64,000 nt of DNA from Burkholderia cepacia (lineage in GTDB: Bacteria > Pseudomonadota > Gammaproteobacteria > Burkholderiales > Burkholderiaceae): positions 992,001-1,056,000 of the forward strand of contig NZ_CP073637.1 in the NCBI RefSeq assembly GCF_029962485.1. Reading direction: 5' to 3'. Positions within the stretch are counted from its first letter, which is position 1. Each line of letters starts with the position of its first letter. Shown one piece after another: positions 1 to 64,000 of the stretch. Made by a program: the position numbers and the translations under genes. The notes below the pieces were generated by a model, which searched no databases, was not told the DNA's origin, and worked only from the letters and a program-made list of their open reading frames with translations.

Positions 1-337
1 GCAGAAGGGCGAGAAGGCCGCGACGCCGGGCCAGCTCGCGCTCGCGAAGACGATCATGACGCCGGACTTCCAGGAGCAGTTCAGCCTGCTGAAGGGTTCG
101 GTGCCGGTGCGCCTCGGCGTGAAGATGGACAAGTTCGACGACTGCGCGAAGAAGTCGTACGCCGACGAGCAGACCGCGATCAAGTCGGGCGGCTTCGTGC
201 CGTCGCTCGCGCACGGGATGGCGCAAAGCGACGCGACCGCCGGCGCGATCACGGACGTCGTGACGAAGTTCATGAACTCGCAGCAGGATTCGAAGAGCGC
301 GGTCGCCGCGCTCGCGAAGGCCGCGAAGGTCAAGTAA
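1..337 (+). CDS. gtsA: Sugar ABC transporter substrate-binding protein, C-terminal part (GtsA-like)
   Basis: This is the 3' end of a gene that starts before the window; the open frame runs from base 2 to the TAA at 335-337. About 111 residues remain. The fragment reads like the C-terminal lobe of a periplasmic sugar-binding protein, with a KGSVPVR segment, the PSLAHGMA segment typical of the glucose/mannose-binding GtsA group, and an alanine/lysine-rich tail. It is followed by a hairpin at 349-385 and then by two permease genes and an ATPase gene, so it is the solute receptor of that importer. Substrate (glucose or mannose) is inferred from resemblance to Pseudomonas GtsA, not shown by the sequence. 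Confidence 0.85.
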   Translation, partial: QKGEKAATPGQLALAKTIMTPDFQEQFSLLKGSVPVRLGVKMDKFDDCAKKSYADEQTAIKSGGFVPSLAHGMAQSDATAGAITDVVTKFMNSQQDSKSAVAALAKAAKVK

Positions 338-348
338 CGCGCGACAGG

Positions 349-385
349 CGCCCGGCCGGAAGCGCTTCGTCGGCCGGGCGTTTTT
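349..385 (+). terminator. Hairpin with T-run between binding-protein and permease genes
   Basis: Ten-base arms (349-358 and 371-380) are perfectly complementary around a 12-base loop and are followed by five T. It lies inside the operon, so it probably acts as a partial terminator or 3' stabiliser that keeps the binding-protein message in excess over the permease messages, an arrangement common in ABC importer operons. Confidence 0.7.
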
Positions 386-475
386 GCATGTGCAGCAAAC
401 GGGCTCGCCCGCGGGCCCGTGCCGTACCTGGCGCCGGCCCGGCCTGCGTCGCCCTCGTTCCAGGAGTCGAATCAA

Positions 476-1414
476 GTGGCTGCCCCTCTTAACGGAAACG
501 GATCCGGCGCTGCCGCCGCGCGGCGTACGTCGCCGATGTCGGCCTTCGCCGATCGCTGGATTCCGAAGCTCGTGCTTGCGCCGAGCGTCGCGATCGCCGT
601 GGTGTTCATCTACGGCTTCATCCTGATTACCGGCTATCTGTCGCTGACCAACTCGCGGCTGTTGCCGAACTACGAATTCGACGGCTTCGGCCGTTACACG
701 GACCTGTTCCAGAACGACGTGTGGTGGACCTCCGCCGCGAACCTCGGCTGGTTCGGGATTCCGTTCATCGCGGTCTGCGTCGCGCTCGGCTTGTTCCTCG
801 CGATCCTGCTCGACCAGCGGATCCGCAACGAAGGCGCGCTGCGTGCGATCTTCCTGTACCCGATGGCGTTGTCGTTCATCGTCACCGGCACCGCGTGGCA
901 GTGGATCCTGAACCCGGGCCTCGGCCTCGAGAAGGTGATGCACGACTGGGGCTGGACGAGCTTCTCGTTCGACTGGCTCGGCGATCCGGACAAGGCGATC
1001 TTCTGCGTGGTGATCGCAGCCGTGTGGCAGTCGACCGGTTTCGTGATGGCGCTGTTCCTCGCGGGGCTGCGCGGCGTCGATGCGGAGATCTTCAAGGCCG
1101 CGCAGGTGGACGGCGCGACGCTGCCGACCATCTACCGCAAGATCGTGATCCCGAGCATGCGCCCGGTGTTCTTCTCGGTGCTGCTGATCCTGTGCCACAT
1201 CACGATCAAGACCTTCGACCTCGTCGTCGCGCTGACGGCAGGCGGCCCCGGCACGTCGTCGTCGCTGCCGGCCATGTTCATGTACACGTTTTCGTTCAAC
1301 CGCGGCCAGCTCGGGCTCGGCGCGGCGTCCTCGGTGATGATGCTCGCGACCGTGGTCGCGGTGCTGGTGCCGCTGATGTATATGGAATCGAGGAGCACCC
1401 GCAATGCAGCCTAA
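476..1414 (+). CDS. gtsB: Sugar ABC transporter permease (GtsB-like, MalF type)
   Basis: An inner-membrane permease of about 312 residues with six predicted hydrophobic segments. The cytoplasmic EAA loop that docks on the ATPase is visible as KAAQVDGA near residues 206-213. The start chosen is GTG at 476, nine bases after an AGGAG at 462-466; an in-frame ATG at 419 would add 19 non-hydrophobic residues without a good ribosome binding site. The sequence around the first membrane span and the WQWILNPGLGLEK segment closely follow GtsB of the Pseudomonas glucose importer as I remember it. Its end overlaps the start of the next permease by 11 bases, which points to translational coupling. Confidence 0.88.
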   Translation: MAAPLNGNGSGAAAARRTSPMSAFADRWIPKLVLAPSVAIAVVFIYGFILITGYLSLTNSRLLPNYEFDGFGRYTDLFQNDVWWTSAANLGWFGIPFIAVCVALGLFLAILLDQRIRNEGALRAIFLYPMALSFIVTGTAWQWILNPGLGLEKVMHDWGWTSFSFDWLGDPDKAIFCVVIAAVWQSTGFVMALFLAGLRGVDAEIFKAAQVDGATLPTIYRKIVIPSMRPVFFSVLLILCHITIKTFDLVVALTAGGPGTSSSLPAMFMYTFSFNRGQLGLGAASSVMMLATVVAVLVPLMYMESRSTRNAA

Positions 1415-2261
1415 GATGACGATCAGCCGGGCAGTGATCTATGCGGCACTGATCCTGTTCGCGCTGTATTTCCTGTTCCCGATCTACGTGATGCTGTCGA
1501 CGTCGTTCAAGGATCTCGACCAGTTGCGCACCGGCAACCTGCTGACGCCGCCCACCAGCTGGACCATCGATCCGTGGGTGAAGGCGTGGAGCGGGGCGTG
1601 CACCGGCGTGCGCTGCGACGGGATGAAGCCGTTCTTCCTGAACTCGCTGCAGATGGTGATTCCGGCCGTGCTGATCTCGTCGCTGATCGGCGCGTTCAAC
1701 GGCTACGTGCTCACGCACTGGCGCTTTCGCGGCGCGGACGCGCTGTTCACGATGATGCTGGTCGGCTGCTTCATCCCGTTCCAGGTGATCCTGCTGCCGA
1801 TGGCGCGCCTGCAGGGGATGCTCGGCCTCGCCAACACGATTCCAGGCCTCGTGTTCGTGCACGTCGTGTACGGGATCGCGTTCACGACGATGTTCTTCCG
1901 CAACTTCTACGTGAGCGTGCCGGCCGAGCTGGTGAAGGCCGCGCGCATCGACGGCGCGGGCTTCTTCACGATCTTCACGAAGATCCTGCTGCCGGTGTCG
2001 CTGCCGATCTTCATGGTGTGCCTGATCTGGCAATTCACGCAGATCTGGAACGACTTCCTGTTCGGGATCGTGTTCTCCGGTGTCGATTCGATGCCGATCA
2101 CGGTGGCGCTGAACAACCTCGTCAACACGTCGACGGGCGTGAAGGAATACAACGTCGACATGGCCGGCGCGATCATCGCCGCGCTGCCGACGCTGCTCGT
2201 CTACATCGTCGCCGGCCGCTACTTCGTGCGCGGGCTGACGGCGGGCGCGGTGAAGGGGTAG
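1404..2261 (+). CDS. gtsC: Sugar ABC transporter permease (GtsC-like, MalG type)
   Basis: A 285-residue inner-membrane permease, the second half of the heterodimeric channel. It has a membrane-spanning start, a periplasmic loop with a paired-cysteine region (CTGVRC) and the EAA docking loop KAARIDGAG near residues 177-185. GAGGAG lies eight bases before the ATG, and the gene overlaps the upstream permease by 11 bases. Length and order (binding protein, permease, permease, ATPase) match the carbohydrate uptake CUT1 family. Confidence 0.88.
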   Translation: MQPKMTISRAVIYAALILFALYFLFPIYVMLSTSFKDLDQLRTGNLLTPPTSWTIDPWVKAWSGACTGVRCDGMKPFFLNSLQMVIPAVLISSLIGAFNGYVLTHWRFRGADALFTMMLVGCFIPFQVILLPMARLQGMLGLANTIPGLVFVHVVYGIAFTTMFFRNFYVSVPAELVKAARIDGAGFFTIFTKILLPVSLPIFMVCLIWQFTQIWNDFLFGIVFSGVDSMPITVALNNLVNTSTGVKEYNVDMAGAIIAALPTLLVYIVAGRYFVRGLTAGAVKG

Positions 2262-2373
2262 GCGCGGCTTTATCCGATACGACGAACCGGCCGCGCACGA
2301 CGCGCGGCCCATCGAAACGAACCCGACGCGGCGCCCGAGTGCGCCGCGCGAGACGAGACAGAGGATTCACAGC

Positions 2374-3492
2374 ATGGCAAGCCTTTCCATCCGTGACGTG
2401 TACAAGACCTACCCGAACGGGGTGCCGGTCCTGAAGGGTGTCGACATCGAGATCGAGGACGGACAGTTCCTGATCCTGGTCGGCGGGTCGGGCTGCGGGA
2501 AGTCGACGCTGCTCAACATGATCGCCGGGCTCGAGACGGTCACGAGCGGCGAGATCTGCATCGACGGCAAGGTCGTCAACGACCTGTCGCCGAAGGATCG
2601 CGACATCGCGATGGTGTTCCAGTCGTACGCGCTGTACCCGTCCATGACGGTGCGCGAGAACATCTCGTTCGGCCTGAACATCCGCAAGGTGCCGAAGCAG
2701 GAGCAGCAGCAGATCGTCGACCGCGTGTCGCAGATGCTGCAGATCCAGCACCTGCTCGACCGCAAGCCGGGCCAGCTGTCCGGCGGCCAGCGCCAGCGTG
2801 TCGCGATGGGCCGCGCGCTCGCGCGCGATCCGTCGCTGTTCCTGTTCGACGAGCCGCTGTCGAACCTCGACGCGAAGCTGCGTATCGAGATGCGCGCGGA
2901 AATCAAGCTGCTGCACCAGCGCCTCGGCACGACGATCGTCTACGTGACGCACGACCAGATCGAGGCGATGACGCTCGGCGACCGGATCGCGGTGATGAAG
3001 GACGGCGTGGTCCAGCAGTTCGGCGCGCCGCAGGAGATTTACGATTCGCCGTCGAACCTGTTCGTCGCGGGCTTCATCGGCGCGCCGCCGATGAACTTCA
3101 TCAACGGCAAGCTGGTCGAGCAGGGCAGCGGGATCGCGCTCGAGATCGATACGGGCCTCGCGCGCAGCGCGCTGAACCTGCCGTTCGACGCGAAGCGGAT
3201 GAACGGCCACGTCGGCCGCGAGGTGATCCTCGGGCTGCGCCCGGAGCGCATCACCGACGCGCGCAACGCACACCACGGCGAGGCGTCGACGCTGCAGCCG
3301 ATCGACGTGCGCGTCGACGTGACCGAGCCGACCGGGCCGGATACGCACGTGTTCGCGCAGGTGAACGGCAAGCGGATCGTGAGCCGCGTGCATCCGGCCG
3401 CGAACCCGCAGCCGGGTCAGACGCAGTCGCTGCTGTTCGACGTGTCGAAGGCCGTGCTGTTCGATCCGGCATCGGAAGAGCGGATCGCGTGA
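2374..3492 (+). CDS. ugpC: Sugar ABC transporter ATP-binding protein, UgpC/MalK type
   Basis: A 372-residue cytoplasmic ATPase that energises the importer. Visible motifs are Walker A GGSGCGKST near residues 37-45, the ABC signature LSGGQRQR near 134, Walker B LFLFDEP near 154-160 and the switch histidine in VTHDQ. The C-terminal third is the OB-fold (TOBE) regulatory domain of the MalK/UgpC group. The family often carries the symbol ugpC in Burkholderia annotation although the neighbours are GtsA/B/C-like rather than glycerol-3-phosphate-specific; gtsD would be equally apt. Ends the operon, followed by a terminator at 3520-3550. Confidence 0.92.
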   Translation: MASLSIRDVYKTYPNGVPVLKGVDIEIEDGQFLILVGGSGCGKSTLLNMIAGLETVTSGEICIDGKVVNDLSPKDRDIAMVFQSYALYPSMTVRENISFGLNIRKVPKQEQQQIVDRVSQMLQIQHLLDRKPGQLSGGQRQRVAMGRALARDPSLFLFDEPLSNLDAKLRIEMRAEIKLLHQRLGTTIVYVTHDQIEAMTLGDRIAVMKDGVVQQFGAPQEIYDSPSNLFVAGFIGAPPMNFINGKLVEQGSGIALEIDTGLARSALNLPFDAKRMNGHVGREVILGLRPERITDARNAHHGEASTLQPIDVRVDVTEPTGPDTHVFAQVNGKRIVSRVHPAANPQPGQTQSLLFDVSKAVLFDPASEERIA

Positions 3493-3519
3493 CGCAGCGG
3501 TTGCGCTGAACGAAAGAGC

Positions 3520-3550
3520 AAGGGGCCGTGTCGAACGGCCCCTTTTGTTT
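3520..3550 (+). terminator. Rho-independent terminator of the sugar ABC operon
   Basis: Nine-base perfect arms (3520-3528 and 3536-3544) around a seven-base loop, followed by a T-rich tail. It lies 27 bases after the ATPase stop codon and before the convergent gene at 3586. Confidence 0.85.
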
Positions 3551-3585
3551 GCGTGATGCGGCCGACGTGGCCGCGGACGTGGCGA

Positions 3586-4209
3586 TCAGTGCGGCAGCCG
3601 CACGTCGAACTTGAACGTCGCGAGCCGCGCGACGAGGATGAAGCCGGTCGCGAGCAGCACGCTGTACACCGAGTCGAACTGCAGCCACACGAGCAGCAGA
3701 TAGAACCAGCAGCCGACGAACGCGCAGGTCGCGTACGGCCGCGAATCGCGCAGGATCAGCGGGATGTCGTTGCACAGCACGTCGCGGACGATCCCGCCGA
3801 CCACGCCGGTGATCACGCCCATCATCACCGCGATGAAGCGCGGCATCTCGGCGTCGAGCGCGATCGCCGTGCCCGAGATGCTGAAGATGCCGAGCCCGAT
3901 CGCGTCGGCGATCAGCAGCAGCCGTTCGGCCGACAGTCGCGACAGCATCCGCAGCACGAACGGCGCGAACAGCGCGAGCACGAAGATCGCGATCACGTAG
4001 TCGTCGTGCACGACCCAGTAGAACGGCCGGCGCTCGAGCAGGATGTCGCGCAGCGTGCCGCCGCCGAACGCGGTCGCGAGCGCGACGACGAACGTGCCGA
4101 CCGAGTCGAGGCGGTTCTTGCGCGCCTCGATGAAGCCCGAAATCGCGAAGGCCAGCGTGGCGATCGCCTCCAGTATCGCGATCGCGAGCGTCAGCCTAGG
4201 ATGCGGCAC
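3586..4209 (-). CDS. TRIC/UPF0126 family membrane protein
   Basis: About 207 residues with seven hydrophobic segments arranged as two homologous halves. Each half carries the family signature: GGGTLRDIL in the first and GGIVRDVL in the second. UPF0126 proteins are bacterial relatives of trimeric intracellular cation channels; the ion transported here is not known. I chose GTG at 4209 because the hydrophobic core begins right after it; it overlaps the end of the upstream Smr gene by 14 bases. In-frame ATGs further upstream (4236, 4269) would add a Cys/Arg-rich extension lying wholly inside the Smr gene. Confidence 0.85.
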   Translation of the reverse strand: MPHPRLTLAIAILEAIATLAFAISGFIEARKNRLDSVGTFVVALATAFGGGTLRDILLERRPFYWVVHDDYVIAIFVLALFAPFVLRMLSRLSAERLLLIADAIGLGIFSISGTAIALDAEMPRFIAVMMGVITGVVGGIVRDVLCNDIPLILRDSRPYATCAFVGCWFYLLLVWLQFDSVYSVLLATGFILVARLATFKFDVRLPH

Positions 4210-4975
4210 GCGGCCCCCGCTCGGCCGGCGCCGCATGCGGCTGCAGCAGCACGAGTACCGCGCCTGCACCGCCGTCGTTGCCGCGCGCCTCGCAGAACGC
4301 GATCACTTCTTCCTTCTGCACGAGCCACGCGCGCACCTTGCCTTTCAGCACGGGTTCCTTGCCGATCGAGCCGAGCCCCTTGCCGTGGATCACGCGCAGG
4401 CAGCGCAGCCCCTTCTTGCCGGCTTCGCGGATGAATTCGGCGAGCGCGTCGCGCGCCTCGTCGCGCCGCATCCCGTGCAGGTCGATCTGCGCCTGCACGA
4501 TCCACGCGCCGCTGCGCAGCTTGCGCACGACGTCGCGGCTGATGCCGGGGCGGTGGTAGTACAGCGAGTCGTCGCTGTCGAGCAGCGTCTCGGGATCGAA
4601 TTCGTCGGACAGCGTCGCATTCAGCACGGCTTCCTCGTCGCGCTGGGTCTGCTTCGGCACCGGGTCGGGCGGCGTGCGGCCCGACGACGCGCGCGGCGGC
4701 GCGTTCAGCGGCCGGATCGAGCCGATTTCGTTGCGGAACAGGTTCGCGTCGGCTTCCGCCTTGCGCTCTGCCTTCGCGGTTTCGACGCGCGTGCGTTCGC
4801 GGCGCTCGGCTTCGCCTTGCAGCGACTTGCGTAATGCGCCGAGGCCCGCGAGGCCCTGGCCGCGCAATGCGGCCGGATCGGGCGCGGGCGGCGGGGCGGC
4901 CGGCGCGGGGTTCGCGGGACGGGCGGCGATCTTCCGCTTCGCGGGATCGCTCGGATGGGGCTGGTTCTTCGCCAT
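4196..4975 (-). CDS. Smr domain-containing protein (MutS2 C-terminal-like nuclease domain)
   Basis: A 259-residue protein with a charged, Ala/Pro/Arg-rich N-terminal half and a C-terminal Smr domain. The Smr hallmarks are the DLHGM segment near residue 165 and HGKGLGS near 196. Smr domains nick DNA or RNA; stand-alone family members in proteobacteria resemble YdaL/SmrB, but I cannot assign the cellular substrate. The ATG at 4975 was preferred because the longer frame (to 5080) runs through the terminator hairpin of trxB. The stop overlaps the start of the TRIC-type gene, so the two are probably co-translated. Confidence 0.85.
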   Translation of the reverse strand: MAKNQPHPSDPAKRKIAARPANPAPAAPPPAPDPAALRGQGLAGLGALRKSLQGEAERRERTRVETAKAERKAEADANLFRNEIGSIRPLNAPPRASSGRTPPDPVPKQTQRDEEAVLNATLSDEFDPETLLDSDDSLYYHRPGISRDVVRKLRSGAWIVQAQIDLHGMRRDEARDALAEFIREAGKKGLRCLRVIHGKGLGSIGKEPVLKGKVRAWLVQKEEVIAFCEARGNDGGAGAVLVLLQPHAAPAERGPRAAS

Positions 4976-5013
4976 GATTCGGTAACAGGGCAGGCGCGTT
5001 CGGGCGCGCGGGC

Positions 5014-5046
5014 AAAAAAAAGCCGCTGCACGGCGGCAGCGGCTTT
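5014..5046 (-). terminator. Rho-independent terminator downstream of trxB
   Basis: On the minus strand, arms at 5036-5046 and 5019-5029 form an 11-bp stem followed by a run of T (the plus strand shows eight A from 5014). It separates trxB from the Smr gene. Confidence 0.85.
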
Positions 5047-5110
5047 CCGGTCGGGCCCGCTTCGCGGCAGCGGACGCCATTGTAGCGCCCGGCGCGGTCA
5101 GGCTCGCGGC

Positions 5111-6470
<1,360 letters not shown>

Positions 6471-8780
6471 ATGGCAAAAGCTCCTTATTCCGCCCAGGCA
6501 CAGGCGTTGCCGCACCGGATGTCGAAGCTCCTCACGGAGATCCGCTGGATTCTCCAGGTCGCGCTCTGCGCCTTTCTGGTGATGGCCCTGCTGAGCTACA
6601 GCCGGCGCGATCCGAGCTGGACGCACGCCGCCCAGGTCGATCACATCTCGAACTGGGCCGGTCGCGTCGGCGCGTGGACGGCCGACATCATCCTGCTGCT
6701 GTTCGGCCTGTCGGCCTACTGGCTGATCGTGCCGCTCGGGCGGCGCATCGCCGTCAACTACCGCCGCATCACGCGCCACGAGGCGATTCCCGACGAACCC
6801 GAGCGGCCGATCGGCTGGCTCACCGAAATCTTTGCGTTCGTGCTGGTCGTGCTCGCGTGCGACGGCATCGAGGCGCTGCGCATGTGGTCGCTGAAGGTGC
6901 AGTTGCCGCGTGCGCCGGGCGGCGTCGTCGGCGAGGCCGTCGCCGGTGCGATGTCGCATGCGTTCGGCTTCACCGGCGGCACGCTGCTGCTGCTGATCGC
7001 GCTCTCGATCGGCCTGTCGCTGTATTTCCGCTTCTCGTGGCTGTCGGTCGCCGAGCGCGTCGGCGGCGCGATCCTGTCCGCCGTCAACGTCGCGAAGCTG
7101 CGCCGCGAGGCCGAGCGCGACCGCAAGCTCGGCGAGGCCGCGGCCGTGCGCCGCGAAGGCAAGGTCGAAGAGGAGCGCGTGCGCATCGAGGATCACGAGC
7201 CCGTGACGATCGTGCCGCCGGTCGTCACGCCGGTGAAGTCCGAGCGCGTCGAGCGCGAGCGCCAGGTGCCGCTGTTTACCGACTTGCCGGGCGATTCGAC
7301 GCTGCCGCCGGTGTCGTTGCTCGATGCCGCGCCGAAGACGCAGGAAGCGATTTCCGCCGATACGCTCGAATTCACGTCGCGCCTGATCGAGAAGAAGCTG
7401 AAGGACTTCGGCGTCGAGGCGAGCGTCGTCGCCGCGTATCCGGGCCCGGTCGTCACGCGCTACGAGATCGAGCCGGCCACCGGCGTGAAGGGCAGCCAGA
7501 TCGTGAACCTCGGGAAGGATCTCGCGCGCTCGCTGTCGCTCGTGTCGATCCGTGTCGTCGAGACGATCCCCGGCAAGAACTACATGGCGCTCGAACTGCC
7601 GAACCAGCGCCGCCAGACGGTGCACCTGTCCGAGATCATCGGCTCCGAGGTGTATGCGGCCGCCTCGTCGGCGCTGACGCTGAGCCTCGGCAAGGACATC
7701 GGCGGCAAGCCCGTGTGCGCGGACCTCGCGAAGATGCCGCACCTGCTGGTGGCCGGCACGACCGGTTCGGGCAAGTCGGTCGGGATCAACGCGATGATCC
7801 TGTCGCTGCTGTACAAGGCCACCGCCGAACAGGTGCGCCTGATCCTGATCGATCCGAAGATGCTCGAAATGAGCGTCTACGAAGGCATTCCGCACCTGCT
7901 GTGCCCGGTCGTCACCGACATGCGCCAGGCCGGCCACGCGCTGAACTGGACGGTCGCGGAGATGGAGCGCCGCTACAAGCTGATGAGCAAGCTCGGCGTG
8001 CGTAACCTCGCCGGCTACAACAACAAGATCGACGACGCGGCGAAGCGCGAGGAGAAGATCCCGAATCCGTTCAGCCTGACGCCCGAGGATCCGGAGCCGC
8101 TCGGCCGCCTGCCGAACATCGTCGTCGTGATCGACGAGCTGGCCGACCTGATGATGGTCGTCGGCAAGAAGGTCGAGGAACTGATCGCACGGATCGCGCA
8201 GAAGGCGCGCGCGGCCGGCATCCACCTGATCCTTGCGACGCAGCGTCCGTCCGTCGACGTGATCACGGGCCTGATCAAGGCAAACGTGCCGACGCGGATC
8301 GCGTTCCAGGTGTCGTCGAAGATCGACTCGCGCACGATTCTCGACCAGATGGGCGCCGAGTCGCTGCTCGGGATGGGCGACATGTTGTACCTGCCACCCG
8401 GCACCGGGCTGCCCGTGCGCGTGCACGGTGCGTTCGTCGCAGATGATGAAGTGCATCGCGTCGTCGACAAGCTCAAGGAGCAGGGCGAGCCGAACTACGT
8501 CGAGGGCCTGCTCGAAGGCGGCACCGCCGACGGCGACGAGGGCTCGGCCGGCGCGGGAACCGGTGAAGGCGGCAGCGAGTCTGATCCGCTGTACGACCAG
8601 GCGGTCGAGATCGTCATCAAGAACCGCCGCGCGTCGATCTCGCTGGTGCAGCGCCACCTGCGGATCGGCTATAACCGCGCGGCGCGGCTGCTCGAGCAGA
8701 TGGAGCAATCGGGGCTCGTGTCCGCGATGTCGTCGAGCGGCAACCGCGAAATTCTTGTGCCGGCGCGCGACGCGGAATGA
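6471..8780 (+). CDS. ftsK: DNA translocase FtsK
   Basis: A 769-residue septal DNA pump that moves chromosome dimers to the division site and activates XerCD. Four N-terminal membrane segments (about residues 20-190) anchor it in the inner membrane. A short charged linker follows, then the RecA-like motor with Walker A GTTGSGKS near 429-436 and Walker [10 protein letters not shown] near 551. The last 65 residues form the winged-helix gamma domain ([17 protein letters not shown]) that reads KOPS sites. The linker is much shorter than in E. coli FtsK, which is usual for beta-proteobacteria. Followed closely by lolA, as in E. coli. Confidence 0.96.
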
Positions 8781-8826
8781 GTCCGCGGCGTTCGCAGCGC
8801 CGGCCACCCAGGGAGAAAACCGCAAT

Positions 8827-9516
8827 ATGCAGCAACATTCGTTCGCAATGTCCCTTCGTTCGACGCGGCGCTGGCTCGGCGCGGCGCTCGCCGGCGCATC
8901 GCTGATGCTCGCGGCGACGCACGCGTTCGCGGGTGGCGCCGAGCAGTTGAAGGCCTTCGTGTCGCAGGTGCGTTCGGCGAAGGGCGATTTCACGCAGCAG
9001 ATCGTCAAGGCGCCGGCCAAGGGCGCGAGCGCCGTGCAGGCCGTGCCGAAGCCCACCGACAATTCGAGCGGCACGTTCGTGTTCGCGCGTCCCGGCAAGT
9101 TCATCTGGACGTACCAGAAGCCGTACCAGCAGGTGCTGCAGGCCGACGGCGAGAAGCTCTACGTGTATGACCGCGACCTGAACCAGGTCACCGAGCGCAA
9201 GCTGAACGGCGCGCTGGGCGCGAGCCCGGCCGCGATCCTGTTCGGCAGTAACGATCTCGACAAGAACTACACGCTGCGCGATGCCGGCGAGAAGGGCGGC
9301 ATCGAGTGGCTCGAGATGTTGCCGAAGGCGCAGGACACGCAGTTCCAGCGGATCGGCATCGGCTTCCGGAACGGCACGCTCGCCGCGATGGAGCTGCATG
9401 ACGTGTTCGGCAACGTGACGCTGCTGACGTTTACGAACATCCAGACGAACCCGCCGCTGAAGGGCGACACGTTCAAGTTCGTCGTGCCGAAGGGCGCCGA
9501 CGTGATCACCGGCTGA
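8827..9516 (+). CDS. lolA: Outer-membrane lipoprotein carrier protein
   Basis: A 229-residue periplasmic chaperone that ferries lipoproteins from LolCDE to the outer membrane. A signal peptide is evident (about residues 9-36, ending at HAFA-GG). The mature part shows the LolA pattern: an FTQQ segment near the start, [16 protein letters not shown] in the middle and the KGADVITG end. ATG 8827 is used; an internal ATG at 8848 would still leave a complete signal peptide. It lies 46 bases after ftsK and before rarA, the conserved order. Confidence 0.93.
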
Positions 9517-9542
9517 CCGGCGCCGCGCGCCGTTCTCCCGCA

Positions 9543-9576
9543 ACGGGCCTGCCGGCGACGGCAGGCCCGTGTTGTT
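9543..9576 (+). terminator. Terminator after lolA
   Basis: Perfect 11-bp stem (9543-9553 with 9560-9570) around a six-base loop followed by a T-rich tail. It ends the ftsK-lolA transcript just before a tandem repeat. Confidence 0.75.
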
Positions 9577-9580
9577 TCTG

Positions 9581-9640
9581 GGCGCGGGCACCGGGCGCGG
9601 GCACCGGGCGCGGGCACCAGGCGCGGGCACCAGGCGCGGC
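9581..9640. repeat. 13-bp tandem repeat, about 4.6 copies
   Basis: The 13-base unit GGCGCGGGCACC plus G or A is repeated head to tail at 9581-9593, 9594-9606, 9607-9619 and 9620-9632, with a partial fifth copy to 9640. Units 1-2 end in G and units 3-4 in A. The array sits between the lolA terminator and the rarA start and could vary in copy number between strains. Confidence 0.9.
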
Positions 9641-9718
9641 GGCGCCGTCGTGCGGCTGTCATAATGTCGGGTCCGGCGGCCGGTTCGGCCGCCATTGTTT
9701 GATGTGGAGCGAGGGTTC

Positions 9719-11029
9719 ATGTCCGACCTGTTTCAAGTCGAGCCGCGCCGCCCGCTCGCCGAGGCGCTGCGGCCAAAGACGCTCGCCGAGGTGATCGGCC
9801 AGACGCATTTGCTGGGCGAAGGCAAGCCGCTGCGGCTCGCGTTCGAATCGGGCAAGCCGCATTCGATGATCCTGTGGGGGCCGCCCGGCGTCGGCAAGAC
9901 GACGCTCGCCCGGCTCACCGCGCTCGCGTTCGACTGCGAATTCATCGCGCTGTCGGCGGTGCTGGGCGGCGTGAAGGACATCCGCGAGTCGATGGAGCAG
10001 GCGAAGGACACGCTGAACCGCACCGGCCGCCACACGATCCTGTTCGTCGACGAGATCCACCGCTTCAACAAGGGGCAGCAGGATGCGTTGCTGCCGTTCG
10101 TCGAGTCGGGCCTCGTGACCTTCATCGGCGCGACCACCGAGAACCCGAGCTTCGAGGTCAACTCGGCACTGCTGTCGCGTGCGCAGGTGTACGTGCTGAA
10201 GTCGCTGAACGACGACGAGATGCGCCAGTTGCTGACGCGCGCGCAGGAAATCGCGCTCGACGGCCTCGCGTTCGACGACAAGGCGATCGATACGCTGGTC
10301 GGCTATGCGGACGGCGACGCCCGCCGCTTCCTGAACCTGCTCGAGCAGGCGCAGACGGCGGCGGCGTCGGCCGGCGTCGCGACGATCGATGCCGACTTCG
10401 TCAGCAACGCGATGACGCTGAACGCGAGACGCTTCGACAAGGGCGGCGACAACTTCTACGACCAGATCTCGGCGCTGCACAAGTCGGTGCGCGGGTCGAG
10501 CCCGGACGGCGCGCTGTACTGGTTCTGCCGGATGATCGACGGCGGCGCCGATCCGAAGTATCTCGCGCGGCGCATCGTGCGGATGGCGTGGGAAGACATC
10601 GGCCTGGCCGATCCGCGCGCGCTGCAGATGGCGAACGACGCGGCCGAGACCTACGAGCGGCTTGGCTCGCCGGAAGGCGAACTCGCGCTCGGGCAGGCGG
10701 TGATCTATCTCGCGTGCGCGGCGAAGAGCAACGCCGGCTACAACGCGTTCAACCAGGCGATGGCGTTCGTGAAGCAGGACAAGTCGCGCGAGGTGCCCGT
10801 GCACCTGCGCAACGCGCCGACCAAGCTGATGAAGGAACTCGGCTACGGCCACGCTTACCGTTACGCGCACGACGAGCCGAATGCGTATGCGGCCGGCGAG
10901 ACGTATCTGCCGGACGGGATGCGCGAGCCGCGCTGGTACCAGCCGGTGCCGCGCGGGCTCGAATCGAAGATCGCCGACAAGCTCGCGTGGCTGCGCGACC
11001 TCGACCGCGAGGCCGGCAAGAAGGACTGA
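9719..11029 (+). CDS. rarA: Replication-associated recombination protein A (AAA+ ATPase)
   Basis: A 436-residue cytoplasmic AAA+ ATPase (also called MgsA) that acts at stalled replication forks. Walker A GPPGVGKTT is near residues 54-62 and Walker B ILFVDEIHR near 107. Sensor segment GATTENPS and the C-terminal MgsA tetramerisation region (EDIGLADP) are present. The start at 9719 follows a GAGGG three bases upstream; an in-frame ATG at 9695 adds eight unlikely residues. Position between lolA and serS is conserved in proteobacteria. Confidence 0.95.
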   Translation: MSDLFQVEPRRPLAEALRPKTLAEVIGQTHLLGEGKPLRLAFESGKPHSMILWGPPGVGKTTLARLTALAFDCEFIALSAVLGGVKDIRESMEQAKDTLNRTGRHTILFVDEIHRFNKGQQDALLPFVESGLVTFIGATTENPSFEVNSALLSRAQVYVLKSLNDDEMRQLLTRAQEIALDGLAFDDKAIDTLVGYADGDARRFLNLLEQAQTAAASAGVATIDADFVSNAMTLNARRFDKGGDNFYDQISALHKSVRGSSPDGALYWFCRMIDGGADPKYLARRIVRMAWEDIGLADPRALQMANDAAETYERLGSPEGELALGQAVIYLACAAKSNAGYNAFNQAMAFVKQDKSREVPVHLRNAPTKLMKELGYGHAYRYAHDEPNAYAAGETYLPDGMREPRWYQPVPRGLESKIADKLAWLRDLDREAGKKD

Positions 11030-11074
11030 CGGCGCGTTGCGCGGGCCGGTTCGGCCTGCGCCGCCGCCGATCCG

Positions 11075-11344
11075 TCAGCGCTTGCGGCCCGGCTGCTGTT
11101 TCTTCCAGTATTCGAACGGCTCCTCGTGGCATTCGATGTCGAGTTCGGCGACGCGCCCATGCAGGCGCTCCTGCGCGTCGGCGATCGCGAGGTTGTAGAT
11201 CGCGGGCGCGATCTCCTCGACGAAGAAATGCAGCAGCGCGCCGGCCTGGATGTTGCCGATCGGCTCGTCCATGTTTTCCGTGAAATAGCGTTGCAGCGAC
11301 GCGATTGCGCGGTCGCGGACATCCTTGTCGAGTTCGATGGCCAT
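11075..11344 (-). CDS. DUF2164 family protein
   Basis: An 89-residue protein without signal peptide or membrane span, beginning MAIELDKDVRDRAI and carrying the GNIQAGALLHFF segment that marks DUF2164. A GAGGA lies six bases before the ATG. The family has no established function that I know of. It is inserted on the opposite strand between rarA and serS. Confidence 0.85.
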   Translation of the reverse strand: MAIELDKDVRDRAIASLQRYFTENMDEPIGNIQAGALLHFFVEEIAPAIYNLAIADAQERLHGRVAELDIECHEEPFEYWKKQQPGRKR

Positions 11345-11390
11345 CGGGTTCCTCGGGGTGCGGTGAGGTGAAACCGGGCGCTTCGCGTGA

Positions 11391-12896
<1,506 letters not shown>

Positions 12897-12939
12897 CGCA
12901 GGCCGTCGAAGTCCTCGCAAAAAAATTTGCATAGAGGGC

Positions 12940-12969
12940 TTGTCAGCCAGGAAGAGATCGTCTTATAAT
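12940..12969 (+). promoter_or_regulatory. Sigma-70 promoter of tRNA-Ser(CGA)
   Basis: TTGTCA (five of six) at 12940-12945 and a perfect TATAAT at 12964-12969 with an 18-base spacer, 44 bases before the mature tRNA 5' end. Confidence 0.75.
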
Positions 12970-13013
12970 CTTTTCTTTCGCGGAAACGACCAACCGCGAA
13001 ATGCAGTAAGGAA

Positions 13014-13104
<91 letters not shown>

Positions 13105-13114
13105 AAATACGAAG

Positions 13115-13145
13115 CCCCTTGATCCGGAAGGATCAAGGGGTTTTT
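13115..13145 (+). terminator. Terminator of tRNA-Ser(CGA)
   Basis: Perfect 11-bp stem (13115-13125 with 13130-13140), GGAA tetraloop, then five T. It starts 11 bases after the tRNA CCA end. Confidence 0.92.
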
Positions 13146-13258
13146 CGTTTTGGGTCGGCGGTGCGCGTGTCGATTGCGACGTCAGGCTCGCTACCGGCAC
13201 ACCGGATCGTGCTGATACGTTAGCCACCAACTGCGCACATGATCGTGCCGCGCCTTCG

Positions 13259-13797
13259 ATGCAGCGTCGCTGCATGACGAACCGGCTGTCGAAAGTCCTG
13301 ACGTCTTTCGCGCTGCTGATCGTTGTTTTCGTGTCGACACCGTTTCCCGCGCAAAGCCCGTTCATCCATTTCGGCATCGCCGATCCCCATACCGCGTCGA
13401 CCGTGTCTCGCTATGACCTGCTATGCAGCGGGCAGTTTCGGCAAGTCAGCCTGTCCAAATCGCAGGGGCTCGTGTCGTTGCCGTCGTTCCACGTGATCCT
13501 GGCGCTGCTGCTTGCGTATGCGGTGCGGCACGTCCTTGCGTGTTCGCTGCGGCGGTCGTGCTGAATGCCGTGATGATCGTGTCGGCGCCGACGCAGGGCG
13601 GCCAGCATCTGGCCGACGTGATCGCCGGGATCGTATTCGGCGTGCTGGCGATCGTCGTCGTCCGTCGCGCGATGGCGCGCCCGCGCATGGCCGCGATCGC
13701 CGCGCCGCACGCAACGCATCCGACCTGCTCCGACCGCGCCGCGCACCGGTCTTCGCCGCTTTCCTCAGCTTTAAGCCCTCGATTCCCGCGCTGTTAA
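13259..13797 (+). pseudogene. Broken PAP2-family phosphatase
   Basis: Two overlapping frames hold parts of one protein. The first (from 13259, ATG also at 13277) has a hydrophobic segment and then GLVSLPSFH, the histidine-bearing PAP2 motif, followed by a membrane span. It stops at 13564. The second frame picks up the rest from about 13540: AVVLNAVMIVSAPTQGGQHL, which carries the second PAP2 motif, and a final membrane span. A frameshift near 13540-13555 separates them. The N-terminal membrane region of intact PAP2 lipid phosphatases is also missing, so this is a decayed remnant. It lies just downstream of tRNA-Ser. Confidence 0.7.
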
Positions 13798-13910
13798 CAC
13801 GGCGTGGCGGCCGGCACCCGTGCCGTGCCGCCTCGCTCCCCGTCGATTCAAGGTCCCATGAAGCTGAGCGACAAGATTCCCCTCGCGTTCGCTGTCGCGC
13901 TGTTGCTGAT
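13751..13910 (+). repeat. Direct repeat, left copy (5' end of a chemoreceptor gene)
   Basis: Bases 13751-13910 match 17290-17449 without gaps; by eye 11 of 160 positions differ (about 93% identity). The copy contains the noncoding leader and the first 18 codons ([13 protein letters not shown]...) of the chemoreceptor found intact at 17397. After 13910 the similarity stops abruptly and the frame continues only into unrelated sequence, ending at 14025. Confidence 0.9.
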
Positions 13911-13911
13911 T
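13858..13911 (+). pseudogene. Truncated chemoreceptor 5' fragment
   Basis: The first 18 codons of a methyl-accepting chemotaxis gene, starting at ATG 13858, nearly identical to the start of the intact gene at 17397. The membrane segment is cut after ALLLI and everything downstream is replaced by the 3' end of the inserted transporter gene. No functional product is expected. Confidence 0.75.
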
Positions 13912-13935
13912 CGTCGCGTCATTGCATCGATGCGC

Positions 13936-15192
13936 TCAGGCTTGCGCGACGGCGTGCCCTGTCTCGCGCAACATAAGGGACGCCAGCAGCGCAACTGCGA
14001 CGGTTCCCACCCAGAACATGCCTGATTCGCGGAAATGGGCGACCACGTCGGTTCCGGCCACGCCGAGCGATTTTCCGATGCTGAATGCAAACACCGGCCC
14101 AAGTATTGCCGTGACCAGGAAGGTGATGAAATTTATCCCGCCGGTGGCGCTTCCCTTGACGTGGTCGGGATTCACCTCCTTGATGATCGTGTAAGGGATC
14201 ATCGCGGCTCCGGACGCAATGCCGATCACGAGCAACGTGAGCCACGCAGGCACGAGGGCCGGTGCAAGCGAAAGCTGGATGCCGCAGATGAGCATCACCA
14301 CTGCACCCCCGATCAACGCGGGCTTGCGGCGCTTCATCGTATCCGCAACCCAGCCAAGCAGTGGACAACCGATCACCCAGCCGAGCGGCACCATCGAGGC
14401 TGCAAACACCGCGCTTTGATAGCCGAACCCGCGGTCCTCCTGGAAGAGGCGGACGCCCCACACCATGTCGCCGATGGTCGTCGGTGCAAACAGCAGTCCT
14501 GCCGTCAAGCCGCACAGGTACGACTGAGGGTTCGAAAACACGATCCGGTAGGGCGTAAGTACGTTGCCGATCCCGCTCGTTGCCGACGCGCTGCGTTGCT
14601 CCGCGGGCGTGAGCAGCAGTAGTACGGTGCCGGTTGCGATCACGAGTACACCCAGCAGAATCCAGAATCCTCCCGCGGACAGCACGCCATGGATCATCGG
14701 GCCCACGGTCAGTTGACCGAGCGAACCGCCGAGCATTCCCACGCATTGCGTGACACCGATGGCCGTTGCCAGTCGCTGGGCCGAAAAGCCGTGCGCGGCC
14801 AGGTAGACCGCTCCGGTGAACGCGAACGCGGAACCGGCGCCTTGCAACAGCCTGCCGACTGTCCCCGCGAGTTCATTGGGCACGGCGAACAGCACACACC
14901 CGAGCCCGAGAATACCCATGCCGGCGGGGACAACGTACTTCGCGCCGCGGCGATCGAGCAATACGCCGGCGACCAAGCTCGCACTGGAATAGGTGTAGTA
15001 GTACACGCCGAGAATGGAGCTGACGCCGAGCGCGTCGACGCCGAACGCATGCGACAGCTCCGGAATCATGACGGCAGGCGCGGAGCGTCCGGCGTACTCG
15101 AGGAAATAGAAAATCGTGGCGCAGGCCCAGGCGATTGCGAACGCCCTGGCCGTTTTTGCGGGGGCGTCGAGCGACGATAGCGAAACGGACAT
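13936..15192 (-). CDS. MFS transporter
   Basis: A 418-residue inner-membrane protein with twelve hydrophobic segments and the MFS loop motif LLDRRGAKYVVP between spans 2 and 3. The substrate is not evident; the resemblance is to the ACS/OFA-type anion or carboxylate porters. A GGAG is well placed before the ATG at 15192. It is the second gene of a two-gene unit, 43 bases after poxB, so export or import of pyruvate, acetate or a related acid would be a reasonable inference. The pair uses fewer G/C-ending codons than the genes around it and lies between two direct repeats, suggesting acquisition. Confidence 0.85.
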   Translation of the reverse strand: MSVSLSSLDAPAKTARAFAIAWACATIFYFLEYAGRSAPAVMIPELSHAFGVDALGVSSILGVYYYTYSSASLVAGVLLDRRGAKYVVPAGMGILGLGCVLFAVPNELAGTVGRLLQGAGSAFAFTGAVYLAAHGFSAQRLATAIGVTQCVGMLGGSLGQLTVGPMIHGVLSAGGFWILLGVLVIATGTVLLLLTPAEQRSASATSGIGNVLTPYRIVFSNPQSYLCGLTAGLLFAPTTIGDMVWGVRLFQEDRGFGYQSAVFAASMVPLGWVIGCPLLGWVADTMKRRKPALIGGAVVMLICGIQLSLAPALVPAWLTLLVIGIASGAAMIPYTIIKEVNPDHVKGSATGGINFITFLVTAILGPVFAFSIGKSLGVAGTDVVAHFRESGMFWVGTVAVALLASLMLRETGHAVAQA

Positions 15193-15235
15193 GGTTGTTC
15201 TCCAGGTTGACTAGTTGGTCGCGGCGGATTGCGGA

Positions 15236-16957
15236 TCACCGATCGAACGCAGTCCGTGCAAGTTCCACGATTTCGTTTCCCTGCGCGTTGAGCACGGCCT
15301 TCATCATCCAGAGGCTGAATCCCGCGGCCTGCTCGAGTGAGATTTTCGGCGGCATGACGAGTTCGAGCGGATTGGTCGCGACGTCGATCAGAGCGGGCCC
15401 GTCGTGTGCGAACGCTTCCTTGACGGCGTCGCCGAGCAGCGCTGCATCCTCGACACGAACACCGAAGATGCCCATTGACTGCGCAACGGCGGCAAAGTCC
15501 GGATTGTCGAGATGCGTGCCGACGGGCAGAAAGCCGCCGGCTTTCATCTCGATGTCGACGAATCCGAGCAGGCCGTTATTGAAGACGACGATCTTGATGG
15601 GCAGCTTCGACTGGCGCAACGTCAGCAGATCGCCCATGAGCATGGTGAAACCTCCGTCGCCCGACATCGATATCACCTGACGATCGGGAAACGCGGTCTG
15701 CGCGCCGATCGCCTGGGGCATCGCATTGGCCATCGAGCCGTGAAGAAACGAACCGAGCAACCGGCGCTTGCCGTTGACGCGCAGATAGCGCGCAGCCCAG
15801 ACCGTGGGCTCGCCGACATCGCAGGTGACGATCGCATCCTCGGCGGCCATGTCGCTGATTACCTTCGCAACCAGTTGAGGATGGATGCGTCGATGCCTGG
15901 AGGCGCCGAGTGCAAGTGCATCGAGACCCGCTCGGGCCGCCTTGTAGTGATCGAGCGCGACCCTCAGGTGAGCGTCGTCGGTCTTTTCGTCGAGGTGCGC
16001 GAGCAGCCGGGCGGCGGTGTCCTTGACTTCTCCGATCACGCCGAGTTCGAGGCGGCAGCGCTTGCCGAGATTTTCTCCGCGGAGGTCCACCTGAGCGACC
16101 CGCGCATGCCGCGGATAGAACTGCCTGTACGGAAAGTCGGTCCCGAGCATCAGCAGTGTGTCGCACGCATTCATCGCGTGGTAGCCGGACGAGAAGCCGA
16201 TGAGGCCGGTCATGCCGACATCGTACGGGTTGTCCCATTCAACGTGTTCCTTGCCCCGAAGCGCGTGCACGACCGGCGCCTTGAGTTTGGTAGCCAGTGC
16301 AACGACCTCGTCGTGCGCGCCGGCGCAGCCCGCTCCGCAGAGCAGTGTCACCCGTTTGCTGCCGTTGAGCAGATCGGCCAGTGCCGCGATGTCGCTGGCC
16401 TGGGCGACGCACTTCGGCGTGCGTGGAATCAGATTGGCCGAGGGTAACTGCGCGCCCGCCTCGCGCAGTGCGATATCCCCGGAGATGACGACGACCGCGA
16501 CTCCCTGCTTCGTGACTGCCTCGCGGATTGCCGTTTCGACGATGCGCGGCACATGCGCCGGGTCCGTGACCAATTCGGCATAGTGGCTGCATTCCTTGAA
16601 CAGGGTTTGCGGATGAGTCTCCTGGAAATATCCGGACCCCGTTTCGGTGCTCGGGATGTGCGCGGCGATCGCTACGACCGGTACCCGGTTGCGATGGCAA
16701 TCGAATAACCCGTTGATCAGGTGCAGGTTGCCTGGCCCGCAACTGCCTGCGCAAACGGCCAATTCGCCGGTCAGTTGTGCGTCCGCACCTGCGGCAAATG
16801 CTGCAACTTCTTCGTGACGCACTGCCATCCATGCGATTTTTTCGCGCTTGCGCAGCGATTCGGTAATGCCGTTGAGGGAGTCGCCGACCAGTCCGTAAAT
16901 CCTTTTGACGCCGGCCGCTTCGAGTGTCTCTACCAGTCGTTCTGCCACGGTAATCAC
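15236..16957 (-). CDS. poxB: ThDP-dependent pyruvate dehydrogenase/oxidase (PoxB-like)
   Basis: A 573-residue enzyme of the acetolactate synthase/pyruvate oxidase superfamily. The conserved ThDP-activating glutamate lies in RHEEV (residues 47-51), and the ThDP/Mg motif begins GDGGF near residue 433. Length equals E. coli PoxB (572), which decarboxylates pyruvate to acetate and CO2 and passes electrons to quinone at the membrane. The start is GTG at 16957 preceded by AAGGAG. Ubiquinone-linked activity is inferred; a closely related 2-oxoacid decarboxylase cannot be excluded. It forms a likely operon with the downstream MFS gene. Confidence 0.87.
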   Translation of the reverse strand: MITVAERLVETLEAAGVKRIYGLVGDSLNGITESLRKREKIAWMAVRHEEVAAFAAGADAQLTGELAVCAGSCGPGNLHLINGLFDCHRNRVPVVAIAAHIPSTETGSGYFQETHPQTLFKECSHYAELVTDPAHVPRIVETAIREAVTKQGVAVVVISGDIALREAGAQLPSANLIPRTPKCVAQASDIAALADLLNGSKRVTLLCGAGCAGAHDEVVALATKLKAPVVHALRGKEHVEWDNPYDVGMTGLIGFSSGYHAMNACDTLLMLGTDFPYRQFYPRHARVAQVDLRGENLGKRCRLELGVIGEVKDTAARLLAHLDEKTDDAHLRVALDHYKAARAGLDALALGASRHRRIHPQLVAKVISDMAAEDAIVTCDVGEPTVWAARYLRVNGKRRLLGSFLHGSMANAMPQAIGAQTAFPDRQVISMSGDGGFTMLMGDLLTLRQSKLPIKIVVFNNGLLGFVDIEMKAGGFLPVGTHLDNPDFAAVAQSMGIFGVRVEDAALLGDAVKEAFAHDGPALIDVATNPLELVMPPKISLEQAAGFSLWMMKAVLNAQGNEIVELARTAFDR

Positions 16958-17396
16958 GATCTAGCTCCTTTGCAGCAAGAGGGAAGGGCTGAATGGCTCG
17001 CTCTGGACGAGACGAGTCTTCATGTCCGATGAATGAAAATCGGTCATTCGAAAAAATGGCGCGTAATAATAATTAATAAAAACCAAGCCTGTTTTTTTGA
17101 TTTTGTTGGCTGTTTTTTTGGGGTTTTAAATTAGCTGGTAATGCGAGATATATCGGTGAATATCGTGATTTCATCATGGTGGTGATATTCGATGGGGTCA
17201 ATTAAATTTACATTAAGCGATATGGCGAATTCTTAAGGCCGACTGAGCGTGCTGTTCGCCACGTCCCTCGGCCGGCGCGCGCGGCGGCCCTTCGTCGCTT
17301 TCCTCAGCTTTAAGCCTTCGATCCCCGCGCCGTTAACACGGTGCGGCGGCCGGCACCCGTGCCGCGCCGCATCGTTCCCCGTCGATTCAAGGTCCC
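16958..17396. promoter_or_regulatory. AT-rich intergenic region upstream of poxB and the chemoreceptor
   Basis: Around 17035-17240 the sequence is strikingly AT-rich compared with the rest of the window, with runs of T and A and stretches such as AATAATAATTAATAAAAA. No protein-like frame is present. It probably holds the minus-strand promoter of poxB and may be the foreign right end of the inserted cassette. From 17290 the right-hand direct repeat begins. Confidence 0.5.
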
Positions 17397-17449
17397 ATGA
17401 AGCTGAGCTACAAGATTCCCCTCGCATTCGCTGTCGCGCTGTTGCTGAT
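17290..17449 (+). repeat. Direct repeat, right copy (leader and start of intact chemoreceptor)
   Basis: Ungapped partner of 13751-13910. It spans 107 bases of leader and the first 18 codons of the intact chemoreceptor gene. The two copies bracket the poxB/MFS cassette in the same orientation. Confidence 0.9.
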
Positions 17450-18932
17450 GTTCGGTGGCGCGCTGTACGGCATCCACATCCTCAACCGGTCGATCGATGC
17501 GTTCGCCGAAGACGTACAGACGAACGTCGGCGACGAACGGCTCGTGTCGGCCACGCTCGTGCAATTCAAGCTGCAGGTGCAGGAATGGAAGGACACACTG
17601 CTGCGCGGCAAGCAGCCCGACAAGCTCGACCGGTACTGGCAGGCGTTCCAGACGCGCGAGCGGTCGGTCGATGCGCTCGCTGCGCAACTCGTCCGCCAGT
17701 TGCCGGCCGGCGAGAGCCGCTCGCTCGTCGAACAGTTCATGCGTGCGCACACCGCGATGGGCGACGGTTACCGGCGCGGCTTCGACGCGTTCAAGGCGGC
17801 CGGCTTCGAGCCGTCGGCCGGCGATGCGGCCGTGGCGGGCGTCGACCGTGAGCCTGCCGCGCTGCTGGAGCGGGCCGCGAAGTCGATTGCGGACGAAAGC
17901 GCGGCCGTGTCGGCGCAGGCGAGCCGCGACGCGCAGCATGCGACTACCGCAAGCCTTGCGCTGATGCTGGTCGTGCTCGGCGTCGCGATGGTCGGCGCCT
18001 TCCTGTTCAGTCGCGCGATCCTGCGCCCGCTCGATCGTGCGGTGGCGTGCGCGCAAGCCGTCGCGGGTGGCGACCTGACACGCGACGTCGACGCAACCGG
18101 CCGCGACGAGATCGCCGATCTGCTGCGTGCGTTGCAGACGATGCAGGCGAGCCTGTCGGGCGTCGTGCTCGAGGTACGCACGCATGCCGAAGCCGTCGCG
18201 ACCGCGAGCGCGCAGATCGCGTCGGGCAACCACGATCTGTCGGCGCGGACCGAGTCGCAGGCCGCTTCGCTCGAGGAGACGGCCGCCAGCATGACCCAAC
18301 TGACCGGCATCGTGCGCCAGTCGGCCGAGCATGCGCAGCACGCGGCGCAACTGGCGCGCGATGCGTCGCATATCGCGTCTGCCGGCGGCGGCGTGATGTC
18401 GGATGCCGTCCACACGATGAACGGCATCGCCGACAGCGCGGCAAAGGTCGGCGAGATCATCGCGGTGATCGACGGCATCGCGTTCCAGACCAACATCCTC
18501 GCGTTGAATGCGGCCGTCGAGGCGGCGCGCGCGGGCGAGCAGGGGCGCGGCTTCGCGGTCGTCGCGGCGGAGGTGCGCACGCTCGCGCAGCGCAGCGCGT
18601 CGGCCGCGAAGGAGATCAAGGGGCTAATCGAACAATCGACGCAGCGGGTCGACGAAGGCGCGGTGCTGATCGGCCGTGCGGGGGAGTCGATTCACGAGAT
18701 CGTCGGCGCCGTGCAGCGCGTCACGACGATCGTCGGCGAGATCTCGTCCGCGTCGCAGGAGCAGAGCGGCGGCATCCAGCAGGTGAATGTCGCGGTCACG
18801 CAGATGGATGAAGCGACGCAGCGCAACGCGGCGCTCGTCGAGCAGGCCACGGCCGCGACGCAGGCGCTGGCCGAGCAGGCGAGCGCACTGCGGCACGCGG
18901 TGGCCGTGTTCCGGCTGCCGGAAATGGCGTGA
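17397..18932 (+). CDS. Methyl-accepting chemotaxis protein (Tar-like)
   Basis: A 511-residue transmembrane chemoreceptor. It has an N-terminal membrane span (about residues 7-29), a four-helix-bundle periplasmic sensor, a second span near 185-205, a HAMP linker ([13 protein letters not shown]) and a long cytoplasmic signalling coiled coil. The kinase-coupling hairpin tip is visible as [20 protein letters not shown]. Methylation-helix glutamates/glutamines flank it on both sides. The ligand is unknown. The gene is intact; its first 54 bases and leader are duplicated at 13751-13910. No che genes are nearby, so it is an orphan receptor. Confidence 0.92.
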
Positions 18933-18998
18933 TGGCTGTCAGGGCGGGCGCGCGACGTGGCGAGCCCGCGCCCGTTTACGCGGACCCGTCACCGCCGA

Positions 18999-20159
18999 TC
19001 ACGCCGCGGCCGGATACTGCGCAAGCACCCTGGCGCGAATCGACGGCTTGATGTTCGATTGCGCCATGTCACCGCCGTAGTGCGCGACGACGCGCGGGTT
19101 CATCACGCGATACCAGAGCGGCGGCACGTACGCGAACAGGATCATCGTCGCGTAGCCGGCCGGCAGTTGCGGCGAATCGTCGAAGTGGCGCAGTGCCTGG
19201 TACGAGCGCGTCGGATTCGCGTGATGGTCGGCGTGCCGCTGCAGCTGGTACAGGAACAGGTTGGTGACGACGTGGTTGCTGTTCCACGAATGCTGCGGCG
19301 TGCAGCGTTCGTAGCGGCCGGTCGGCAGCTTGCGGCGGCCGAGCCCGTAGTGCTCGACGTAGTTCACGACTTCGAGCAGCGAGGCGCCGTAGACGGCCTG
19401 GATCACGAGGAACGGGATCACGACCTTGCCGGCCATCGCGATCGCGACGCCCCACACGACGACGGTCATCGCCCACGCGTGCAGCACCTCGTTGCGCCAG
19501 GTCCACGGCGAATGCCCGAGCCGTTCGAGGCGCGCCTTCTCGAGCCGCCATGCCGAGCGGATGCTGCCGGTCACGGTGCGCGGCAGGAATGCCCAGAACG
19601 ACTCGCCGTAGCGCGCGCTCGCCGGATCCTCGGCCGTCGCGACGCGCACGTGGTGGCCGCGGTTGTGCTCGACGTAGAAGTGGCCGTACGCGACCGGTGC
19701 GAGCGTGATCTTCGCGAGCCAGCGCTCGAAACGATCGGTCTTGTGCCCGAGCTCGTGCGCGGTATTGATCGAGATGCCCGTCGAGGCGCCGAGCGACAGG
19801 GCGAAGCCGACGTAGTCGTACCACGCGAGCGTGTGCGTGCCGACGATCCAGACGCACATGAAGAACGCGACGTATTCGACGAAAGTCGCCAGATAGACGA
19901 TGAACCGGTAATAGCGCTCGCGTTCGAGGTGCGGTACGACGGCCTCGGGCGGATTGTCGCGATCGTCGCCGATCAGCGTGTCGAGGATCGGGATCACGCC
20001 GAATGCGAACAGCGGGCCGAACCACCAGAACACATGAAGACCTGTCGACAGCGCAAGCTGGGCAGCGAGGATGGGTAGCGTGATCGTCAGTGCGCCGAGC
20101 AGCCACAGGTACCGCTTGCCATCCGACCAGCCCGCGGCCGATCCGTCGGTCATTGCCAT
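18999..20159 (-). CDS. alkB: Alkane 1-monooxygenase (AlkB family)
   Basis: A 386-residue integral-membrane di-iron hydroxylase that oxidises terminal methyl groups of alkanes. The histidine boxes that bind the di-iron centre are present: HELGHK near residue 135, EHNRGHH near 162 and LQRHADHH near 305; NYVEHYGL also matches the family. About six membrane spans occupy the N-terminal and central parts. The ATG at 20159 follows a GGAGGGAG; the longer frame to 20411 is GC-rich noise. AlkB needs rubredoxin and rubredoxin reductase, which are not adjacent here. Confidence 0.93.
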   Translation of the reverse strand: MAMTDGSAAGWSDGKRYLWLLGALTITLPILAAQLALSTGLHVFWWFGPLFAFGVIPILDTLIGDDRDNPPEAVVPHLERERYYRFIVYLATFVEYVAFFMCVWIVGTHTLAWYDYVGFALSLGASTGISINTAHELGHKTDRFERWLAKITLAPVAYGHFYVEHNRGHHVRVATAEDPASARYGESFWAFLPRTVTGSIRSAWRLEKARLERLGHSPWTWRNEVLHAWAMTVVVWGVAIAMAGKVVIPFLVIQAVYGASLLEVVNYVEHYGLGRRKLPTGRYERCTPQHSWNSNHVVTNLFLYQLQRHADHHANPTRSYQALRHFDDSPQLPAGYATMILFAYVPPLWYRVMNPRVVAHYGGDMAQSNIKPSIRARVLAQYPAAA

Positions 20160-20828
20160 TGTCTCCCTCCAGTCAGCGGGCCCGATGGGCGGCCGCATGC
20201 ACGGTTGTTCGAATCCTCGTGAGCCCGCGACGCGCACGCGGTGGCACCGGATCGTTGTCCGGTTCTGCCTGTTATACGACCCGTACGCCCGCTTGCCAAA
20301 CACCGGCGCTAGGCGCGCGACTCCAAACGGAAGGGCGCGCGCGAGCCATGCCGGGAGGGGCCGGCACGCGCTGATTGAAACATGCGAAGCAGGCCGGATC
20401 GGCTCGCGCACGCCGCGTGTTTGTCAGATGAATCGTGCAGCGTGCGTGCGAGCGTGTCGATCGTGCGCGTCCGCAACAAATGTTGCATTGCAATAAACCG
20501 GATGGGCGAACACTGGAGGAGCGCGCTTTTTGTTTGCTTATATTACGCAGCATTACGGCGCCGGGAGTGACCTGCGACGCGCTCCGGAATGCGACTGCCA
20601 TGCATTGCAAGGCACACCGGGCGAGACGCCGGACGGCGAATCTTCGACGGATGTCCGTCGGCGCGCATCGGCATGCCGATGCTGCACCTGCACACCGGTT
20701 GGCTCATGCCGCGGCTGGTGACGCCTGTTGCCTTTCGATCCGCGCCGTCATTTGAAAATAACGATTTGACTCATGCCCCGCTTTCGGTTGAAGCTAATAG
20801 CTTGCTGTCCGAAGGGGGCTGTGCCTGC
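20160..20828. other. Intergenic region without recognised gene
   Basis: About 670 bases between the divergent alkB and GNAT genes. Several short open frames exist on both strands, but none has a family-like sequence, a good ribosome binding site or consistent codon bias. It presumably contains both promoters. A short palindrome TTGCATTGCAA lies near 20483, a possible operator, function unknown. Confidence 0.4.
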
Positions 20829-21341
20829 ATGAGTTCGACCTTGACCGTTCGTCGTATCGTTGCCAACCAGGGCAGCGTGTATCGCGAACTCCGCGCCGCA
20901 TCGCTGCGTGAGCCCTACGCACCGGGCGAAGCGCCGGAGGCCGAATTGCTGAACGTCGAAACGGACGCAGCGTCGGCGATCGCCGCGCTGCGCGCCTTGT
21001 CCGACGAGTCGACGACTTTCCTGCTGTACACCGAAGGCCATCCGGCCGGCATGATCGGCGCGTATTTCGACAACACGCCCGATCGGCGCGCGTTCGTCAG
21101 CGAACTGTGGGTCGCGCACGCGGTGCGTCATCTGCGCGGCGGCGTGCTGCTGCTGGAGACGGCCACCGCATGGCTCGCCGAGCGCGGCGCCAGCGACGTC
21201 TACGCGTGGATCGCCGATGCGAACCGCAACGCGATCCGGTTCTACGAGCGTGCGGGTTTCGGCAACACCGGCGAGCACGCGCCGATCGCGCGGATGCCCG
21301 GCGCGATGAAATCGCTGTTCGTGTCGCAGGTGAAGCACTGA
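20829..21341 (+). CDS. GNAT family N-acetyltransferase
   Basis: A 170-residue cytoplasmic protein with a GNAT fold. The acetyl-CoA-binding region is seen around residues 95-115 (SELWVAHAVRHLRGGVLLLE), and the C-terminal motif B as NAIRFYERAGFG near 138-149. The acceptor substrate cannot be told. The ATG at 20829 starts the conserved domain; upstream in-frame codons to 20589 are not protein-like. Confidence 0.85.
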   Translation: MSSTLTVRRIVANQGSVYRELRAASLREPYAPGEAPEAELLNVETDAASAIAALRALSDESTTFLLYTEGHPAGMIGAYFDNTPDRRAFVSELWVAHAVRHLRGGVLLLETATAWLAERGASDVYAWIADANRNAIRFYERAGFGNTGEHAPIARMPGAMKSLFVSQVKH

Positions 21342-21486
21342 CGCACCCTCGAAACACGGGCCGCGCGGCGCGATGAAGGCCCGATCGCCCGCTTGCCCGC
21401 CCGCCTGCCGGTTGTGTGCCCGCCCGGGCCGCCGCAACCCCGAGTCCCAAAAATAATGGCTGCGCGCGTGGACGCCTGTAAAATAC

Positions 21487-21501
21487 GCAAAAAATTTTTG
21501 C
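21487..21501. promoter_or_regulatory. AT palindrome in the minC leader
   Basis: GCAAAAAATTTTTGC just after a TAAAAT -10-like element and 9 bases before the minC ATG. It may be part of the promoter or an operator for minCDE. Confidence 0.35.
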
Positions 21502-21510
21502 AGAGTATCC

Positions 21511-22290
21511 ATGTCGCTTAAAAAATCGCCATTCTTCGAGCTGCGCAGCGGATCGGTCGATACGTTGTTGTTCACCGTGAAGACGACCGATCTCGACGCG
21601 TTGCGTACCGAACTGGTCAAGCGCTTCGAAGCGACTCCCGAGTTTTTCGCCGACGATGTCGTCGCGATCGACGTCCGCCGTCTGGCTGACGGCGAACGCG
21701 TCGCGCTCGCGGACATCCGGCAGATGCTGAACGACGTGCGGATGCGCCCGGTGGGCGTCGTTGCACTGGCAACGCAGGGCTGGGCGGGGGAAGCCGGCCT
21801 GCCGTTGCTCGAGGCGCGCGATCGCCGTGTGCCGGCTGCAAGGCCGGCCGAGGGCGTGGAACCGTCGCCGATCGCCGAGGCCGTTGTCGCCGCGGCAGCC
21901 GCGGCGACGCCCGAACCGGCGTCGGAGCAGGCGCCGGCATCGAATCAGCCGGGTGGCCAGACGCTCGTGATCGACCGGCCGTTGCGTTCGGGGCAGCAGA
22001 TTTACGCGAAAGGAGACCTCGTGGTGCTCGCGCCGGTCAGTCACGGCGCGGAGATCATCGCGGAAGGCAATATCCACATCTACGCGCCGTTGCGCGGCCG
22101 CGCTCTCGCGGGCGTGCACGGTAATCACGACGCGCGCATTTTCTGCACGTGTCTCGAACCGGAACTGATTTCGATCGCGGGTATCTATCGAACAACCGAG
22201 AACCCGTTGCCCGCCGACGTACTGGGCAAATCGGTGCAGATCCGGCTCGAAGAGGAAAAACTGATGATCGAACCGCTGCGCCTGACGTAA
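21511..22290 (+). CDS. minC: Septum site-determining protein MinC
   Basis: A 259-residue inhibitor of FtsZ ring assembly. The N-terminal domain (to about residue 110) inhibits FtsZ. An Ala/Pro-rich linker follows, and the C-terminal right-handed beta-helix domain ([20 protein letters not shown] onward) dimerises and binds MinD. The segment [10 protein letters not shown] matches the MinD-binding face of MinC. It is first in a minC-minD-minE operon. Confidence 0.96.
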
Positions 22291-22349
22291 ATCACGCGGC
22301 ACGCTCCGGATCGATCGGCTCTCATTGACGAACACAGGGTATTGGGTAA

Positions 22350-23165
22350 ATGGCAAAAATCATCGTGGTGACCTCGGGCAAGGGCGGCGTGGGCAAGACG
22401 ACGACGAGCGCGAGCTTTGCGTCCGGTATCGCGCTGCGCGGCCACAAGACGGCTGTGATCGACTTCGACGTCGGCCTGCGCAACCTCGATCTGATCATGG
22501 GCTGCGAGCGTCGCGTCGTGTATGACCTCGTGAACGTGATCCAGGGCGAAGCGAACCTGAACCAGGCGCTGATCAAGGACAAGAAGTGCGAGAACCTGTT
22601 CATCCTGCCGGCGTCGCAGACGCGCGACAAGGATGCGCTGACGCGCGACGGCGTCGAGAAGGTGCTGAACGACCTCGTCGCGATGGACTTCGAATACATC
22701 GTCTGCGATTCGCCGGCCGGTATCGAGGCCGGCGCGCTGCACGCGATGTACTTCGCGGATGAAGCGCTGATCGTCACGAACCCGGAAGTGTCGTCGGTGC
22801 GCGACTCCGACCGCATTCTCGGCATCCTGTCGTCGAAGACGAAGCGCGCGACCGAAGGCAAGGATCCGATCAAGGAGCACCTGCTGATCACGCGTTACAG
22901 CCCGAAGCGCGTGAGCGAAGGCGAGATGCTGTCGCTCGAGGACATCAGCGAGATCCTGCGCATCAAGCTGATTGGCGTGGTGCCCGAGTCGGAAGCCGTG
23001 CTGCATGCATCGAACCAGGGTCTGCCGGCCGTGCATATCGACGGTACCGACGTCGCCGAAGCGTACAAGGACGTCGTCTCGCGCTTCCTCGGCGAGGACA
23101 AGCCGCTGCGCTTCACCGATTACCAGAAGCCGGGCCTGCTGCAGCGCCTCTTCGGCAGCAAGTAA
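22350..23165 (+). CDS. minD: Septum site-determining protein MinD (membrane ATPase)
   Basis: A 271-residue ParA-family ATPase that recruits MinC to the membrane and oscillates under MinE. The deviant Walker A motif KGGVGKT lies at residues 11-17. The C-terminal amphipathic membrane-targeting helix ends LLQRLFGSK. Length is standard (270-271). Lies 59 bases after minC and 12 bases before minE. Confidence 0.97.
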   Translation: MAKIIVVTSGKGGVGKTTTSASFASGIALRGHKTAVIDFDVGLRNLDLIMGCERRVVYDLVNVIQGEANLNQALIKDKKCENLFILPASQTRDKDALTRDGVEKVLNDLVAMDFEYIVCDSPAGIEAGALHAMYFADEALIVTNPEVSSVRDSDRILGILSSKTKRATEGKDPIKEHLLITRYSPKRVSEGEMLSLEDISEILRIKLIGVVPESEAVLHASNQGLPAVHIDGTDVAEAYKDVVSRFLGEDKPLRFTDYQKPGLLQRLFGSK

Positions 23166-23177
23166 CGGAGGCCGCCC

Positions 23178-23432
23178 ATGTCCATCCTTTCGTTTCTCCT
23201 CGGCGAGAAGAAGAAATCCGCATCGGTCGCGAAGGAGCGCCTGCAGCTCATCATCGCGCACGAGCGGGTCGGTGGCCGGCCGCCGGCCGATTACCTGCCG
23301 GCGCTGCAGAAGGAACTCGTCGCGGTCATCTCGAAGTACGTCCATATTTCGAACGATGACATCCGCGTGAGCCTCGAGCGCCAGGACGACCTCGAAGTCC
23401 TCGAAGTGAAGATCGAGATTCCGCAAGCCTGA
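23178..23432 (+). CDS. minE: Cell division topological specificity factor MinE
   Basis: An 84-residue protein that stimulates MinD ATPase and restricts MinC inhibition to the poles. The N-terminal anti-MinCD helix includes [12 protein letters not shown], and the C-terminal part is the dimeric topological domain ([13 protein letters not shown]). Twelve bases after minD with a GGAGG ribosome binding site; last gene of the operon. Confidence 0.96.
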
Positions 23433-23450
23433 CGCTTGCCGGTGTCCCTC

Positions 23451-23476
23451 CGCACGGCGGCGCCTGCCGCCGTGCG
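23451..23476 (+). terminator. Probable terminator after minE
   Basis: An 11-bp perfect stem (23451-23461 with 23466-23476) closes a four-base loop 19 bases after minE. The T-tract is weak, so it may be a 3' stabiliser or Rho-assisted end. Confidence 0.55.
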
Positions 23477-23592
23477 CGTCTTACGCCCTGTTGCACTTTC
23501 GGGCACGCCGTAACACGGCGCCTGTCGGCCGTAATCGCCCCTCCCGCATTGAACGAATACGCTCGCGTAACTTGTTCAATCAGGAGGTTGTG

Positions 23593-23994
23593 ATGGCTGT
23601 CTCTACTGTTCAACGTCGTATCGTTTCGCTCGCCCTGTTTGCCGCGGGCCTGTCAGCCGTCGTCGCGCCGTTTGCCGCGCATGCGGACGAGATTCTCGTC
23701 GGCACACCCGTGATCGCACCGCAGGGCCGCGTGGTCATCGCCGAGCCGGTTGCCGTGCGCACCGAGGAGATCGTCGTCGTTTCGCCGAACGCACCGCCGC
23801 CCGTGCGCTACGAGGTCGTGCCGACCGCGCGCGTGGGCTACGTGTGGGAGCGTGGGCACTGGCGCTGGGAGCATGGCGGCTACGTGTGGATCGGCGGCCA
23901 CTGGGAAGCCGAGCGCGTCGGCATGCAATGGGTGCCGGGCCACTGGGACCAGCGCGGTCCGAACTGGTTCTGGACCCGTGGCCACTGGGCGTGA
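23593..23994 (+). CDS. YXWXGXW repeat-containing secreted protein
   Basis: A 133-residue exported protein. A signal peptide of about 28 residues ends at AHA-DE. The C-terminal half contains repeated aromatic units: YVWERGHWRWE, YVWIGGHWEAE, QWVPGHWDQ and WFWTRGHWA, the YXWXGXW pattern common in Burkholderia envelope proteins of unknown function. A perfect AGGAGG lies five bases before the ATG at 23593, so strong expression is likely. The small lipoprotein gene at 24007 follows 12 bases later and is probably co-transcribed. Confidence 0.88.
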   Translation: MAVSTVQRRIVSLALFAAGLSAVVAPFAAHADEILVGTPVIAPQGRVVIAEPVAVRTEEIVVVSPNAPPPVRYEVVPTARVGYVWERGHWRWEHGGYVWIGGHWEAERVGMQWVPGHWDQRGPNWFWTRGHWA

Positions 23995-24006
23995 TGGAGG
24001 CGCGTG

Positions 24007-24117
24007 ATGAAAAGAACCGTCATTGCCATCGCGCTCGTCGCGATCACGCTGGCCGGGTGCATCGTCGTGCCGGCACGGCCCGTCTACTACCGGCCGGCGC
24101 CGGTCGTGATCTACTGA
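24007..24117 (+). CDS. Very small lipoprotein (36 residues)
   Basis: Begins MKRTVIAIALVAITLAGC: a short basic start, a hydrophobic stretch and a lipobox LAGC with the lipid-modified cysteine at residue 18. The mature peptide would be only 19 residues, rich in Pro, Val and Tyr (VYYRPAPVVIY). It follows the YXWXGXW gene after 12 bases, and its stop overlaps the stop of the convergent clcA gene by 7 bases. Function unknown; resemblance to short Pro/Tyr lipoproteins next to YXWXGXW genes supports it as real. Confidence 0.7.
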   Translation: MKRTVIAIALVAITLAGCIVVPARPVYYRPAPVVIY

Positions 24118-25682
24118 GCGTCGCGCGGGCCGGGTTGCGCCGGGCCGTTCGCGCCGGCCGCAGCCGGTTCGTCGCCCTGCGGGGCCGGTGTGTGCGCCGA
24201 GCTTGCGCCCGGCGTTGCAGCGACCGGCTCGTCGCCGCCTTCGTCGCGCAGCGTGTCGAGCGGATCGGCCGGCGCGGCGGCCGCGTCCTGCGGCTCCGTC
24301 ACGCCGGTCACGCCGGTTGCAGCCGCCGTGCTCGCAGCCGCGCTCGCCGCCGATGCCGCGGCCGGTTCGGTGGCCGCGGCGGGCGGCGCGAGATAGCGCA
24401 GCGCGAGCGTTTCGTAGAGCGGCGGCGCGAAAAAGCGCGATATGCGGCTCGACACCAGTGCGGTCGCCATCAGCGAAATCACGAGCGCATGGCCGTTGAT
24501 CATTTCCATCACGATCACGAACGACGTGATCGGCGACTGCGTGACGGCCGCCAGATAGCCGACCATCGCGAGTGCGATCAGCATCGGCAGGCTCATGTTG
24601 CTGAACACGACGTGCAACAGGTTGCCGAATCCGGCGCCGATCGACAGCGACGGCGCGAAGATCCCGCCCGGGATGCCCGGCAGGTACGACGCGACCATCG
24701 AGATCATCTTCAGGAACGGATAGAACACCGACAGGTGCTGGCTGCCGTCGAGCAGGCCGCGCGCCTCGGCGTAGCCGCTGCCGAAGGTCGTGCCGCCCGA
24801 CACCAGGCCGACGACGGCGATCGCGAAGCCGCACAGTGCGGCGAACGTGATCGGCCGCTCGCGGTACAGGCCCAGCAGTTGCGCGGGCAGCCAGCGCCCC
24901 GTGTTCAGCAGCAGCCAGCAGAACAGGCCGCCCGCGATGCCCGTGACGATCGCGGTGACCAGCACCGCGACCGCCAGCAGTTTCGGGAAATGGAGGCCGG
25001 CATCGATCGTGCCGAAATACGTGTAGTTGCCGTTCAGGCCGAGCGCGACGACACCGGCGAGGATGATCGCGGTGATCAGCACGCCGCTTGCGCGCGCGGA
25101 GAAGCTGCGCGTCAGTTCCTCGATCGCGAACACGACCCCGGCGAGCGGCGTATTGAACGCGGCCGACAGTCCGGCCGCCGCGCCGGCCAGCACGAGCTGC
25201 CGTTCGATCTGCGCGTTCGAGCGCGGGTAGAAGCGTCGAAGGTTGAACATCAGCGCCGCGCCGACCTGCACGGTCGGCCCCTCGCGACCGATCGTGAAGC
25301 CGCCCAGGATGCCCAGGAACGAAATCAGCACCTTGCCGAACAGGATGCGCAGCGTCAGCAACCGGGCGCCGAACGCGCTCGGGCGCGCATGCAGCGTCGC
25401 GATCACCTGCGGGATGCCGCTGCCTTCGGCGCCGCGGAAGAACCGGCGCGTGAGCCATACCGACACGGCGGCGATCGCGGGCGTCAACAGCAGCGGCAGC
25501 CACACCGCGTGCTCGCGCATCGCGCGGAAGGACTCGTAGCCCCAGTCGATCAGCCGCGCGTAAAGTACGGCTGCGAGCCCGACGACGATCGCGCCGAGCC
25601 AGAAAATGCCGTACTGTCGCCAGATGCGCAGCGAGCGACGGGTGAGGGCCGGAAACAGGGCGGGAATGGCAGGGCGTGGCAT
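24111..25682 (-). CDS. clcA: ClC-type chloride channel/antiporter
   Basis: A 523-residue inner-membrane protein of the ClC family. The chloride-selectivity motifs are all visible: GSGIP at residues 87-91, GREGP at 132-136 with the gating glutamate, and GIPGGIFAPSL further on. The last 90 residues are a low-complexity Ala/Pro/Thr-rich cytoplasmic tail rather than a CBS domain. Whether it is a channel or a proton-coupled exchanger cannot be decided here. It is convergent with, and overlaps by 7 bases, the small lipoprotein gene. Confidence 0.9.
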   Translation of the reverse strand: MPRPAIPALFPALTRRSLRIWRQYGIFWLGAIVVGLAAVLYARLIDWGYESFRAMREHAVWLPLLLTPAIAAVSVWLTRRFFRGAEGSGIPQVIATLHARPSAFGARLLTLRILFGKVLISFLGILGGFTIGREGPTVQVGAALMFNLRRFYPRSNAQIERQLVLAGAAAGLSAAFNTPLAGVVFAIEELTRSFSARASGVLITAIILAGVVALGLNGNYTYFGTIDAGLHFPKLLAVAVLVTAIVTGIAGGLFCWLLLNTGRWLPAQLLGLYRERPITFAALCGFAIAVVGLVSGGTTFGSGYAEARGLLDGSQHLSVFYPFLKMISMVASYLPGIPGGIFAPSLSIGAGFGNLLHVVFSNMSLPMLIALAMVGYLAAVTQSPITSFVIVMEMINGHALVISLMATALVSSRISRFFAPPLYETLALRYLAPPAAATEPAAASAASAAASTAAATGVTGVTEPQDAAAAPADPLDTLRDEGGDEPVAATPGASSAHTPAPQGDEPAAAGANGPAQPGPRDAQ

Positions 25683-25853
25683 CGGCGGTGGCCATCAGGC
25701 AAAGAACCGATTATAAAAAGAACCGGCGCCGTGCAGTCGGGCGACAATGTTTTGCAAGCTTGTAGCATTTCGTTGCAAATGTAATTCAGGAGTAATGTTC
25801 GCGACGGGCATCCGTCGTTAGCATCCCCAAATGGCTGGCTCTTCCCCGCAAAA

Positions 25854-26852
25854 GTGAAACGCATCCTCATCGTGAAAGTGACGTCGCTCGGCGACGTCGT
25901 CCAGACGTTGCCCGTCGTCGCCGATCTGCATCGCGCCTTTCCGGGCGTGACGGTCGACTGGGCCGTGGACGAATCGTGTGCCGAGGTCGTGCGCTGGCAT
26001 CCGGGCGTGAGCGCCGTGCTGTGCGCGCCGCTGCGCCGCTTCAAGAAGCTCCGCAACACCGGCGACCTGAAGGCGATTTCGTCGTCGATCGGCGCGTTGC
26101 GGGCGCATCGCTACGATGCGGTCATCGACCTGCACGGCGTGTACAAGAGCGCGATCATTTCGGCGCTGGCGCGTGCGGCGCGCCGTGTCGGCTACCAGAC
26201 CCAGGATCTCGGCGAAACGGGCGCGCGTTTCGCGTATTCGCATCGTTTCGGCCCGCGGCCGGACTGCGATGCGTGGCACGGCATGCGCGTGAGCGCCGGC
26301 GAAGCGCTCGGCTACCGGCCCGAAGGCCTCGCCACCTACGGCATCGTCCCGCCGCAGGGCGCGAACCTGCCGGCGGCCGTGACCGATGGTGCACCGTTCA
26401 TGCTGCTGTTCCATGCGACGTCCAATCCCGACAAGAAATGGCCGGCCGACCATTGGGCCGCGCTGGCCACGCAGATGATGGCGCGCGGCGTGCGGGTGCT
26501 GTTGCCGTGGGGATCGAGCGCCGAGCATGACGACGCGAAGGACATCGCCGCGCGTGCGCCGGGCGCAGTCGTATTACCGGCGATGACTGTGCGCGAACTC
26601 GGCGCGGCGCTCGGACGGGCCGCGCTGGTGGTGGGGGTCGATACGGGATTCGTTCACATGGCGCATGCGTTGCAGCGGCCGACCGTGATGATCTTCGTCG
26701 CGACTTCGCGCCACCATTGCGGTATCGGCGGTGCGCCGAATGCCCTGTCGATCGGCGAGCCGGGCGCGATGCCATCCGTCGACGAGGCGCTGGACGCGAT
26801 CGATGCGGTCGCCCCTGCCTATGGCGCGCTGCGCGCGCGCCTGACCGCCTGA
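25854..26852 (+). CDS. waaC: Lipopolysaccharide heptosyltransferase I
   Basis: A 332-residue glycosyltransferase family 9 enzyme that adds the first heptose to Kdo of the LPS inner core at the cytoplasmic face of the inner membrane. The N-terminal motif ILIVKVTSLGDVVQTLP and the C-terminal nucleotide-sugar region with GVDTGFVHMAHAL match WaaC. Translation appears to start at GTG 25854. It stands alone here, divergent from clcA, as is usual for waaC outside the waa cluster. Confidence 0.9.
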   Translation: MKRILIVKVTSLGDVVQTLPVVADLHRAFPGVTVDWAVDESCAEVVRWHPGVSAVLCAPLRRFKKLRNTGDLKAISSSIGALRAHRYDAVIDLHGVYKSAIISALARAARRVGYQTQDLGETGARFAYSHRFGPRPDCDAWHGMRVSAGEALGYRPEGLATYGIVPPQGANLPAAVTDGAPFMLLFHATSNPDKKWPADHWAALATQMMARGVRVLLPWGSSAEHDDAKDIAARAPGAVVLPAMTVRELGAALGRAALVVGVDTGFVHMAHALQRPTVMIFVATSRHHCGIGGAPNALSIGEPGAMPSVDEALDAIDAVAPAYGALRARLTA

Positions 26853-26871
26853 CGGCTTGCCGTGGGCCGGT

Positions 26872-27051
26872 TCAGGCCAGCAGCGCCTCGATCGTGATGA
26901 CGGCGGCGATGGCCGCCAGATTTGCCAACAGCGCCTCGAACACGAGGCCGCGCCACGTCTTCGGCCGGAACCGCAGCGCGAGCAATAGCGCGCCACCCAG
27001 CGCGAGTGCGAGGATCAGGACGAGATCGGCATTGCCGAGGCGGATATTCAT
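26872..27051 (-). CDS. Small two-span membrane protein
   Basis: A 59-residue protein with two hydrophobic segments (about residues 8-26 and 38-58) and a basic turn (RFRPKTWRG). A GGAG sits eight bases before the ATG at 27051. Not assignable to a family; the codon bias is typical of real genes here. It is convergent with waaC. Confidence 0.65.
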   Translation of the reverse strand: MNIRLGNADLVLILALALGGALLLALRFRPKTWRGLVFEALLANLAAIAAVITIEALLA

Positions 27052-27155
27052 GGCGGCGGCTCCTGTCGGGGCGGGATCCCCGGGCACGCAACGGCGCGCC
27101 CAGGATCGAGTATAGGCAGCGCCTGCCGCCGCACAACCCGGGTCGCCCCGGGGGC

Positions 27156-28466
27156 TCAGACGAGCGATGCGTCGCGCGTTTCGCGCATCAGCAGCACGCC
27201 GATCAGGCTGATCGCCGCCGCGACCGACACGTATCCGCCGACCCATGACAGCCCGCCGCGCGCCGCCAGCAGTTGCGCGATATACGGTGCGATCGACGCG
27301 CCGAGGATCCCGCCGAGGTTGTACGCCACGCCCGCGCCCGTATAGCGGACGTTGGTCGGGAACAGTTCCGGCAGCAACGCGCCCATCGGCGCGAACGTCA
27401 CACCCATCAGGAACAGCTCGATCGTCAGGAACAGCGCGACGAGCGGCATCGAGCCGCTGCCGAGCAACGGCTCCATCGCGAAACCCGACAGCAACGCGGC
27501 GATCGCGCCGACGATCAGCACCGGCTTGCGGCCGAAGCGGTCCGACGCCCACGCGGAAAGCGGTGTCGCGAGCCCCATGAACACGACGGCGAAACACAGC
27601 AGCCCGAGGAAGCTCTGGCGCGGAATATGCAGCGCCGACACGCCGTACGACAGCGAGAACACCGTCGAGATATAGAACAGCGTGTAGCAGACGACCATCG
27701 CGAGCGCGCCGAGCAGCGTCGGCTGCCAGTGCTGCGTGACGAGCGTCGCGACCGGCACGCGTACGCGCTCGTTACGGTCGAGTGCGGCCTGGAACGCGGG
27801 CGTTTCGGTGATCTTGAGCCGCACGTACAGGCCGAGCGCGACGAGCACCGCGCTGACGAGGAACGGAATGCGCCAGCCCCAGCTGCGGAACTGCTCGTCG
27901 GACAGCGACAGCGCGAGCGCGAAGAACAGGCCGTTCGACATCAGGAAGCCCACCGACGGTCCGAGTTGCGGGAACATCCCGAACCAGCCGCGCTTGCCCT
28001 GCGGCGCGTGCTCGGTCGCGAGCAGCGCCGCGCCGCCCCATTCACCGCCGAGGCCGATCCCCTGGCCGAAGCGCAGCACGCACAGCAGCACCGGTGCGAG
28101 CGCGCCGATCGCGTCGTAGCCGGGCACGAAGCCGATCGCGGTGGTCGACACGCCCATCACGAGCAGCGATGCGACGAGCGTCGACTTGCGGCCGATGCGG
28201 TCGCCGAAGTGCCCGAACAGGAACGAGCCGATCGGGCGGGCAATGAATGCGATGCCGAACGTGACGAACGCGGACAGCGCCTGCGCGGTCGCGGAGCCGT
28301 GCGGGAAGAACACGGGGCCGATGACGAGCGCGGCGGCCGTCGCATACACGTAGAAATCGTAGAACTCGATCGCGGTGCCGATGAAGCTCGCGAACACGAT
28401 GCGCCGGTGGCTGACGGCGCCGGCCGAACCGGTTGCGTGAGCAACGGTCGGGGGGGATGCGGACAT
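27156..28466 (-). CDS. MFS transporter, metabolite:H+ symporter (MHS) type
   Basis: A 436-residue, twelve-span transporter. The start region SHRRIVFASFIGTAIEFYDF and the loop HFGDRIGRKSTL are characteristic of the MHS branch (ShiA, ProP, KgtP, CitA). Substrates in this group are organic acids, shikimate or osmolytes; the sequence does not tell which. ATG 28466 begins the conserved part; a longer frame to 28601 is unlikely. It is monocistronic as far as can be seen. Confidence 0.88.
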   Translation of the reverse strand: MSASPPTVAHATGSAGAVSHRRIVFASFIGTAIEFYDFYVYATAAALVIGPVFFPHGSATAQALSAFVTFGIAFIARPIGSFLFGHFGDRIGRKSTLVASLLVMGVSTTAIGFVPGYDAIGALAPVLLCVLRFGQGIGLGGEWGGAALLATEHAPQGKRGWFGMFPQLGPSVGFLMSNGLFFALALSLSDEQFRSWGWRIPFLVSAVLVALGLYVRLKITETPAFQAALDRNERVRVPVATLVTQHWQPTLLGALAMVVCYTLFYISTVFSLSYGVSALHIPRQSFLGLLCFAVVFMGLATPLSAWASDRFGRKPVLIVGAIAALLSGFAMEPLLGSGSMPLVALFLTIELFLMGVTFAPMGALLPELFPTNVRYTGAGVAYNLGGILGASIAPYIAQLLAARGGLSWVGGYVSVAAAISLIGVLLMRETRDASLV

Positions 28467-28768
28467 GGATGTCTCCGTTTTGTCGTTGGGGCGGTCGGCT
28501 GAGCGTGCGGTCGGGCAGGCGGATGCCTGCCGGGTGCAGCCGAGCGGATGATGCGGATGACGCGATGGCGGCGTGGACACGCGCCGTGGCGCGGACGTCA
28601 CCCGCCGGTCGACGATGGAGACGGGTACGTCGCCGCCGCCCGGTGCCGGCGTGGTCGGCTCGCATGCCGGGTGGGGCGCGCGAACGCGCGCGCGGCGTGA
28701 TGGCCGCGCGGTTGCGGAAAATTATAGCCAGCGCTGCCGCTCACCGGCAATCGCGCGGCGGCGGCGCA
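28467..28768. other. Intergenic region, no gene seen
   Basis: About 300 GC-rich bases between two minus-strand genes. It must hold the MFS promoter (upstream of 28466) and the 3' end of the TonB-like lipoprotein transcript is not here but at 28769. No clear terminator, promoter consensus or small gene was recognised. Confidence 0.3.
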
Positions 28769-29260
28769 TCAGTCGATCGATTGCGCTTGCGCGGACGCCG
28801 TGCTTTGCAACTGGAAGTGGCCGTCGTCGTTGAAGAGCCAGCCTTCCATCAGTTCGAGCCGGCCGTTGCCGTCGAGCAGCCGCGATGGTGGCGGCGGCAG
28901 CGGCGCCGAGCGGCGCAGCGACGCGAGGGCGAGCGCTTCCGCCTCGCTGTCGCCGTTGCTGCGATAGACGGACGCATTGACGAGCCGGCCGCCGCCATCG
29001 ACAGTGAAGGACACGACCACGAGCGATCGGAGCATCGCCTGCGGCGTGCCGTGCAGCATGCCGGACGGATTGCGTTCGGCGACACGCCGCGCGACCTCGA
29101 CGCGATACTGGTCGAGACTGCCGCTACGCGTGATCGAGGGAATCGTCAGGATCGAATGCAGTGAAGACGGCGGCGTGATCGTGCACGCCGAGAGCAGGGC
29201 GGCGACGGCCAGCGCGGCAACACGCAGCCGGTCGACGCGCAAACGGAGAAGGGGGCGCAT
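28769..29260 (-). CDS. Lipoprotein with TonB C-terminal-like domain
   Basis: A 163-residue predicted lipoprotein: basic start, hydrophobic segment and lipobox LLSAC with Cys at residue 26. The mature part contains a TonB/TolA-like pattern, RSLVVVSFTVDGGGRLVNASVYRSNGD, followed by EAEALALASLRR. TonB-family C-terminal domains normally sit on membrane-anchored energy transducers with a long Pro-rich linker; that linker is missing, so a role in energy transfer is doubtful and a stand-alone envelope function is more likely. Confidence 0.75.
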   Translation of the reverse strand: MRPLLRLRVDRLRVAALAVAALLSACTITPPSSLHSILTIPSITRSGSLDQYRVEVARRVAERNPSGMLHGTPQAMLRSLVVVSFTVDGGGRLVNASVYRSNGDSEAEALALASLRRSAPLPPPPSRLLDGNGRLELMEGWLFNDDGHFQLQSTASAQAQSID

Positions 29261-29593
29261 GGGAGGCTAGCCGGGAGTGACTATAAAAAAATGATAGGCG
29301 CACGGACGCGAGTCGATATCGGGACAAACGCATAACGCGCGACGCAGGGCGTTGCGATTGCTGATGACGAGGCGGCGTGCGCAGCGTACCGCGATGTGAC
29401 GTGACACGTGACGGCACGCTCGCGCGGCTGCCGCACGCGCGCATCCCGGCGTGCGTGTTGCAAGGTTGAAAGCAAGGCGACGAACGCGAGTGGCGCGCAG
29501 GCGCGTGACGATGGTTTGGCCGGGCGCGTCGGTTGCCGCTGGCTGCACCGAGGCAGGCGCCCGCGCAAGCGTCGGCGATGCGTGCCGCCCGGT
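29261..29593. other. Intergenic region, no gene seen
   Basis: About 330 bases between two minus-strand genes. A short A-rich stretch near 29284-29292 may belong to the promoter of the TonB-like lipoprotein gene. No protein-like frame, tRNA or clear hairpin was recognised. Confidence 0.3.
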
Positions 29594-29887
29594 TCAGAAT
29601 CCGTGCGTGACGAGCGACAGCACTGACAGGTCCGGGTGCGTCCCGTCAATGATGCTCTTGCCGATGTGCACGGCTTCGTGGACTGCCTCATCGACGCTCG
29701 CGAAGCTTTCCTCGCCGTCCGCGTGGAACGGTACCGCGTGGCCGGGCAGCGCGGGGTTCGCGCCCGGATGGCACACGTAGCCGGTGTAGGTATGACGCGT
29801 GTCGCTGCCGGGCACGGCGGCCGGCACGACATGGATCTCGAAGCCTTCGTAATCGACGGGTTCCGTCGCGCTCGACAGTTCGGTCAT
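29594..29887 (-). CDS. Conserved hypothetical protein (97 residues)
   Basis: A soluble acidic protein beginning MTELSSATEPVDYEGFEIHV and ending with DLSVLSLVTHGF. GGAG lies six bases before the ATG. No signal peptide or membrane span. The YEGFEIHVVPAAV and ASVDEAVHEAVHIGK segments look like a small alpha/beta fold found in Burkholderiales, but I know no function for it. Confidence 0.75.
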   Translation of the reverse strand: MTELSSATEPVDYEGFEIHVVPAAVPGSDTRHTYTGYVCHPGANPALPGHAVPFHADGEESFASVDEAVHEAVHIGKSIIDGTHPDLSVLSLVTHGF

Positions 29888-30093
29888 GGCGATCTCCGTG
29901 TGCCGCGCGCAGGGTTGGCGCGTGCGGCATCGAGTACGCGGCGGCGGTCGTGTCGCCGTGTTGATCGAATTCTAGGTGATCGAGCGACCGGCCGGGAGGC
30001 TTCCGGCACGGTGATGGGGTGAGCCCGTGGCCGCGGCTCAGCTGCCGCGCGAAGTACCGACGCGAGCGCGACGGCTTCGCGCGCGGCGCTGCA

Positions 30094-30489
30094 TCATTGT
30101 TTGCAGCGCGCGTCCTTGCGTTGCACCACGATGATCACCGGGTATTTCTGGCCATGATCGAGTTCCACGCGCGCGACGACGGTGAGCGTCGCCGGATCGG
30201 AATCGTCGTACACGCTGACCTGTTCGTTGCGCAGGTAGGTCACGCCGGTGCAGTTCGACGTGCGTCCGTCGTCGCCCACCTTGCACTGGAGGTCGTTGTC
30301 CTTCAGGTAGTTGTAGGGCGACGGGCTCGCGAGGTATTCGCTCAGGCCGCGCGGCGAACCGCCGACGCCGCTGACGGTTGCGATCGCGCACGATGCCGGT
30401 GTGCCGCTGCCGGATGCGGTGTCGGCGGCCGCATGCGTGCTGACGGCAGCCAGCAGGGCGACGAGCGACGAGACGATGAGGGGCTTCAT
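30094..30489 (-). CDS. Secreted hypothetical protein (131 residues)
   Basis: Signal peptide over residues 1-22 (MKPLIVSSLVALLAAV, cleavage near AAA-DT). The mature part has four cysteines (SCAI, LQCKV, SNCTG and RCKQ), which could form two periplasmic disulphides. No domain recognised. Codon bias is that of a genuine gene. Confidence 0.75.
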   Translation of the reverse strand: MKPLIVSSLVALLAAVSTHAAADTASGSGTPASCAIATVSGVGGSPRGLSEYLASPSPYNYLKDNDLQCKVGDDGRTSNCTGVTYLRNEQVSVYDDSDPATLTVVARVELDHGQKYPVIIVVQRKDARCKQ

Positions 30490-30593
30490 GACGTGGGTTT
30501 CCCGTTTCGCGAATCGGAGCGCGGGATTGTAACGGCATCCGGCGCGACGCGTCGGGACGTGCGGGTAGGGCGCGCACGGACAAACCGATAAGC

Positions 30594-30627
30594 AAAAACC
30601 CCGTCATTCAACGAATGGACGGGGTTT
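30594..30627 (-). terminator. Terminator downstream of tRNA-Ser(UGA)
   Basis: On the minus strand a perfect 10-bp stem (30627-30618 with 30605-30596) is followed by TTTTTGC. It starts 12 bases after the tRNA CCA end. Confidence 0.85.
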
Positions 30628-30638
30628 GGCGAACTTCC

Positions 30639-30726
30639 TGGCGGAAGCGGTGAGATTCGAACTCACGGACAGTTTCCCGTCGCCGGTTTTCAAGACCGGT
30701 GCCTTAAACCGCTCGGCCACGCTTCC
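30639..30726 (-). tRNA. tRNA-Ser (anticodon TGA)
   Basis: 88 nt on the minus strand including CCA. The acceptor stem pairs GGAAGCG with CGCTTCC. The anticodon stem CCGGT/ACCGG encloses CTTGAAA, giving TGA, which reads UCA and UCG. The class II variable arm and GTTCGAATC T-loop are present. It lies 45 bases behind hemW on the same strand. Confidence 0.97.
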
Positions 30727-30730
30727 ACAC

Positions 30731-30760
30731 GAGGCGGCATTGTAACCGAAATGCCGCCTC
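30731..30760. repeat. Inverted repeat between hemW and tRNA-Ser
   Basis: Perfect 10-base arms, 30731-30740 and 30751-30760, with a 10-base loop. There is no T-tract, so it is probably an mRNA 3' stabiliser or processing signal for hemW rather than a terminator. Confidence 0.6.
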
Positions 30761-30770
30761 GCTCATTCCT

Positions 30771-31985
30771 TCAATCGTCGCGCAGGAACAATTCCTGCAG
30801 GTCGTTGAGGAAACGCTGGCCGAGCGGCGTCGGCGCGATCTGCGCGAAATCGCGCGCGATCAGCCCGCGTCGCTCCGCTTCCTGCAGCGCCGGCTCAATC
30901 GTGCTCATCGGCAGGCCCGTGCGTTCGGCGAAGCTGTGCACCGGGAAGCCCTCGACGAGCCGCAGCGTGTTCAGCATGAACTCGAACGGCAGGTCGCGCG
31001 CACCGACTTCACGCTCTTCCTGTACGGCCGTGCCGGCCTTTGCCTGCTCGATGAAGGTCGCCGGATGCTTGTAGCGTGCCTGCCGCAGGATCCGGTTCGG
31101 GAACGACAGCTTCGTGTGTGCGCCCGCGCCGATCCCGAGATAGTCGCCGAAGCGCCAGTAGTTCAGGTTGTGCTTGCACTGATGATTCGGCTTCGCATAC
31201 GCGGACACTTCATAGCGCCCGTAGCCGGCCTCGGCCGTGCGCGCATGGATCCACTCCTGCATGTCGGCCGACGCGTCGTCGTCGGGGACGACGGGCGGGA
31301 ACTTCGCGAACATCGTATTCGGCTCGAGCGTCAGGTGGTACAGCGACAGGTGCGGCGGCGCGAACGACAGCGCGGTCTCGATGTCGGTGCGGCATTCGTC
31401 GAGCGTCTGGTTCGGCAGCGCGAACATCAGGTCGAGGTTGAAGTTGTCGAAGTTCTTTGCGGCGATCTCGACGGCCGCGCGTGCTTGCGCCGTGTCGTGA
31501 ATCCGGCCGAGCGCCTTCAGGTGCGCTTCGTTGAAGCTCTGGATGCCGACCGACAGGCGGTTCACGCCGCTCGCACGGAACTGCGCGAACTTCGCGGCTT
31601 CGAACGTGCCCGGATTCGCCTCGAGCGTAATCTCGGCATCGGCGTCGAGCGGCAGCAGCGCGCGCACGTCGGAGAGCATCCGGTCGAGGCCGGCCGCCGA
31701 CAGCAGGCTCGGCGTGCCGCCGCCGATGAACACGGTATGCACCTGCCGCCCCCAGACGAGCGGCAGCGCCTGCTCGAGGTCGGCGCGCAGCGCATCGAGG
31801 TACTCGGTTTCCGGAAACCGTTCGCCTTTCCATTCGTGCGAGTTGAAATCGCAGTACGGGCACTTGCGCACGCACCACGGGAAATGCACGTACAGCGCGA
31901 GCGGCGGCAGCGACGTGAGTCGCACCTGGCCGGGCGACGTGAAGGTCGCGACGACACGCGCGCCGGTTTCCGCGGCCTGACTCAT
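30771..31985 (-). CDS. hemW: Radical SAM heme chaperone HemW
   Basis: A 404-residue protein with the radical-SAM cluster motif CxxxCxYC at residues 38-45 (CVRKCPYC). The HemW-specific N-terminal YVHFPWC, the GGGTPS motif and the C-terminal winged-helix (HemN C-terminal-like) region are present. HemW was long annotated as oxygen-independent coproporphyrinogen oxidase but is a heme-binding chaperone. It is the third gene of rph-rdgB-hemW. Confidence 0.93.
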   Translation of the reverse strand: MSQAAETGARVVATFTSPGQVRLTSLPPLALYVHFPWCVRKCPYCDFNSHEWKGERFPETEYLDALRADLEQALPLVWGRQVHTVFIGGGTPSLLSAAGLDRMLSDVRALLPLDADAEITLEANPGTFEAAKFAQFRASGVNRLSVGIQSFNEAHLKALGRIHDTAQARAAVEIAAKNFDNFNLDLMFALPNQTLDECRTDIETALSFAPPHLSLYHLTLEPNTMFAKFPPVVPDDDASADMQEWIHARTAEAGYGRYEVSAYAKPNHQCKHNLNYWRFGDYLGIGAGAHTKLSFPNRILRQARYKHPATFIEQAKAGTAVQEEREVGARDLPFEFMLNTLRLVEGFPVHSFAERTGLPMSTIEPALQEAERRGLIARDFAQIAPTPLGQRFLNDLQELFLRDD

Positions 31986-32019
31986 GCAACCCCCTGCAGC
32001 GAACGGGTATCGGGCACGC

Positions 32020-32646
32020 TCATGCTTCCTCCGCGAGCCGCGCCAGCAGCGCCTTGAGCGCCAGCGCGCGATGGCTGTGCGTGTTCTTCACGGCCGGATC
32101 GAGTTCCGCGGCCGTCGCGCCGAGCGCCGGCAGGTAGAAATACGGGTCGTAGCCGAATCCATGCTTGCCGCGCGGCGTGTCGACGATTTCCCCGGTCCAG
32201 CGCCCTTCGGCGAACAGCGGTTCGGGATCGTCCACGTGGCGCACGAGCGCGAGCACGCAGCAATAGTATGCGCGCCGGTCGTCGACGCCGCGCAACTGCT
32301 CGACGAGATACGCGTTGTTCGCGGCGTCGCCCTTGTCGCGGCCCGCGCGCTGTGCATAACGCGCCGAGTAGACGCCCGGCGCGCCGCGCAGCACGCGCAC
32401 GCACAGGCCCGAATCGTCGGCAATCGCCGGCAGTCCGGTGAGCCGCGACGCGTGGCGCGCCTTCGTCAGCGCGTTCTCGATGAACGTGCCGAACGGCTCT
32501 TCCGCTTCGGGCACCGCGAGCTCGCCCTGCGGGACGATCTCGATGCCGACCGTCGAGAACAGCGCGGTGAATTCGCGCAGCTTGCCGGCGTTGTTCGACG
32601 CGAGAACGATGCGCGACAGCGGCGCGATGGTGTGGTCGCCCGGCAT
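32020..32646 (-). CDS. rdgB: dITP/XTP pyrophosphatase (HAM1/RdgB family)
   Basis: A 208-residue enzyme that hydrolyses non-canonical purine triphosphates (dITP, XTP) to monophosphates and so protects DNA. The N-terminal SNNAGKLREF substrate-binding motif, the EEPFGTFIENALTKA helix and the catalytic DDSGL segment are visible. It starts one base after the rph stop, showing tight coupling. Confidence 0.94.
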   Translation of the reverse strand: MPGDHTIAPLSRIVLASNNAGKLREFTALFSTVGIEIVPQGELAVPEAEEPFGTFIENALTKARHASRLTGLPAIADDSGLCVRVLRGAPGVYSARYAQRAGRDKGDAANNAYLVEQLRGVDDRRAYYCCVLALVRHVDDPEPLFAEGRWTGEIVDTPRGKHGFGYDPYFYLPALGATAAELDPAVKNTHSHRALALKALLARLAEEA

Positions 32647-32647
32647 G

Positions 32648-33379
32648 TCAGGCGCCCAGCACGTCTTTCTGAAGCTGCACGAGCTCGGCGATCCCGCCCT
32701 GCGCGAGGTCGAGCAGCGCGTTCATCTCGGCGCGCGAGAACGGCACGCCTTCGGCCGTGCCCTGGACTTCGACGAAACCGCCGGCACCCGTCATCACGAC
32801 GTTCATGTCGGTATCGCACTGCGAATCTTCCGCGTAGTCGAGGTCGAGCACCGGCGCGCCTTCGTACACGCCGACCGAGATCGCGGCGACGTGGTCGGTG
32901 ATCGGCGAGCGCGTGAGCTTGCCGGCCGCGATCAGCTTCGACACGGCGTCGTGCGCGGCGACGAAGGCGCCGGTGATGCTCGCGGTGCGCGTGCCGCCGT
33001 CGGCCTGGATCACGTCGCAGTCGATGTGGATCGTGCGCGGGCCGAGCGCCTCGAGATCGAACACCGCGCGCAGCGCGCGGCCGATCAGGCGCTGAATTTC
33101 CTGCGTGCGGCCCGTCTGCTTGCCGCGCGCGGCTTCACGGTCGCTGCGCGTGTGCGTCGCGCGCGGCAGCATCCCGTATTCGGCCGTCAGCCAGCCTTGC
33201 CCGCGGTCGCGCAGGAAGTCGGGCACGCGTTCGGAGACGCTCGCGGTGCAGAGCACCTTGGTGTCGCCGAATTCGACCAGCACCGAGCCTTCGGCGTGTT
33301 TCGTGTAGTGGCGCGTGAGGGCGACCTTGCGCAGTTCGTCGGCGCGGCGGCCGCTCGGGCGGGAAACGGAAGACGTCAT
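32648..33379 (-). CDS. rph: Ribonuclease PH
   Basis: A 243-residue phosphorolytic 3'-5' exoribonuclease that trims tRNA 3' ends. The N-terminal [11 protein letters not shown] and the RNase PH signature [20 protein letters not shown] are present. Full length (238-245 in the family). First gene of rph-rdgB-hemW; divergent from yicC, as in many proteobacteria. Confidence 0.96.
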
Positions 33380-33551
33380 GGGGAAATCGCGGAAGGAGAG
33401 GAAACCCCGATTTTAGCGCCGAACGGCGGGCTTGCCCGGCGGGGTGGTCCGCAAAATGGGATAATGCGCGCTTCCCGCCCCGCGCTTTACGATGCGCCGG
33501 GCGCCTCGACATATCCCCGCCCGCGAGGGCACCCAGACGGCGAGACGAACC

Positions 33552-34475
33552 ATGATCTACAGCATGACGGGCTACGCGAGCGCGACGCGCGAACTCGCGA
33601 CGGCCACCGGCAACGGCGGCACCAGCGTGTCGGTCGAACTGCGCACCGTGAACTCGCGCTTCCTCGACCTCAATTTCCGGATGCCGGACGACGTGCGCGC
33701 GTGCGAACCCGCGCTGCGCGAAATGCTGATGAACAAGCTGTCGCGCGGCAAGGTCGACATTCGCATCAACCTGCAGCGCGGCGAACAGAGCATCGGCGCG
33801 GGCGCGCTGAACCAGTCGGCGCTCGGCCAGCTCGCCGAGCTCGAGCGCTCGGTGCTCGATTCGTTCCCGGGCGTCGGCCGCCTGCGCGCGGGCGAGATCC
33901 TGCGCTGGCCCGGCGTGATCGCCGAGAGCGGCGTGTCGGCGGAAGCGATCCGCGACGCGGTGCTCGCGTGCGGCAAGGAAGCGATCGGCGAGCTCGTCGT
34001 CGTGCGTTCGCGCGAAGGCGCGCAGCTGGCGACGATGCTGCTGTCGAACGTCACCGAGATGGAAGCGATCGTCGCGCGCATCACGCCGCTCGTGCCCGAG
34101 CTGATCGCGAAGCATCAGCAGAAGATCGTCGAACGGCTGCAGGAAGCGCTCGGCATCGCGGCGCCCGAGGGCAGCGCGCCGATCGTCACGCGCGAGGAAG
34201 CCGCGGAACGCATTCGTCAGGAAGTGACGATGTACGGGATCCGGATCGACATCGCGGAAGAGCTGTCGCGTCTCACCGCGCACCTGAACGAAACGCGCCA
34301 TGTCATCGAGAAGGGCGGCCGCGTCGGCAAGCGTCTCGACTTCATGATGCAGGAACTGAATCGAGAAGCAAACACGCTCGGCTCGAAGGCGGCGGCGAAG
34401 GAGCTGGCCGACGCATCGATGGCGCTCAAGCTGTTGATCGAGCAGATGCGCGAGCAAGTGCAAAACCTGGAGTAA
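33552..34475 (+). CDS. yicC: YicC family endoribonuclease
   Basis: A 307-residue protein starting MIYSMTGYASATRE, the standard YicC start. The N-terminal YicC-like domain and the C-terminal DUF1732 domain (KGGRVGKRLDFMMQELNREANTLGSK region) are both complete. Relatives are stress-linked endoribonucleases. The ATG at 33552 is preferred over 33492. It is 6 bases upstream of gmk. Confidence 0.92.
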   Translation: MIYSMTGYASATRELATATGNGGTSVSVELRTVNSRFLDLNFRMPDDVRACEPALREMLMNKLSRGKVDIRINLQRGEQSIGAGALNQSALGQLAELERSVLDSFPGVGRLRAGEILRWPGVIAESGVSAEAIRDAVLACGKEAIGELVVVRSREGAQLATMLLSNVTEMEAIVARITPLVPELIAKHQQKIVERLQEALGIAAPEGSAPIVTREEAAERIRQEVTMYGIRIDIAEELSRLTAHLNETRHVIEKGGRVGKRLDFMMQELNREANTLGSKAAAKELADASMALKLLIEQMREQVQNLE

Positions 34476-35156
<681 letters not shown>

Positions 35157-35214
35157 CGCGGGGGCCGAGGGACATAAGGTAGAATAAGGACTATATTCAG
35201 AAGGAATTACCACC

Positions 35215-35418
35215 ATGGCTCGCATTACCGTCGAAGACTGCCTGAAGCAAATCCCGAACCGCTTCGAACTGGCGCTCGCCGCCACCTACCGCGCGCGGCA
35301 GCTCGCGCAAGGCCATACGCCGAAGATCGAAAGCCGCGACAAGCCGACCGTCGTCGCGCTGCGCGAAATCGCTGCCGGCCAGGTCGGCGTCGAGATGCTG
35401 AAGAAGGTGCCGGTGTAA
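35215..35418 (+). CDS. rpoZ: RNA polymerase omega subunit
   Basis: A 67-residue protein that promotes assembly of RNA polymerase and is part of one ppGpp-binding site. Starts [20 protein letters not shown], with the conserved YRARQL and NKPTVVAL-like segments. GAAGGA precedes the ATG. Its place before spoT suits its ppGpp-related role. Confidence 0.96.
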
Positions 35419-35481
35419 CGCGCATCCGGCCCGTTCCAGCCATGTAATCCACGCGCGCAACGACCCGACCTGGAGGCGAAT

Positions 35482-37848
35482 ATGAGCACCACCCCATCGT
35501 CCGCCTCCGCGGATTCGACCACCGAAGCCACGGCCCAGTCGCCTGCGCGCCAGTACATCGACGCGGTCCTCGAACAGTCCTTCCGGCATCTGTTCGGGCC
35601 GACCGCCACTCCGGAGCAGCCTCGCAAGCACGGCGTCGTTTCGATCGCGAAACTGACGACCGTGCTTGCCGAGTATCTTCCTCCGGAAGAAATCAAAGAG
35701 GTCAAGGCGGCGTTCCACTTCAGCGACGAAGCCCACCTCGGTCAATATCGCCAGAGCGGCGAACCCTACATCACCCATCCCGTCGCCGTCGCGGAAATCT
35801 GCGCCGGCTGGAAGCTCGACGCGCAGGCCGTCATGGCGGCGCTTCTGCACGACGTGATGGAAGACCAGGGCGTGACCAAGAGCGAGCTGGCCGAACGGTT
35901 CGGCCCGAAGGTCGCCGAGTTGGTCGACGGCCTGTCGAAGCTCGACAAGATGGAGTTCCGCAGCCGCGAGGAAGCGCAGGCGGAAAACTTCCGCAAGATG
36001 CTGCTCGCGATGGCGCGCGACGTGCGCGTCATTCTTGTCAAGCTTGCCGACCGCCTGCACAACATGCGCACGCTCGGCGCGGTGCCGATGGAAAAGCGTC
36101 GTCGCGTCGCGCGCGAAACGCTCGACATCTACGCGCCGATCGCGCACCGGCTCGGGTTGAACAACACGTATCGCGAGCTGCAGGACATGAGCTTCGCGAA
36201 CTTCAACCCGCATCGCTACGCGACGCTCGAGAAGGCCGTGAGGGCCGCGCGCGGCAATCGCCGCGAAGTGATCAGCAAGATCCTCGAGGCGGCACAGCGC
36301 GCGATGACCGACGCGAAGATCGACGCCGAGATCACCGGCCGCGAGAAAACCATCTACAGCGTGTACCGCAAGATGCGCGACAAGCAGTTGTCGTTCTCGC
36401 AGGTGCTCGACGTGTACGGTTTCCGCGTCGTCGTTGATAGCCCGCTCGACTGCTACACGTGCATCGGCGCGCTGCACGCGCTGTACAAGCCCGTGCCCGG
36501 CAAGTTCAAGGACTACATCGCGATCCCGAAGATCAACGGCTATCAGTCGCTGCACACGACGCTCGTCGGCCCGTTCGGCGCGCCGATCGAGTTCCAGGTG
36601 CGCACGCGCAAGATGCACGAGATCGCCGAGGCAGGGGTCGCCGCACACTGGCTGTACAAGAACGGCAGCGCGGATCTCAGCGACGTGCAGAAGCGCGCGC
36701 ACCAGTGGCTGAAGTCGCTGCTCGACATCCAGAGCGAAGCCGGCGATTCGAGCGAATTCCTCGAGCACGTGAAGATCGACCTGTTCCCCGACGCGGTCTA
36801 CGTGTTCACGCCGAAGTCGAAGATCATGGCGCTGCCGCGCGGCGCGACGGCACTCGATTTCGCGTATTCGATCCACAGTGATCTCGGCAACCAGTGCGTG
36901 GCCGTGAAGATCAACAACGAATTGCTGCCGCTGCGCACCGAGCTGAAGAGCGGCGACATCGTCGAAGTGATCACCGCGCCGTATTCGAAGCCGAATCCCG
37001 CATGGCTCGGTTTCGTGCGTACCGGCAAGGCGCGTTCGGCGATCCGCCACTACCTGAAGACGATGCGCCTGAACGAGTCGGTGCAGCTGGGCGAGCGGCT
37101 CGTCGACCAGAGCCTGAAGGGCTACGGTCTCGCGCTGGCCGACGTCGAGCCGGAAGTGTGGGAGAAGCTCGTGCAGTGGACGGGCAACAAGAGTCGCCAG
37201 GAAATTTTCGCGGACATCGGCCTCGGCCGCCGCGTTGCCGCGGTGATGGCCAAGCGCATCGAGGTGCTGATGAGCGGCCGCGACGCGGACGACGACCTGC
37301 CGAAGTCCGAACGGCATCCCGCGCATCATGCGCCGCCGGTCGTGATTACCGGCACCGAAGGGATGTCCGTGCAGTTGTCGGCATGCTGCCGGCCGATTCC
37401 GGGCGATGCAATCATGGGTTACATCGGCATCGGCCTGGGGATGGCGATTCATACGACCGATTGCCGCGTCGCGCAGCGGATTCATCGCCGCGACCCGGGC
37501 CGCTGGATCGATGTCGAATGGGCGCCGCAGCCGGGCCGCCTGTTCGATGTCGCGGTGAAGGCGCTCGTGAAGAACACCAAGGGCATCTTCGCGCGTGTCG
37601 CGGCGGACATCACGTCGGCCGACGCGAACATCGTGCATATCGCGATGGACGAGGATCTGACGCACGAATCGACGGTGCTGCGCTTCGTGATCCAGGTCAG
37701 CGACCGCGTGCATCTCGCGAACGTGATGCGGCGCGTGCGAACCAACCCGGATGTGATGCGGATCATGCGCGAGCGCTCGACCGACGACGGTGCGCATGCG
37801 CGTCACGACGGCGGCATGCGTATCGAGCGCGAACGGCAGGATTACTGA
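35482..37848 (+). CDS. spoT: Bifunctional (p)ppGpp synthetase/hydrolase
   Basis: A 788-residue RelA/SpoT homologue controlling the stringent response. The HD hydrolase domain is intact, with YITHPVAVA and LLHDVMED near residue 122. The synthetase domain has YSVYRKM near 293 and the substrate-binding INGYQSLHT. TGS (about 440-500) and C-terminal ACT (last 80 residues) follow. Both catalytic halves look functional, so it is SpoT-like and not a hydrolase-dead RelA. GGAGG precedes the ATG. A terminator follows at 37881. Confidence 0.95.
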   Translation: MSTTPSSASADSTTEATAQSPARQYIDAVLEQSFRHLFGPTATPEQPRKHGVVSIAKLTTVLAEYLPPEEIKEVKAAFHFSDEAHLGQYRQSGEPYITHPVAVAEICAGWKLDAQAVMAALLHDVMEDQGVTKSELAERFGPKVAELVDGLSKLDKMEFRSREEAQAENFRKMLLAMARDVRVILVKLADRLHNMRTLGAVPMEKRRRVARETLDIYAPIAHRLGLNNTYRELQDMSFANFNPHRYATLEKAVRAARGNRREVISKILEAAQRAMTDAKIDAEITGREKTIYSVYRKMRDKQLSFSQVLDVYGFRVVVDSPLDCYTCIGALHALYKPVPGKFKDYIAIPKINGYQSLHTTLVGPFGAPIEFQVRTRKMHEIAEAGVAAHWLYKNGSADLSDVQKRAHQWLKSLLDIQSEAGDSSEFLEHVKIDLFPDAVYVFTPKSKIMALPRGATALDFAYSIHSDLGNQCVAVKINNELLPLRTELKSGDIVEVITAPYSKPNPAWLGFVRTGKARSAIRHYLKTMRLNESVQLGERLVDQSLKGYGLALADVEPEVWEKLVQWTGNKSRQEIFADIGLGRRVAAVMAKRIEVLMSGRDADDDLPKSERHPAHHAPPVVITGTEGMSVQLSACCRPIPGDAIMGYIGIGLGMAIHTTDCRVAQRIHRRDPGRWIDVEWAPQPGRLFDVAVKALVKNTKGIFARVAADITSADANIVHIAMDEDLTHESTVLRFVIQVSDRVHLANVMRRVRTNPDVMRIMRERSTDDGAHARHDGGMRIERERQDY

Positions 37849-37880
37849 CGCGGCTCGGCGCGCGGGTGCTCGATCGACTG

Positions 37881-37904
37881 ACGGCGGCCAATGGCCGCCG
37901 TTTT
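37881..37904 (+). terminator. Terminator after spoT
   Basis: Nine-bp perfect stem (37881-37889 with 37893-37901), three-base loop and TTTTC tail, 32 bases after the stop codon. Confidence 0.8.
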
Positions 37905-37966
37905 CACGAGTGCCGCGGCACGAACCCGCGATGGCGCGAGCGAGAGAAGAGGGGATGCGGAAAAGA

Positions 37967-37996
37967 AAAAGGGCTTTCCCGGAGGAAAGCCCTTTT
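37967..37996 (-). terminator. Terminator of the tRNA-Arg array
   Basis: On the minus strand a 13-bp stem (37996-37984 with 37979-37967) is followed by a T-rich tail. It lies five bases after the last tRNA-Arg and ends the three-tRNA transcript. Confidence 0.88.
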
Positions 37997-38000
37997 AAGG

Positions 38001-38077
38001 TGGCGCGGCTGGCAGGATTCGAACCCACGACCCCTTGGTTCGTAGCCAAGTACTCTATCCAACTGAGCTACAGCCGC
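38001..38077 (-). tRNA. tRNA-Arg (anticodon ACG), copy 3 of 3
   Basis: 77 nt with CCA. Acceptor GCGGCTG pairs with CAGCCGC, and the anticodon stem CTTGG/CCAAG encloses CTACGAA, giving ACG. The A34 is expected to be deaminated to inosine to read CGU, CGC and CGA. Identical in sequence to the two upstream copies; last in transcription order. Confidence 0.97.
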
Positions 38078-38138
38078 ACGCAAAACGGTACTGCTTCAAC
38101 TGTCGGAACCTTCTGCGATGGGAAGGCCCCCAAAAAAG

Positions 38139-38215
38139 TGGCGCGGCTGGCAGGATTCGAACCCACGACCCCTTGGTTCGTAGCCAAGTACTCTATCCAA
38201 CTGAGCTACAGCCGC
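38139..38215 (-). tRNA. tRNA-Arg (anticodon ACG), copy 2 of 3
   Basis: 77 nt, identical to the copies at 38001 and 38282. The spacers of 61 and 66 bases between copies share the pieces CACGCAAAAC and GGAAGGCCC, so the array arose by tandem duplication of tRNA plus flank. Confidence 0.97.
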
Positions 38216-38281
38216 ACGCAAAACAAAACTTCTACTGCTTTGAACTGAAAGGGCCTTCGGTTGGGAAGGCCCTCGAAAAAG

Positions 38282-38358
38282 TGGCGCGGCTGGCAGGATT
38301 CGAACCCACGACCCCTTGGTTCGTAGCCAAGTACTCTATCCAACTGAGCTACAGCCGC
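38282..38358 (-). tRNA. tRNA-Arg (anticodon ACG), copy 1 of 3
   Basis: 77 nt, identical to the other two copies and first in transcription order, lying directly behind the promoter at 38372. Major acceptor for the abundant CGC codon in this GC-rich genome. Confidence 0.97.
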
Positions 38359-38371
38359 ACGCAGAAGCGAA

Positions 38372-38400
38372 ATTATAGCAGGGTTGTATAAAAAGGGAAG
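38372..38400 (-). promoter_or_regulatory. Promoter of the tRNA-Arg array
   Basis: A perfect minus-strand TATAAT at 38377-38372 lies 13 bases upstream of the first tRNA 5' end. The -35 region (about 38400-38395) is a poor match, as is common for strong tRNA promoters assisted by other elements. Confidence 0.6.
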
Positions 38401-38486
38401 CCTTATTCGCGAATTAGGTTGCATGGCCCGGGCGGTGGCCCTTCGTGTACCCTTGGAGGATCAGTCATCCATGTTGAATCTGCATC

Positions 38487-39050
38487 ATGAACAAGGCGTT
38501 TGTCAAAGAGTCGGACGGTGACGACGACGATCTCGACCAGGCTCAACCCGCGATCCCGGCGGGCGCGAAGAACTACATCACGCCGGCTGGCCACAAGCGG
38601 CTGAGAGACGAGCTGTTGAGCCTGATCGACGTCGAGCGCCCCGAGGTCGTGCGGCTCGTGTCGTGGGCCGCGTCGAACGGCGACCGGTCGGAGAACGGCG
38701 ACTACATCTACGGCAAGCGGCGGCTGCGAGAGATCGACCGCCGTATCCGCTTCCTGACGAAGCGGCTCGATCTCGCCGAAGTCGTCGACGCGAGCCGGCA
38801 GGAGAACGTCGACCAGGTGTTCTTCGGCGCAACGGTCGATTACGAGACGCCGGACGGCGTGGATCACACGATCACGATCGTCGGGATCGACGAGGTCGAT
38901 CTCGACCACGGCTGCGTCAGCTGGATTTCCCCGGTCGCGCGTGCGCTGATCAAGGCGAAGATCGGCGATACCGTCACGCTGATGACGCCGGCCGGCCCGC
39001 AGCCGATCGACATACTCGACGTCCGCTATCCGGCGCGGGGCACCGCCTGA
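38487..39050 (+). CDS. greB: Transcription elongation factor GreB
   Basis: A 187-residue factor that rescues backtracked RNA polymerase by stimulating transcript cleavage. An acidic N-terminal extension (DGDDDDLDQ) precedes the GreA/GreB coiled coil with the catalytic acidic tip in GDRSENGDYIYGKRRLREIDRR, where the YGKRRLREID wording marks GreB. The C-terminal FKBP-like domain is complete. Confidence 0.93.
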   Translation: MNKAFVKESDGDDDDLDQAQPAIPAGAKNYITPAGHKRLRDELLSLIDVERPEVVRLVSWAASNGDRSENGDYIYGKRRLREIDRRIRFLTKRLDLAEVVDASRQENVDQVFFGATVDYETPDGVDHTITIVGIDEVDLDHGCVSWISPVARALIKAKIGDTVTLMTPAGPQPIDILDVRYPARGTA

Positions 39051-39076
39051 GCATCGGCCCGCGCGCGGCGCGGCAA

Positions 39077-39102
39077 TGAAAAAGCGCCCCGGCGGGGCGC
39101 TT
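39077..39102 (-). terminator. Terminator of the porin gene (possibly bidirectional with greB)
   Basis: Nine-bp stem (39102-39094 with 39090-39082) and TTTTT tail on the minus strand, 28 bases after the porin stop. On the plus strand it lies 32 bases after greB, with a weaker tail. Confidence 0.85.
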
Positions 39103-39129
39103 CGTCATCCGGCTTGCGGCGCGTATCGC

Positions 39130-40275
39130 TCAGAAGCGATGGCGCATGCCGGCCGTGACCGCGATCTGCTTGTTGGTCGACGATGCGGCGCCGAGCCCGT
39201 TGATGTTGGCGCCGAGGTCGAGGCCGTCGTTGTTGACCTTCTGGAATTCACCCTGCAGATAGACGTCGGTGCGCTTCGACAGCGCATAGTCGGCCTGCAG
39301 GTTGAACTGGTGCCAGGTCGGCTTGTCGCCGGCCAGACGGCCCTGCGTGTACGTGTACGAGCCGGCGAGCGACAGCGCCGGCGTCAGCGCGTAGCGGCCG
39401 TTGACTTCATAGTTGCTGAAGCGCGCGGTTCCGCCAAGGCCCGTGATGCCGCCGGACACGCCGGACTGCCCCGCGCTGATCGCGCGGATGCCGGTCAGGC
39501 GCGTCTGCGTGAACACGAAGCCGACCGTGGCGGGGCCGAAGCCGTAATTCAGGCCCGCGCCCCAGGTGCGCTGCACGCGCGACGCGAAGGTCCAGTCGCC
39601 GGTCACCGCGCCCGGATCCGATGCGGCTTGTGCGAGCGCGTTCACGTCGCTGTTCAACTGCAAGTAGGCCGCGGCGAAGTTGAAGCCCAGGTAGCTGTAC
39701 GACACGCCGCCGCTATACGCGCGGTTGTTCGCGAACGCCGTCGAGTTCGAGAACCCGTACAACGCGCCGAACTTGAGGCCGCCGTAGTTCGCGCTCTGAT
39801 ACTTGACCGAGTTGTTGATCCGGAACGAATTGTTCAGATTGTCGTTGTCGAACGGGTGGGCGAACTGCGTGCCGCCGTATTGCGTACCGGTCAGCGACAG
39901 CGGCCCGAGGTAGTCGACGACGCTGTCGTACTGCCGACCGAGTGTGAGCGAACCGTAGCTGTTGTGCGCGAGACCGACGAACGCTTGCCGGCCGAATTCG
40001 CGACCGTTCTGCTTCAGCGCGCCGTTATTGATGCCGAAACCATTTTCCAGCGTGAAGATCGCTTTCAGGCCGCCGCCGAGATCTTCGGTGCCGCGCAAGC
40101 CCCACCGGCTGCCGTTGACCGAACCGCTCGTTTCCTGCCAGGCGCTGTGACCGCCCTGATTGTTCGTATAGGTGATGCCTGCGTCGATCAGGCCGTATAG
40201 CGTCACGCTGCTTTGCGCGTGTGCGGCGGTAACGAATACACCCGACAACGCGGTGACGATCAGAGTTTTTTTCAT
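39130..40275 (-). CDS. Gram-negative trimeric porin (OmpC/Omp32 type)
   Basis: A 381-residue outer-membrane general porin. The signal peptide MKKTLIVTALSGVFVTAAHA is followed by QSSVTLYGLIDAGITY, the standard start of the 16-stranded beta-barrel in Burkholderiales. GGLKAIFTLENGF, the GRQAFVGL strand and the constriction-loop region are present, and the chain ends in GMRHRF with the terminal phenylalanine needed for BAM assembly. GGAG lies eight bases before the ATG, inside a 9-base match to the candidate small RNA at 40664. Confidence 0.93.
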   Translation of the reverse strand: MKKTLIVTALSGVFVTAAHAQSSVTLYGLIDAGITYTNNQGGHSAWQETSGSVNGSRWGLRGTEDLGGGLKAIFTLENGFGINNGALKQNGREFGRQAFVGLAHNSYGSLTLGRQYDSVVDYLGPLSLTGTQYGGTQFAHPFDNDNLNNSFRINNSVKYQSANYGGLKFGALYGFSNSTAFANNRAYSGGVSYSYLGFNFAAAYLQLNSDVNALAQAASDPGAVTGDWTFASRVQRTWGAGLNYGFGPATVGFVFTQTRLTGIRAISAGQSGVSGGITGLGGTARFSNYEVNGRYALTPALSLAGSYTYTQGRLAGDKPTWHQFNLQADYALSKRTDVYLQGEFQKVNNDGLDLGANINGLGAASSTNKQIAVTAGMRHRF

Positions 40276-40663
40276 GGATCTGTCTCCAAACAGGATGATG
40301 TCGATCGAACCTGCTGCCGGGCCGGGCTGTTTTGCTTGACGCCGTGACCGGCAGAGCGGCGGTACGCTTGTCAGAAAGCCATCTGCAGTGTACGGAGCGC
40401 AGGAAGTGGGGGAGCGGCGCGCTTTAAGCAATAATGTATTTTGAAATCCGCAAAGATCGGTCGACGCGCGCAAACGATTGTCCATCAAGGGTTTGCGGCA
40501 GTGCAGCGAAGGAAAATGGCGTTCAGGACTACGTATCGGGCGTTGCGCGATCGCGACAGGCAATCAGCAGCCGGCGGGGGAGCTCATAGCGCGATTATTG
40601 ACACATCGGCAATAGAGGTTTGTGTGGAGCATGGCTAATGAAAGGTTGATCTCTCGTTATACT
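40276..40663. promoter_or_regulatory. Porin upstream region and candidate small-RNA promoter
   Basis: Nearly 400 bases without a protein gene. On the minus strand it carries the porin leader and promoter; an A/T-rich stretch near 40425-40450 is a likely site. On the plus strand TATACT at 40658-40663 is a good -10 element for the RNA below, but no convincing -35 is seen. Confidence 0.4.
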
Positions 40664-40754
40664 GCGATCTCTGCTTTCCGAAGCAGACTTTTTCGTTGAC
40701 GGAAAAGATCTCCAAACCTTTGTCGGCGCGACTTCCCAGTCGCGCTTTTTTTTT
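40664..40754 (+). ncRNA. Candidate small RNA divergent from the porin gene
   Basis: A strong terminator at 40726-40754 (8-bp perfect stem, TCCC loop, nine T) has no plus-strand gene before it, and a TATACT -10 lies at 40658-40663. A transcript of about 85 nt from around 40670 would contain a short hairpin (CTGCTTT/AAGCAG, 40671-40686), a second A/U-rich stem and a single-stranded UCUCCAAAC at 40709-40717. That 9-mer is the exact complement of the porin mRNA at its ribosome binding site (plus coordinates 40283-40291). The 5' end is estimated. No match to a named RNA family was recognised. Confidence 0.45.
40726..40754 (+). terminator. Orphan rho-independent terminator
   Basis: Stem 40726-40733 with 40738-40745 and nine consecutive T at 40746-40754. 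Read on the minus strand there is no T-tract, so it serves plus-strand transcription, for which no protein gene exists upstream. Confidence 0.9.
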
Positions 40755-40772
40755 GCCCCGCCGGTCCGTGCG

Positions 40773-41039
40773 CTACTGCGCGTACGAGCGCCGCTTGCGC
40801 TTGGCCGCAGGCGCGGCTTCCTCGGCATCGGTCGGCGGCGGCGTATAGGTCCAGTCTTCCATCACGTAGTGACGGGCATCCAGCGGCGATGCGAGCAGGT
40901 TCTGCCAGTGGTCGCCGTGCCAGGTCGTATCGAATTCGGTATCGCACGGCGCTTCGCGCGCGGACTCGGCCAAGGCGCGGGACTTGCGGCGTACGCGCCC
41001 GAGCCGGCTCGCGAAGCGCTTGATTCCGTCCAGCCACAT
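40773..41039 (-). CDS. Hypothetical protein (88 residues)
   Basis: A small soluble protein starting MWLDGIKRFASRLGRVRR, with a basic N-terminal half, a middle segment TTWHGDHWQNLLASPLDARHYV and a basic tail KRKRRSYAQ. AGGAG lies before the ATG. It resembles conserved hypothetical proteins of Burkholderia; the function is unknown. Confidence 0.7.
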   Translation of the reverse strand: MWLDGIKRFASRLGRVRRKSRALAESAREAPCDTEFDTTWHGDHWQNLLASPLDARHYVMEDWTYTPPPTDAEEAAPAAKRKRRSYAQ

Positions 41040-41432
41040 GACCGTCTCCTTCCTTTCGGCGTTGCGTCAGCATCTCAATGTCCCCGGATTTCCGCAACCC
41101 GGAAAAAACCCGAGGAATTTACCGAACCGATTTGTCCCCGGTAGAAATTTCATTGCCGCGATTATCATCGATCGGATCCCGGTAATGTTGACAGGTTTTT
41201 GATGCGAATCAATTAATCAAAGGCGATGGTGTACCGATTCCATTGGCATTAGCGCTTTTTTGATAAAACAACTGTTAAAAATTTTCTTGACGCACCCGGA
41301 TTGTCCAATTTATAAAGTCAGCACTCCGTCCTCGGGCGGCGTGCTGGTGCGGGTGCTGGCGCAATGTTTCGGGATTTCGGGAAACGGCTATAAAAATAGC
41401 TTTTTTGATCTAATCGAGTGGGGAACGAAGAC
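41040..41432 (+). promoter_or_regulatory. Promoter and leader of the cold-shock gene
   Basis: A promoter is visible at 41287-41316: TTGACG (five of six), 18-base spacer, TATAAA (five of six). The transcript would have a leader of about 110 bases before the ATG at 41433, the long leader typical of temperature-responsive csp mRNAs. The stretch 41040-41286 has no gene; part of it is unusually A/T-rich (41190-41300). Confidence 0.6.
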
Positions 41433-41636
41433 ATGGATACCGGTATCGTGAAATGGTTTAACGATGCTAAAGGTTTTGGCTTTATTACGTCGGACAATGG
41501 TGGTGAAGATTTGTTTGCGCACTTTTCCGAAATCCGGATGGACGGCTTCAAGACGCTGAAGGAAAACCAGCGTGTTTCGTTCGACGTCAAAGTCGGGCCG
41601 AAAGGCAAGCAGGCAGCGAATATCCAGGCGGCCTGA
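41433..41636 (+). CDS. cspA: Cold-shock protein
   Basis: A 67-residue OB-fold nucleic-acid-binding protein. RNP1 is KGFGFIT (residues 13-19) and RNP2 is DLFAHFS; the start [17 protein letters not shown] is classic. It acts as an RNA chaperone. The ATG at 41433 gives the standard length; the frame extends five codons upstream to another ATG at 41418. A terminator follows at 41664. Confidence 0.95.
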
Positions 41637-41663
41637 CGCGCCACGCATTGCCGATCACGTCCG

Positions 41664-41687
41664 GCCCCCGCATTGCGGGGGCTTTTT
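41664..41687 (+). terminator. Terminator of the cold-shock gene
   Basis: Perfect 8-bp GC stem (41664-41671 with 41675-41682), three-base loop and five T. Confidence 0.92.
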
Positions 41688-41777
41688 GTTTTCCGGGGAT
41701 GGAACACGGCGGTCCGCGCTGGCCGCGACCCTGCTTGCCGGTGCATACTCACGGAAGCATCGTTTTCCAGTCTTTTC

Positions 41778-42905
41778 ATGTCCGATTCCCGTCCGTCCGA
41801 TCCCGCCAGCGAACAACCGCTCGTCTTCGTCGATCTTGAAACCACCGGCGGCTCGCCCGCCGAGCACCGCATCACCGAAATCGGCGTGGTCGAGATCGGC
41901 CCACTCGGCGTGTCGACGTGGACGAGCCTCGTCAATCCGGGGCAGGCGATACCGCCGTTCATCCAGCAACTCACGGGCATTTCGGACGCGATGGTGCGCG
42001 ACGCGCCGTCGTTCGCGTCGCTCGCGCCGGCGCTGTTCGAGCGGCTCGACGGCAAGCTGTTCGTCGCACACAACGCGAGCTTCGATCGTGGTTTCCTGCG
42101 TGCCGAATTCGAGCGCATCGGCCTGGCGTTCAATCCCGACGTGCTGTGTACGGTGCGGCTGTCGCGCGCGCTGTTCCCGCGCGAATCGCGGCACGGGCTC
42201 GATGCGCTGATCGAGCGGCACGGTCTCGTTCCGGCTGCGCGCCACCGCGCGCTGGCGGATGCCGACCTCCTGTGGCAGTTCTGGCGTCAGTTGCACGACA
42301 TCGTGCCGCTCGAGCGGCTGTGCGACCAGATCGCGCGCACGACGCGCCACTTCCGTCTGGGCGGCGATCTGACCGAGGCGTGGCTCGACACCGCGCCTGC
42401 CGGGTGCGGTGCCTATGCGTTGTTCGGGGAGGGTGACGCGCCGCTGTATGTGGGCCGCAGCGTGAGGGTGCGGCAGCGGCTGCGCGCGCTGCTGACCGGC
42501 GAACGCCGTTCGTCGAAGGAAATGCGACTGGCGCAGCAGGTGCGGCGCGTCGAATGGCGCGAGAGCGGTAATGAACTGGGCGCGATGCTGGCGGAAGCGC
42601 AATGGATTGCCCAGCTGCGGCCGTCGTACAACCGGCGCCCGGCAGCCGATGGCGCCCGTGGCGGCAATGCGCCCTGGCCGTTCGACGGCGCCGTTGCGTT
42701 CGAGGCGAACGGCGAGCGCCGCCTGTTTCATGTGATCGACGGCTGGCGTTACCTTGGCGCGGCCGAGTCGCTCGACGCGGCCGCACGGCTCGTCGCCGAG
42801 GCGGCGGACGGCGCGTTCGAACCCTTCACCCATCGCCTGCTGCAGACGCATCTCGCACGCGGGCTGCAACTGATTCCGCTCGCCGCGCTCACGCCGGCAG
42901 GTTGA
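41778..42905 (+). CDS. DnaQ-like 3'-5' exonuclease fused to a GIY-YIG nuclease domain
   Basis: A 375-residue two-domain nuclease. Residues 15-180 form a DEDDh exonuclease like DNA polymerase III epsilon: Exo I FVDLETTGG with D19 and E21, VAHNASFDRGF, and the RHRALADA histidine/aspartate. From about residue 208 a GIY-YIG domain like the N-terminus of UvrC appears: GAYALF and LYVGRS. The UvrC-like endonuclease Cho has only the second part. Fusions of this kind are annotated as exonuclease or Cho-like and are probably DNA-repair enzymes; the substrate is not proven. ATG 41778 starts the conserved region. Confidence 0.88.
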   Translation: MSDSRPSDPASEQPLVFVDLETTGGSPAEHRITEIGVVEIGPLGVSTWTSLVNPGQAIPPFIQQLTGISDAMVRDAPSFASLAPALFERLDGKLFVAHNASFDRGFLRAEFERIGLAFNPDVLCTVRLSRALFPRESRHGLDALIERHGLVPAARHRALADADLLWQFWRQLHDIVPLERLCDQIARTTRHFRLGGDLTEAWLDTAPAGCGAYALFGEGDAPLYVGRSVRVRQRLRALLTGERRSSKEMRLAQQVRRVEWRESGNELGAMLAEAQWIAQLRPSYNRRPAADGARGGNAPWPFDGAVAFEANGERRLFHVIDGWRYLGAAESLDAAARLVAEAADGAFEPFTHRLLQTHLARGLQLIPLAALTPAG

Positions 42906-42941
42906 GGGCGGCCGCGCGTCACGCGCGCGGTGCCCGCTGCG

Positions 42942-43535
42942 TCAGCCGATCGCGCTTGCGCCGCCGCCCGAGCAGACGTGCGACAGCGCGGTGTCGAGTG
43001 CCTGCGTCTGCTTCGAGTCATAGCGCGTCAGCGTTTTCCAGTTTGCGATGCTGCGCGCGAGGCGTGCCTGGCAATCGGGCGCATTGCGCAGTGGTTCGAC
43101 CTGCGCGAGGCCCGCGAGCATTTTCTGCGTCAGCCGGTCGAGCGCCGGGCGCGTGCTGGTCGCGAGGTCGGGGGGCGTGCCCTCGGGCGGACGCGTCGCA
43201 CGCCAGGTCGCGAACAGTGCGTTCTGCACGTCCTTGCTCGCGGCGATCTGATCCTCAAAGAACGTCCGTGCGAATGCCGGATCGACACCGGCCTGTGCCG
43301 CGCGCTTTTCGACCGACGTGAGCAGGGCCGCTTCGCGCGGCTGGTCCTCGATTGCCTTGTGATTCGCCCATTTCCATCGCGCGACCGGTTCGGCGAGCGC
43401 GAGGCGTTGCGACGCGAGCGCGACGATGTTGGTGAGCGCGGTGTCGTCACCGTCGGCACGAGCGACGTGGGGCGACGCAAAGAGGGCGACGCCGAGCGCG
43501 GCGACAGCGACGCTGGCACGAATGGCTTGCTTCAT
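42942..43535 (-). CDS. Periplasmic chorismate mutase (secreted AroQ)
   Basis: A 197-residue exported protein: signal peptide to about residue 28 (ARA-DG), then an all-helical AroQ fold. The segment LASQRLALAEPVARWKW is the first active-site helix, and FFEDQIAASKDVQ lies in the second half; the two cysteines near the end may form a disulphide. Secreted AroQ-gamma enzymes convert chorismate to prephenate outside the cytoplasm, with an unclear role in bacteria including Burkholderia. Confidence 0.87.
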   Translation of the reverse strand: MKQAIRASVAVAALGVALFASPHVARADGDDTALTNIVALASQRLALAEPVARWKWANHKAIEDQPREAALLTSVEKRAAQAGVDPAFARTFFEDQIAASKDVQNALFATWRATRPPEGTPPDLATSTRPALDRLTQKMLAGLAQVEPLRNAPDCQARLARSIANWKTLTRYDSKQTQALDTALSHVCSGGGASAIG

Positions 43536-43626
43536 CGGAATGATCGGGAGAGCCGGGCGGGCCGGACGTGGAAAACCAGAAGAATAGACGAAGACAGTCG
43601 CGCGGCGTAGCGTCGCGACAGGAGAA

Positions 43627-43731
43627 TCAGCAGGCGAGCTGATCCGGCACCGTCAGGCTCTTGCGGCCCGGGTGCGAGGCGAATTGCGCGCGATGCGCAG
43701 TGATGAACCGCACGATAGCGATGATCGACAC
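43627..43731 (-). CDS. Possible small protein (34 residues) behind an in-frame stop
   Basis: Starts at GTG 43731 and ends RKSLTVPDQLAC. The codons from about 43698 down are almost all G- or C-ending, as in real genes here. It lies in the same frame as the 48-residue ORF upstream (stop TGA at 43761-43759), separated by 10 sense codons. No clear ribosome binding site. It may be a real short gene, the tail of a gene broken by a nonsense mutation, or chance. Confidence 0.3.
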   Translation of the reverse strand: MSIIAIVRFITAHRAQFASHPGRKSLTVPDQLAC

Positions 43732-43758
43732 GTGGCGGTTACAGAACCGGACGGGCGT

Positions 43759-43905
43759 TCACTTCGGCGAGTACAGCTTGTGCTGCTCGTCGAAGAATGC
43801 CCGCACGTGCTCGGGCAATTCGGCGAGGAATTCCACGCCGACGGGTTCCGGATCCGGGCTCATCACTTGCTCGGGCGGTGGCATGCGAGTGGGTCTTTCA
43901 TCCAT
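43759..43905 (-). CDS. Small acidic protein (48 residues)
   Basis: Begins MDERPTRMPPPEQV at 43905 and contains VGVEFLAELPEHVRAFFDEQ. A GGAG lies eight bases before this ATG (another ATG two codons earlier is too close). Strong G/C third positions support it. Acidic with several prolines and methionines; no signal peptide. Not recognised; it is between the chorismate mutase and the copper-type operon and reads away from the latter. Confidence 0.5.
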   Translation of the reverse strand: MDERPTRMPPPEQVMSPDPEPVGVEFLAELPEHVRAFFDEQHKLYSPK

Positions 43906-44103
43906 GGTCATTTCTCCAGCAGGTTCAATGATTATCAACCTCGCGCTTGGATTTATGCCAGAGGCGAATCGTTAGATTTTGTCTCTGTTGTATTAACGGC
44001 ACATGCGCTGCGACGCGAAGTGTGATGGCCGCTATTGCATCCAGCGCAATCGGCAACAATCGGGTCGCTTGTTATACTTGCGCGCACTTTTTCCTGGACC
44101 GCG

Positions 44104-44493
44104 ATGAGACGAACGACGCGATGGATCGGCCTCGTATGGCTGGCGCTGGTACTGAACGTACTGTCGCCCGTCGTCGGCTACGCGCGTCTGGCGTCGAGCG
44201 GTTCAGGCGCGCTCACGCTCGAATTGTGCAGTGCAGCGGGCGCACGCCAGGTCGTGCTCGCCCAAGCGGGCGACCAGCGCGACACGTCGTCGTTCGATCA
44301 TGCCGGCGTGCCGCACTGCGTGTACTGCCCGGGCTTTGCGGCGAACCTTGCGCTCGGCACGCGTCTGCCCGAGATGCCGGGCTTCGTGCGGACGTTCGCG
44401 TATCGCGTGGCCGCGCCGGCCGTTCCCGATTTTCCCCGCAAGGGCATCCGTCTCGCGCAGCCGCGCGCCCCGCCTGAAAACTTCCCGATCTGA
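44104..44493 (+). CDS. DUF2946 family protein, possible copper-sensing leader protein (CruR-like)
   Basis: A 129-residue protein with an N-terminal hydrophobic segment (residues 8-26), a central HCVYC (CxxC at residues 72-75) and a proline-rich end LAQPRAPPENFPI. DUF2946 genes stand directly before TonB-dependent receptor genes in beta-proteobacteria. In Bordetella pertussis such a gene (cruR, upstream of bfrG) has been reported to act as a copper-responsive upstream ORF whose nascent CxxC binds copper; I recall this from the literature and infer the same here. It is first in the operon to 48719. Confidence 0.8.
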   Translation: MRRTTRWIGLVWLALVLNVLSPVVGYARLASSGSGALTLELCSAAGARQVVLAQAGDQRDTSSFDHAGVPHCVYCPGFAANLALGTRLPEMPGFVRTFAYRVAAPAVPDFPRKGIRLAQPRAPPENFPI

Positions 44494-44504
44494 TTGATGT
44501 CGTT

Positions 44505-44525
44505 CGCGCGCCCCGGTGGCGCGCG
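44505..44525 (+). promoter_or_regulatory. GC-rich hairpin in the DUF2946/receptor intergenic leader
   Basis: Eight-bp stem CGCGCGCC/GGCGCGCG (44505-44512 with 44518-44525), 12 bases after the DUF2946 stop, in a 127-base gap. There is no T-tract. It would suit attenuation or coupling between translation of the leader gene and expression of the receptor gene. Confidence 0.45.
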
Positions 44526-44620
44526 TGCCGCCCGCGGCCCGATCCGCGTGCCGCGCCGTGCGTGCGCGGCGCGCGTGCTCGCGTCCGGCGGCGTCCGATC
44601 ACGTTTTCAGGAATTCATTC

Positions 44621-46984
44621 ATGTCGTCTCCCTACGTCGCGCGGCTGCCGCGCGGCCGGCTCGCGCTCGCATGCGCGGCCGCTTTCGCGTGGCCCGCTGC
44701 TCACGCCGCATCCGCGGGCGATGCGCGCGCCGATTCCGCCCTCGGTGGCGTCGAGCGCCCGGCCGGTGGCGCCGTGCCGGCTTCCGCGGTTGCCAGCGCG
44801 CCGCCGGCACCGGCCGGCGATACGCTGACCGCCGTCAGCGTGACCGCCCAGCGCCAACCGGTCGATCCGGATACGCCGGCCGTCGTGACGTCGATCACGC
44901 GCGAGCAGATCGAGTCGCACACCAACGTCACCACCGAGGACGCGCTGAAATACGCGCCGAACCTGATGGTCCGCAAGCGCTACATCGGCGACCGCAACAG
45001 CGTGTTCGCGGGCCGCGACTTCAACGAGCTGCAGAGTGCGCGCGGGCTCGTGTACGCGGACGGCGTGCTGCTGTCGAACCTGCTCGGGTCGAGCTATGCG
45101 TATCCGCCGCGCTGGTCGCTGATTCCGCCTGACGACATCGCGCGCGTCGACGTGCTCTATGGCCCCTTTTCCGCGCTGTATCCGGGCAACTCGATCGGCT
45201 CGACCGTGCTGCTCACGACGCGCCGCCCGGACAAGCTCGAGGCGTCGTTGTCGACGCAGTTCTTCACGCAGCGCTACCACGACGGCTACGGATTCGCGGA
45301 CAGCTTCGGCGGCAATCACCAGACCGCGCGGATCGCCAACCGTGTCGGCCGGTTCTGGTTCGCGCTGTCGCTCGACCGGCTGGAGAACAACGGTCAGCCG
45401 ATGCAGTATGCGAGCCCCAATTCGGCCTACAACCCGAAGCTGGGCGCTGTCGTGCCCGTGACGGGCGCCGCAGCCGACATCGGGCCCAACGGCAAGCCGC
45501 GGACGATCGTCGGCGCCCAGACGATCGAACGGACCGAGCAGCTCAACGAAACGGTCCGGATGGGGTACGCGTTCACCGACCACGTCGACGCGACGCTCAC
45601 GCTCGGGCATTGGGAGAACCATTACCGGCAGCACGGCGAAACCTTCCTGCGCGACGCGGCCGGTAACCCGGTCTACGGCGGCAACGTATCGATCGGCGGC
45701 CAGAACATGACCGTTGCGCCGAACGCGTTCGCGCCGCAGCGCGGCGACCAGGAGAACTGGCTGTACGCGTTCGGCCTGAACGGCCGGCTCGATTCGGGCT
45801 GGCGGCTGTCGGGCGTCGTGTCCGCGTACGACGTGTCGCGCGACGTGCTGCGCGCGGCGTCGACCGTGCAGGGCGGTGCGGGCACGCTGTTCCAGGGCGA
45901 CGGCACCGGCTGGCGCACGCTCGACCTGAAGGCCGAGGCACCGGAGGTGAAGGGCCACACGTTCACGTTCGGCTATCACTACGACAACTACTTCCTGCGC
46001 AACGTCACGTACAACACGGCCGACTGGCTGGCCGGGCCGACCACGTCGCTCGCGAGCGTCTATCGCGGCGACACGCGCACGCAGGCGCTGTTCGGGCAGG
46101 ATGCGTGGCGCTTCGCGCCGGGCTGGCTCGCGACGCTCGGGTTGCGCTACGAGCGCTGGGACGCGTATGGCGGCGCGCTCGGCAATGCGAGCGGCACGCT
46201 CGGCTATGCGGACCGCGGCGCGAATGCGCTGTCGCCGAAGGTCGCGCTGCAATGGGACGCGACGGAGGTGTGGCGCTTCCGGCTGTCGTTCGCGACCGGC
46301 ACGCGGTTCCCGACGGTCGGCGAACTGTTCCAGGGCACGATCTCGAACAATGCGATCGTCAACAACAACCCGAACCTGCGGCCGGAAAAGGCGATCGACT
46401 GGGACTTCACGGCCGAGCGCGACGTGGGTGTCGGCGTCGTGCGCGCGAGCGTGTTCCAGAGCGACCTGCGCGATTCGATCTACAGCCAGACGACCGTCTC
46501 GGGCGCGACGACCGTCACCAACATCTCGAACGTCGACCGCGTGCGCGTACGCGGCGTCGAACTCGCGTTCAGCGGCGAGAACGTCGGGCTGAAGGGGCTC
46601 GCGATCGACGCGAACGTGTCGGCAAGCAATGCGCAGATCCTCGCCGACGCCGCGAATCCGGCCTATGTCGGCGCGCGCTTCCCGCGCATTCCGCGCATGC
46701 GCGCGAACCTGCTCGCGTCGTACCGCTTCGACGAGCACTGGCTCGCGAGCGTCGGCGTGCGCTACTCGGGCCGGCAGTTCAACACGCTCGACAACAGCGA
46801 CGTGAATCCGGACGTGTATGGCGGCACGAGCTCGTTTACGGTCGTCGACCTGAAGGCGCGCTATCGCCTCGATCGTCACTGGACCGCGTCGCTCGGCATC
46901 GACAACCTGACGGACCGCCGCTACTACGTGTTCCACCCGTATCCGGGGCGCACTTTCTATGGAGAACTGAAATGGTCGCTGTGA
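44621..46984 (+). CDS. TonB-dependent outer-membrane receptor (putative copper/metal uptake)
   Basis: A 787-residue outer-membrane transporter. Signal peptide to about residue 30 (AHA-AS), then an N-terminal Ala/Pro-rich stretch, the plug domain (DTLTAVSVTAQRQ TonB-box region; LVYADGVLLSN; DDIARVDVLYGPFSALYPGN) and a 22-strand barrel ending YGELKWSL. No siderophore-biosynthesis gene is near. With a CxxC DUF2946 protein in front and metal-type partners behind, copper or another metal complex is the likely ligand, by inference. ATG 44621 gives the signal peptide; upstream codons to 44516 do not fit. Confidence 0.9.
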   Translation: MSSPYVARLPRGRLALACAAAFAWPAAHAASAGDARADSALGGVERPAGGAVPASAVASAPPAPAGDTLTAVSVTAQRQPVDPDTPAVVTSITREQIESHTNVTTEDALKYAPNLMVRKRYIGDRNSVFAGRDFNELQSARGLVYADGVLLSNLLGSSYAYPPRWSLIPPDDIARVDVLYGPFSALYPGNSIGSTVLLTTRRPDKLEASLSTQFFTQRYHDGYGFADSFGGNHQTARIANRVGRFWFALSLDRLENNGQPMQYASPNSAYNPKLGAVVPVTGAAADIGPNGKPRTIVGAQTIERTEQLNETVRMGYAFTDHVDATLTLGHWENHYRQHGETFLRDAAGNPVYGGNVSIGGQNMTVAPNAFAPQRGDQENWLYAFGLNGRLDSGWRLSGVVSAYDVSRDVLRAASTVQGGAGTLFQGDGTGWRTLDLKAEAPEVKGHTFTFGYHYDNYFLRNVTYNTADWLAGPTTSLASVYRGDTRTQALFGQDAWRFAPGWLATLGLRYERWDAYGGALGNASGTLGYADRGANALSPKVALQWDATEVWRFRLSFATGTRFPTVGELFQGTISNNAIVNNNPNLRPEKAIDWDFTAERDVGVGVVRASVFQSDLRDSIYSQTTVSGATTVTNISNVDRVRVRGVELAFSGENVGLKGLAIDANVSASNAQILADAANPAYVGARFPRIPRMRANLLASYRFDEHWLASVGVRYSGRQFNTLDNSDVNPDVYGGTSSFTVVDLKARYRLDRHWTASLGIDNLTDRRYYVFHPYPGRTFYGELKWSL

Positions 46985-48240
46985 AGTCGTTCGCGGCGGG
47001 CTGCGCGCTGTGGCTCGTGGCGCTGTCGCCCGCCGGCGCGCATGACGCGAGCGACGCGTCGAAAGCCACCGATCCGCATGCCGCGCACATGAGCATGCAG
47101 GCCGCGCCCGCACAGCAGAAGCAGCCGCTCGCGACGGGCGCCGCGTTCGATGCGCGTCACCGGCTGTGGGTCGCGTGGGTCGAAGGCGCGCACGTCGTCG
47201 TCGCGCACTCCGACGATGCGGGCCGCACGCTGTCGGCACCCGTCACCGTCAACGCGATGCCGGAGCCGGTCTACACGAGCGCGGAGAATCGTCCGAAGCT
47301 CGCGACGAGCCCTGACGGGCGCGCGGTGTACGTGTCATGGTCGATGCCGCTCGATGCGCCGTACACGGGCATGGTGCGTTTCTCGCGCTCGCTCGACGGC
47401 GGCGCGACGTGGAGCGTGCCCGTCACCGTGCATCGGGACCGGCAGGCGATCACGCATCGCTTCGACATGATGGCCGTCGATCCGGCCGGCAACATCGCGA
47501 TCGCGTGGATCGACAAGCGCGATCTCGTCGCGGCGAAAGCGGCGGGGCAGGCGTACGAAGGCGCGGCGGTCTACTACGCGGTGTCGCGCGACGGCGGCGC
47601 GTCGTTCGAGCCCGAGCGCAAGGTGACCGATCACACGTGCGAATGCTGCCGGATCGCGATGGCGATCGATCCGGCCGGACGCATCGAGGCCGCGTGGCGC
47701 AACGTGTTCCCGGGGCAGATCCGCGATCACGCGCTCGCGGTGCTGCCCGTCGCGGCGTCGGAGCCGGTCGCGCCGGTGCGGGCGACGTTCTCGAACTGGC
47801 ACGTCGAGGCCTGTCCCGAGCACGGGCCCGCGCTCGCGATCACGCCGGACGGCACGCGTCACCTTGCATGGTTCGGCGTCGTCGACGGTCGGGCCGACGT
47901 GTTCTATTCGCGCATCGGCGCCGACGGCCAGCCGCGCGGCACGCCTTGGGCATTCGGCGCGAATCCGGCGGTACCGGGCGAGCAGGCGTCGCACGCGGCG
48001 CTCGTCGCGCGCGGCGACGCCGTGTGGCTCGCGTGGAAGGCGTTCGACGGCGACACGATGCAGATCAAGCTGCGCCGGTCGGACGATCGCGGCGAGCACT
48101 GGTCGGCGCCGCGCGTGATCGCGGCGACGTCGGGCGCAAGCGACAACCCGCAATTGCTCGACGATGCGGGCCGCGTCTATCTGTCGTGGCGCACGCGCAA
48201 CGACGGTTATCGGCTGATCGCGGTGGAGGGGGCGCAATGA
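46972..48240 (+). CDS. Secreted Asp-box beta-propeller protein with CxCC motif
   Basis: A 422-residue exported protein: signal peptide to about residue 23 (AGA-HD), then a His/Met-rich start (DPHAAHMSMQ). Four Asp-box (BNR) repeats are visible: SDDAGRTL, SLDGGATW, SRDGGASF and SDDRGEHW, which gives a sialidase-like six-bladed propeller. CECC at residues 223-226 with a further EACPEHG is unlike true sialidases and could bind copper. Usual database names are exo-alpha-sialidase or BNR protein, but the arginine triad cannot be confirmed. It overlaps the receptor gene by 13 bases and the next gene by 4. Confidence 0.8.
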   Translation: MVAVKSFAAGCALWLVALSPAGAHDASDASKATDPHAAHMSMQAAPAQQKQPLATGAAFDARHRLWVAWVEGAHVVVAHSDDAGRTLSAPVTVNAMPEPVYTSAENRPKLATSPDGRAVYVSWSMPLDAPYTGMVRFSRSLDGGATWSVPVTVHRDRQAITHRFDMMAVDPAGNIAIAWIDKRDLVAAKAAGQAYEGAAVYYAVSRDGGASFEPERKVTDHTCECCRIAMAIDPAGRIEAAWRNVFPGQIRDHALAVLPVAASEPVAPVRATFSNWHVEACPEHGPALAITPDGTRHLAWFGVVDGRADVFYSRIGADGQPRGTPWAFGANPAVPGEQASHAALVARGDAVWLAWKAFDGDTMQIKLRRSDDRGEHWSAPRVIAATSGASDNPQLLDDAGRVYLSWRTRNDGYRLIAVEGAQ

Positions 48241-48719
48241 AGCGACTGATCGTGTTGCTCGGCGTTGTGCTTGCGAGCATGCCGGCGTGGGCCGGCGGTG
48301 AACCGCAGCCGCTGCGTGCGGCCGACGTCGCGCGGCTGGTTGCGACCGCAAATGGGCGACCGCTGGCAATCGAGATCTGGTCGCTCGATTGCGGATACTG
48401 TCGCGAGAACGCCGCGCATCTGGTTGCGTGGCAGCGCCGTCACCCCGACGTACAACTCGCGATGGTCGCGATGGATGCGTACGACGACAACGGTGCGGCG
48501 ATCGCGCAGGCGCTCGCGCAGATGAACCTGCCGCCGCACGTTGCACAGTATGCGAACGCGGAACCGATGCCCGAGCGTTTGCGCGCGGCACTGGATGCGG
48601 GATGGAGAGGGGAAATGCCGCGCACCGTGTGGATCGGGCGCGATGGTGCACGCGAAGCGCGCAGCGGGGTGCTGACGACCGACGTGCTGGATGGCTGGTT
48701 GCAGCACGCGAAGCGTTGA
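48237..48719 (+). CDS. Periplasmic thioredoxin-like protein
   Basis: A 160-residue exported protein with a signal peptide ending AWA-GG and a thioredoxin fold whose redox motif is CGYC at residues 52-55 (WSLDCGYC). Similar to TlpA/DsbE-type reductants. It starts within the stop of the propeller gene (ATGA), so the two are coupled; a role in keeping the CxCC cysteines reduced, or in reducing the metal, is a plausible inference. Confidence 0.82.
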   Translation: MKRLIVLLGVVLASMPAWAGGEPQPLRAADVARLVATANGRPLAIEIWSLDCGYCRENAAHLVAWQRRHPDVQLAMVAMDAYDDNGAAIAQALAQMNLPPHVAQYANAEPMPERLRAALDAGWRGEMPRTVWIGRDGAREARSGVLTTDVLDGWLQHAKR

Positions 48720-48730
48720 ACGAGCGGGTG

Positions 48731-48754
48731 GCGCGCGGCAAACGAGCCGCGCGC
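48731..48754. repeat. Inverted repeat after the copper-type operon
   Basis: Nine-base perfect arms, 48731-48739 and 48746-48754, with a six-base loop, 11 bases after the thioredoxin-like stop codon. It lacks a T-tract and may protect or end the message. Confidence 0.5.
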
Positions 48755-48769
48755 CGGCCTGATGCGAAA

Positions 48770-48787
48770 ACGCGCCCGAAGGCGCGT
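48770..48787 (-). terminator. Terminator of the YeaQ-type gene
   Basis: Seven-bp stem 48787-48781 with 48776-48770, TTCG tetraloop (minus strand) and TTTT tail, 11 bases after the stop of the gene at 48799. Confidence 0.7.
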
Positions 48788-48798
48788 GGAGAGTAGCG

Positions 48799-49053
48799 TC
48801 AGGCCGCTCGCTTGAATAGCCGGATCACGAACAGCAGGATCACCGCACCGACGACCGCGACGATCACCGAGCCGATGAAGCCGCTGCCGACACTGATGCC
48901 GAGTATCCCGGCGAGCCAGCCGCCGATCACCGCGCCGACGATCCCGACGATGATGTCGACGATCAGCCCGAAGCCGCCGCCTTTTACGAGCAGGCCGGCA
49001 AGCCAGCCGGCGATCGCGCCGATGATGAGCCACATAATCAAGCCATGAGTCAT
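48799..49053 (-). CDS. GlsB/YeaQ/YmgE family stress-associated membrane protein
   Basis: An 84-residue protein made of three hydrophobic, glycine-rich segments (transglycosylase-associated family). Starts MTHGLIMWLIIGAIAGWLAG, the usual family start, with AGGAGAGG before the ATG. Members respond to stress in many bacteria; molecular role unknown. Confidence 0.9.
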   Translation of the reverse strand: MTHGLIMWLIIGAIAGWLAGLLVKGGGFGLIVDIIVGIVGAVIGGWLAGILGISVGSGFIGSVIVAVVGAVILLFVIRLFKRAA

Positions 49054-49308
49054 GGTGGTCCTCTCCTTGGGTTGAGTCGAAATGACCGGACGCCGGCTGT
49101 CGTGCGCCGCAAGCTGGGTGAAAGCGGCATGCGACCCGCCGCGCCGCCCACGCAATGTAACGCGATAGGCGGGTCAGGATCGTTAAGTAATGTTATGCAC
49201 CCTCAAGCGGATTTTCCAGGGAATTCGTCTGCTTACGACACGGTTCGTGCGGCGACGATGCGTGACGAAATGATTCTGTAAGAAATAAATGAAGGTGAAC
49301 CGGGCCGG

Positions 49309-49530
49309 TCAGTCGTCTCGCCGTCCGTGCGTCGCTGCCGGCACGTTTGTCTCGGGCAGTCCTACGCCTGCATCGGCGATCAGCCGGGCGACGGTCGCGG
49401 GTTCGCCGATCGTCTCGATCGCCAGGAGTGCGAAGCGGGCGAGAAAGAGCGATGCATTGGCTTCGCCGATCCGGGTCATCGTCCGGCAAAGGTCGGTATA
49501 GAGCATGTCGCGTTCGGTGTCCGTCATCAT
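49309..49530 (-). CDS. DUF2783 family protein
   Basis: A 73-residue soluble helical protein. The LYTDLCRTMTRIGEANASLFLARFALLAIETIG segment fits DUF2783, a short family encoded next to FAD-dependent aromatic hydroxylases. Its ATG overlaps the hydroxylase stop by 4 bases (ATGA), so it is translationally coupled to the hydroxylase and probably works with it. Confidence 0.7.
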   Translation of the reverse strand: MMTDTERDMLYTDLCRTMTRIGEANASLFLARFALLAIETIGEPATVARLIADAGVGLPETNVPAATHGRRDD

Positions 49531-51266
49531 GCGGTCTCCTGAAGATCGGTTTCGGTGGACGTGCGTGGATGAAGCACGCGTTCGAGCGCGGCGGCGAGAT
49601 CGTCGGCGTGCGCGTCGTGCCAGCGGCCGAGTACGTGCCCGTCCGGCCGTACCAGATAGACGGTGCCGTTGCGCGCGCCGTACAGGTCGAACAGCCGGCC
49701 GTCGTCGTCATGGCCGCCGCAGGCCGGGTGCCGCGGCGCCGCATGTCGCGCGAGCGTGATGAGCGCGAACGGCACGTGCGCGTCCTGCAGGCGTCGCTCG
49801 AGATCGTCGAGCGATGGATCGGGCACGCCATCGCTTGTGAAACAGAACGCGGTGAAGCATGGCGCGACGAGATCGGTCAGATGGCCGCGGCGTGTGTCGC
49901 TGCCGTGTGCCGCATACAGTGTCAGCGGACATTCGGCGAGTACCGTGCCGGGCGTCGGGCCGGCCACGAACGTGTCACGTTCGGCCGCGTTGAGCGGCGA
50001 CGCCGCATAGGCAATGGCCGATGTCTGACGCGGGTTGATCAGCGAACGCAGCGCCGGATGCCGGACCGCGAGCGTCAGCACGGCCTTGCGCATCAGTTCG
50101 AATGCAAACGACGGCGGCGCCATGAACTCGGTGCTCTTCGTGCCATAGCGCAGGTTCTCGTGCGTTGCGAACACGCGCTCGTCCGAGTAGCTGTCGAGCA
50201 GTGCGTCCGACGCGATGCCGCGGATCACGTACGCGAGTTTCCATGCGATGTTGTCGGCATCGTCGATGCCCGAATTGGCGCCGCGCACGCCGAAGATCGG
50301 CACGAGGTGCGCGGCGTCGCCGCAGAACAGCACGCGGTCGTGCCGGTAGCGTTCGAGCGTCAGTGCGTTCGCCTTGTAGATCGTGATCCAGATCGGCGAC
50401 CATGCGCCGCGCTCGCCCATCATGTCGAGCAGGTTCTGCACGCGCGGGATCACGTTGTCGGGCTTCACGGCAGCCTCGGCATCCTCGTCGTCGCGCAACT
50501 GGTAGTCGATCCGCCACACGTTGTCGGGCTGCTTGTGGACGAGCACCGTCGAGCCGGGATTCGACGACGGATCGAAGTACGCGAGCCGTTCGGTCGGCCG
50601 GTTGCTGTCGAGCGCGATGTCGACGATCACGTAGCGGCCCTCGTAGCTCGTGCCCCGGAGCGACAGGCCGAGCGCATCGCGCATCGTGCTGCGTCCGCCG
50701 TCGCATGCGACGACCCAGTCGGCATCGAGCGCGTAGCCGCCGAGCGGCGTGTCGACGTCAAGGCGCACGCCGTCCGGTTGCCGCGTCACGCCGGTGACCT
50801 TCGTCTGCCAGCGGATTTCGATGAGATCGGGGCGACGCCGCGCGGCGTCGAGCAGGAATTGCTCGATGTGATACTGCGCGAGGTTCACCATCGGCGGCAG
50901 TTTCTGGTTCTCGTCCTGCGGCATCGTGAAATGCAGCACTTCGTCGTGACGATAGAAACTGCGTCCGCCGGTCCACGGCAGCCCCGTGCGCAGGAAATCG
51001 TCGAGCGCGCCGAGCCGTTCGATGATTTCGAGGCTGCGGCGCGAGATGCAGATCGCGCGGCTGCCATGGCAGACCGAATCGTCGGCTTCGATCAGCACGC
51101 TGCGGATGCCGTGATTCGCGAGGCCGAGCGCGACGGCGAGGCCCACGGGGCCGCCGCCGACGATCGCGACGCGATGCCGGTGCGTATCGATGCCGTCGAT
51201 GCGGTCCGGCAGATGCGCGGGGTAGCGTTCGGCGACGAACGGATAGGGTTTGAACGCGATGGTCAT
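49527..51266 (-). CDS. FAD-dependent aromatic hydroxylase
   Basis: A 579-residue class A flavoprotein monooxygenase. The N-terminal ADP-binding GGGPVG is at residues 37-42, and the second FAD motif is CGDAAHLVPIFGVRGANSGIDD. A thioredoxin-like C-terminal domain, as in phenol hydroxylases and MhpA, occupies the last 180 residues. The substrate is probably a phenol, 3-hydroxyphenylpropionate or similar, unproven. ATG 51266 is used; the frame to 51455 is unsupported. It is followed by the DUF2783 gene and preceded by a LuxR-type regulator. Confidence 0.88.
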   Translation of the reverse strand: MTIAFKPYPFVAERYPAHLPDRIDGIDTHRHRVAIVGGGPVGLAVALGLANHGIRSVLIEADDSVCHGSRAICISRRSLEIIERLGALDDFLRTGLPWTGGRSFYRHDEVLHFTMPQDENQKLPPMVNLAQYHIEQFLLDAARRRPDLIEIRWQTKVTGVTRQPDGVRLDVDTPLGGYALDADWVVACDGGRSTMRDALGLSLRGTSYEGRYVIVDIALDSNRPTERLAYFDPSSNPGSTVLVHKQPDNVWRIDYQLRDDEDAEAAVKPDNVIPRVQNLLDMMGERGAWSPIWITIYKANALTLERYRHDRVLFCGDAAHLVPIFGVRGANSGIDDADNIAWKLAYVIRGIASDALLDSYSDERVFATHENLRYGTKSTEFMAPPSFAFELMRKAVLTLAVRHPALRSLINPRQTSAIAYAASPLNAAERDTFVAGPTPGTVLAECPLTLYAAHGSDTRRGHLTDLVAPCFTAFCFTSDGVPDPSLDDLERRLQDAHVPFALITLARHAAPRHPACGGHDDDGRLFDLYGARNGTVYLVRPDGHVLGRWHDAHADDLAAALERVLHPRTSTETDLQETA

Positions 51267-51432
51267 CGTTGGCTTCCACGGTGGTCTGGTTCGACGTGCG
51301 CGCATCGGCGATGCGATGGGTGCAACGGGTCGATGCAGTATGGAAGCCGGTGGTGCCGCCGTTGTCCCCATTTCGGGTACAGCGGGGCACGGCAGGCGCG
51401 GCGGCGCTACGTTCGGCGCGAACCGGGACGTA

Positions 51433-52242
51433 TCAGGGCTGCATGCATAGCGCAAACAGCTCGCGCTGGCTCGAAATGCCGAGGCGCCGGTACGCGCGCT
51501 TCTGATAGGTGACGACGCTCGATGCCTTCACGCCGATCGTCTCGCCGATCTCGTGTGCGCTCTGGCCTTCGAGTACGCCGCGCAGCACGTCGAGTTCGCG
51601 CTTGGACAGTTCGGGGCATGCATGGCGTAACCGCGCGAGCATCCGTTGCGGGATGCCGATCTGCGTCGCGCCGGCGAGTGCGTAGTGATGTTTCGCGGCC
51701 TGCGCGATCAGCGGCGCGAGCGTTTCGATCGCCGCGATCTCGCGCGGCTGGAACGCGCCGCTGCGATGTGCGCGATACAGGTTGATCGACAGCCACGTCG
51801 CATCGTCGGGCTGCATCAACAGTGCCAGCCGGTCGGATACGTCGGGGCCGCGGTAGCATGCGGCGCGGTACGCTTCGTGATCGATCTCGTCGCCTGCCTG
51901 CTGATGCAGCAGCAGGTCGTGCCGGTGCGCGCCGCGATGGGCGGTCGATACGATCTGCTGGTTGCCGTCGAGTGCGTAGAAGTGTCGTGCGTAGGTGTCG
52001 GCGACGTCGCGCAGGTAGCGGCCGCCACGATGATCGGCAACCGACATCGTGCGCGGGCGATTACCGAACTCGTACGCGAAGATCGTGCACTGCGTGATCG
52101 ACAGCGCATCGTCGAACAGCTTCAGGACTTCGGCCGCGAACGCGTTAGGCTCGTTGCCGCCGATCGCGGCGACGAGGCGCGTTGCGCGGGAGATATCCAG
52201 CTGCGCGTGGAGAGTCGGTCGCTCGAGACGCCAGGTACGCAT
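51433..52242 (-). CDS. LuxR family transcriptional regulator
   Basis: A 269-residue regulator. The C-terminal 65 residues are a LuxR/FixJ helix-turn-helix: LSKRELDVLRGVLEGQSAHEIGETIG and SVVTYQKRAYRRLGI. The N-terminal 190 residues do not show a receiver domain or an obvious autoinducer-binding signature, so the signal is unknown. ATG 52242 is used because the longer frame to 52350 is not protein-like. Same strand as the hydroxylase genes after 166 bases; likely their regulator. Confidence 0.82.
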   Translation of the reverse strand: MRTWRLERPTLHAQLDISRATRLVAAIGGNEPNAFAAEVLKLFDDALSITQCTIFAYEFGNRPRTMSVADHRGGRYLRDVADTYARHFYALDGNQQIVSTAHRGAHRHDLLLHQQAGDEIDHEAYRAACYRGPDVSDRLALLMQPDDATWLSINLYRAHRSGAFQPREIAAIETLAPLIAQAAKHHYALAGATQIGIPQRMLARLRHACPELSKRELDVLRGVLEGQSAHEIGETIGVKASSVVTYQKRAYRRLGISSQRELFALCMQP

Positions 52243-52372
52243 GATGCGGGGAAGAAGGCGGAGTGGTCCGGCGATTGTAATCGGCGGCACGCGATGCGTG
52301 AGTCGGGGGATGCCCGCAAGCGGAGATGAGTCGGGGAGGGGCGTGCGCACGATTTCGGCGCCGGAAAAGAGA

Positions 52373-52405
52373 AAAGGTCTGACAAGCGATGCTTGTCAGA
52401 CCTTT
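52373..52405 (-). terminator. Terminator of tRNA-Thr
   Basis: A perfect 15-bp stem (52405-52391 with 52387-52373) with a three-base loop and a T-rich tail on the minus strand, seven bases after the tRNA. The plus strand also reads a T-run. Confidence 0.9.
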
Positions 52406-52411
52406 ATGTCT

Positions 52412-52487
52412 TGGTGCCGGAGATAGGAGTCGAACCTACGACCTTCGCATTACGAATGCGCTGCTCTACCAACTGAGCTACACCGGC
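52412..52487 (-). tRNA. tRNA-Thr (anticodon CGT)
   Basis: 76 nt on the minus strand with CCA. Acceptor GCCGGTG pairs with the 3' strand, and the anticodon loop TTCGTAA gives CGT, reading ACG codons. GGTTCGACTCC T-arm present. Its promoter and terminator both lie within 45 bases. Confidence 0.97.
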
Positions 52488-52501
52488 AGCAGAGAAATGA
52501 A

Positions 52502-52531
52502 ATTATATGGTGAAATCCAAGATCTTGGCAA
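52502..52531 (-). promoter_or_regulatory. Sigma-70 promoter of tRNA-Thr
   Basis: Minus strand: TTGCCA (five of six) at 52531-52526, 18-base spacer and a perfect TATAAT at 52507-52502, 15 bases before the mature tRNA start. Confidence 0.8.
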
Positions 52532-52692
52532 TAGGTTTTGCGAACTTTTTTCAGCTTGCTGCTGCTGCTTCGCGAAACCCTCGATCCGGCGGACTTCCCG
52601 CTTTCACTTCACTGTGATGCGACCGGTCAGGGCCACATCAAGAGGCGCGATTGTACTTGCGCATCGCACCTCCGTCTAGTGCTGCAGTGCAA

Positions 52693-53706
52693 TTATTTTG
52701 CTTCGTCGTGATAGCCGGTCACGCGCTCGACTTCGTTCTTCGAGCCAAGGAACACGGGCACGCGCTGGTGCAGGCCCGTCGGCTGCACTTCCATGATGCG
52801 CTGCGTGCCGGTCGTCGCGGCGCCGCCTGCCTGTTCGACGATGAACGACATCGGATTCGCTTCGTACATCAGGCGCAGCTTGCCCGGACGATCGGGCGTG
52901 CGCTTGTCGGCCGGGTACATGAAGATGCCGCCGCGGTTCAGGATCCGGTGCACGTCGGCGACCATCGATGCGATCCAGCGCATGTTGAAGTTGTCACCGC
53001 GCGGGCCGTCCTTGCCGGCGTTCAGTTCGTCGACGTAGCGCTTGACCGGGTCGTACCAGTGGCGCGCGTTCGATGCGTTGATCGCGTATTCGCGCGTATC
53101 GGCCGGGATCTGCATGTTGCTCTGCGTGAGCACCCACGAGCCGACTTCGCGGTCGAGCGTGAAGCAGTTCACGCCGTTGCCGGTCGTCAGCACGAACACC
53201 GTCTGCGGGCCGTACACGGCATAACCCGCGGCGACCTGTTCCGTGCCGGGCTGCAGGAACGATTCTTCGGTCGCCTGCTTGCCGTCCGGACAGCGCAGCA
53301 CCGAGAAGATCGTGCCGATCGACACGTTCACGTCGATGTTTGACGAGCCGTCGAGCGGATCGAACACGAGCAGGTATTCGCCGCGCGGGTAGTTCGCCGG
53401 GATCGGGAAGAACGTTTCCATTTCTTCCGATGCCATCGCGGCGAGGTTGCCGCCCCATTCGTTCGCGTCGAGCAGGATCTCGTTCGACAGGATGTCGAGC
53501 TTCTTCTGCACTTCGCCCTGGACGTTCTCGCTGCCGGCGGTGCCGAGCGCTTCGCCGAGCGCGCCCTTCGACACGTTGTAGCTGATCGCCTTGCACGCGC
53601 GTGCGACGACTTCGATCAGCAGGCGCAGGTCGGCGGGGAGGTTGTTGGTCTCACGTTGCTGTTCGATCAGGAACTTCGACAGCGTGGTGCGGCGGGCAAT
53701 GGACAT
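52693..53706 (-). CDS. fbp: Fructose-1,6-bisphosphatase class 1
   Basis: A 337-residue gluconeogenic enzyme removing the 1-phosphate of fructose-1,6-bisphosphate. The metal-binding motif [10 protein letters not shown] is present, with the upstream SEEMETF and the downstream [19 protein letters not shown] region. Start [17 protein letters not shown] at 53706 fits the family; the frame to 53859 does not. It stands alone between tRNA-Thr and pepN. Confidence 0.95.
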
Positions 53707-53920
53707 GACAGACTCCGAAAGGCCAAAGAATCCTTGAATGGCCGCAATTTTACCTGTCGCGCCTCCCGCGCCGCCGGCTTTTTTCGTCCGGTTACATCGC
53801 CGGGCGGCCGGGCCGGCCCGGTTTCCGGCGGCGGAGGCGGGCGCGGCGCGTATCGCCACGGCGGCCAGCCTCGCGGTCAGACCCCGTGATTCCGCGCCGT
53901 TTCACCCACGCCCGCGCAAT

Positions 53921-53955
53921 AAAAAAGCCGGCGCCGCATCGGGCGGCACCGGCTT
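53921..53955 (-). terminator. Terminator of pepN
   Basis: On the minus strand a long near-perfect stem (about 13 bp, with one mismatch) is followed by TTTTTTATT. It starts about 30 bases after the pepN stop. Confidence 0.82.
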
Positions 53956-53985
53956 CATCGCGCGAATGCGATGCGGGCGATGGCG

Positions 53986-56679
53986 TTACGCGAGCGCCTT
54001 CTCGACGATCTCGCGCACGTCGCGCGACTTCGCACCGGCCGCGACTTGCTCGAGCGCGCCGCGCATTCGGTCACGCAGCGCCGGCGTGAAGCGGCGCCAG
54101 AGTTCGAGCGCGCGCGCGAGGCGTGCGGCGACCTGCGGGTTGATCGCGTCGAGCGCGAGCACCTGTTCGGCCCAGAACGCGTAACCCGAACCGTCCGCCG
54201 CGTGGAATTGCGCGGGGTTGGCTGCACAGAAGCTGAAGATCAGCGAGCGTGCGCGGTTCGGGTTCTTCAGGTTGAACGCCGGATGCGCGAGCAGCTTGCG
54301 CACCTTCGCGAGCGTCGGTTGCGCGGCCGTGCCGCGTTGCGCCGCCTGCATCGCGAACCACTTGTCGATCACGAGCGCTTCCTTCTCGAAACGGCGGTAG
54401 AAGTCGGCGAGCGCCTGCTCGGCCGGCTCGTTCGCGCCCGCGGCGGCGGCGGACAGCAGCGCGCCGAGCGCGGCTGCGCGATCGGTCATGTTGTTCGCCG
54501 CGTCGTACTGCGCGGTCGCGAGGCGCACGGCATCGGCCGGATCCTCGAGTTCGGCGAGATACGCGAGCGCGAGGTTCTTCAGCGCGCGGCGGCCCGAGGC
54601 CTCCGGCGTCGGCTCGTAGGCGCCGGGCGTCTGGTGCTGTTCGTACGCGGCGAGCCATTCGGCGCGCAGCGCGGTCGCGAGCTGGCGGCGCACGAACAGG
54701 CGCGCACGATGCACGGCGGCCGGATCGGCCTCGGCCATCTGGTCGGCGAGATAGGTTTCCGACGGCAGCGTCAGCGCGAGTTCGCGGAACGCGGGCGACA
54801 GCGTCGCGTCGGTCAGCACGCGGCGGAACGCGGCGATGAAGTTCTCGCCGAGCGTGAGCGGTTCGTTTGCGGCGGCACGCGAGGCGAGCGTCAGCAGCGC
54901 GCGCGTGGCGAGGCGCTGACCGGCCTCCCAGCGGTTGAACGGATCGCTGTCGTGCGCAAGCAGGAACGCGAGATCGTCGTCGCTGTAGTCGTACTCGACG
55001 ATCACCGGCGACGAGAAGTTGCGCAGCAGCGACGGCAGCGGCGCTTCCGGCACGTCGACGAACGTGAAGGTCTGCTCGGTGTCGGTGAAGTCGAGCACGC
55101 GCGTCGTGCCCGATGCGGCGGCTTCGCCGTCGAGACGCAGCGGCAGGTCGCGGCCGTCGCGGCCGATCAGGCCGATCGCGAACGGAATCAGCAGCGGCCC
55201 CTGCTGTGTTTCGCGCGCGGCCGGCGACGCGTCGCCGTAGCCCTGCGCGAGCGTGACCGTATAGCGGCGCGCGGCCGCGTCGTACGCGGTGCGCACCGAC
55301 ACGCGCGGCGTGCCGGCCTGGCTGTACCAGCGCTCGAACTGCGCGAGGTCGCGCCCGTTTGCGTCGGCCATCGCGTGACGGAAGTCGTCGCAGGTCACCG
55401 CATGGCCGTCGTGACGCTTGAAGTACAGGTCCATCCCCTTGCGGAAGCCGTCGCGGCCGAACAGCGTCTGGTACATCCGCACGACTTCCGAGCCTTTCTC
55501 GTAGACGGTCATTGTGTAGAAGTTGTTGATCTCGACGTAGCTCTCCGGGCGCACCGGGTGCGCCATCGGGCCCGCGTCCTCGGCGAACTGCAACTGGCGC
55601 AGCACGCGCACGTCCTCGATGCGCTTGACCGCGCGGGCCGCCGATTCGACATCGTCGCCCGCGGCCATGTCGGCCGAGAATTCCTGGTCGCGGAATACCG
55701 TCAGGCCTTCCTTCAGGCTCAGCTGGAACCAGTCGCGGCAGGTCACGCGGTTGCCGGTCCAGTTGTGGAAGTACTCGTGGCCGACCACCGATTCGATGTT
55801 CGCGAAGTCGGTATCGGTCGCGGTCTCGGGGTTCGCCAGCACGTACTTCGTGTTGAAGATGTTGAGCCCCTTGTTCTCCATCGCGCCCATGTTGAAGTCG
55901 CCCACCGCGACGATCATGAAGCGGTCGAGATCGAGCTCGAGGCCGAAGCGCTTTTCATCCCAGCGGATCGAGTGGATCAGCGAATCCATCGCGTGACGCG
56001 TCTTGTCGAGATCGGCCGGTTCGACCCACACCTGCAGCAGCTTTTCCTTGCCCGAGCCGCTCGTGATCTTCTCCTCGATCGCGACGAGCTTGCCGGCGAC
56101 CAGTGCGAACAGGTAGCTCGGCTTGCGGAACGGGTCTTCCCACTTCGCGAAGTGGCGGCCGTCGGGCAGGTCGCCCGAATCGACGAGGTTGCCGTTCGTC
56201 AGCAACACCGGGTACGCGGCCTTGTCGGCGCGTAGCGTGACGATGTACGACGCCATCACGTCGGGGCGGTCGAGGAAGTAGGTGATGCGGCGAAAGCCTT
56301 CGGCTTCGCACTGCGTGAAGAAGTTGCCGCTCGACACGTAGAGGCCCGACAGCGTCGTATTCTGGTCGGGTGCGCATGCGCTTTCGAGCGTCAGCTCGAA
56401 CGCATCGGGCACGTTCTCGACCGTCAGTCCGTGCTCGTGCGCGCGCACGGCGCCATGCGGCGCGCCGTCCAGCCATGCGCCGACGAATTCGAGCGCTTCG
56501 CCCATCAGCTCCAGATGCGGCGCGGGCGCGGCGTCCGGATTGCGGCGCACGCGCATCGTATTCCTGACGATCGTGCGGGCCGGCGCGAGATCGAATTCGA
56601 GCGCGACGGAATCGATGAGGAAGGCCGGCGGCGTGTAGTCGGCGCGGCGGATCACGGTGGAGGAGGCGTTGTCGGACAT
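53986..56679 (-). CDS. pepN: Aminopeptidase N
   Basis: An 897-residue M1 zinc metallopeptidase of the cytoplasm. The exopeptidase motif GAMENKGL and the zinc site HEYFHNWTGNR are both present, with the downstream glutamate in the SLKEGLTVFRDQEF helix. Length matches E. coli PepN (870) plus a few residues. ATG 56679 (MSDNASSTVIRRADYTPPAF) is the natural start. Confidence 0.95.
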   Translation of the reverse strand: MSDNASSTVIRRADYTPPAFLIDSVALEFDLAPARTIVRNTMRVRRNPDAAPAPHLELMGEALEFVGAWLDGAPHGAVRAHEHGLTVENVPDAFELTLESACAPDQNTTLSGLYVSSGNFFTQCEAEGFRRITYFLDRPDVMASYIVTLRADKAAYPVLLTNGNLVDSGDLPDGRHFAKWEDPFRKPSYLFALVAGKLVAIEEKITSGSGKEKLLQVWVEPADLDKTRHAMDSLIHSIRWDEKRFGLELDLDRFMIVAVGDFNMGAMENKGLNIFNTKYVLANPETATDTDFANIESVVGHEYFHNWTGNRVTCRDWFQLSLKEGLTVFRDQEFSADMAAGDDVESAARAVKRIEDVRVLRQLQFAEDAGPMAHPVRPESYVEINNFYTMTVYEKGSEVVRMYQTLFGRDGFRKGMDLYFKRHDGHAVTCDDFRHAMADANGRDLAQFERWYSQAGTPRVSVRTAYDAAARRYTVTLAQGYGDASPAARETQQGPLLIPFAIGLIGRDGRDLPLRLDGEAAASGTTRVLDFTDTEQTFTFVDVPEAPLPSLLRNFSSPVIVEYDYSDDDLAFLLAHDSDPFNRWEAGQRLATRALLTLASRAAANEPLTLGENFIAAFRRVLTDATLSPAFRELALTLPSETYLADQMAEADPAAVHRARLFVRRQLATALRAEWLAAYEQHQTPGAYEPTPEASGRRALKNLALAYLAELEDPADAVRLATAQYDAANNMTDRAAALGALLSAAAAGANEPAEQALADFYRRFEKEALVIDKWFAMQAAQRGTAAQPTLAKVRKLLAHPAFNLKNPNRARSLIFSFCAANPAQFHAADGSGYAFWAEQVLALDAINPQVAARLARALELWRRFTPALRDRMRGALEQVAAGAKSRDVREIVEKALA

Positions 56680-56866
56680 GGTCGTCGAGATCGGTGGAGT
56701 GGGGGACGGGCCCGTCACGCGGGCCAGGCGAACCGGGCCATTGTACAAAGGCTTGCGGCTGCGTGCCGGGCGAACTTTTTACCGCTTCCGGCAGTCCGCG
56801 TATTATCGGCATCCCGTTACGGTTCGCACGGTGCGACGAACGGGTGACGGATCGACGAGGATCAAC

Positions 56867-57565
56867 ATGAAACGCGATTGGATTTTTCGCGGTGCGGGCT
56901 GGGCGGCGGCGCTGTGCGTGGCGCTGCTGACGGGCTGCACCAGCTATGTGACGACCCAGGTCACGGCCTTCTCCGACTGGAGCGGCAGCGACGCGACACG
57001 CACCTATGCGTTCACGCGCACCGATGCGCAGAAGAACAGCATCGAGCAGTCGACCTACGAGCCGATCGTCGCGAACGAGCTGTCCGCGTATGCGTTCCGG
57101 CAGGTGCCGCCGGCGCAGGCGCGCTATCTCGTCGGGCTGACCTATGCGGTCGGCAGCGATCTCGTGACGGTGCCGCAGCCGGTCTATTACGATCCGTGGT
57201 TTGCGCCCGGGCCGTACTGGCGGCGCGGGCCGTGGGGCCCGTGGGGGCCCTGGGGGCCGATGCCGGCCGGCTATGTTGCGCAGACGTACCAGGTGTTCGA
57301 CTACACGCTCGGCATCCGCATCACCGAGCGGGCGACGGGCAAGGAGGTGTACAACGTGTCCGCGCGTACGACCGGCGACAACGGCACGCTGCTGTACGCG
57401 ATGCCGTTCCTCGCGCGTAGCGCGCTCGCCGATTTCCCGTTGTCGAACGGCGCGGTCCGCTCGGTCCGGCTGCCGGTCGACAAGCGCGGCGGGCCGGCGG
57501 CGCCGGCCGCCAACGAACGCGCGGTGCCGGTTGCACCGGCCTCGGGCGCGGCCGTCGCGAAGTAA
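56867..57565 (+). CDS. DUF4136-type lipoprotein with Gly-Pro-Trp repeats
   Basis: A 232-residue predicted lipoprotein: lipobox LLTGC with Cys at residue 24. The mature part has the DUF4136 pattern (TYAFTRTDAQ, RYLVGLTYAVGS), a run of PWG units in the middle (RRGPWGPWGPWGP) and a low-complexity Ala/Pro tail. GAGG lies before the ATG. Location probably the outer membrane; function unknown. Confidence 0.82.
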   Translation: MKRDWIFRGAGWAAALCVALLTGCTSYVTTQVTAFSDWSGSDATRTYAFTRTDAQKNSIEQSTYEPIVANELSAYAFRQVPPAQARYLVGLTYAVGSDLVTVPQPVYYDPWFAPGPYWRRGPWGPWGPWGPMPAGYVAQTYQVFDYTLGIRITERATGKEVYNVSARTTGDNGTLLYAMPFLARSALADFPLSNGAVRSVRLPVDKRGGPAAPAANERAVPVAPASGAAVAK

Positions 57566-57617
57566 CGCGGTATCCGTTTCGGCGCGGCCGCCCGGCCGCG
57601 CCGGCCAACCCTTTCCG

Positions 57618-58190
57618 TCAGACCCCGATACCCAGCAGCGCCAGCGCACCGAGCACGACGAACAGCACGGCTGCGATCCCGTGCACGAGCTTGGTCGGCA
57701 GGCGGTGCGCGAAGCGGTCGCCGAGCAGGATCGCCGGCACGTTCGCGAGCATCATCCCGAACGTCGTGCCGGCCACCACGCCGATGTAGTCCTGGAAGCG
57801 CGCAGCCAGCGCGACGGTCGCGATCTGTGTCTTGTCGCCCATTTCCGCGAGGAAGAACGCGACGAGCGTCGCGCCGAACACGCCGAGCCGCGAACGGTTG
57901 GCGTTGGCTTCGTCGGCGTCGAGCTTGTCCGGCACGAGAATCCACAACCCCATCGCGATGAACGAGAACGCGAGCGCCCAGCGCATGATGGACGGCGTGA
58001 CGAGCGCGCCGAGCCATTCGCCGAGTGCGCCGGCGAAACCGTGGTTCACGAGTGTCGCGACGAGCACACCGAGAATGATCGGCACCGGCTTGCGATAGCG
58101 CGCGGCCAGGACGAGGGAAAGCAATTGGGTCTTGTCGCCGATTTCAGCGAGGGCGACGGCTCCGGTGGAGATCAGGAAGGCTTGGGACAC
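57618..58190 (-). CDS. UPF0016/GDT1 family cation (Mn2+) transporter
   Basis: A 190-residue membrane protein with six to seven spans. The family signature appears twice: EIGDKTQ in the first half and EMGDKTQ in the second. UPF0016/GDT1 proteins export Mn2+ in bacteria (MneA in Vibrio) and carry Mn2+ or Ca2+ in eukaryotes. The start is GTG at 58190; upstream ATG codons lie in the riboswitch leader. The manganese riboswitch before it strongly supports a Mn2+ role. Confidence 0.9.
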   Translation of the reverse strand: MSQAFLISTGAVALAEIGDKTQLLSLVLAARYRKPVPIILGVLVATLVNHGFAGALGEWLGALVTPSIMRWALAFSFIAMGLWILVPDKLDADEANANRSRLGVFGATLVAFFLAEMGDKTQIATVALAARFQDYIGVVAGTTFGMMLANVPAILLGDRFAHRLPTKLVHGIAAVLFVVLGALALLGIGV

Positions 58191-58549
58191 GGATGGGGTT
58201 CCACGGGCCGATGTTGTGCGTGCGAGCGACGATCCACGGCGCGCCGGGCCCTGATGCGGCGCACTGTGAACCATCGGTCTCGCCAGGCCTAGGTGGCTGC
58301 GCCCGCCATGGCCGTACGGCCAAGTCTGTTGACGGACGCCTCCGTCACGATGCGCGCCGGGGGCGCGGGACATCGAGCGGAGCGGCTACTCCCCAATCAG
58401 CGGCGGATTCTAGCACGGCGCATTGCGTGCTGGAAGGCGGTCGGGCAGGGTGTCGGGGCCCGATCCGCGTCCGGCCGCCCGGCAGGCGCGGCGGCGAATC
58501 TGCCACGCCTGCCGGGACAGCGCGTTCCGGCGGGCCGTTACCGTTACCG
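58191..58549. other. Intergenic region holding the riboswitch
   Basis: About 360 bases between the UPF0016 gene and the 3' end of guaD. The part from 58271 to about 58400 is the riboswitch; its promoter should lie upstream, near 58405-58460 on the minus strand, but no good consensus was found. No coding frame looks real. Confidence 0.6.
58271..58397 (-). promoter_or_regulatory. yybP-ykoY manganese riboswitch
   Basis: On the minus strand the leader begins GGGGAGTAGCC (near 58397), runs through a variable GC-rich arm, then GTCAACAGACTTGGCC, the stem GGCCGTACGGCC region, and ends GCCTGGCGAGACCGATGG at 58271. These are the conserved blocks of the yybP-ykoY class, which binds Mn2+ and turns on Mn2+ efflux genes. 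It lies 80 bases before the GTG of the UPF0016 gene. Exact ends are estimated. Confidence 0.85.
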
Positions 58550-59869
58550 TTACGCGGCGGCCGGGCGGCGCGCGGCGCCGCGCTCGTGGACGAGCTCGCC
58601 GGCCGCGTAGGTGCGGTACACGGCGCGGTCGTCGCCGAGCAGTGCGAACGCGAACAGCAGTTCCTCGAGCGAATCCGCGCGCTTCGTGCGCCGCGCCAGC
58701 AGCGGCGTGGCCTGCGGGTCGAGCACGACGAAGTCGGCCTCGGTGCGCGGCTTGAGCGTGCCGACCGTGTCGGCGAGGTCGAGCGCCTGCGCGGCGCCGG
58801 CCGTCGCGAGCCAGAACATCCGCGTCGCGGTCAGGTGGTGGCCCGACAGCCGCGCGACCTTGTGTGCCTCGTTCATCGTCTGCAGCATCGAGAACGACGT
58901 GCCGCCGCCGACGTCGGTCGCGAGCGTGACGGGCACGTCGTGTTCGCCGGCCTTGTCGAAGTCGAACAGCCCGCTGCCGAGGAAGAAGTTGGACGTCGGG
59001 CAGTGCGCGACGACGGTGCGCGTCTCGGCCATCCGGCGGCGGTCCTCGTCGTCGAGGTGGATGCAGTGGCCGTACACCGCGCGCGGACGCAGTAGACCGT
59101 AGCGGTCATAGATGTCGAGATAGCTGCGATGGCCCGGGAACAACTCGGCCACCCATTTCACCTCGTCGACGTTTTCCGCGACGTGGCTCTGCACGAACAC
59201 GTCCGGATGGCGGCGCGCGAGTTCGCCGCACGCTTCGAGCTGGGCCTCGGTCGACGTCGGTGCGAAGCGCGGCGTGAGCGCGTACATCTGGCGGCCCTTG
59301 CCGTGCCAGCGGTCGATCAGCTCGGCGCTGTCGTCATAACCCGATTGCGCGGTGTCGCGCAGGAACTCGGGGCAGTTGCGGTCCATCAGCACCTTGCCCG
59401 CGATCATCCGCAGGTCGCGCGCGTCGCTCGCCGCGAACAGGGCATCGGCCGACTGCTTGTGCACCGTGCAGTAGACGAGCGCGCTCGTCGTGCCGCACGC
59501 GAGCAGTTCGTCGACGAAGAAATCGGCGACTTCGCGTGCATGCTCGGGGTCGCCGAACTGGCGCTCGGTCGGGAACGTGTACTTGTCGAGCCACGGCAGC
59601 AGGCCCGGCGCCGGCGACGCGATCATGTCCGTCTGCGGATAGTGGATGTGCGTGTCGATGAAGCCGGGCACGATCAGCTTGTCGCTCAGGTCGTGGACGA
59701 CGGCGTCGCGCGCGAGCGTCGCCGCGAGCTGTGCATACGGGCCGGCCGCGACGACCTTGCCGTCGGCGACGATCAGGAGGCCGTCGGTCTCGTAGTTCGC
59801 GGCCTGGCTCGACTGCGCCGGGTCGCCGTTGAAGGTCAGCAGCTGGGAACGGAAAGCGGTTTGCGTCAT
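58550..59869 (-). CDS. guaD: Guanine deaminase
   Basis: A 439-residue amidohydrolase converting guanine to xanthine. Zinc ligands are seen in DTHIHYPQ (residues about 77-84), QSHVAENVDEV and the VYGHCIHL histidine, with the C-terminal TDVGGGTS aspartate; HYPQTDM is distinctive for GuaD. The start at 59869 gives family length (434-440). It is in a purine breakdown group with the deaminase and xdhC upstream. Confidence 0.93.
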   Translation of the reverse strand: MTQTAFRSQLLTFNGDPAQSSQAANYETDGLLIVADGKVVAAGPYAQLAATLARDAVVHDLSDKLIVPGFIDTHIHYPQTDMIASPAPGLLPWLDKYTFPTERQFGDPEHAREVADFFVDELLACGTTSALVYCTVHKQSADALFAASDARDLRMIAGKVLMDRNCPEFLRDTAQSGYDDSAELIDRWHGKGRQMYALTPRFAPTSTEAQLEACGELARRHPDVFVQSHVAENVDEVKWVAELFPGHRSYLDIYDRYGLLRPRAVYGHCIHLDDEDRRRMAETRTVVAHCPTSNFFLGSGLFDFDKAGEHDVPVTLATDVGGGTSFSMLQTMNEAHKVARLSGHHLTATRMFWLATAGAAQALDLADTVGTLKPRTEADFVVLDPQATPLLARRTKRADSLEELLFAFALLGDDRAVYRTYAAGELVHERGAARRPAAA

Positions 59870-60240
59870 GACGAATGGTCCTGCATCAAGGTAAGGCGAA
59901 CAGAAGAAAGCGATCGACGCCGCACGGGGGCGGGACGGTGCTTCGCGAGCGGTTGCGGCACGCTGCGTGCGGCGCGACCGAAGGCGATTGCGCGGGCGAA
60001 CGTGGCGGCCGAAGCCGCCAGCCAGTGGTTGCCGGCTAACCTCGCAGCCGTTGCGCTCGCGACCGATGCGGCGGCGAACGGAACGGCACACCGCGACGGC
60101 AGGCACGAGCGGGCGACGACGAACCGTGCCGTCGCCACGCGCGCACGCCCGCGACCGGCCCGGCGCAGGGCCGAACCGGTGGTCGCGAAGCGGATGCCGT
60201 TGCCGTGTCTCATCTGTCTAGCGTTCCTCGATGCGGGCCG
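59870..60240. other. Intergenic region between two purine genes
   Basis: About 370 GC-rich bases between two minus-strand genes. An open frame on the minus strand (59866-60213) is Ala/Arg-rich without a family pattern and was rejected. It may hold a promoter for guaD. Confidence 0.35.
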
Positions 60241-61284
<1,044 letters not shown>

Positions 61285-62295
61285 TCAGTAGGTAGGGGAA
61301 GCCTGTGCTGCCGCGTTCGCGTTCGCTTCGACGGCCTGCAGCAATTGCGCAGCCACCGAGATCGCGATCACTTCGGGCGCCTTGTCGATGATGCCTTCGA
61401 CACCGATCGGGCAGCGCATCCGCGCGACCTGGGCCGGGTCGATGCCGATCGCCGCGAGGCGATGATCGAACTGCACGCGTTTGGCGTGCGAGCCGGTCAT
61501 CCCGAAGTACGCATAGTCGCCGCGTCGCAGGATCCGCTCGGCCAGCACGAAATCGAGTGCGTGGTCGTGCGTCATCACGACGAAGTAGGACTGCGGCGGT
61601 GCTGCGTCGACCGCATCGGCCGGGGCAGCGGCCGCTTCGATCGCGAGGTTGCCGATGCCGGCGAGCGCGTCGGCCGGCGGGAACACCGCATCGGGCCCGT
61701 CGATCCAGCGCACGTGGCAAGGCAGCGTCGCCAGCACCTTCACGAGCGCGGTGCCGATGTGCCCGGCGCCGAACAGCACGACGGGGAACGCATACGGCGC
61801 GATCGTTTCGGTCATCAGCGACACGCCGCCGGTTTCCCACAGCAGGCAGTCGGCACGTGCGGCTTCCGATTCGGGCTCGCTCAACAGCGGCGCGCCCGGC
61901 GAGGGGCCGAATGATACGCTACGCACGGTCGCGGCGCCGGCCGCGACGCGCTTCGCGAGCGACATGATCCAGCCGAGATCGCCGACGTCGAGCCGCTCGA
62001 ACGCGAGTACCACGGCGCCGCCGCAGCACTGGCCGAGACTCGGGCCGAGCGCGAGCCGTTCGAGCCGGCGCGCGTGCGGCACATGCGCGCCATCCTTCAG
62101 CAGATGCCGCGCGATCTCGATCGCCTTCCATTCCAGATGACCGCCGCCGATCGTATGGCGGGCCATGTCGCGCGTGACGAGCATCTTGGTGCCGGCTTCA
62201 CGCGGCGCCGAGCCGTCGGTATGCGCGACCGTCACGAGCACGGCCGCTTCGCCGTGCGCAAGCAGTTGCTGCAGATCGCCGAGCCAGGCTTCCAT
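61285..62295 (-). CDS. xdhC: Xanthine dehydrogenase accessory protein XdhC
   Basis: A 336-residue chaperone that binds sulphurated molybdenum cofactor and loads it into xanthine dehydrogenase. N-terminal domain with GSAPREAGTKMLV and IGGGHLEW; C-terminal Rossmann-like domain with VLFGAGHIGTALV. The start at 62295 gives the normal length. xdhA and xdhB are not in the window and should be sought upstream on the chromosome. It is 18 bases from the next deaminase gene; co-transcription is likely. Confidence 0.9.
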   Translation of the reverse strand: MEAWLGDLQQLLAHGEAAVLVTVAHTDGSAPREAGTKMLVTRDMARHTIGGGHLEWKAIEIARHLLKDGAHVPHARRLERLALGPSLGQCCGGAVVLAFERLDVGDLGWIMSLAKRVAAGAATVRSVSFGPSPGAPLLSEPESEAARADCLLWETGGVSLMTETIAPYAFPVVLFGAGHIGTALVKVLATLPCHVRWIDGPDAVFPPADALAGIGNLAIEAAAAPADAVDAAPPQSYFVVMTHDHALDFVLAERILRRGDYAYFGMTGSHAKRVQFDHRLAAIGIDPAQVARMRCPIGVEGIIDKAPEVIAISVAAQLLQAVEANANAAAQASPTY

Positions 62296-62919
62296 CAGCA
62301 CACCCCGTGCGTAACGACGCGGCACGACACGCGGCGCGGACTGGCGGGCGTGGCGATGACGCGGACGGACGGGAGCGGGGCAGGCCGGCCGCACGGCTGA
62401 TGCAGTGCGACGGCAGCGCGCTGACGACGCGCGCGAACGGCGCCGTCGGACACGCGGACGCCATGAGGGTGACGGATGCGGATGGTTTGCGTTGTCATGA
62501 TGAATCCAGTCGACATTGCGGATCGGGCGCGCGTTACGCAGGGGTGGTGAGACCGCCTGGCCTCGCGCACGTAGATCGCCATCCAGTCCCGAAGATAGCA
62601 CCGCCATGCGGCACGAACATGGCCGGGCGGTGATCCGGGCTATCAGGAGGCGATCATGTCGATCATAGGCCCGCCGCGCGGGATCGGGGCGTCGATGCGT
62701 GCACATCGGGCTGAAACGCACGCGTGACGGGGCGTGGGCACGACGCGTCGCGCGACGCGCGTTTGCCCGTTGATCGGGGTTGCGGCGGAGTAGGTGTTTA
62801 CACGCGGCCGGCCGGATGCGGCCGGCAAACGCGTGAATCTGAGCCGGGGGACCTGCCGGCGGCGTGCGGCCCGATCGGTCGGGCCGCACATGCCAGGGGC
62901 CGGCAAAGCGGCCGTCTGG
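62296..62919. other. Intergenic region upstream of xdhC
   Basis: About 620 bases between xdhC and dsbB, both on the minus strand. Open frames in all directions are Arg/Ala-rich and without family pattern. A perfect 11-bp inverted repeat (62864-62874 with 62879-62889) lies about 30 bases after dsbB and may end its transcript, though it lacks a T-tract. The xdhC promoter is expected here. Confidence 0.4.
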
Positions 62920-63432
62920 TCAGCTGGCGAGCTTGCGGCGATGGCGCCAGAGGCTCGCGACGACGGCAACCAGGATCAGGGCGAAGCCGATCAGCGCCCA
63001 GCCGGGCAGCAGGATGCCGAAGATCGGCGGGTAGACGGTCTCGCACAGCCCGGCGACCTTGAACATGCCGGGGAACCACTGCGCGGGCGGCAGGCTGTCG
63101 ACGATCGGCTGCAGCGTGTCGAAGCCGCAGCTGAAGCCCGGATTCATCTGGATCGACAGGTGTCGCGCGGCTGTGCCGACGCCGCCGGCCGCCGCGATCG
63201 CGATCAGCAGTTCGAGCACCCAGATGCCGCGCCAGTTGCGGATCCCGGCGGCCAGGAACGCGAAGATCCCGATCGCGGAGAAGAAGTAGCGCTGGATGAT
63301 GCACAGCGGGCACGGATCTTCGTTCTTCACGTACTGCAGGTACAGCGCACCGGCCAGCAGGGCGATGCACACCCATCCGAGCAGCATCAGCAGGCGGCGT
63401 TCACGGCGTAGCGCAAGCGTGTAGTCGTTCAT
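62920..63432 (-). CDS. dsbB: Disulphide bond formation protein B
   Basis: A 170-residue inner-membrane protein that reoxidises DsbA and passes electrons to quinone. Four spans; the first redox pair is CPLC at residues 41-44, the second pair lies in FSCGF near 106 and GLCE near 132. The ATG at 63432 gives the usual length. Stands alone. Confidence 0.93.
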
Positions 63433-63570
63433 GTCAGCGGGGTTCCTCGTCGGTCGGTCCGGAAAACAATCGCGCGATTTTAGCGCGAACGGTCTGGCAC
63501 GAAACTGACAGCGCGCGTGCGGCACCCTGCCGCACCGCGCGCGTTGCCCGCCGGCGACCGGCCGGTGCGG

Positions 63571-64000
63571 TCAGCGGATCGTGTTCAGCACGGCCTCGAC
63601 CGCCTGGCCGATTGCGAGCAGTGCGTCGTCCCGATGCGGCGCCGCCGCGAGCATCAGGCCGACCGGCGCCGCGTCACGCGGGTGGCACGGCAGCGACAGG
63701 CCGCACGCGTCGAGGAAGTTGAACGCGCTCGGATTGCGCAGGATCAGCGCATTGGTGCGCGTGAACGCGTCGTCGTCCGTTTCGAGGTCGGCGATGCGCG
63801 GCGGCACGACCGGCACCGTCGGCGCGACGAGCGCATCGAAGCGTGCCCAGACCGTGTGCGCGGCTTCGTCGAGCATCGCGGCGCGCGCGGCGAGCAGGTC
63901 GAGATAGTCGGCCGCGCTCGCGGGTTCGCCCTTCAGGATCCGCGTCAGCACGCGCGGGTCGTACTGGTCGCGATGCTGCGCGAGCAGCGGACGATGCCAG
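63571..64000 (-). CDS. Amidase family protein, C-terminal part
   Basis: The 3' part (about 143 residues) of a gene starting beyond the window's right edge. It shows the C-terminal end of amidase signature enzymes: FDALVAPTVPVVPP, NPSAFNFLDACGLSLPCH and PVGLMLAAAPHRDDALLAIG. Amidases, Asp-tRNA amidotransferase A-like enzymes and allophanate hydrolases share this end; the purine/urea context nearby slightly favours an amidase or allophanate hydrolase, but the catalytic Ser-Ser-Lys triad is off the window. Confidence 0.8.
   Translation of the reverse strand, partial: WHRPLLAQHRDQYDPRVLTRILKGEPASAADYLDLLAARAAMLDEAAHTVWARFDALVAPTVPVVPPRIADLETDDDAFTRTNALILRNPSAFNFLDACGLSLPCHPRDAAPVGLMLAAAPHRDDALLAIGQAVEAVLNTIR

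Follow-up and report, generated by a model that had tools for sequence, protein, structure and literature searches.

A CruR-type leader gene heads a receptor–propeller–thioredoxin run in Burkholderia cepacia, a candidate operon for copper uptake

Introduction

A run of four genes in Burkholderia cepacia raises the question of how copper, once it has passed the outer membrane, is released from its carrier, a step that is poorly known and for which a PepSY_TM protein has been proposed in the Bordetella papers. In Bordetella pertussis, the cruR-crtA(bfrG)-crpH operon begins with a DUF2946 leader, as does the run described here (PMC9426467, PMC12914433, PMC13038864), and the CXXC and RAPP motifs of CruR are 45 residues apart (PMC9426467). 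Change of the CXXC strongly impairs copper control, change of RAPP abolishes expression (PMC9426467), and the Arg of RAPP is required; the arrest of B. pertussis CruR has been demonstrated in vitro by translation and toeprinting (PMC12992588). The protein following the B. pertussis receptor, CrpH, is a PepSY_TM protein which its authors speculate to be a copper reductase (PMC13038864), and PepSY_TM follows CrtA receptors in over 75% of loci (PMC12914433). The partner families of CruR operons are many and include AhpC_TSA, which has the thioredoxin fold, and a propeller is not named in the available text (PMC9426467). With a probability of about 0.7, the B. cepacia genes form a CruR-controlled, copper-repressed operon for copper-chelate uptake, of which the propeller and the thioredoxin-like protein handle copper after import.

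Results and Discussion

Organization of the locus

The window is the whole stretch of DNA analysed, 64,000 nucleotides (positions 992,001 to 1,056,000 of contig NZ_CP073637.1) from a host genome of 7.70 Mb in three contigs. ORF checking identified four co-oriented genes on the + strand at 44104-48719, encoding a DUF2946 protein, a TonB receptor, a BNR-type propeller and a thioredoxin-like protein (Table 1). These gene identities had been given in an earlier, sequence-only reading, and coordinates, Pfam and motifs proved all four correct, together with the co-orientation, the overlaps of 13 bases between receptor and propeller (46972-46984) and of 4 bases between propeller and thioredoxin-like gene (48237-48240), and the CVYC, RAPP-end, CxCC and CGYC motifs. 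At the settings used, the terminator scan returned no intrinsic terminator before the receptor gene or after the thioredoxin-like gene. The nearest named locus was that of Burkholderia sp. BCC1644, with 98% propeller identity. For comparison, searches covered 150 genomes of the family, taken as Burkholderiaceae, and 369 genomes drawn evenly from the GTDB class, taken as Gammaproteobacteria.

Table 1. Features of the four-gene run in window coordinates.
Feature	Position	Strand	Evidence
Promoter-like site (TCGGCA, 17, TATACT, extended -10)	44050..44078	+	Consensus scan; CTTGYTATACT conservation
CruR-type leader, DUF2946, 129 aa	44104..44493	+	PF11162 53.6 bits (Pfam cut-off 23.7)
Leader CVYC codons (residues 72-75)	44317..44328	+	
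Leader RAPP codons (residues 121-124; 45 residues after CVYC)	44464..44475	+	
127-bp gap before receptor, no intrinsic terminator detected	44494..44620	+	Terminator scan
TonB-dependent receptor, 787 aa	44621..46984	+	PF00593 (TonB barrel) 188.9 bits (cut-off 27); PF07715 (Plug) 62.9 bits (cut-off 23.9)
Secreted propeller protein, 422 aa	46972..48240	+	BNR_2 31.5 bits
Propeller CECC codons (residues 223-226)	47638..47649	+	Conservation in homologues
Thioredoxin-like protein, 160 aa, CGYC at residues 52-55	48237..48719	+	

The leader and copper control

Judged from its sequence, gene 1 belongs to the CruR-type copper leaders. It is the first gene of the run and has a hydrophobic N-terminus (by eye), and a promoter-like site lies just upstream (1 observed against 0.1 expected). 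The comparison with Bordetella CruR, already drawn in the sequence-only reading, holds for the CVYC, the RAPP and the spacing of 45 residues, which equals that of the B. pertussis protein (PMC9426467). The leader of the window likewise has the C-terminal motif of the RAPP/RGPP arrest peptides, among which arrest was demonstrated for B. pertussis CruR (PMC12992588). Both in the window and in B. pertussis a TonB receptor is next, after gaps of 127 bp and 162 bp, respectively.

The motifs were compared in 28 leaders, i.e. that of the window and those of 27 of the 32 family loci found by the propeller (without L034, L035, L037, L038 and L040). CVYC, R[A/G]PP and the 45-residue spacing were present in 28/28 (RAPP in 20, RGPP in 8), and the extended -10 element CTTGYTATACT was kept in all 28 sequences. 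Measured in 18 loci, the gap to the receptor gene was 121-130 bp in all except L031, where it was 182 bp. The leader of L038 had CPYC and RAPP, and more distant leaders (L111, L112, L115, L116) had a spacing of 46, with REPP instead of RAPP in L109 and L110. In genus g283 (L107, L108, L119-L125), the leader ended in SAAPPxQA in 9/9 genomes, without the Arg of RAPP. As this Arg is needed in B. pertussis, arrest may differ or be lost in g283.

By homology to Bordetella CruR, the operon would be under copper control. When copper is scarce, the ribosome would stall on the RAPP of the leader, Rho would be kept off and transcription would continue; copper on the CVYC would relieve the stall, allowing Rho to end transcription ahead of the receptor gene. 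The SAAPP and REPP leaders speak against the copper-uptake reading, as does the weakness of the C>G bubble that a rut site should show, the C-minus-G sliding peak being 0.17 at 44424-44501 against a coding-control maximum of 0.15. This weak bubble, and the degraded end of one paralogous leader in the host (RRAARPRDSPFLA), would also fit an operon in which the leader retains CruR motifs but copper control has become weak or been lost. With motifs, spacing and -10 element kept throughout the 28 leaders, and the gap length in 17/18 loci, such a weakening or loss is very improbable.

The receptor

If the operon acts in copper-chelate uptake, the receptor would import the chelate through the outer membrane with energy from TonB. 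It resembles the OprC-type receptors (TIGR01778), of which the host has an example in L006, in being a TonB receptor behind a DUF2946 leader, but differs from them in scoring 46.5 bits with the OprC model, below the cut-off of 472.45, when the L006 receptor of the same genome reached 845 bits as positive control. From two receptors of DUF2946-receptor-PepSY_TM runs (PepSY_TM confirmed), which serve here as CrtA-like stand-ins, the window receptor is likewise distant, with 24-27% identity over 121-257 aa. Two further receptors of the host genome share 50% and 44% identity with a CrtA-like receptor, and the gene of the former is located about 300 bases from a PepSY_TM gene.

Receptors of L034, L037, L081 and L085 were 32-47% identical to the window receptor over most of the length, and that of L084 gave a partial match of 28%. 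A subfamily profile built from five receptors of the window type matched (E-value ≤1e-80) in 9 of the 369 class genomes, in 4 of them beside a propeller gene; the remaining 5 returned no propeller match at all, a point against the copper-uptake reading. Receptor types vary by lineage, and next to the window type a second type was recognized, giving short partial matches only, at about 22-25%.

The propeller protein

Gene 3 encodes a BNR-type propeller, predicted to be seven-bladed, whose BNR_2 match just passes the Pfam cut-off of 31.4 bits. Among 7998 candidates scored, 1485 homologues were obtained at E-value ≤0.001. In close homologues C223, C225, C226 and H162 were conserved in 120/120, C281 and H297 in 118/118, H253 in 118/119, and H341 in 116/118; the CxCC was also found in 9/9 distant propellers, the reading frames of which were picked by Asp-box count. 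A candidate receptor-propeller fusion (P0145, 1196 aa) was discarded as frame-shift read-through, its middle being out of frame by eye.

According to DSSP on the predicted model, residues 105-109, 162-164, 223-227, 281-286, 341 and 391-393 lie before or at the starts of strands 109-112, 166-169, 229-232, 287-290, 340-347 and 394-398, respectively. The CxCC, the fourth Cys and the His residues are thus at matching points of successive blades in the model, and plausibly form one axial site. The propeller had been called rich in His and Met by the sequence-only reading, which is right for the short tail that follows the signal peptide and precedes the propeller, and wrong for the propeller body: over 114 sequences, the His content was 7.6% in the tail and 3.9% in the propeller, with 7 of the 114 tails having no His.

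Sequence searches for a solved relative gave no convincing match (best E-value 0.038). Searching by fold with the model, no copper protein was named among the best 50 matches per search, which is no evidence against copper. Among the top matches listed were the seven-bladed PLL/PHL propeller lectins and CylK, at 8-15% identity to the propeller; shared function is not implied by these matches.

The thioredoxin-like protein and its pairing with the propeller

The product of gene 4 has a thioredoxin fold with CxxC, and its model-based fold matches include many periplasmic reductants such as DsbE, ResA and CcmG. From DsbE/CcmG and ResA it differs in falling below the respective cut-offs, with a best Pfam score of 14.6 bits (cut-off 27) and 15.9 bits for NCBIfam dsbE (cut-off 123.15), in a motif of its own (WSxDCxxCxxE...GE[LM]PR, present in most members), and in its tie to the propeller. 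Two natural propeller-thioredoxin fusions, L075 (567 aa in one frame) and P0072 (526 aa), support a physical partnership, and read from the encoded proteins the two are partners.

In the periplasm, the propeller may take or reduce copper at the predicted site of CxCC, fourth Cys and His, and the thioredoxin-like protein would keep the propeller cysteines reduced or donate electrons. The pair could also belong to a CruR-controlled copper importer without either member contacting copper, if the propeller were a lectin- or sialidase-like binder of a glycan or carrier and the thioredoxin-like protein matured disulfides. This is unlikely, as the adjacent CxCC cysteines and the conserved His residues at matching blade points resemble a site, the fold matches of the thioredoxin-like protein include the periplasmic reductants named above, and a PCuAC gene lies downstream in all propeller genomes of g283, as described below.

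Conservation within Burkholderiaceae

The propeller was found in 42 of the 150 family genomes, and in 37 of these 42 a DUF2946 gene was located 2.3-4.6 kb upstream on the same strand. All five propeller genomes lacking the upstream DUF2946 belong to genus g274, where among the loci listed L113 and L114 have retained receptor, propeller and thioredoxin. All four genes, in order and on one strand, were present in 24 of the 32 propeller-found loci (L009-L032). On these two counts the arrangement is not due to chance, and rare co-occurrence, which the sequence-only reading had named as evidence that would speak against it, was looked at and is contradicted by the same numbers. The DUF2946 gene as such is commoner than the propeller (113/150 family genomes), and is therefore not specific to the module.

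In the other loci the arrangement was altered or incomplete. The receptor of L033 was matched only in part, L034 had no cruR match, L035 and L036 were interrupted by contig ends, and L040 was a weak partial propeller match. The order was propeller-thioredoxin-receptor in L037, and propeller, thioredoxin-like ORF and then CruR-like ORF in L038. In L033, of Paraburkholderia solisilvae, a receptor gene would not fit into the space ahead of the propeller, and in L039, of B. puraquae, a deletion-like change has disrupted both the propeller gene and the thioredoxin gene. Genes for ExbB and ExbD were situated between receptor and propeller in L109, L110 and L112, the last having TonB as well.

In the propeller genomes of g283, the gene order was DUF2946-receptor-propeller-thioredoxin-PCuAC in 9/9 (Pfam on two), with a DUF2244 gene ahead of PCuAC in one genome. 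Together with the CruR motifs and the co-occurrence, this downstream PCuAC, an independent link to copper, supports the copper-type uptake or handling system suggested in the sequence-only reading. Because PCuAC shares the gene run in this genus, copper would be handed on to chaperones, e.g. PCuAC or Sco, which would deliver it to copper enzymes, the terminal oxidases being the probable recipients.

The host genome has four DUF2946 genes including that of the window, each of which (4/4) adjoins a TonB receptor gene or copper genes; the three others are found with CopC and PCuAC, with the OprC-type receptor, and with Sco, respectively. The last of these loci (L007, C3:569000-580000) has the DUF2946 leader with the degraded RAPP end (RRAARPRDSPFLA). 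The Sco gene flanks this leader on one side; on the other is the gene of a Phenol_MetA_deg-type barrel, which bears CATCGC close to the N-terminus, and after it comes a TlpA-like gene.

Distribution outside the family

In the class sample, the propeller matched in 29 of the 369 genomes at E-value ≤1e-20 and in 21 at E-value <1e-100. Of the 20 strong loci other than the window, one at a contig edge was omitted, leaving 19 distant loci (L071-L089); L090 (E-value 2e-44) is outside this set. A TonB receptor gene was upstream on the same strand in 15/19 (L071-L081, L083-L086), with a small ORF between receptor and propeller in L084. The receptor was on the opposite strand in L082 and missing in L087, and in L088 and L089 a Phenol_MetA_deg barrel took its place. 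The thioredoxin was downstream of the propeller in 16/19, being fused in L075 and following after about 0.5 kb in L074; it was not downstream in L081 and L087, and L084 reaches the contig edge. Among weaker matches, L099 and L100 showed receptor, CxCC propeller and thioredoxin by eye.

No cruR match was obtained in the 19 distant loci, and the only class genome with both a propeller and a DUF2946 match, apart from the window, was G338, where the two are about 105 kb apart. The propeller-thioredoxin pair is thus present in many lineages without a detected adjacent CruR. Queries with PCuAC, CopC and Sco returned no match in the 19 loci either, which leaves the copper link thin outside the family, and these nil results for cruR and copper genes also count against the copper-uptake reading.

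In a rival explanation, the triad would serve another ligand, such as a different metal chelate or a nutrient containing thiols or disulfides, with CruR recruited in Burkholderiaceae. The intact triad among the 19 distant loci with nil cruR matches, the different receptors of the lineages, and the CzcA-like and CDF-like genes that adjoin L076 (by eye) favour this explanation, which nevertheless appears distinctly unlikely for the B. cepacia operon, considering that g283 combines CruR and PCuAC in one run and that the three other DUF2946 genes of the host adjoin copper genes.

Relation to PepSY_TM

The B. pertussis operon has PepSY_TM as its third gene, in contrast to the window, where propeller and then thioredoxin follow the receptor and the three PepSY_TM matches of the host are elsewhere. 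The B. pertussis protein in this third slot is thought to act on periplasmic copper. The Pfam profile of PepSY_TM was run on 61 genomes with a propeller, 19 from the class and 42 from the family. Only G028 had PepSY_TM less than 10 kb from its propeller (1/61), 5.7 kb off and on the other strand, and 17/61 were without any PepSY_TM match (8 of the 19 class genomes and all 9 of g283). In comparison, PepSY_TM was present in 4 of 11 DUF2946 control loci. The 17 genomes make the idea of substitution testable.

As the propeller-thioredoxin pair occupies the place of CrpH after the receptor, it is simplest to suppose that the pair has a comparable role. Going further, we tentatively suggest, as a reading that is more probably wrong than right, that the propeller represents a novel type of protein for copper processing in the periplasm, whose axial Cys/His site strips copper from the chelate imported by the adjacent TonB receptor, or reduces it, and is recharged by the thioredoxin-like protein; the pair would replace PepSY_TM reductases without using haem and would extend well outside Burkholderiaceae, the family in which CruR was added as the switch.

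Copper operons that start with CruR and contain a receptor have been described before; what appears new here is the propeller-thioredoxin pair. The words propeller, thioredoxin and Burkholderia do not occur in the available main text of PMC12914433, and a literature search, mostly outside subscription papers, gave no description of this propeller or thioredoxin with CruR or copper. The earlier statement that both lack functional description was upheld by that search. The locus offers a second, widespread candidate for copper release, with conserved residues and a redox partner, joined within one family by a putative copper switch. If this is true, the database name exo-alpha-sialidase is misleading for the propeller family and is to be replaced.

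Other genes near the distant propellers

Five of the 19 distant loci (L071, L077, L079, L083 and L086; Pfam on L086) contain genes for RegA/PrrA-type response regulators, which hints at a link to respiration. Phenol_MetA_deg-type barrels occurred beside propeller or DUF2946 genes in L077, L079, L088, L089 and L007, and some of them bear CCGKCGG or CATCGC near the N-terminus.
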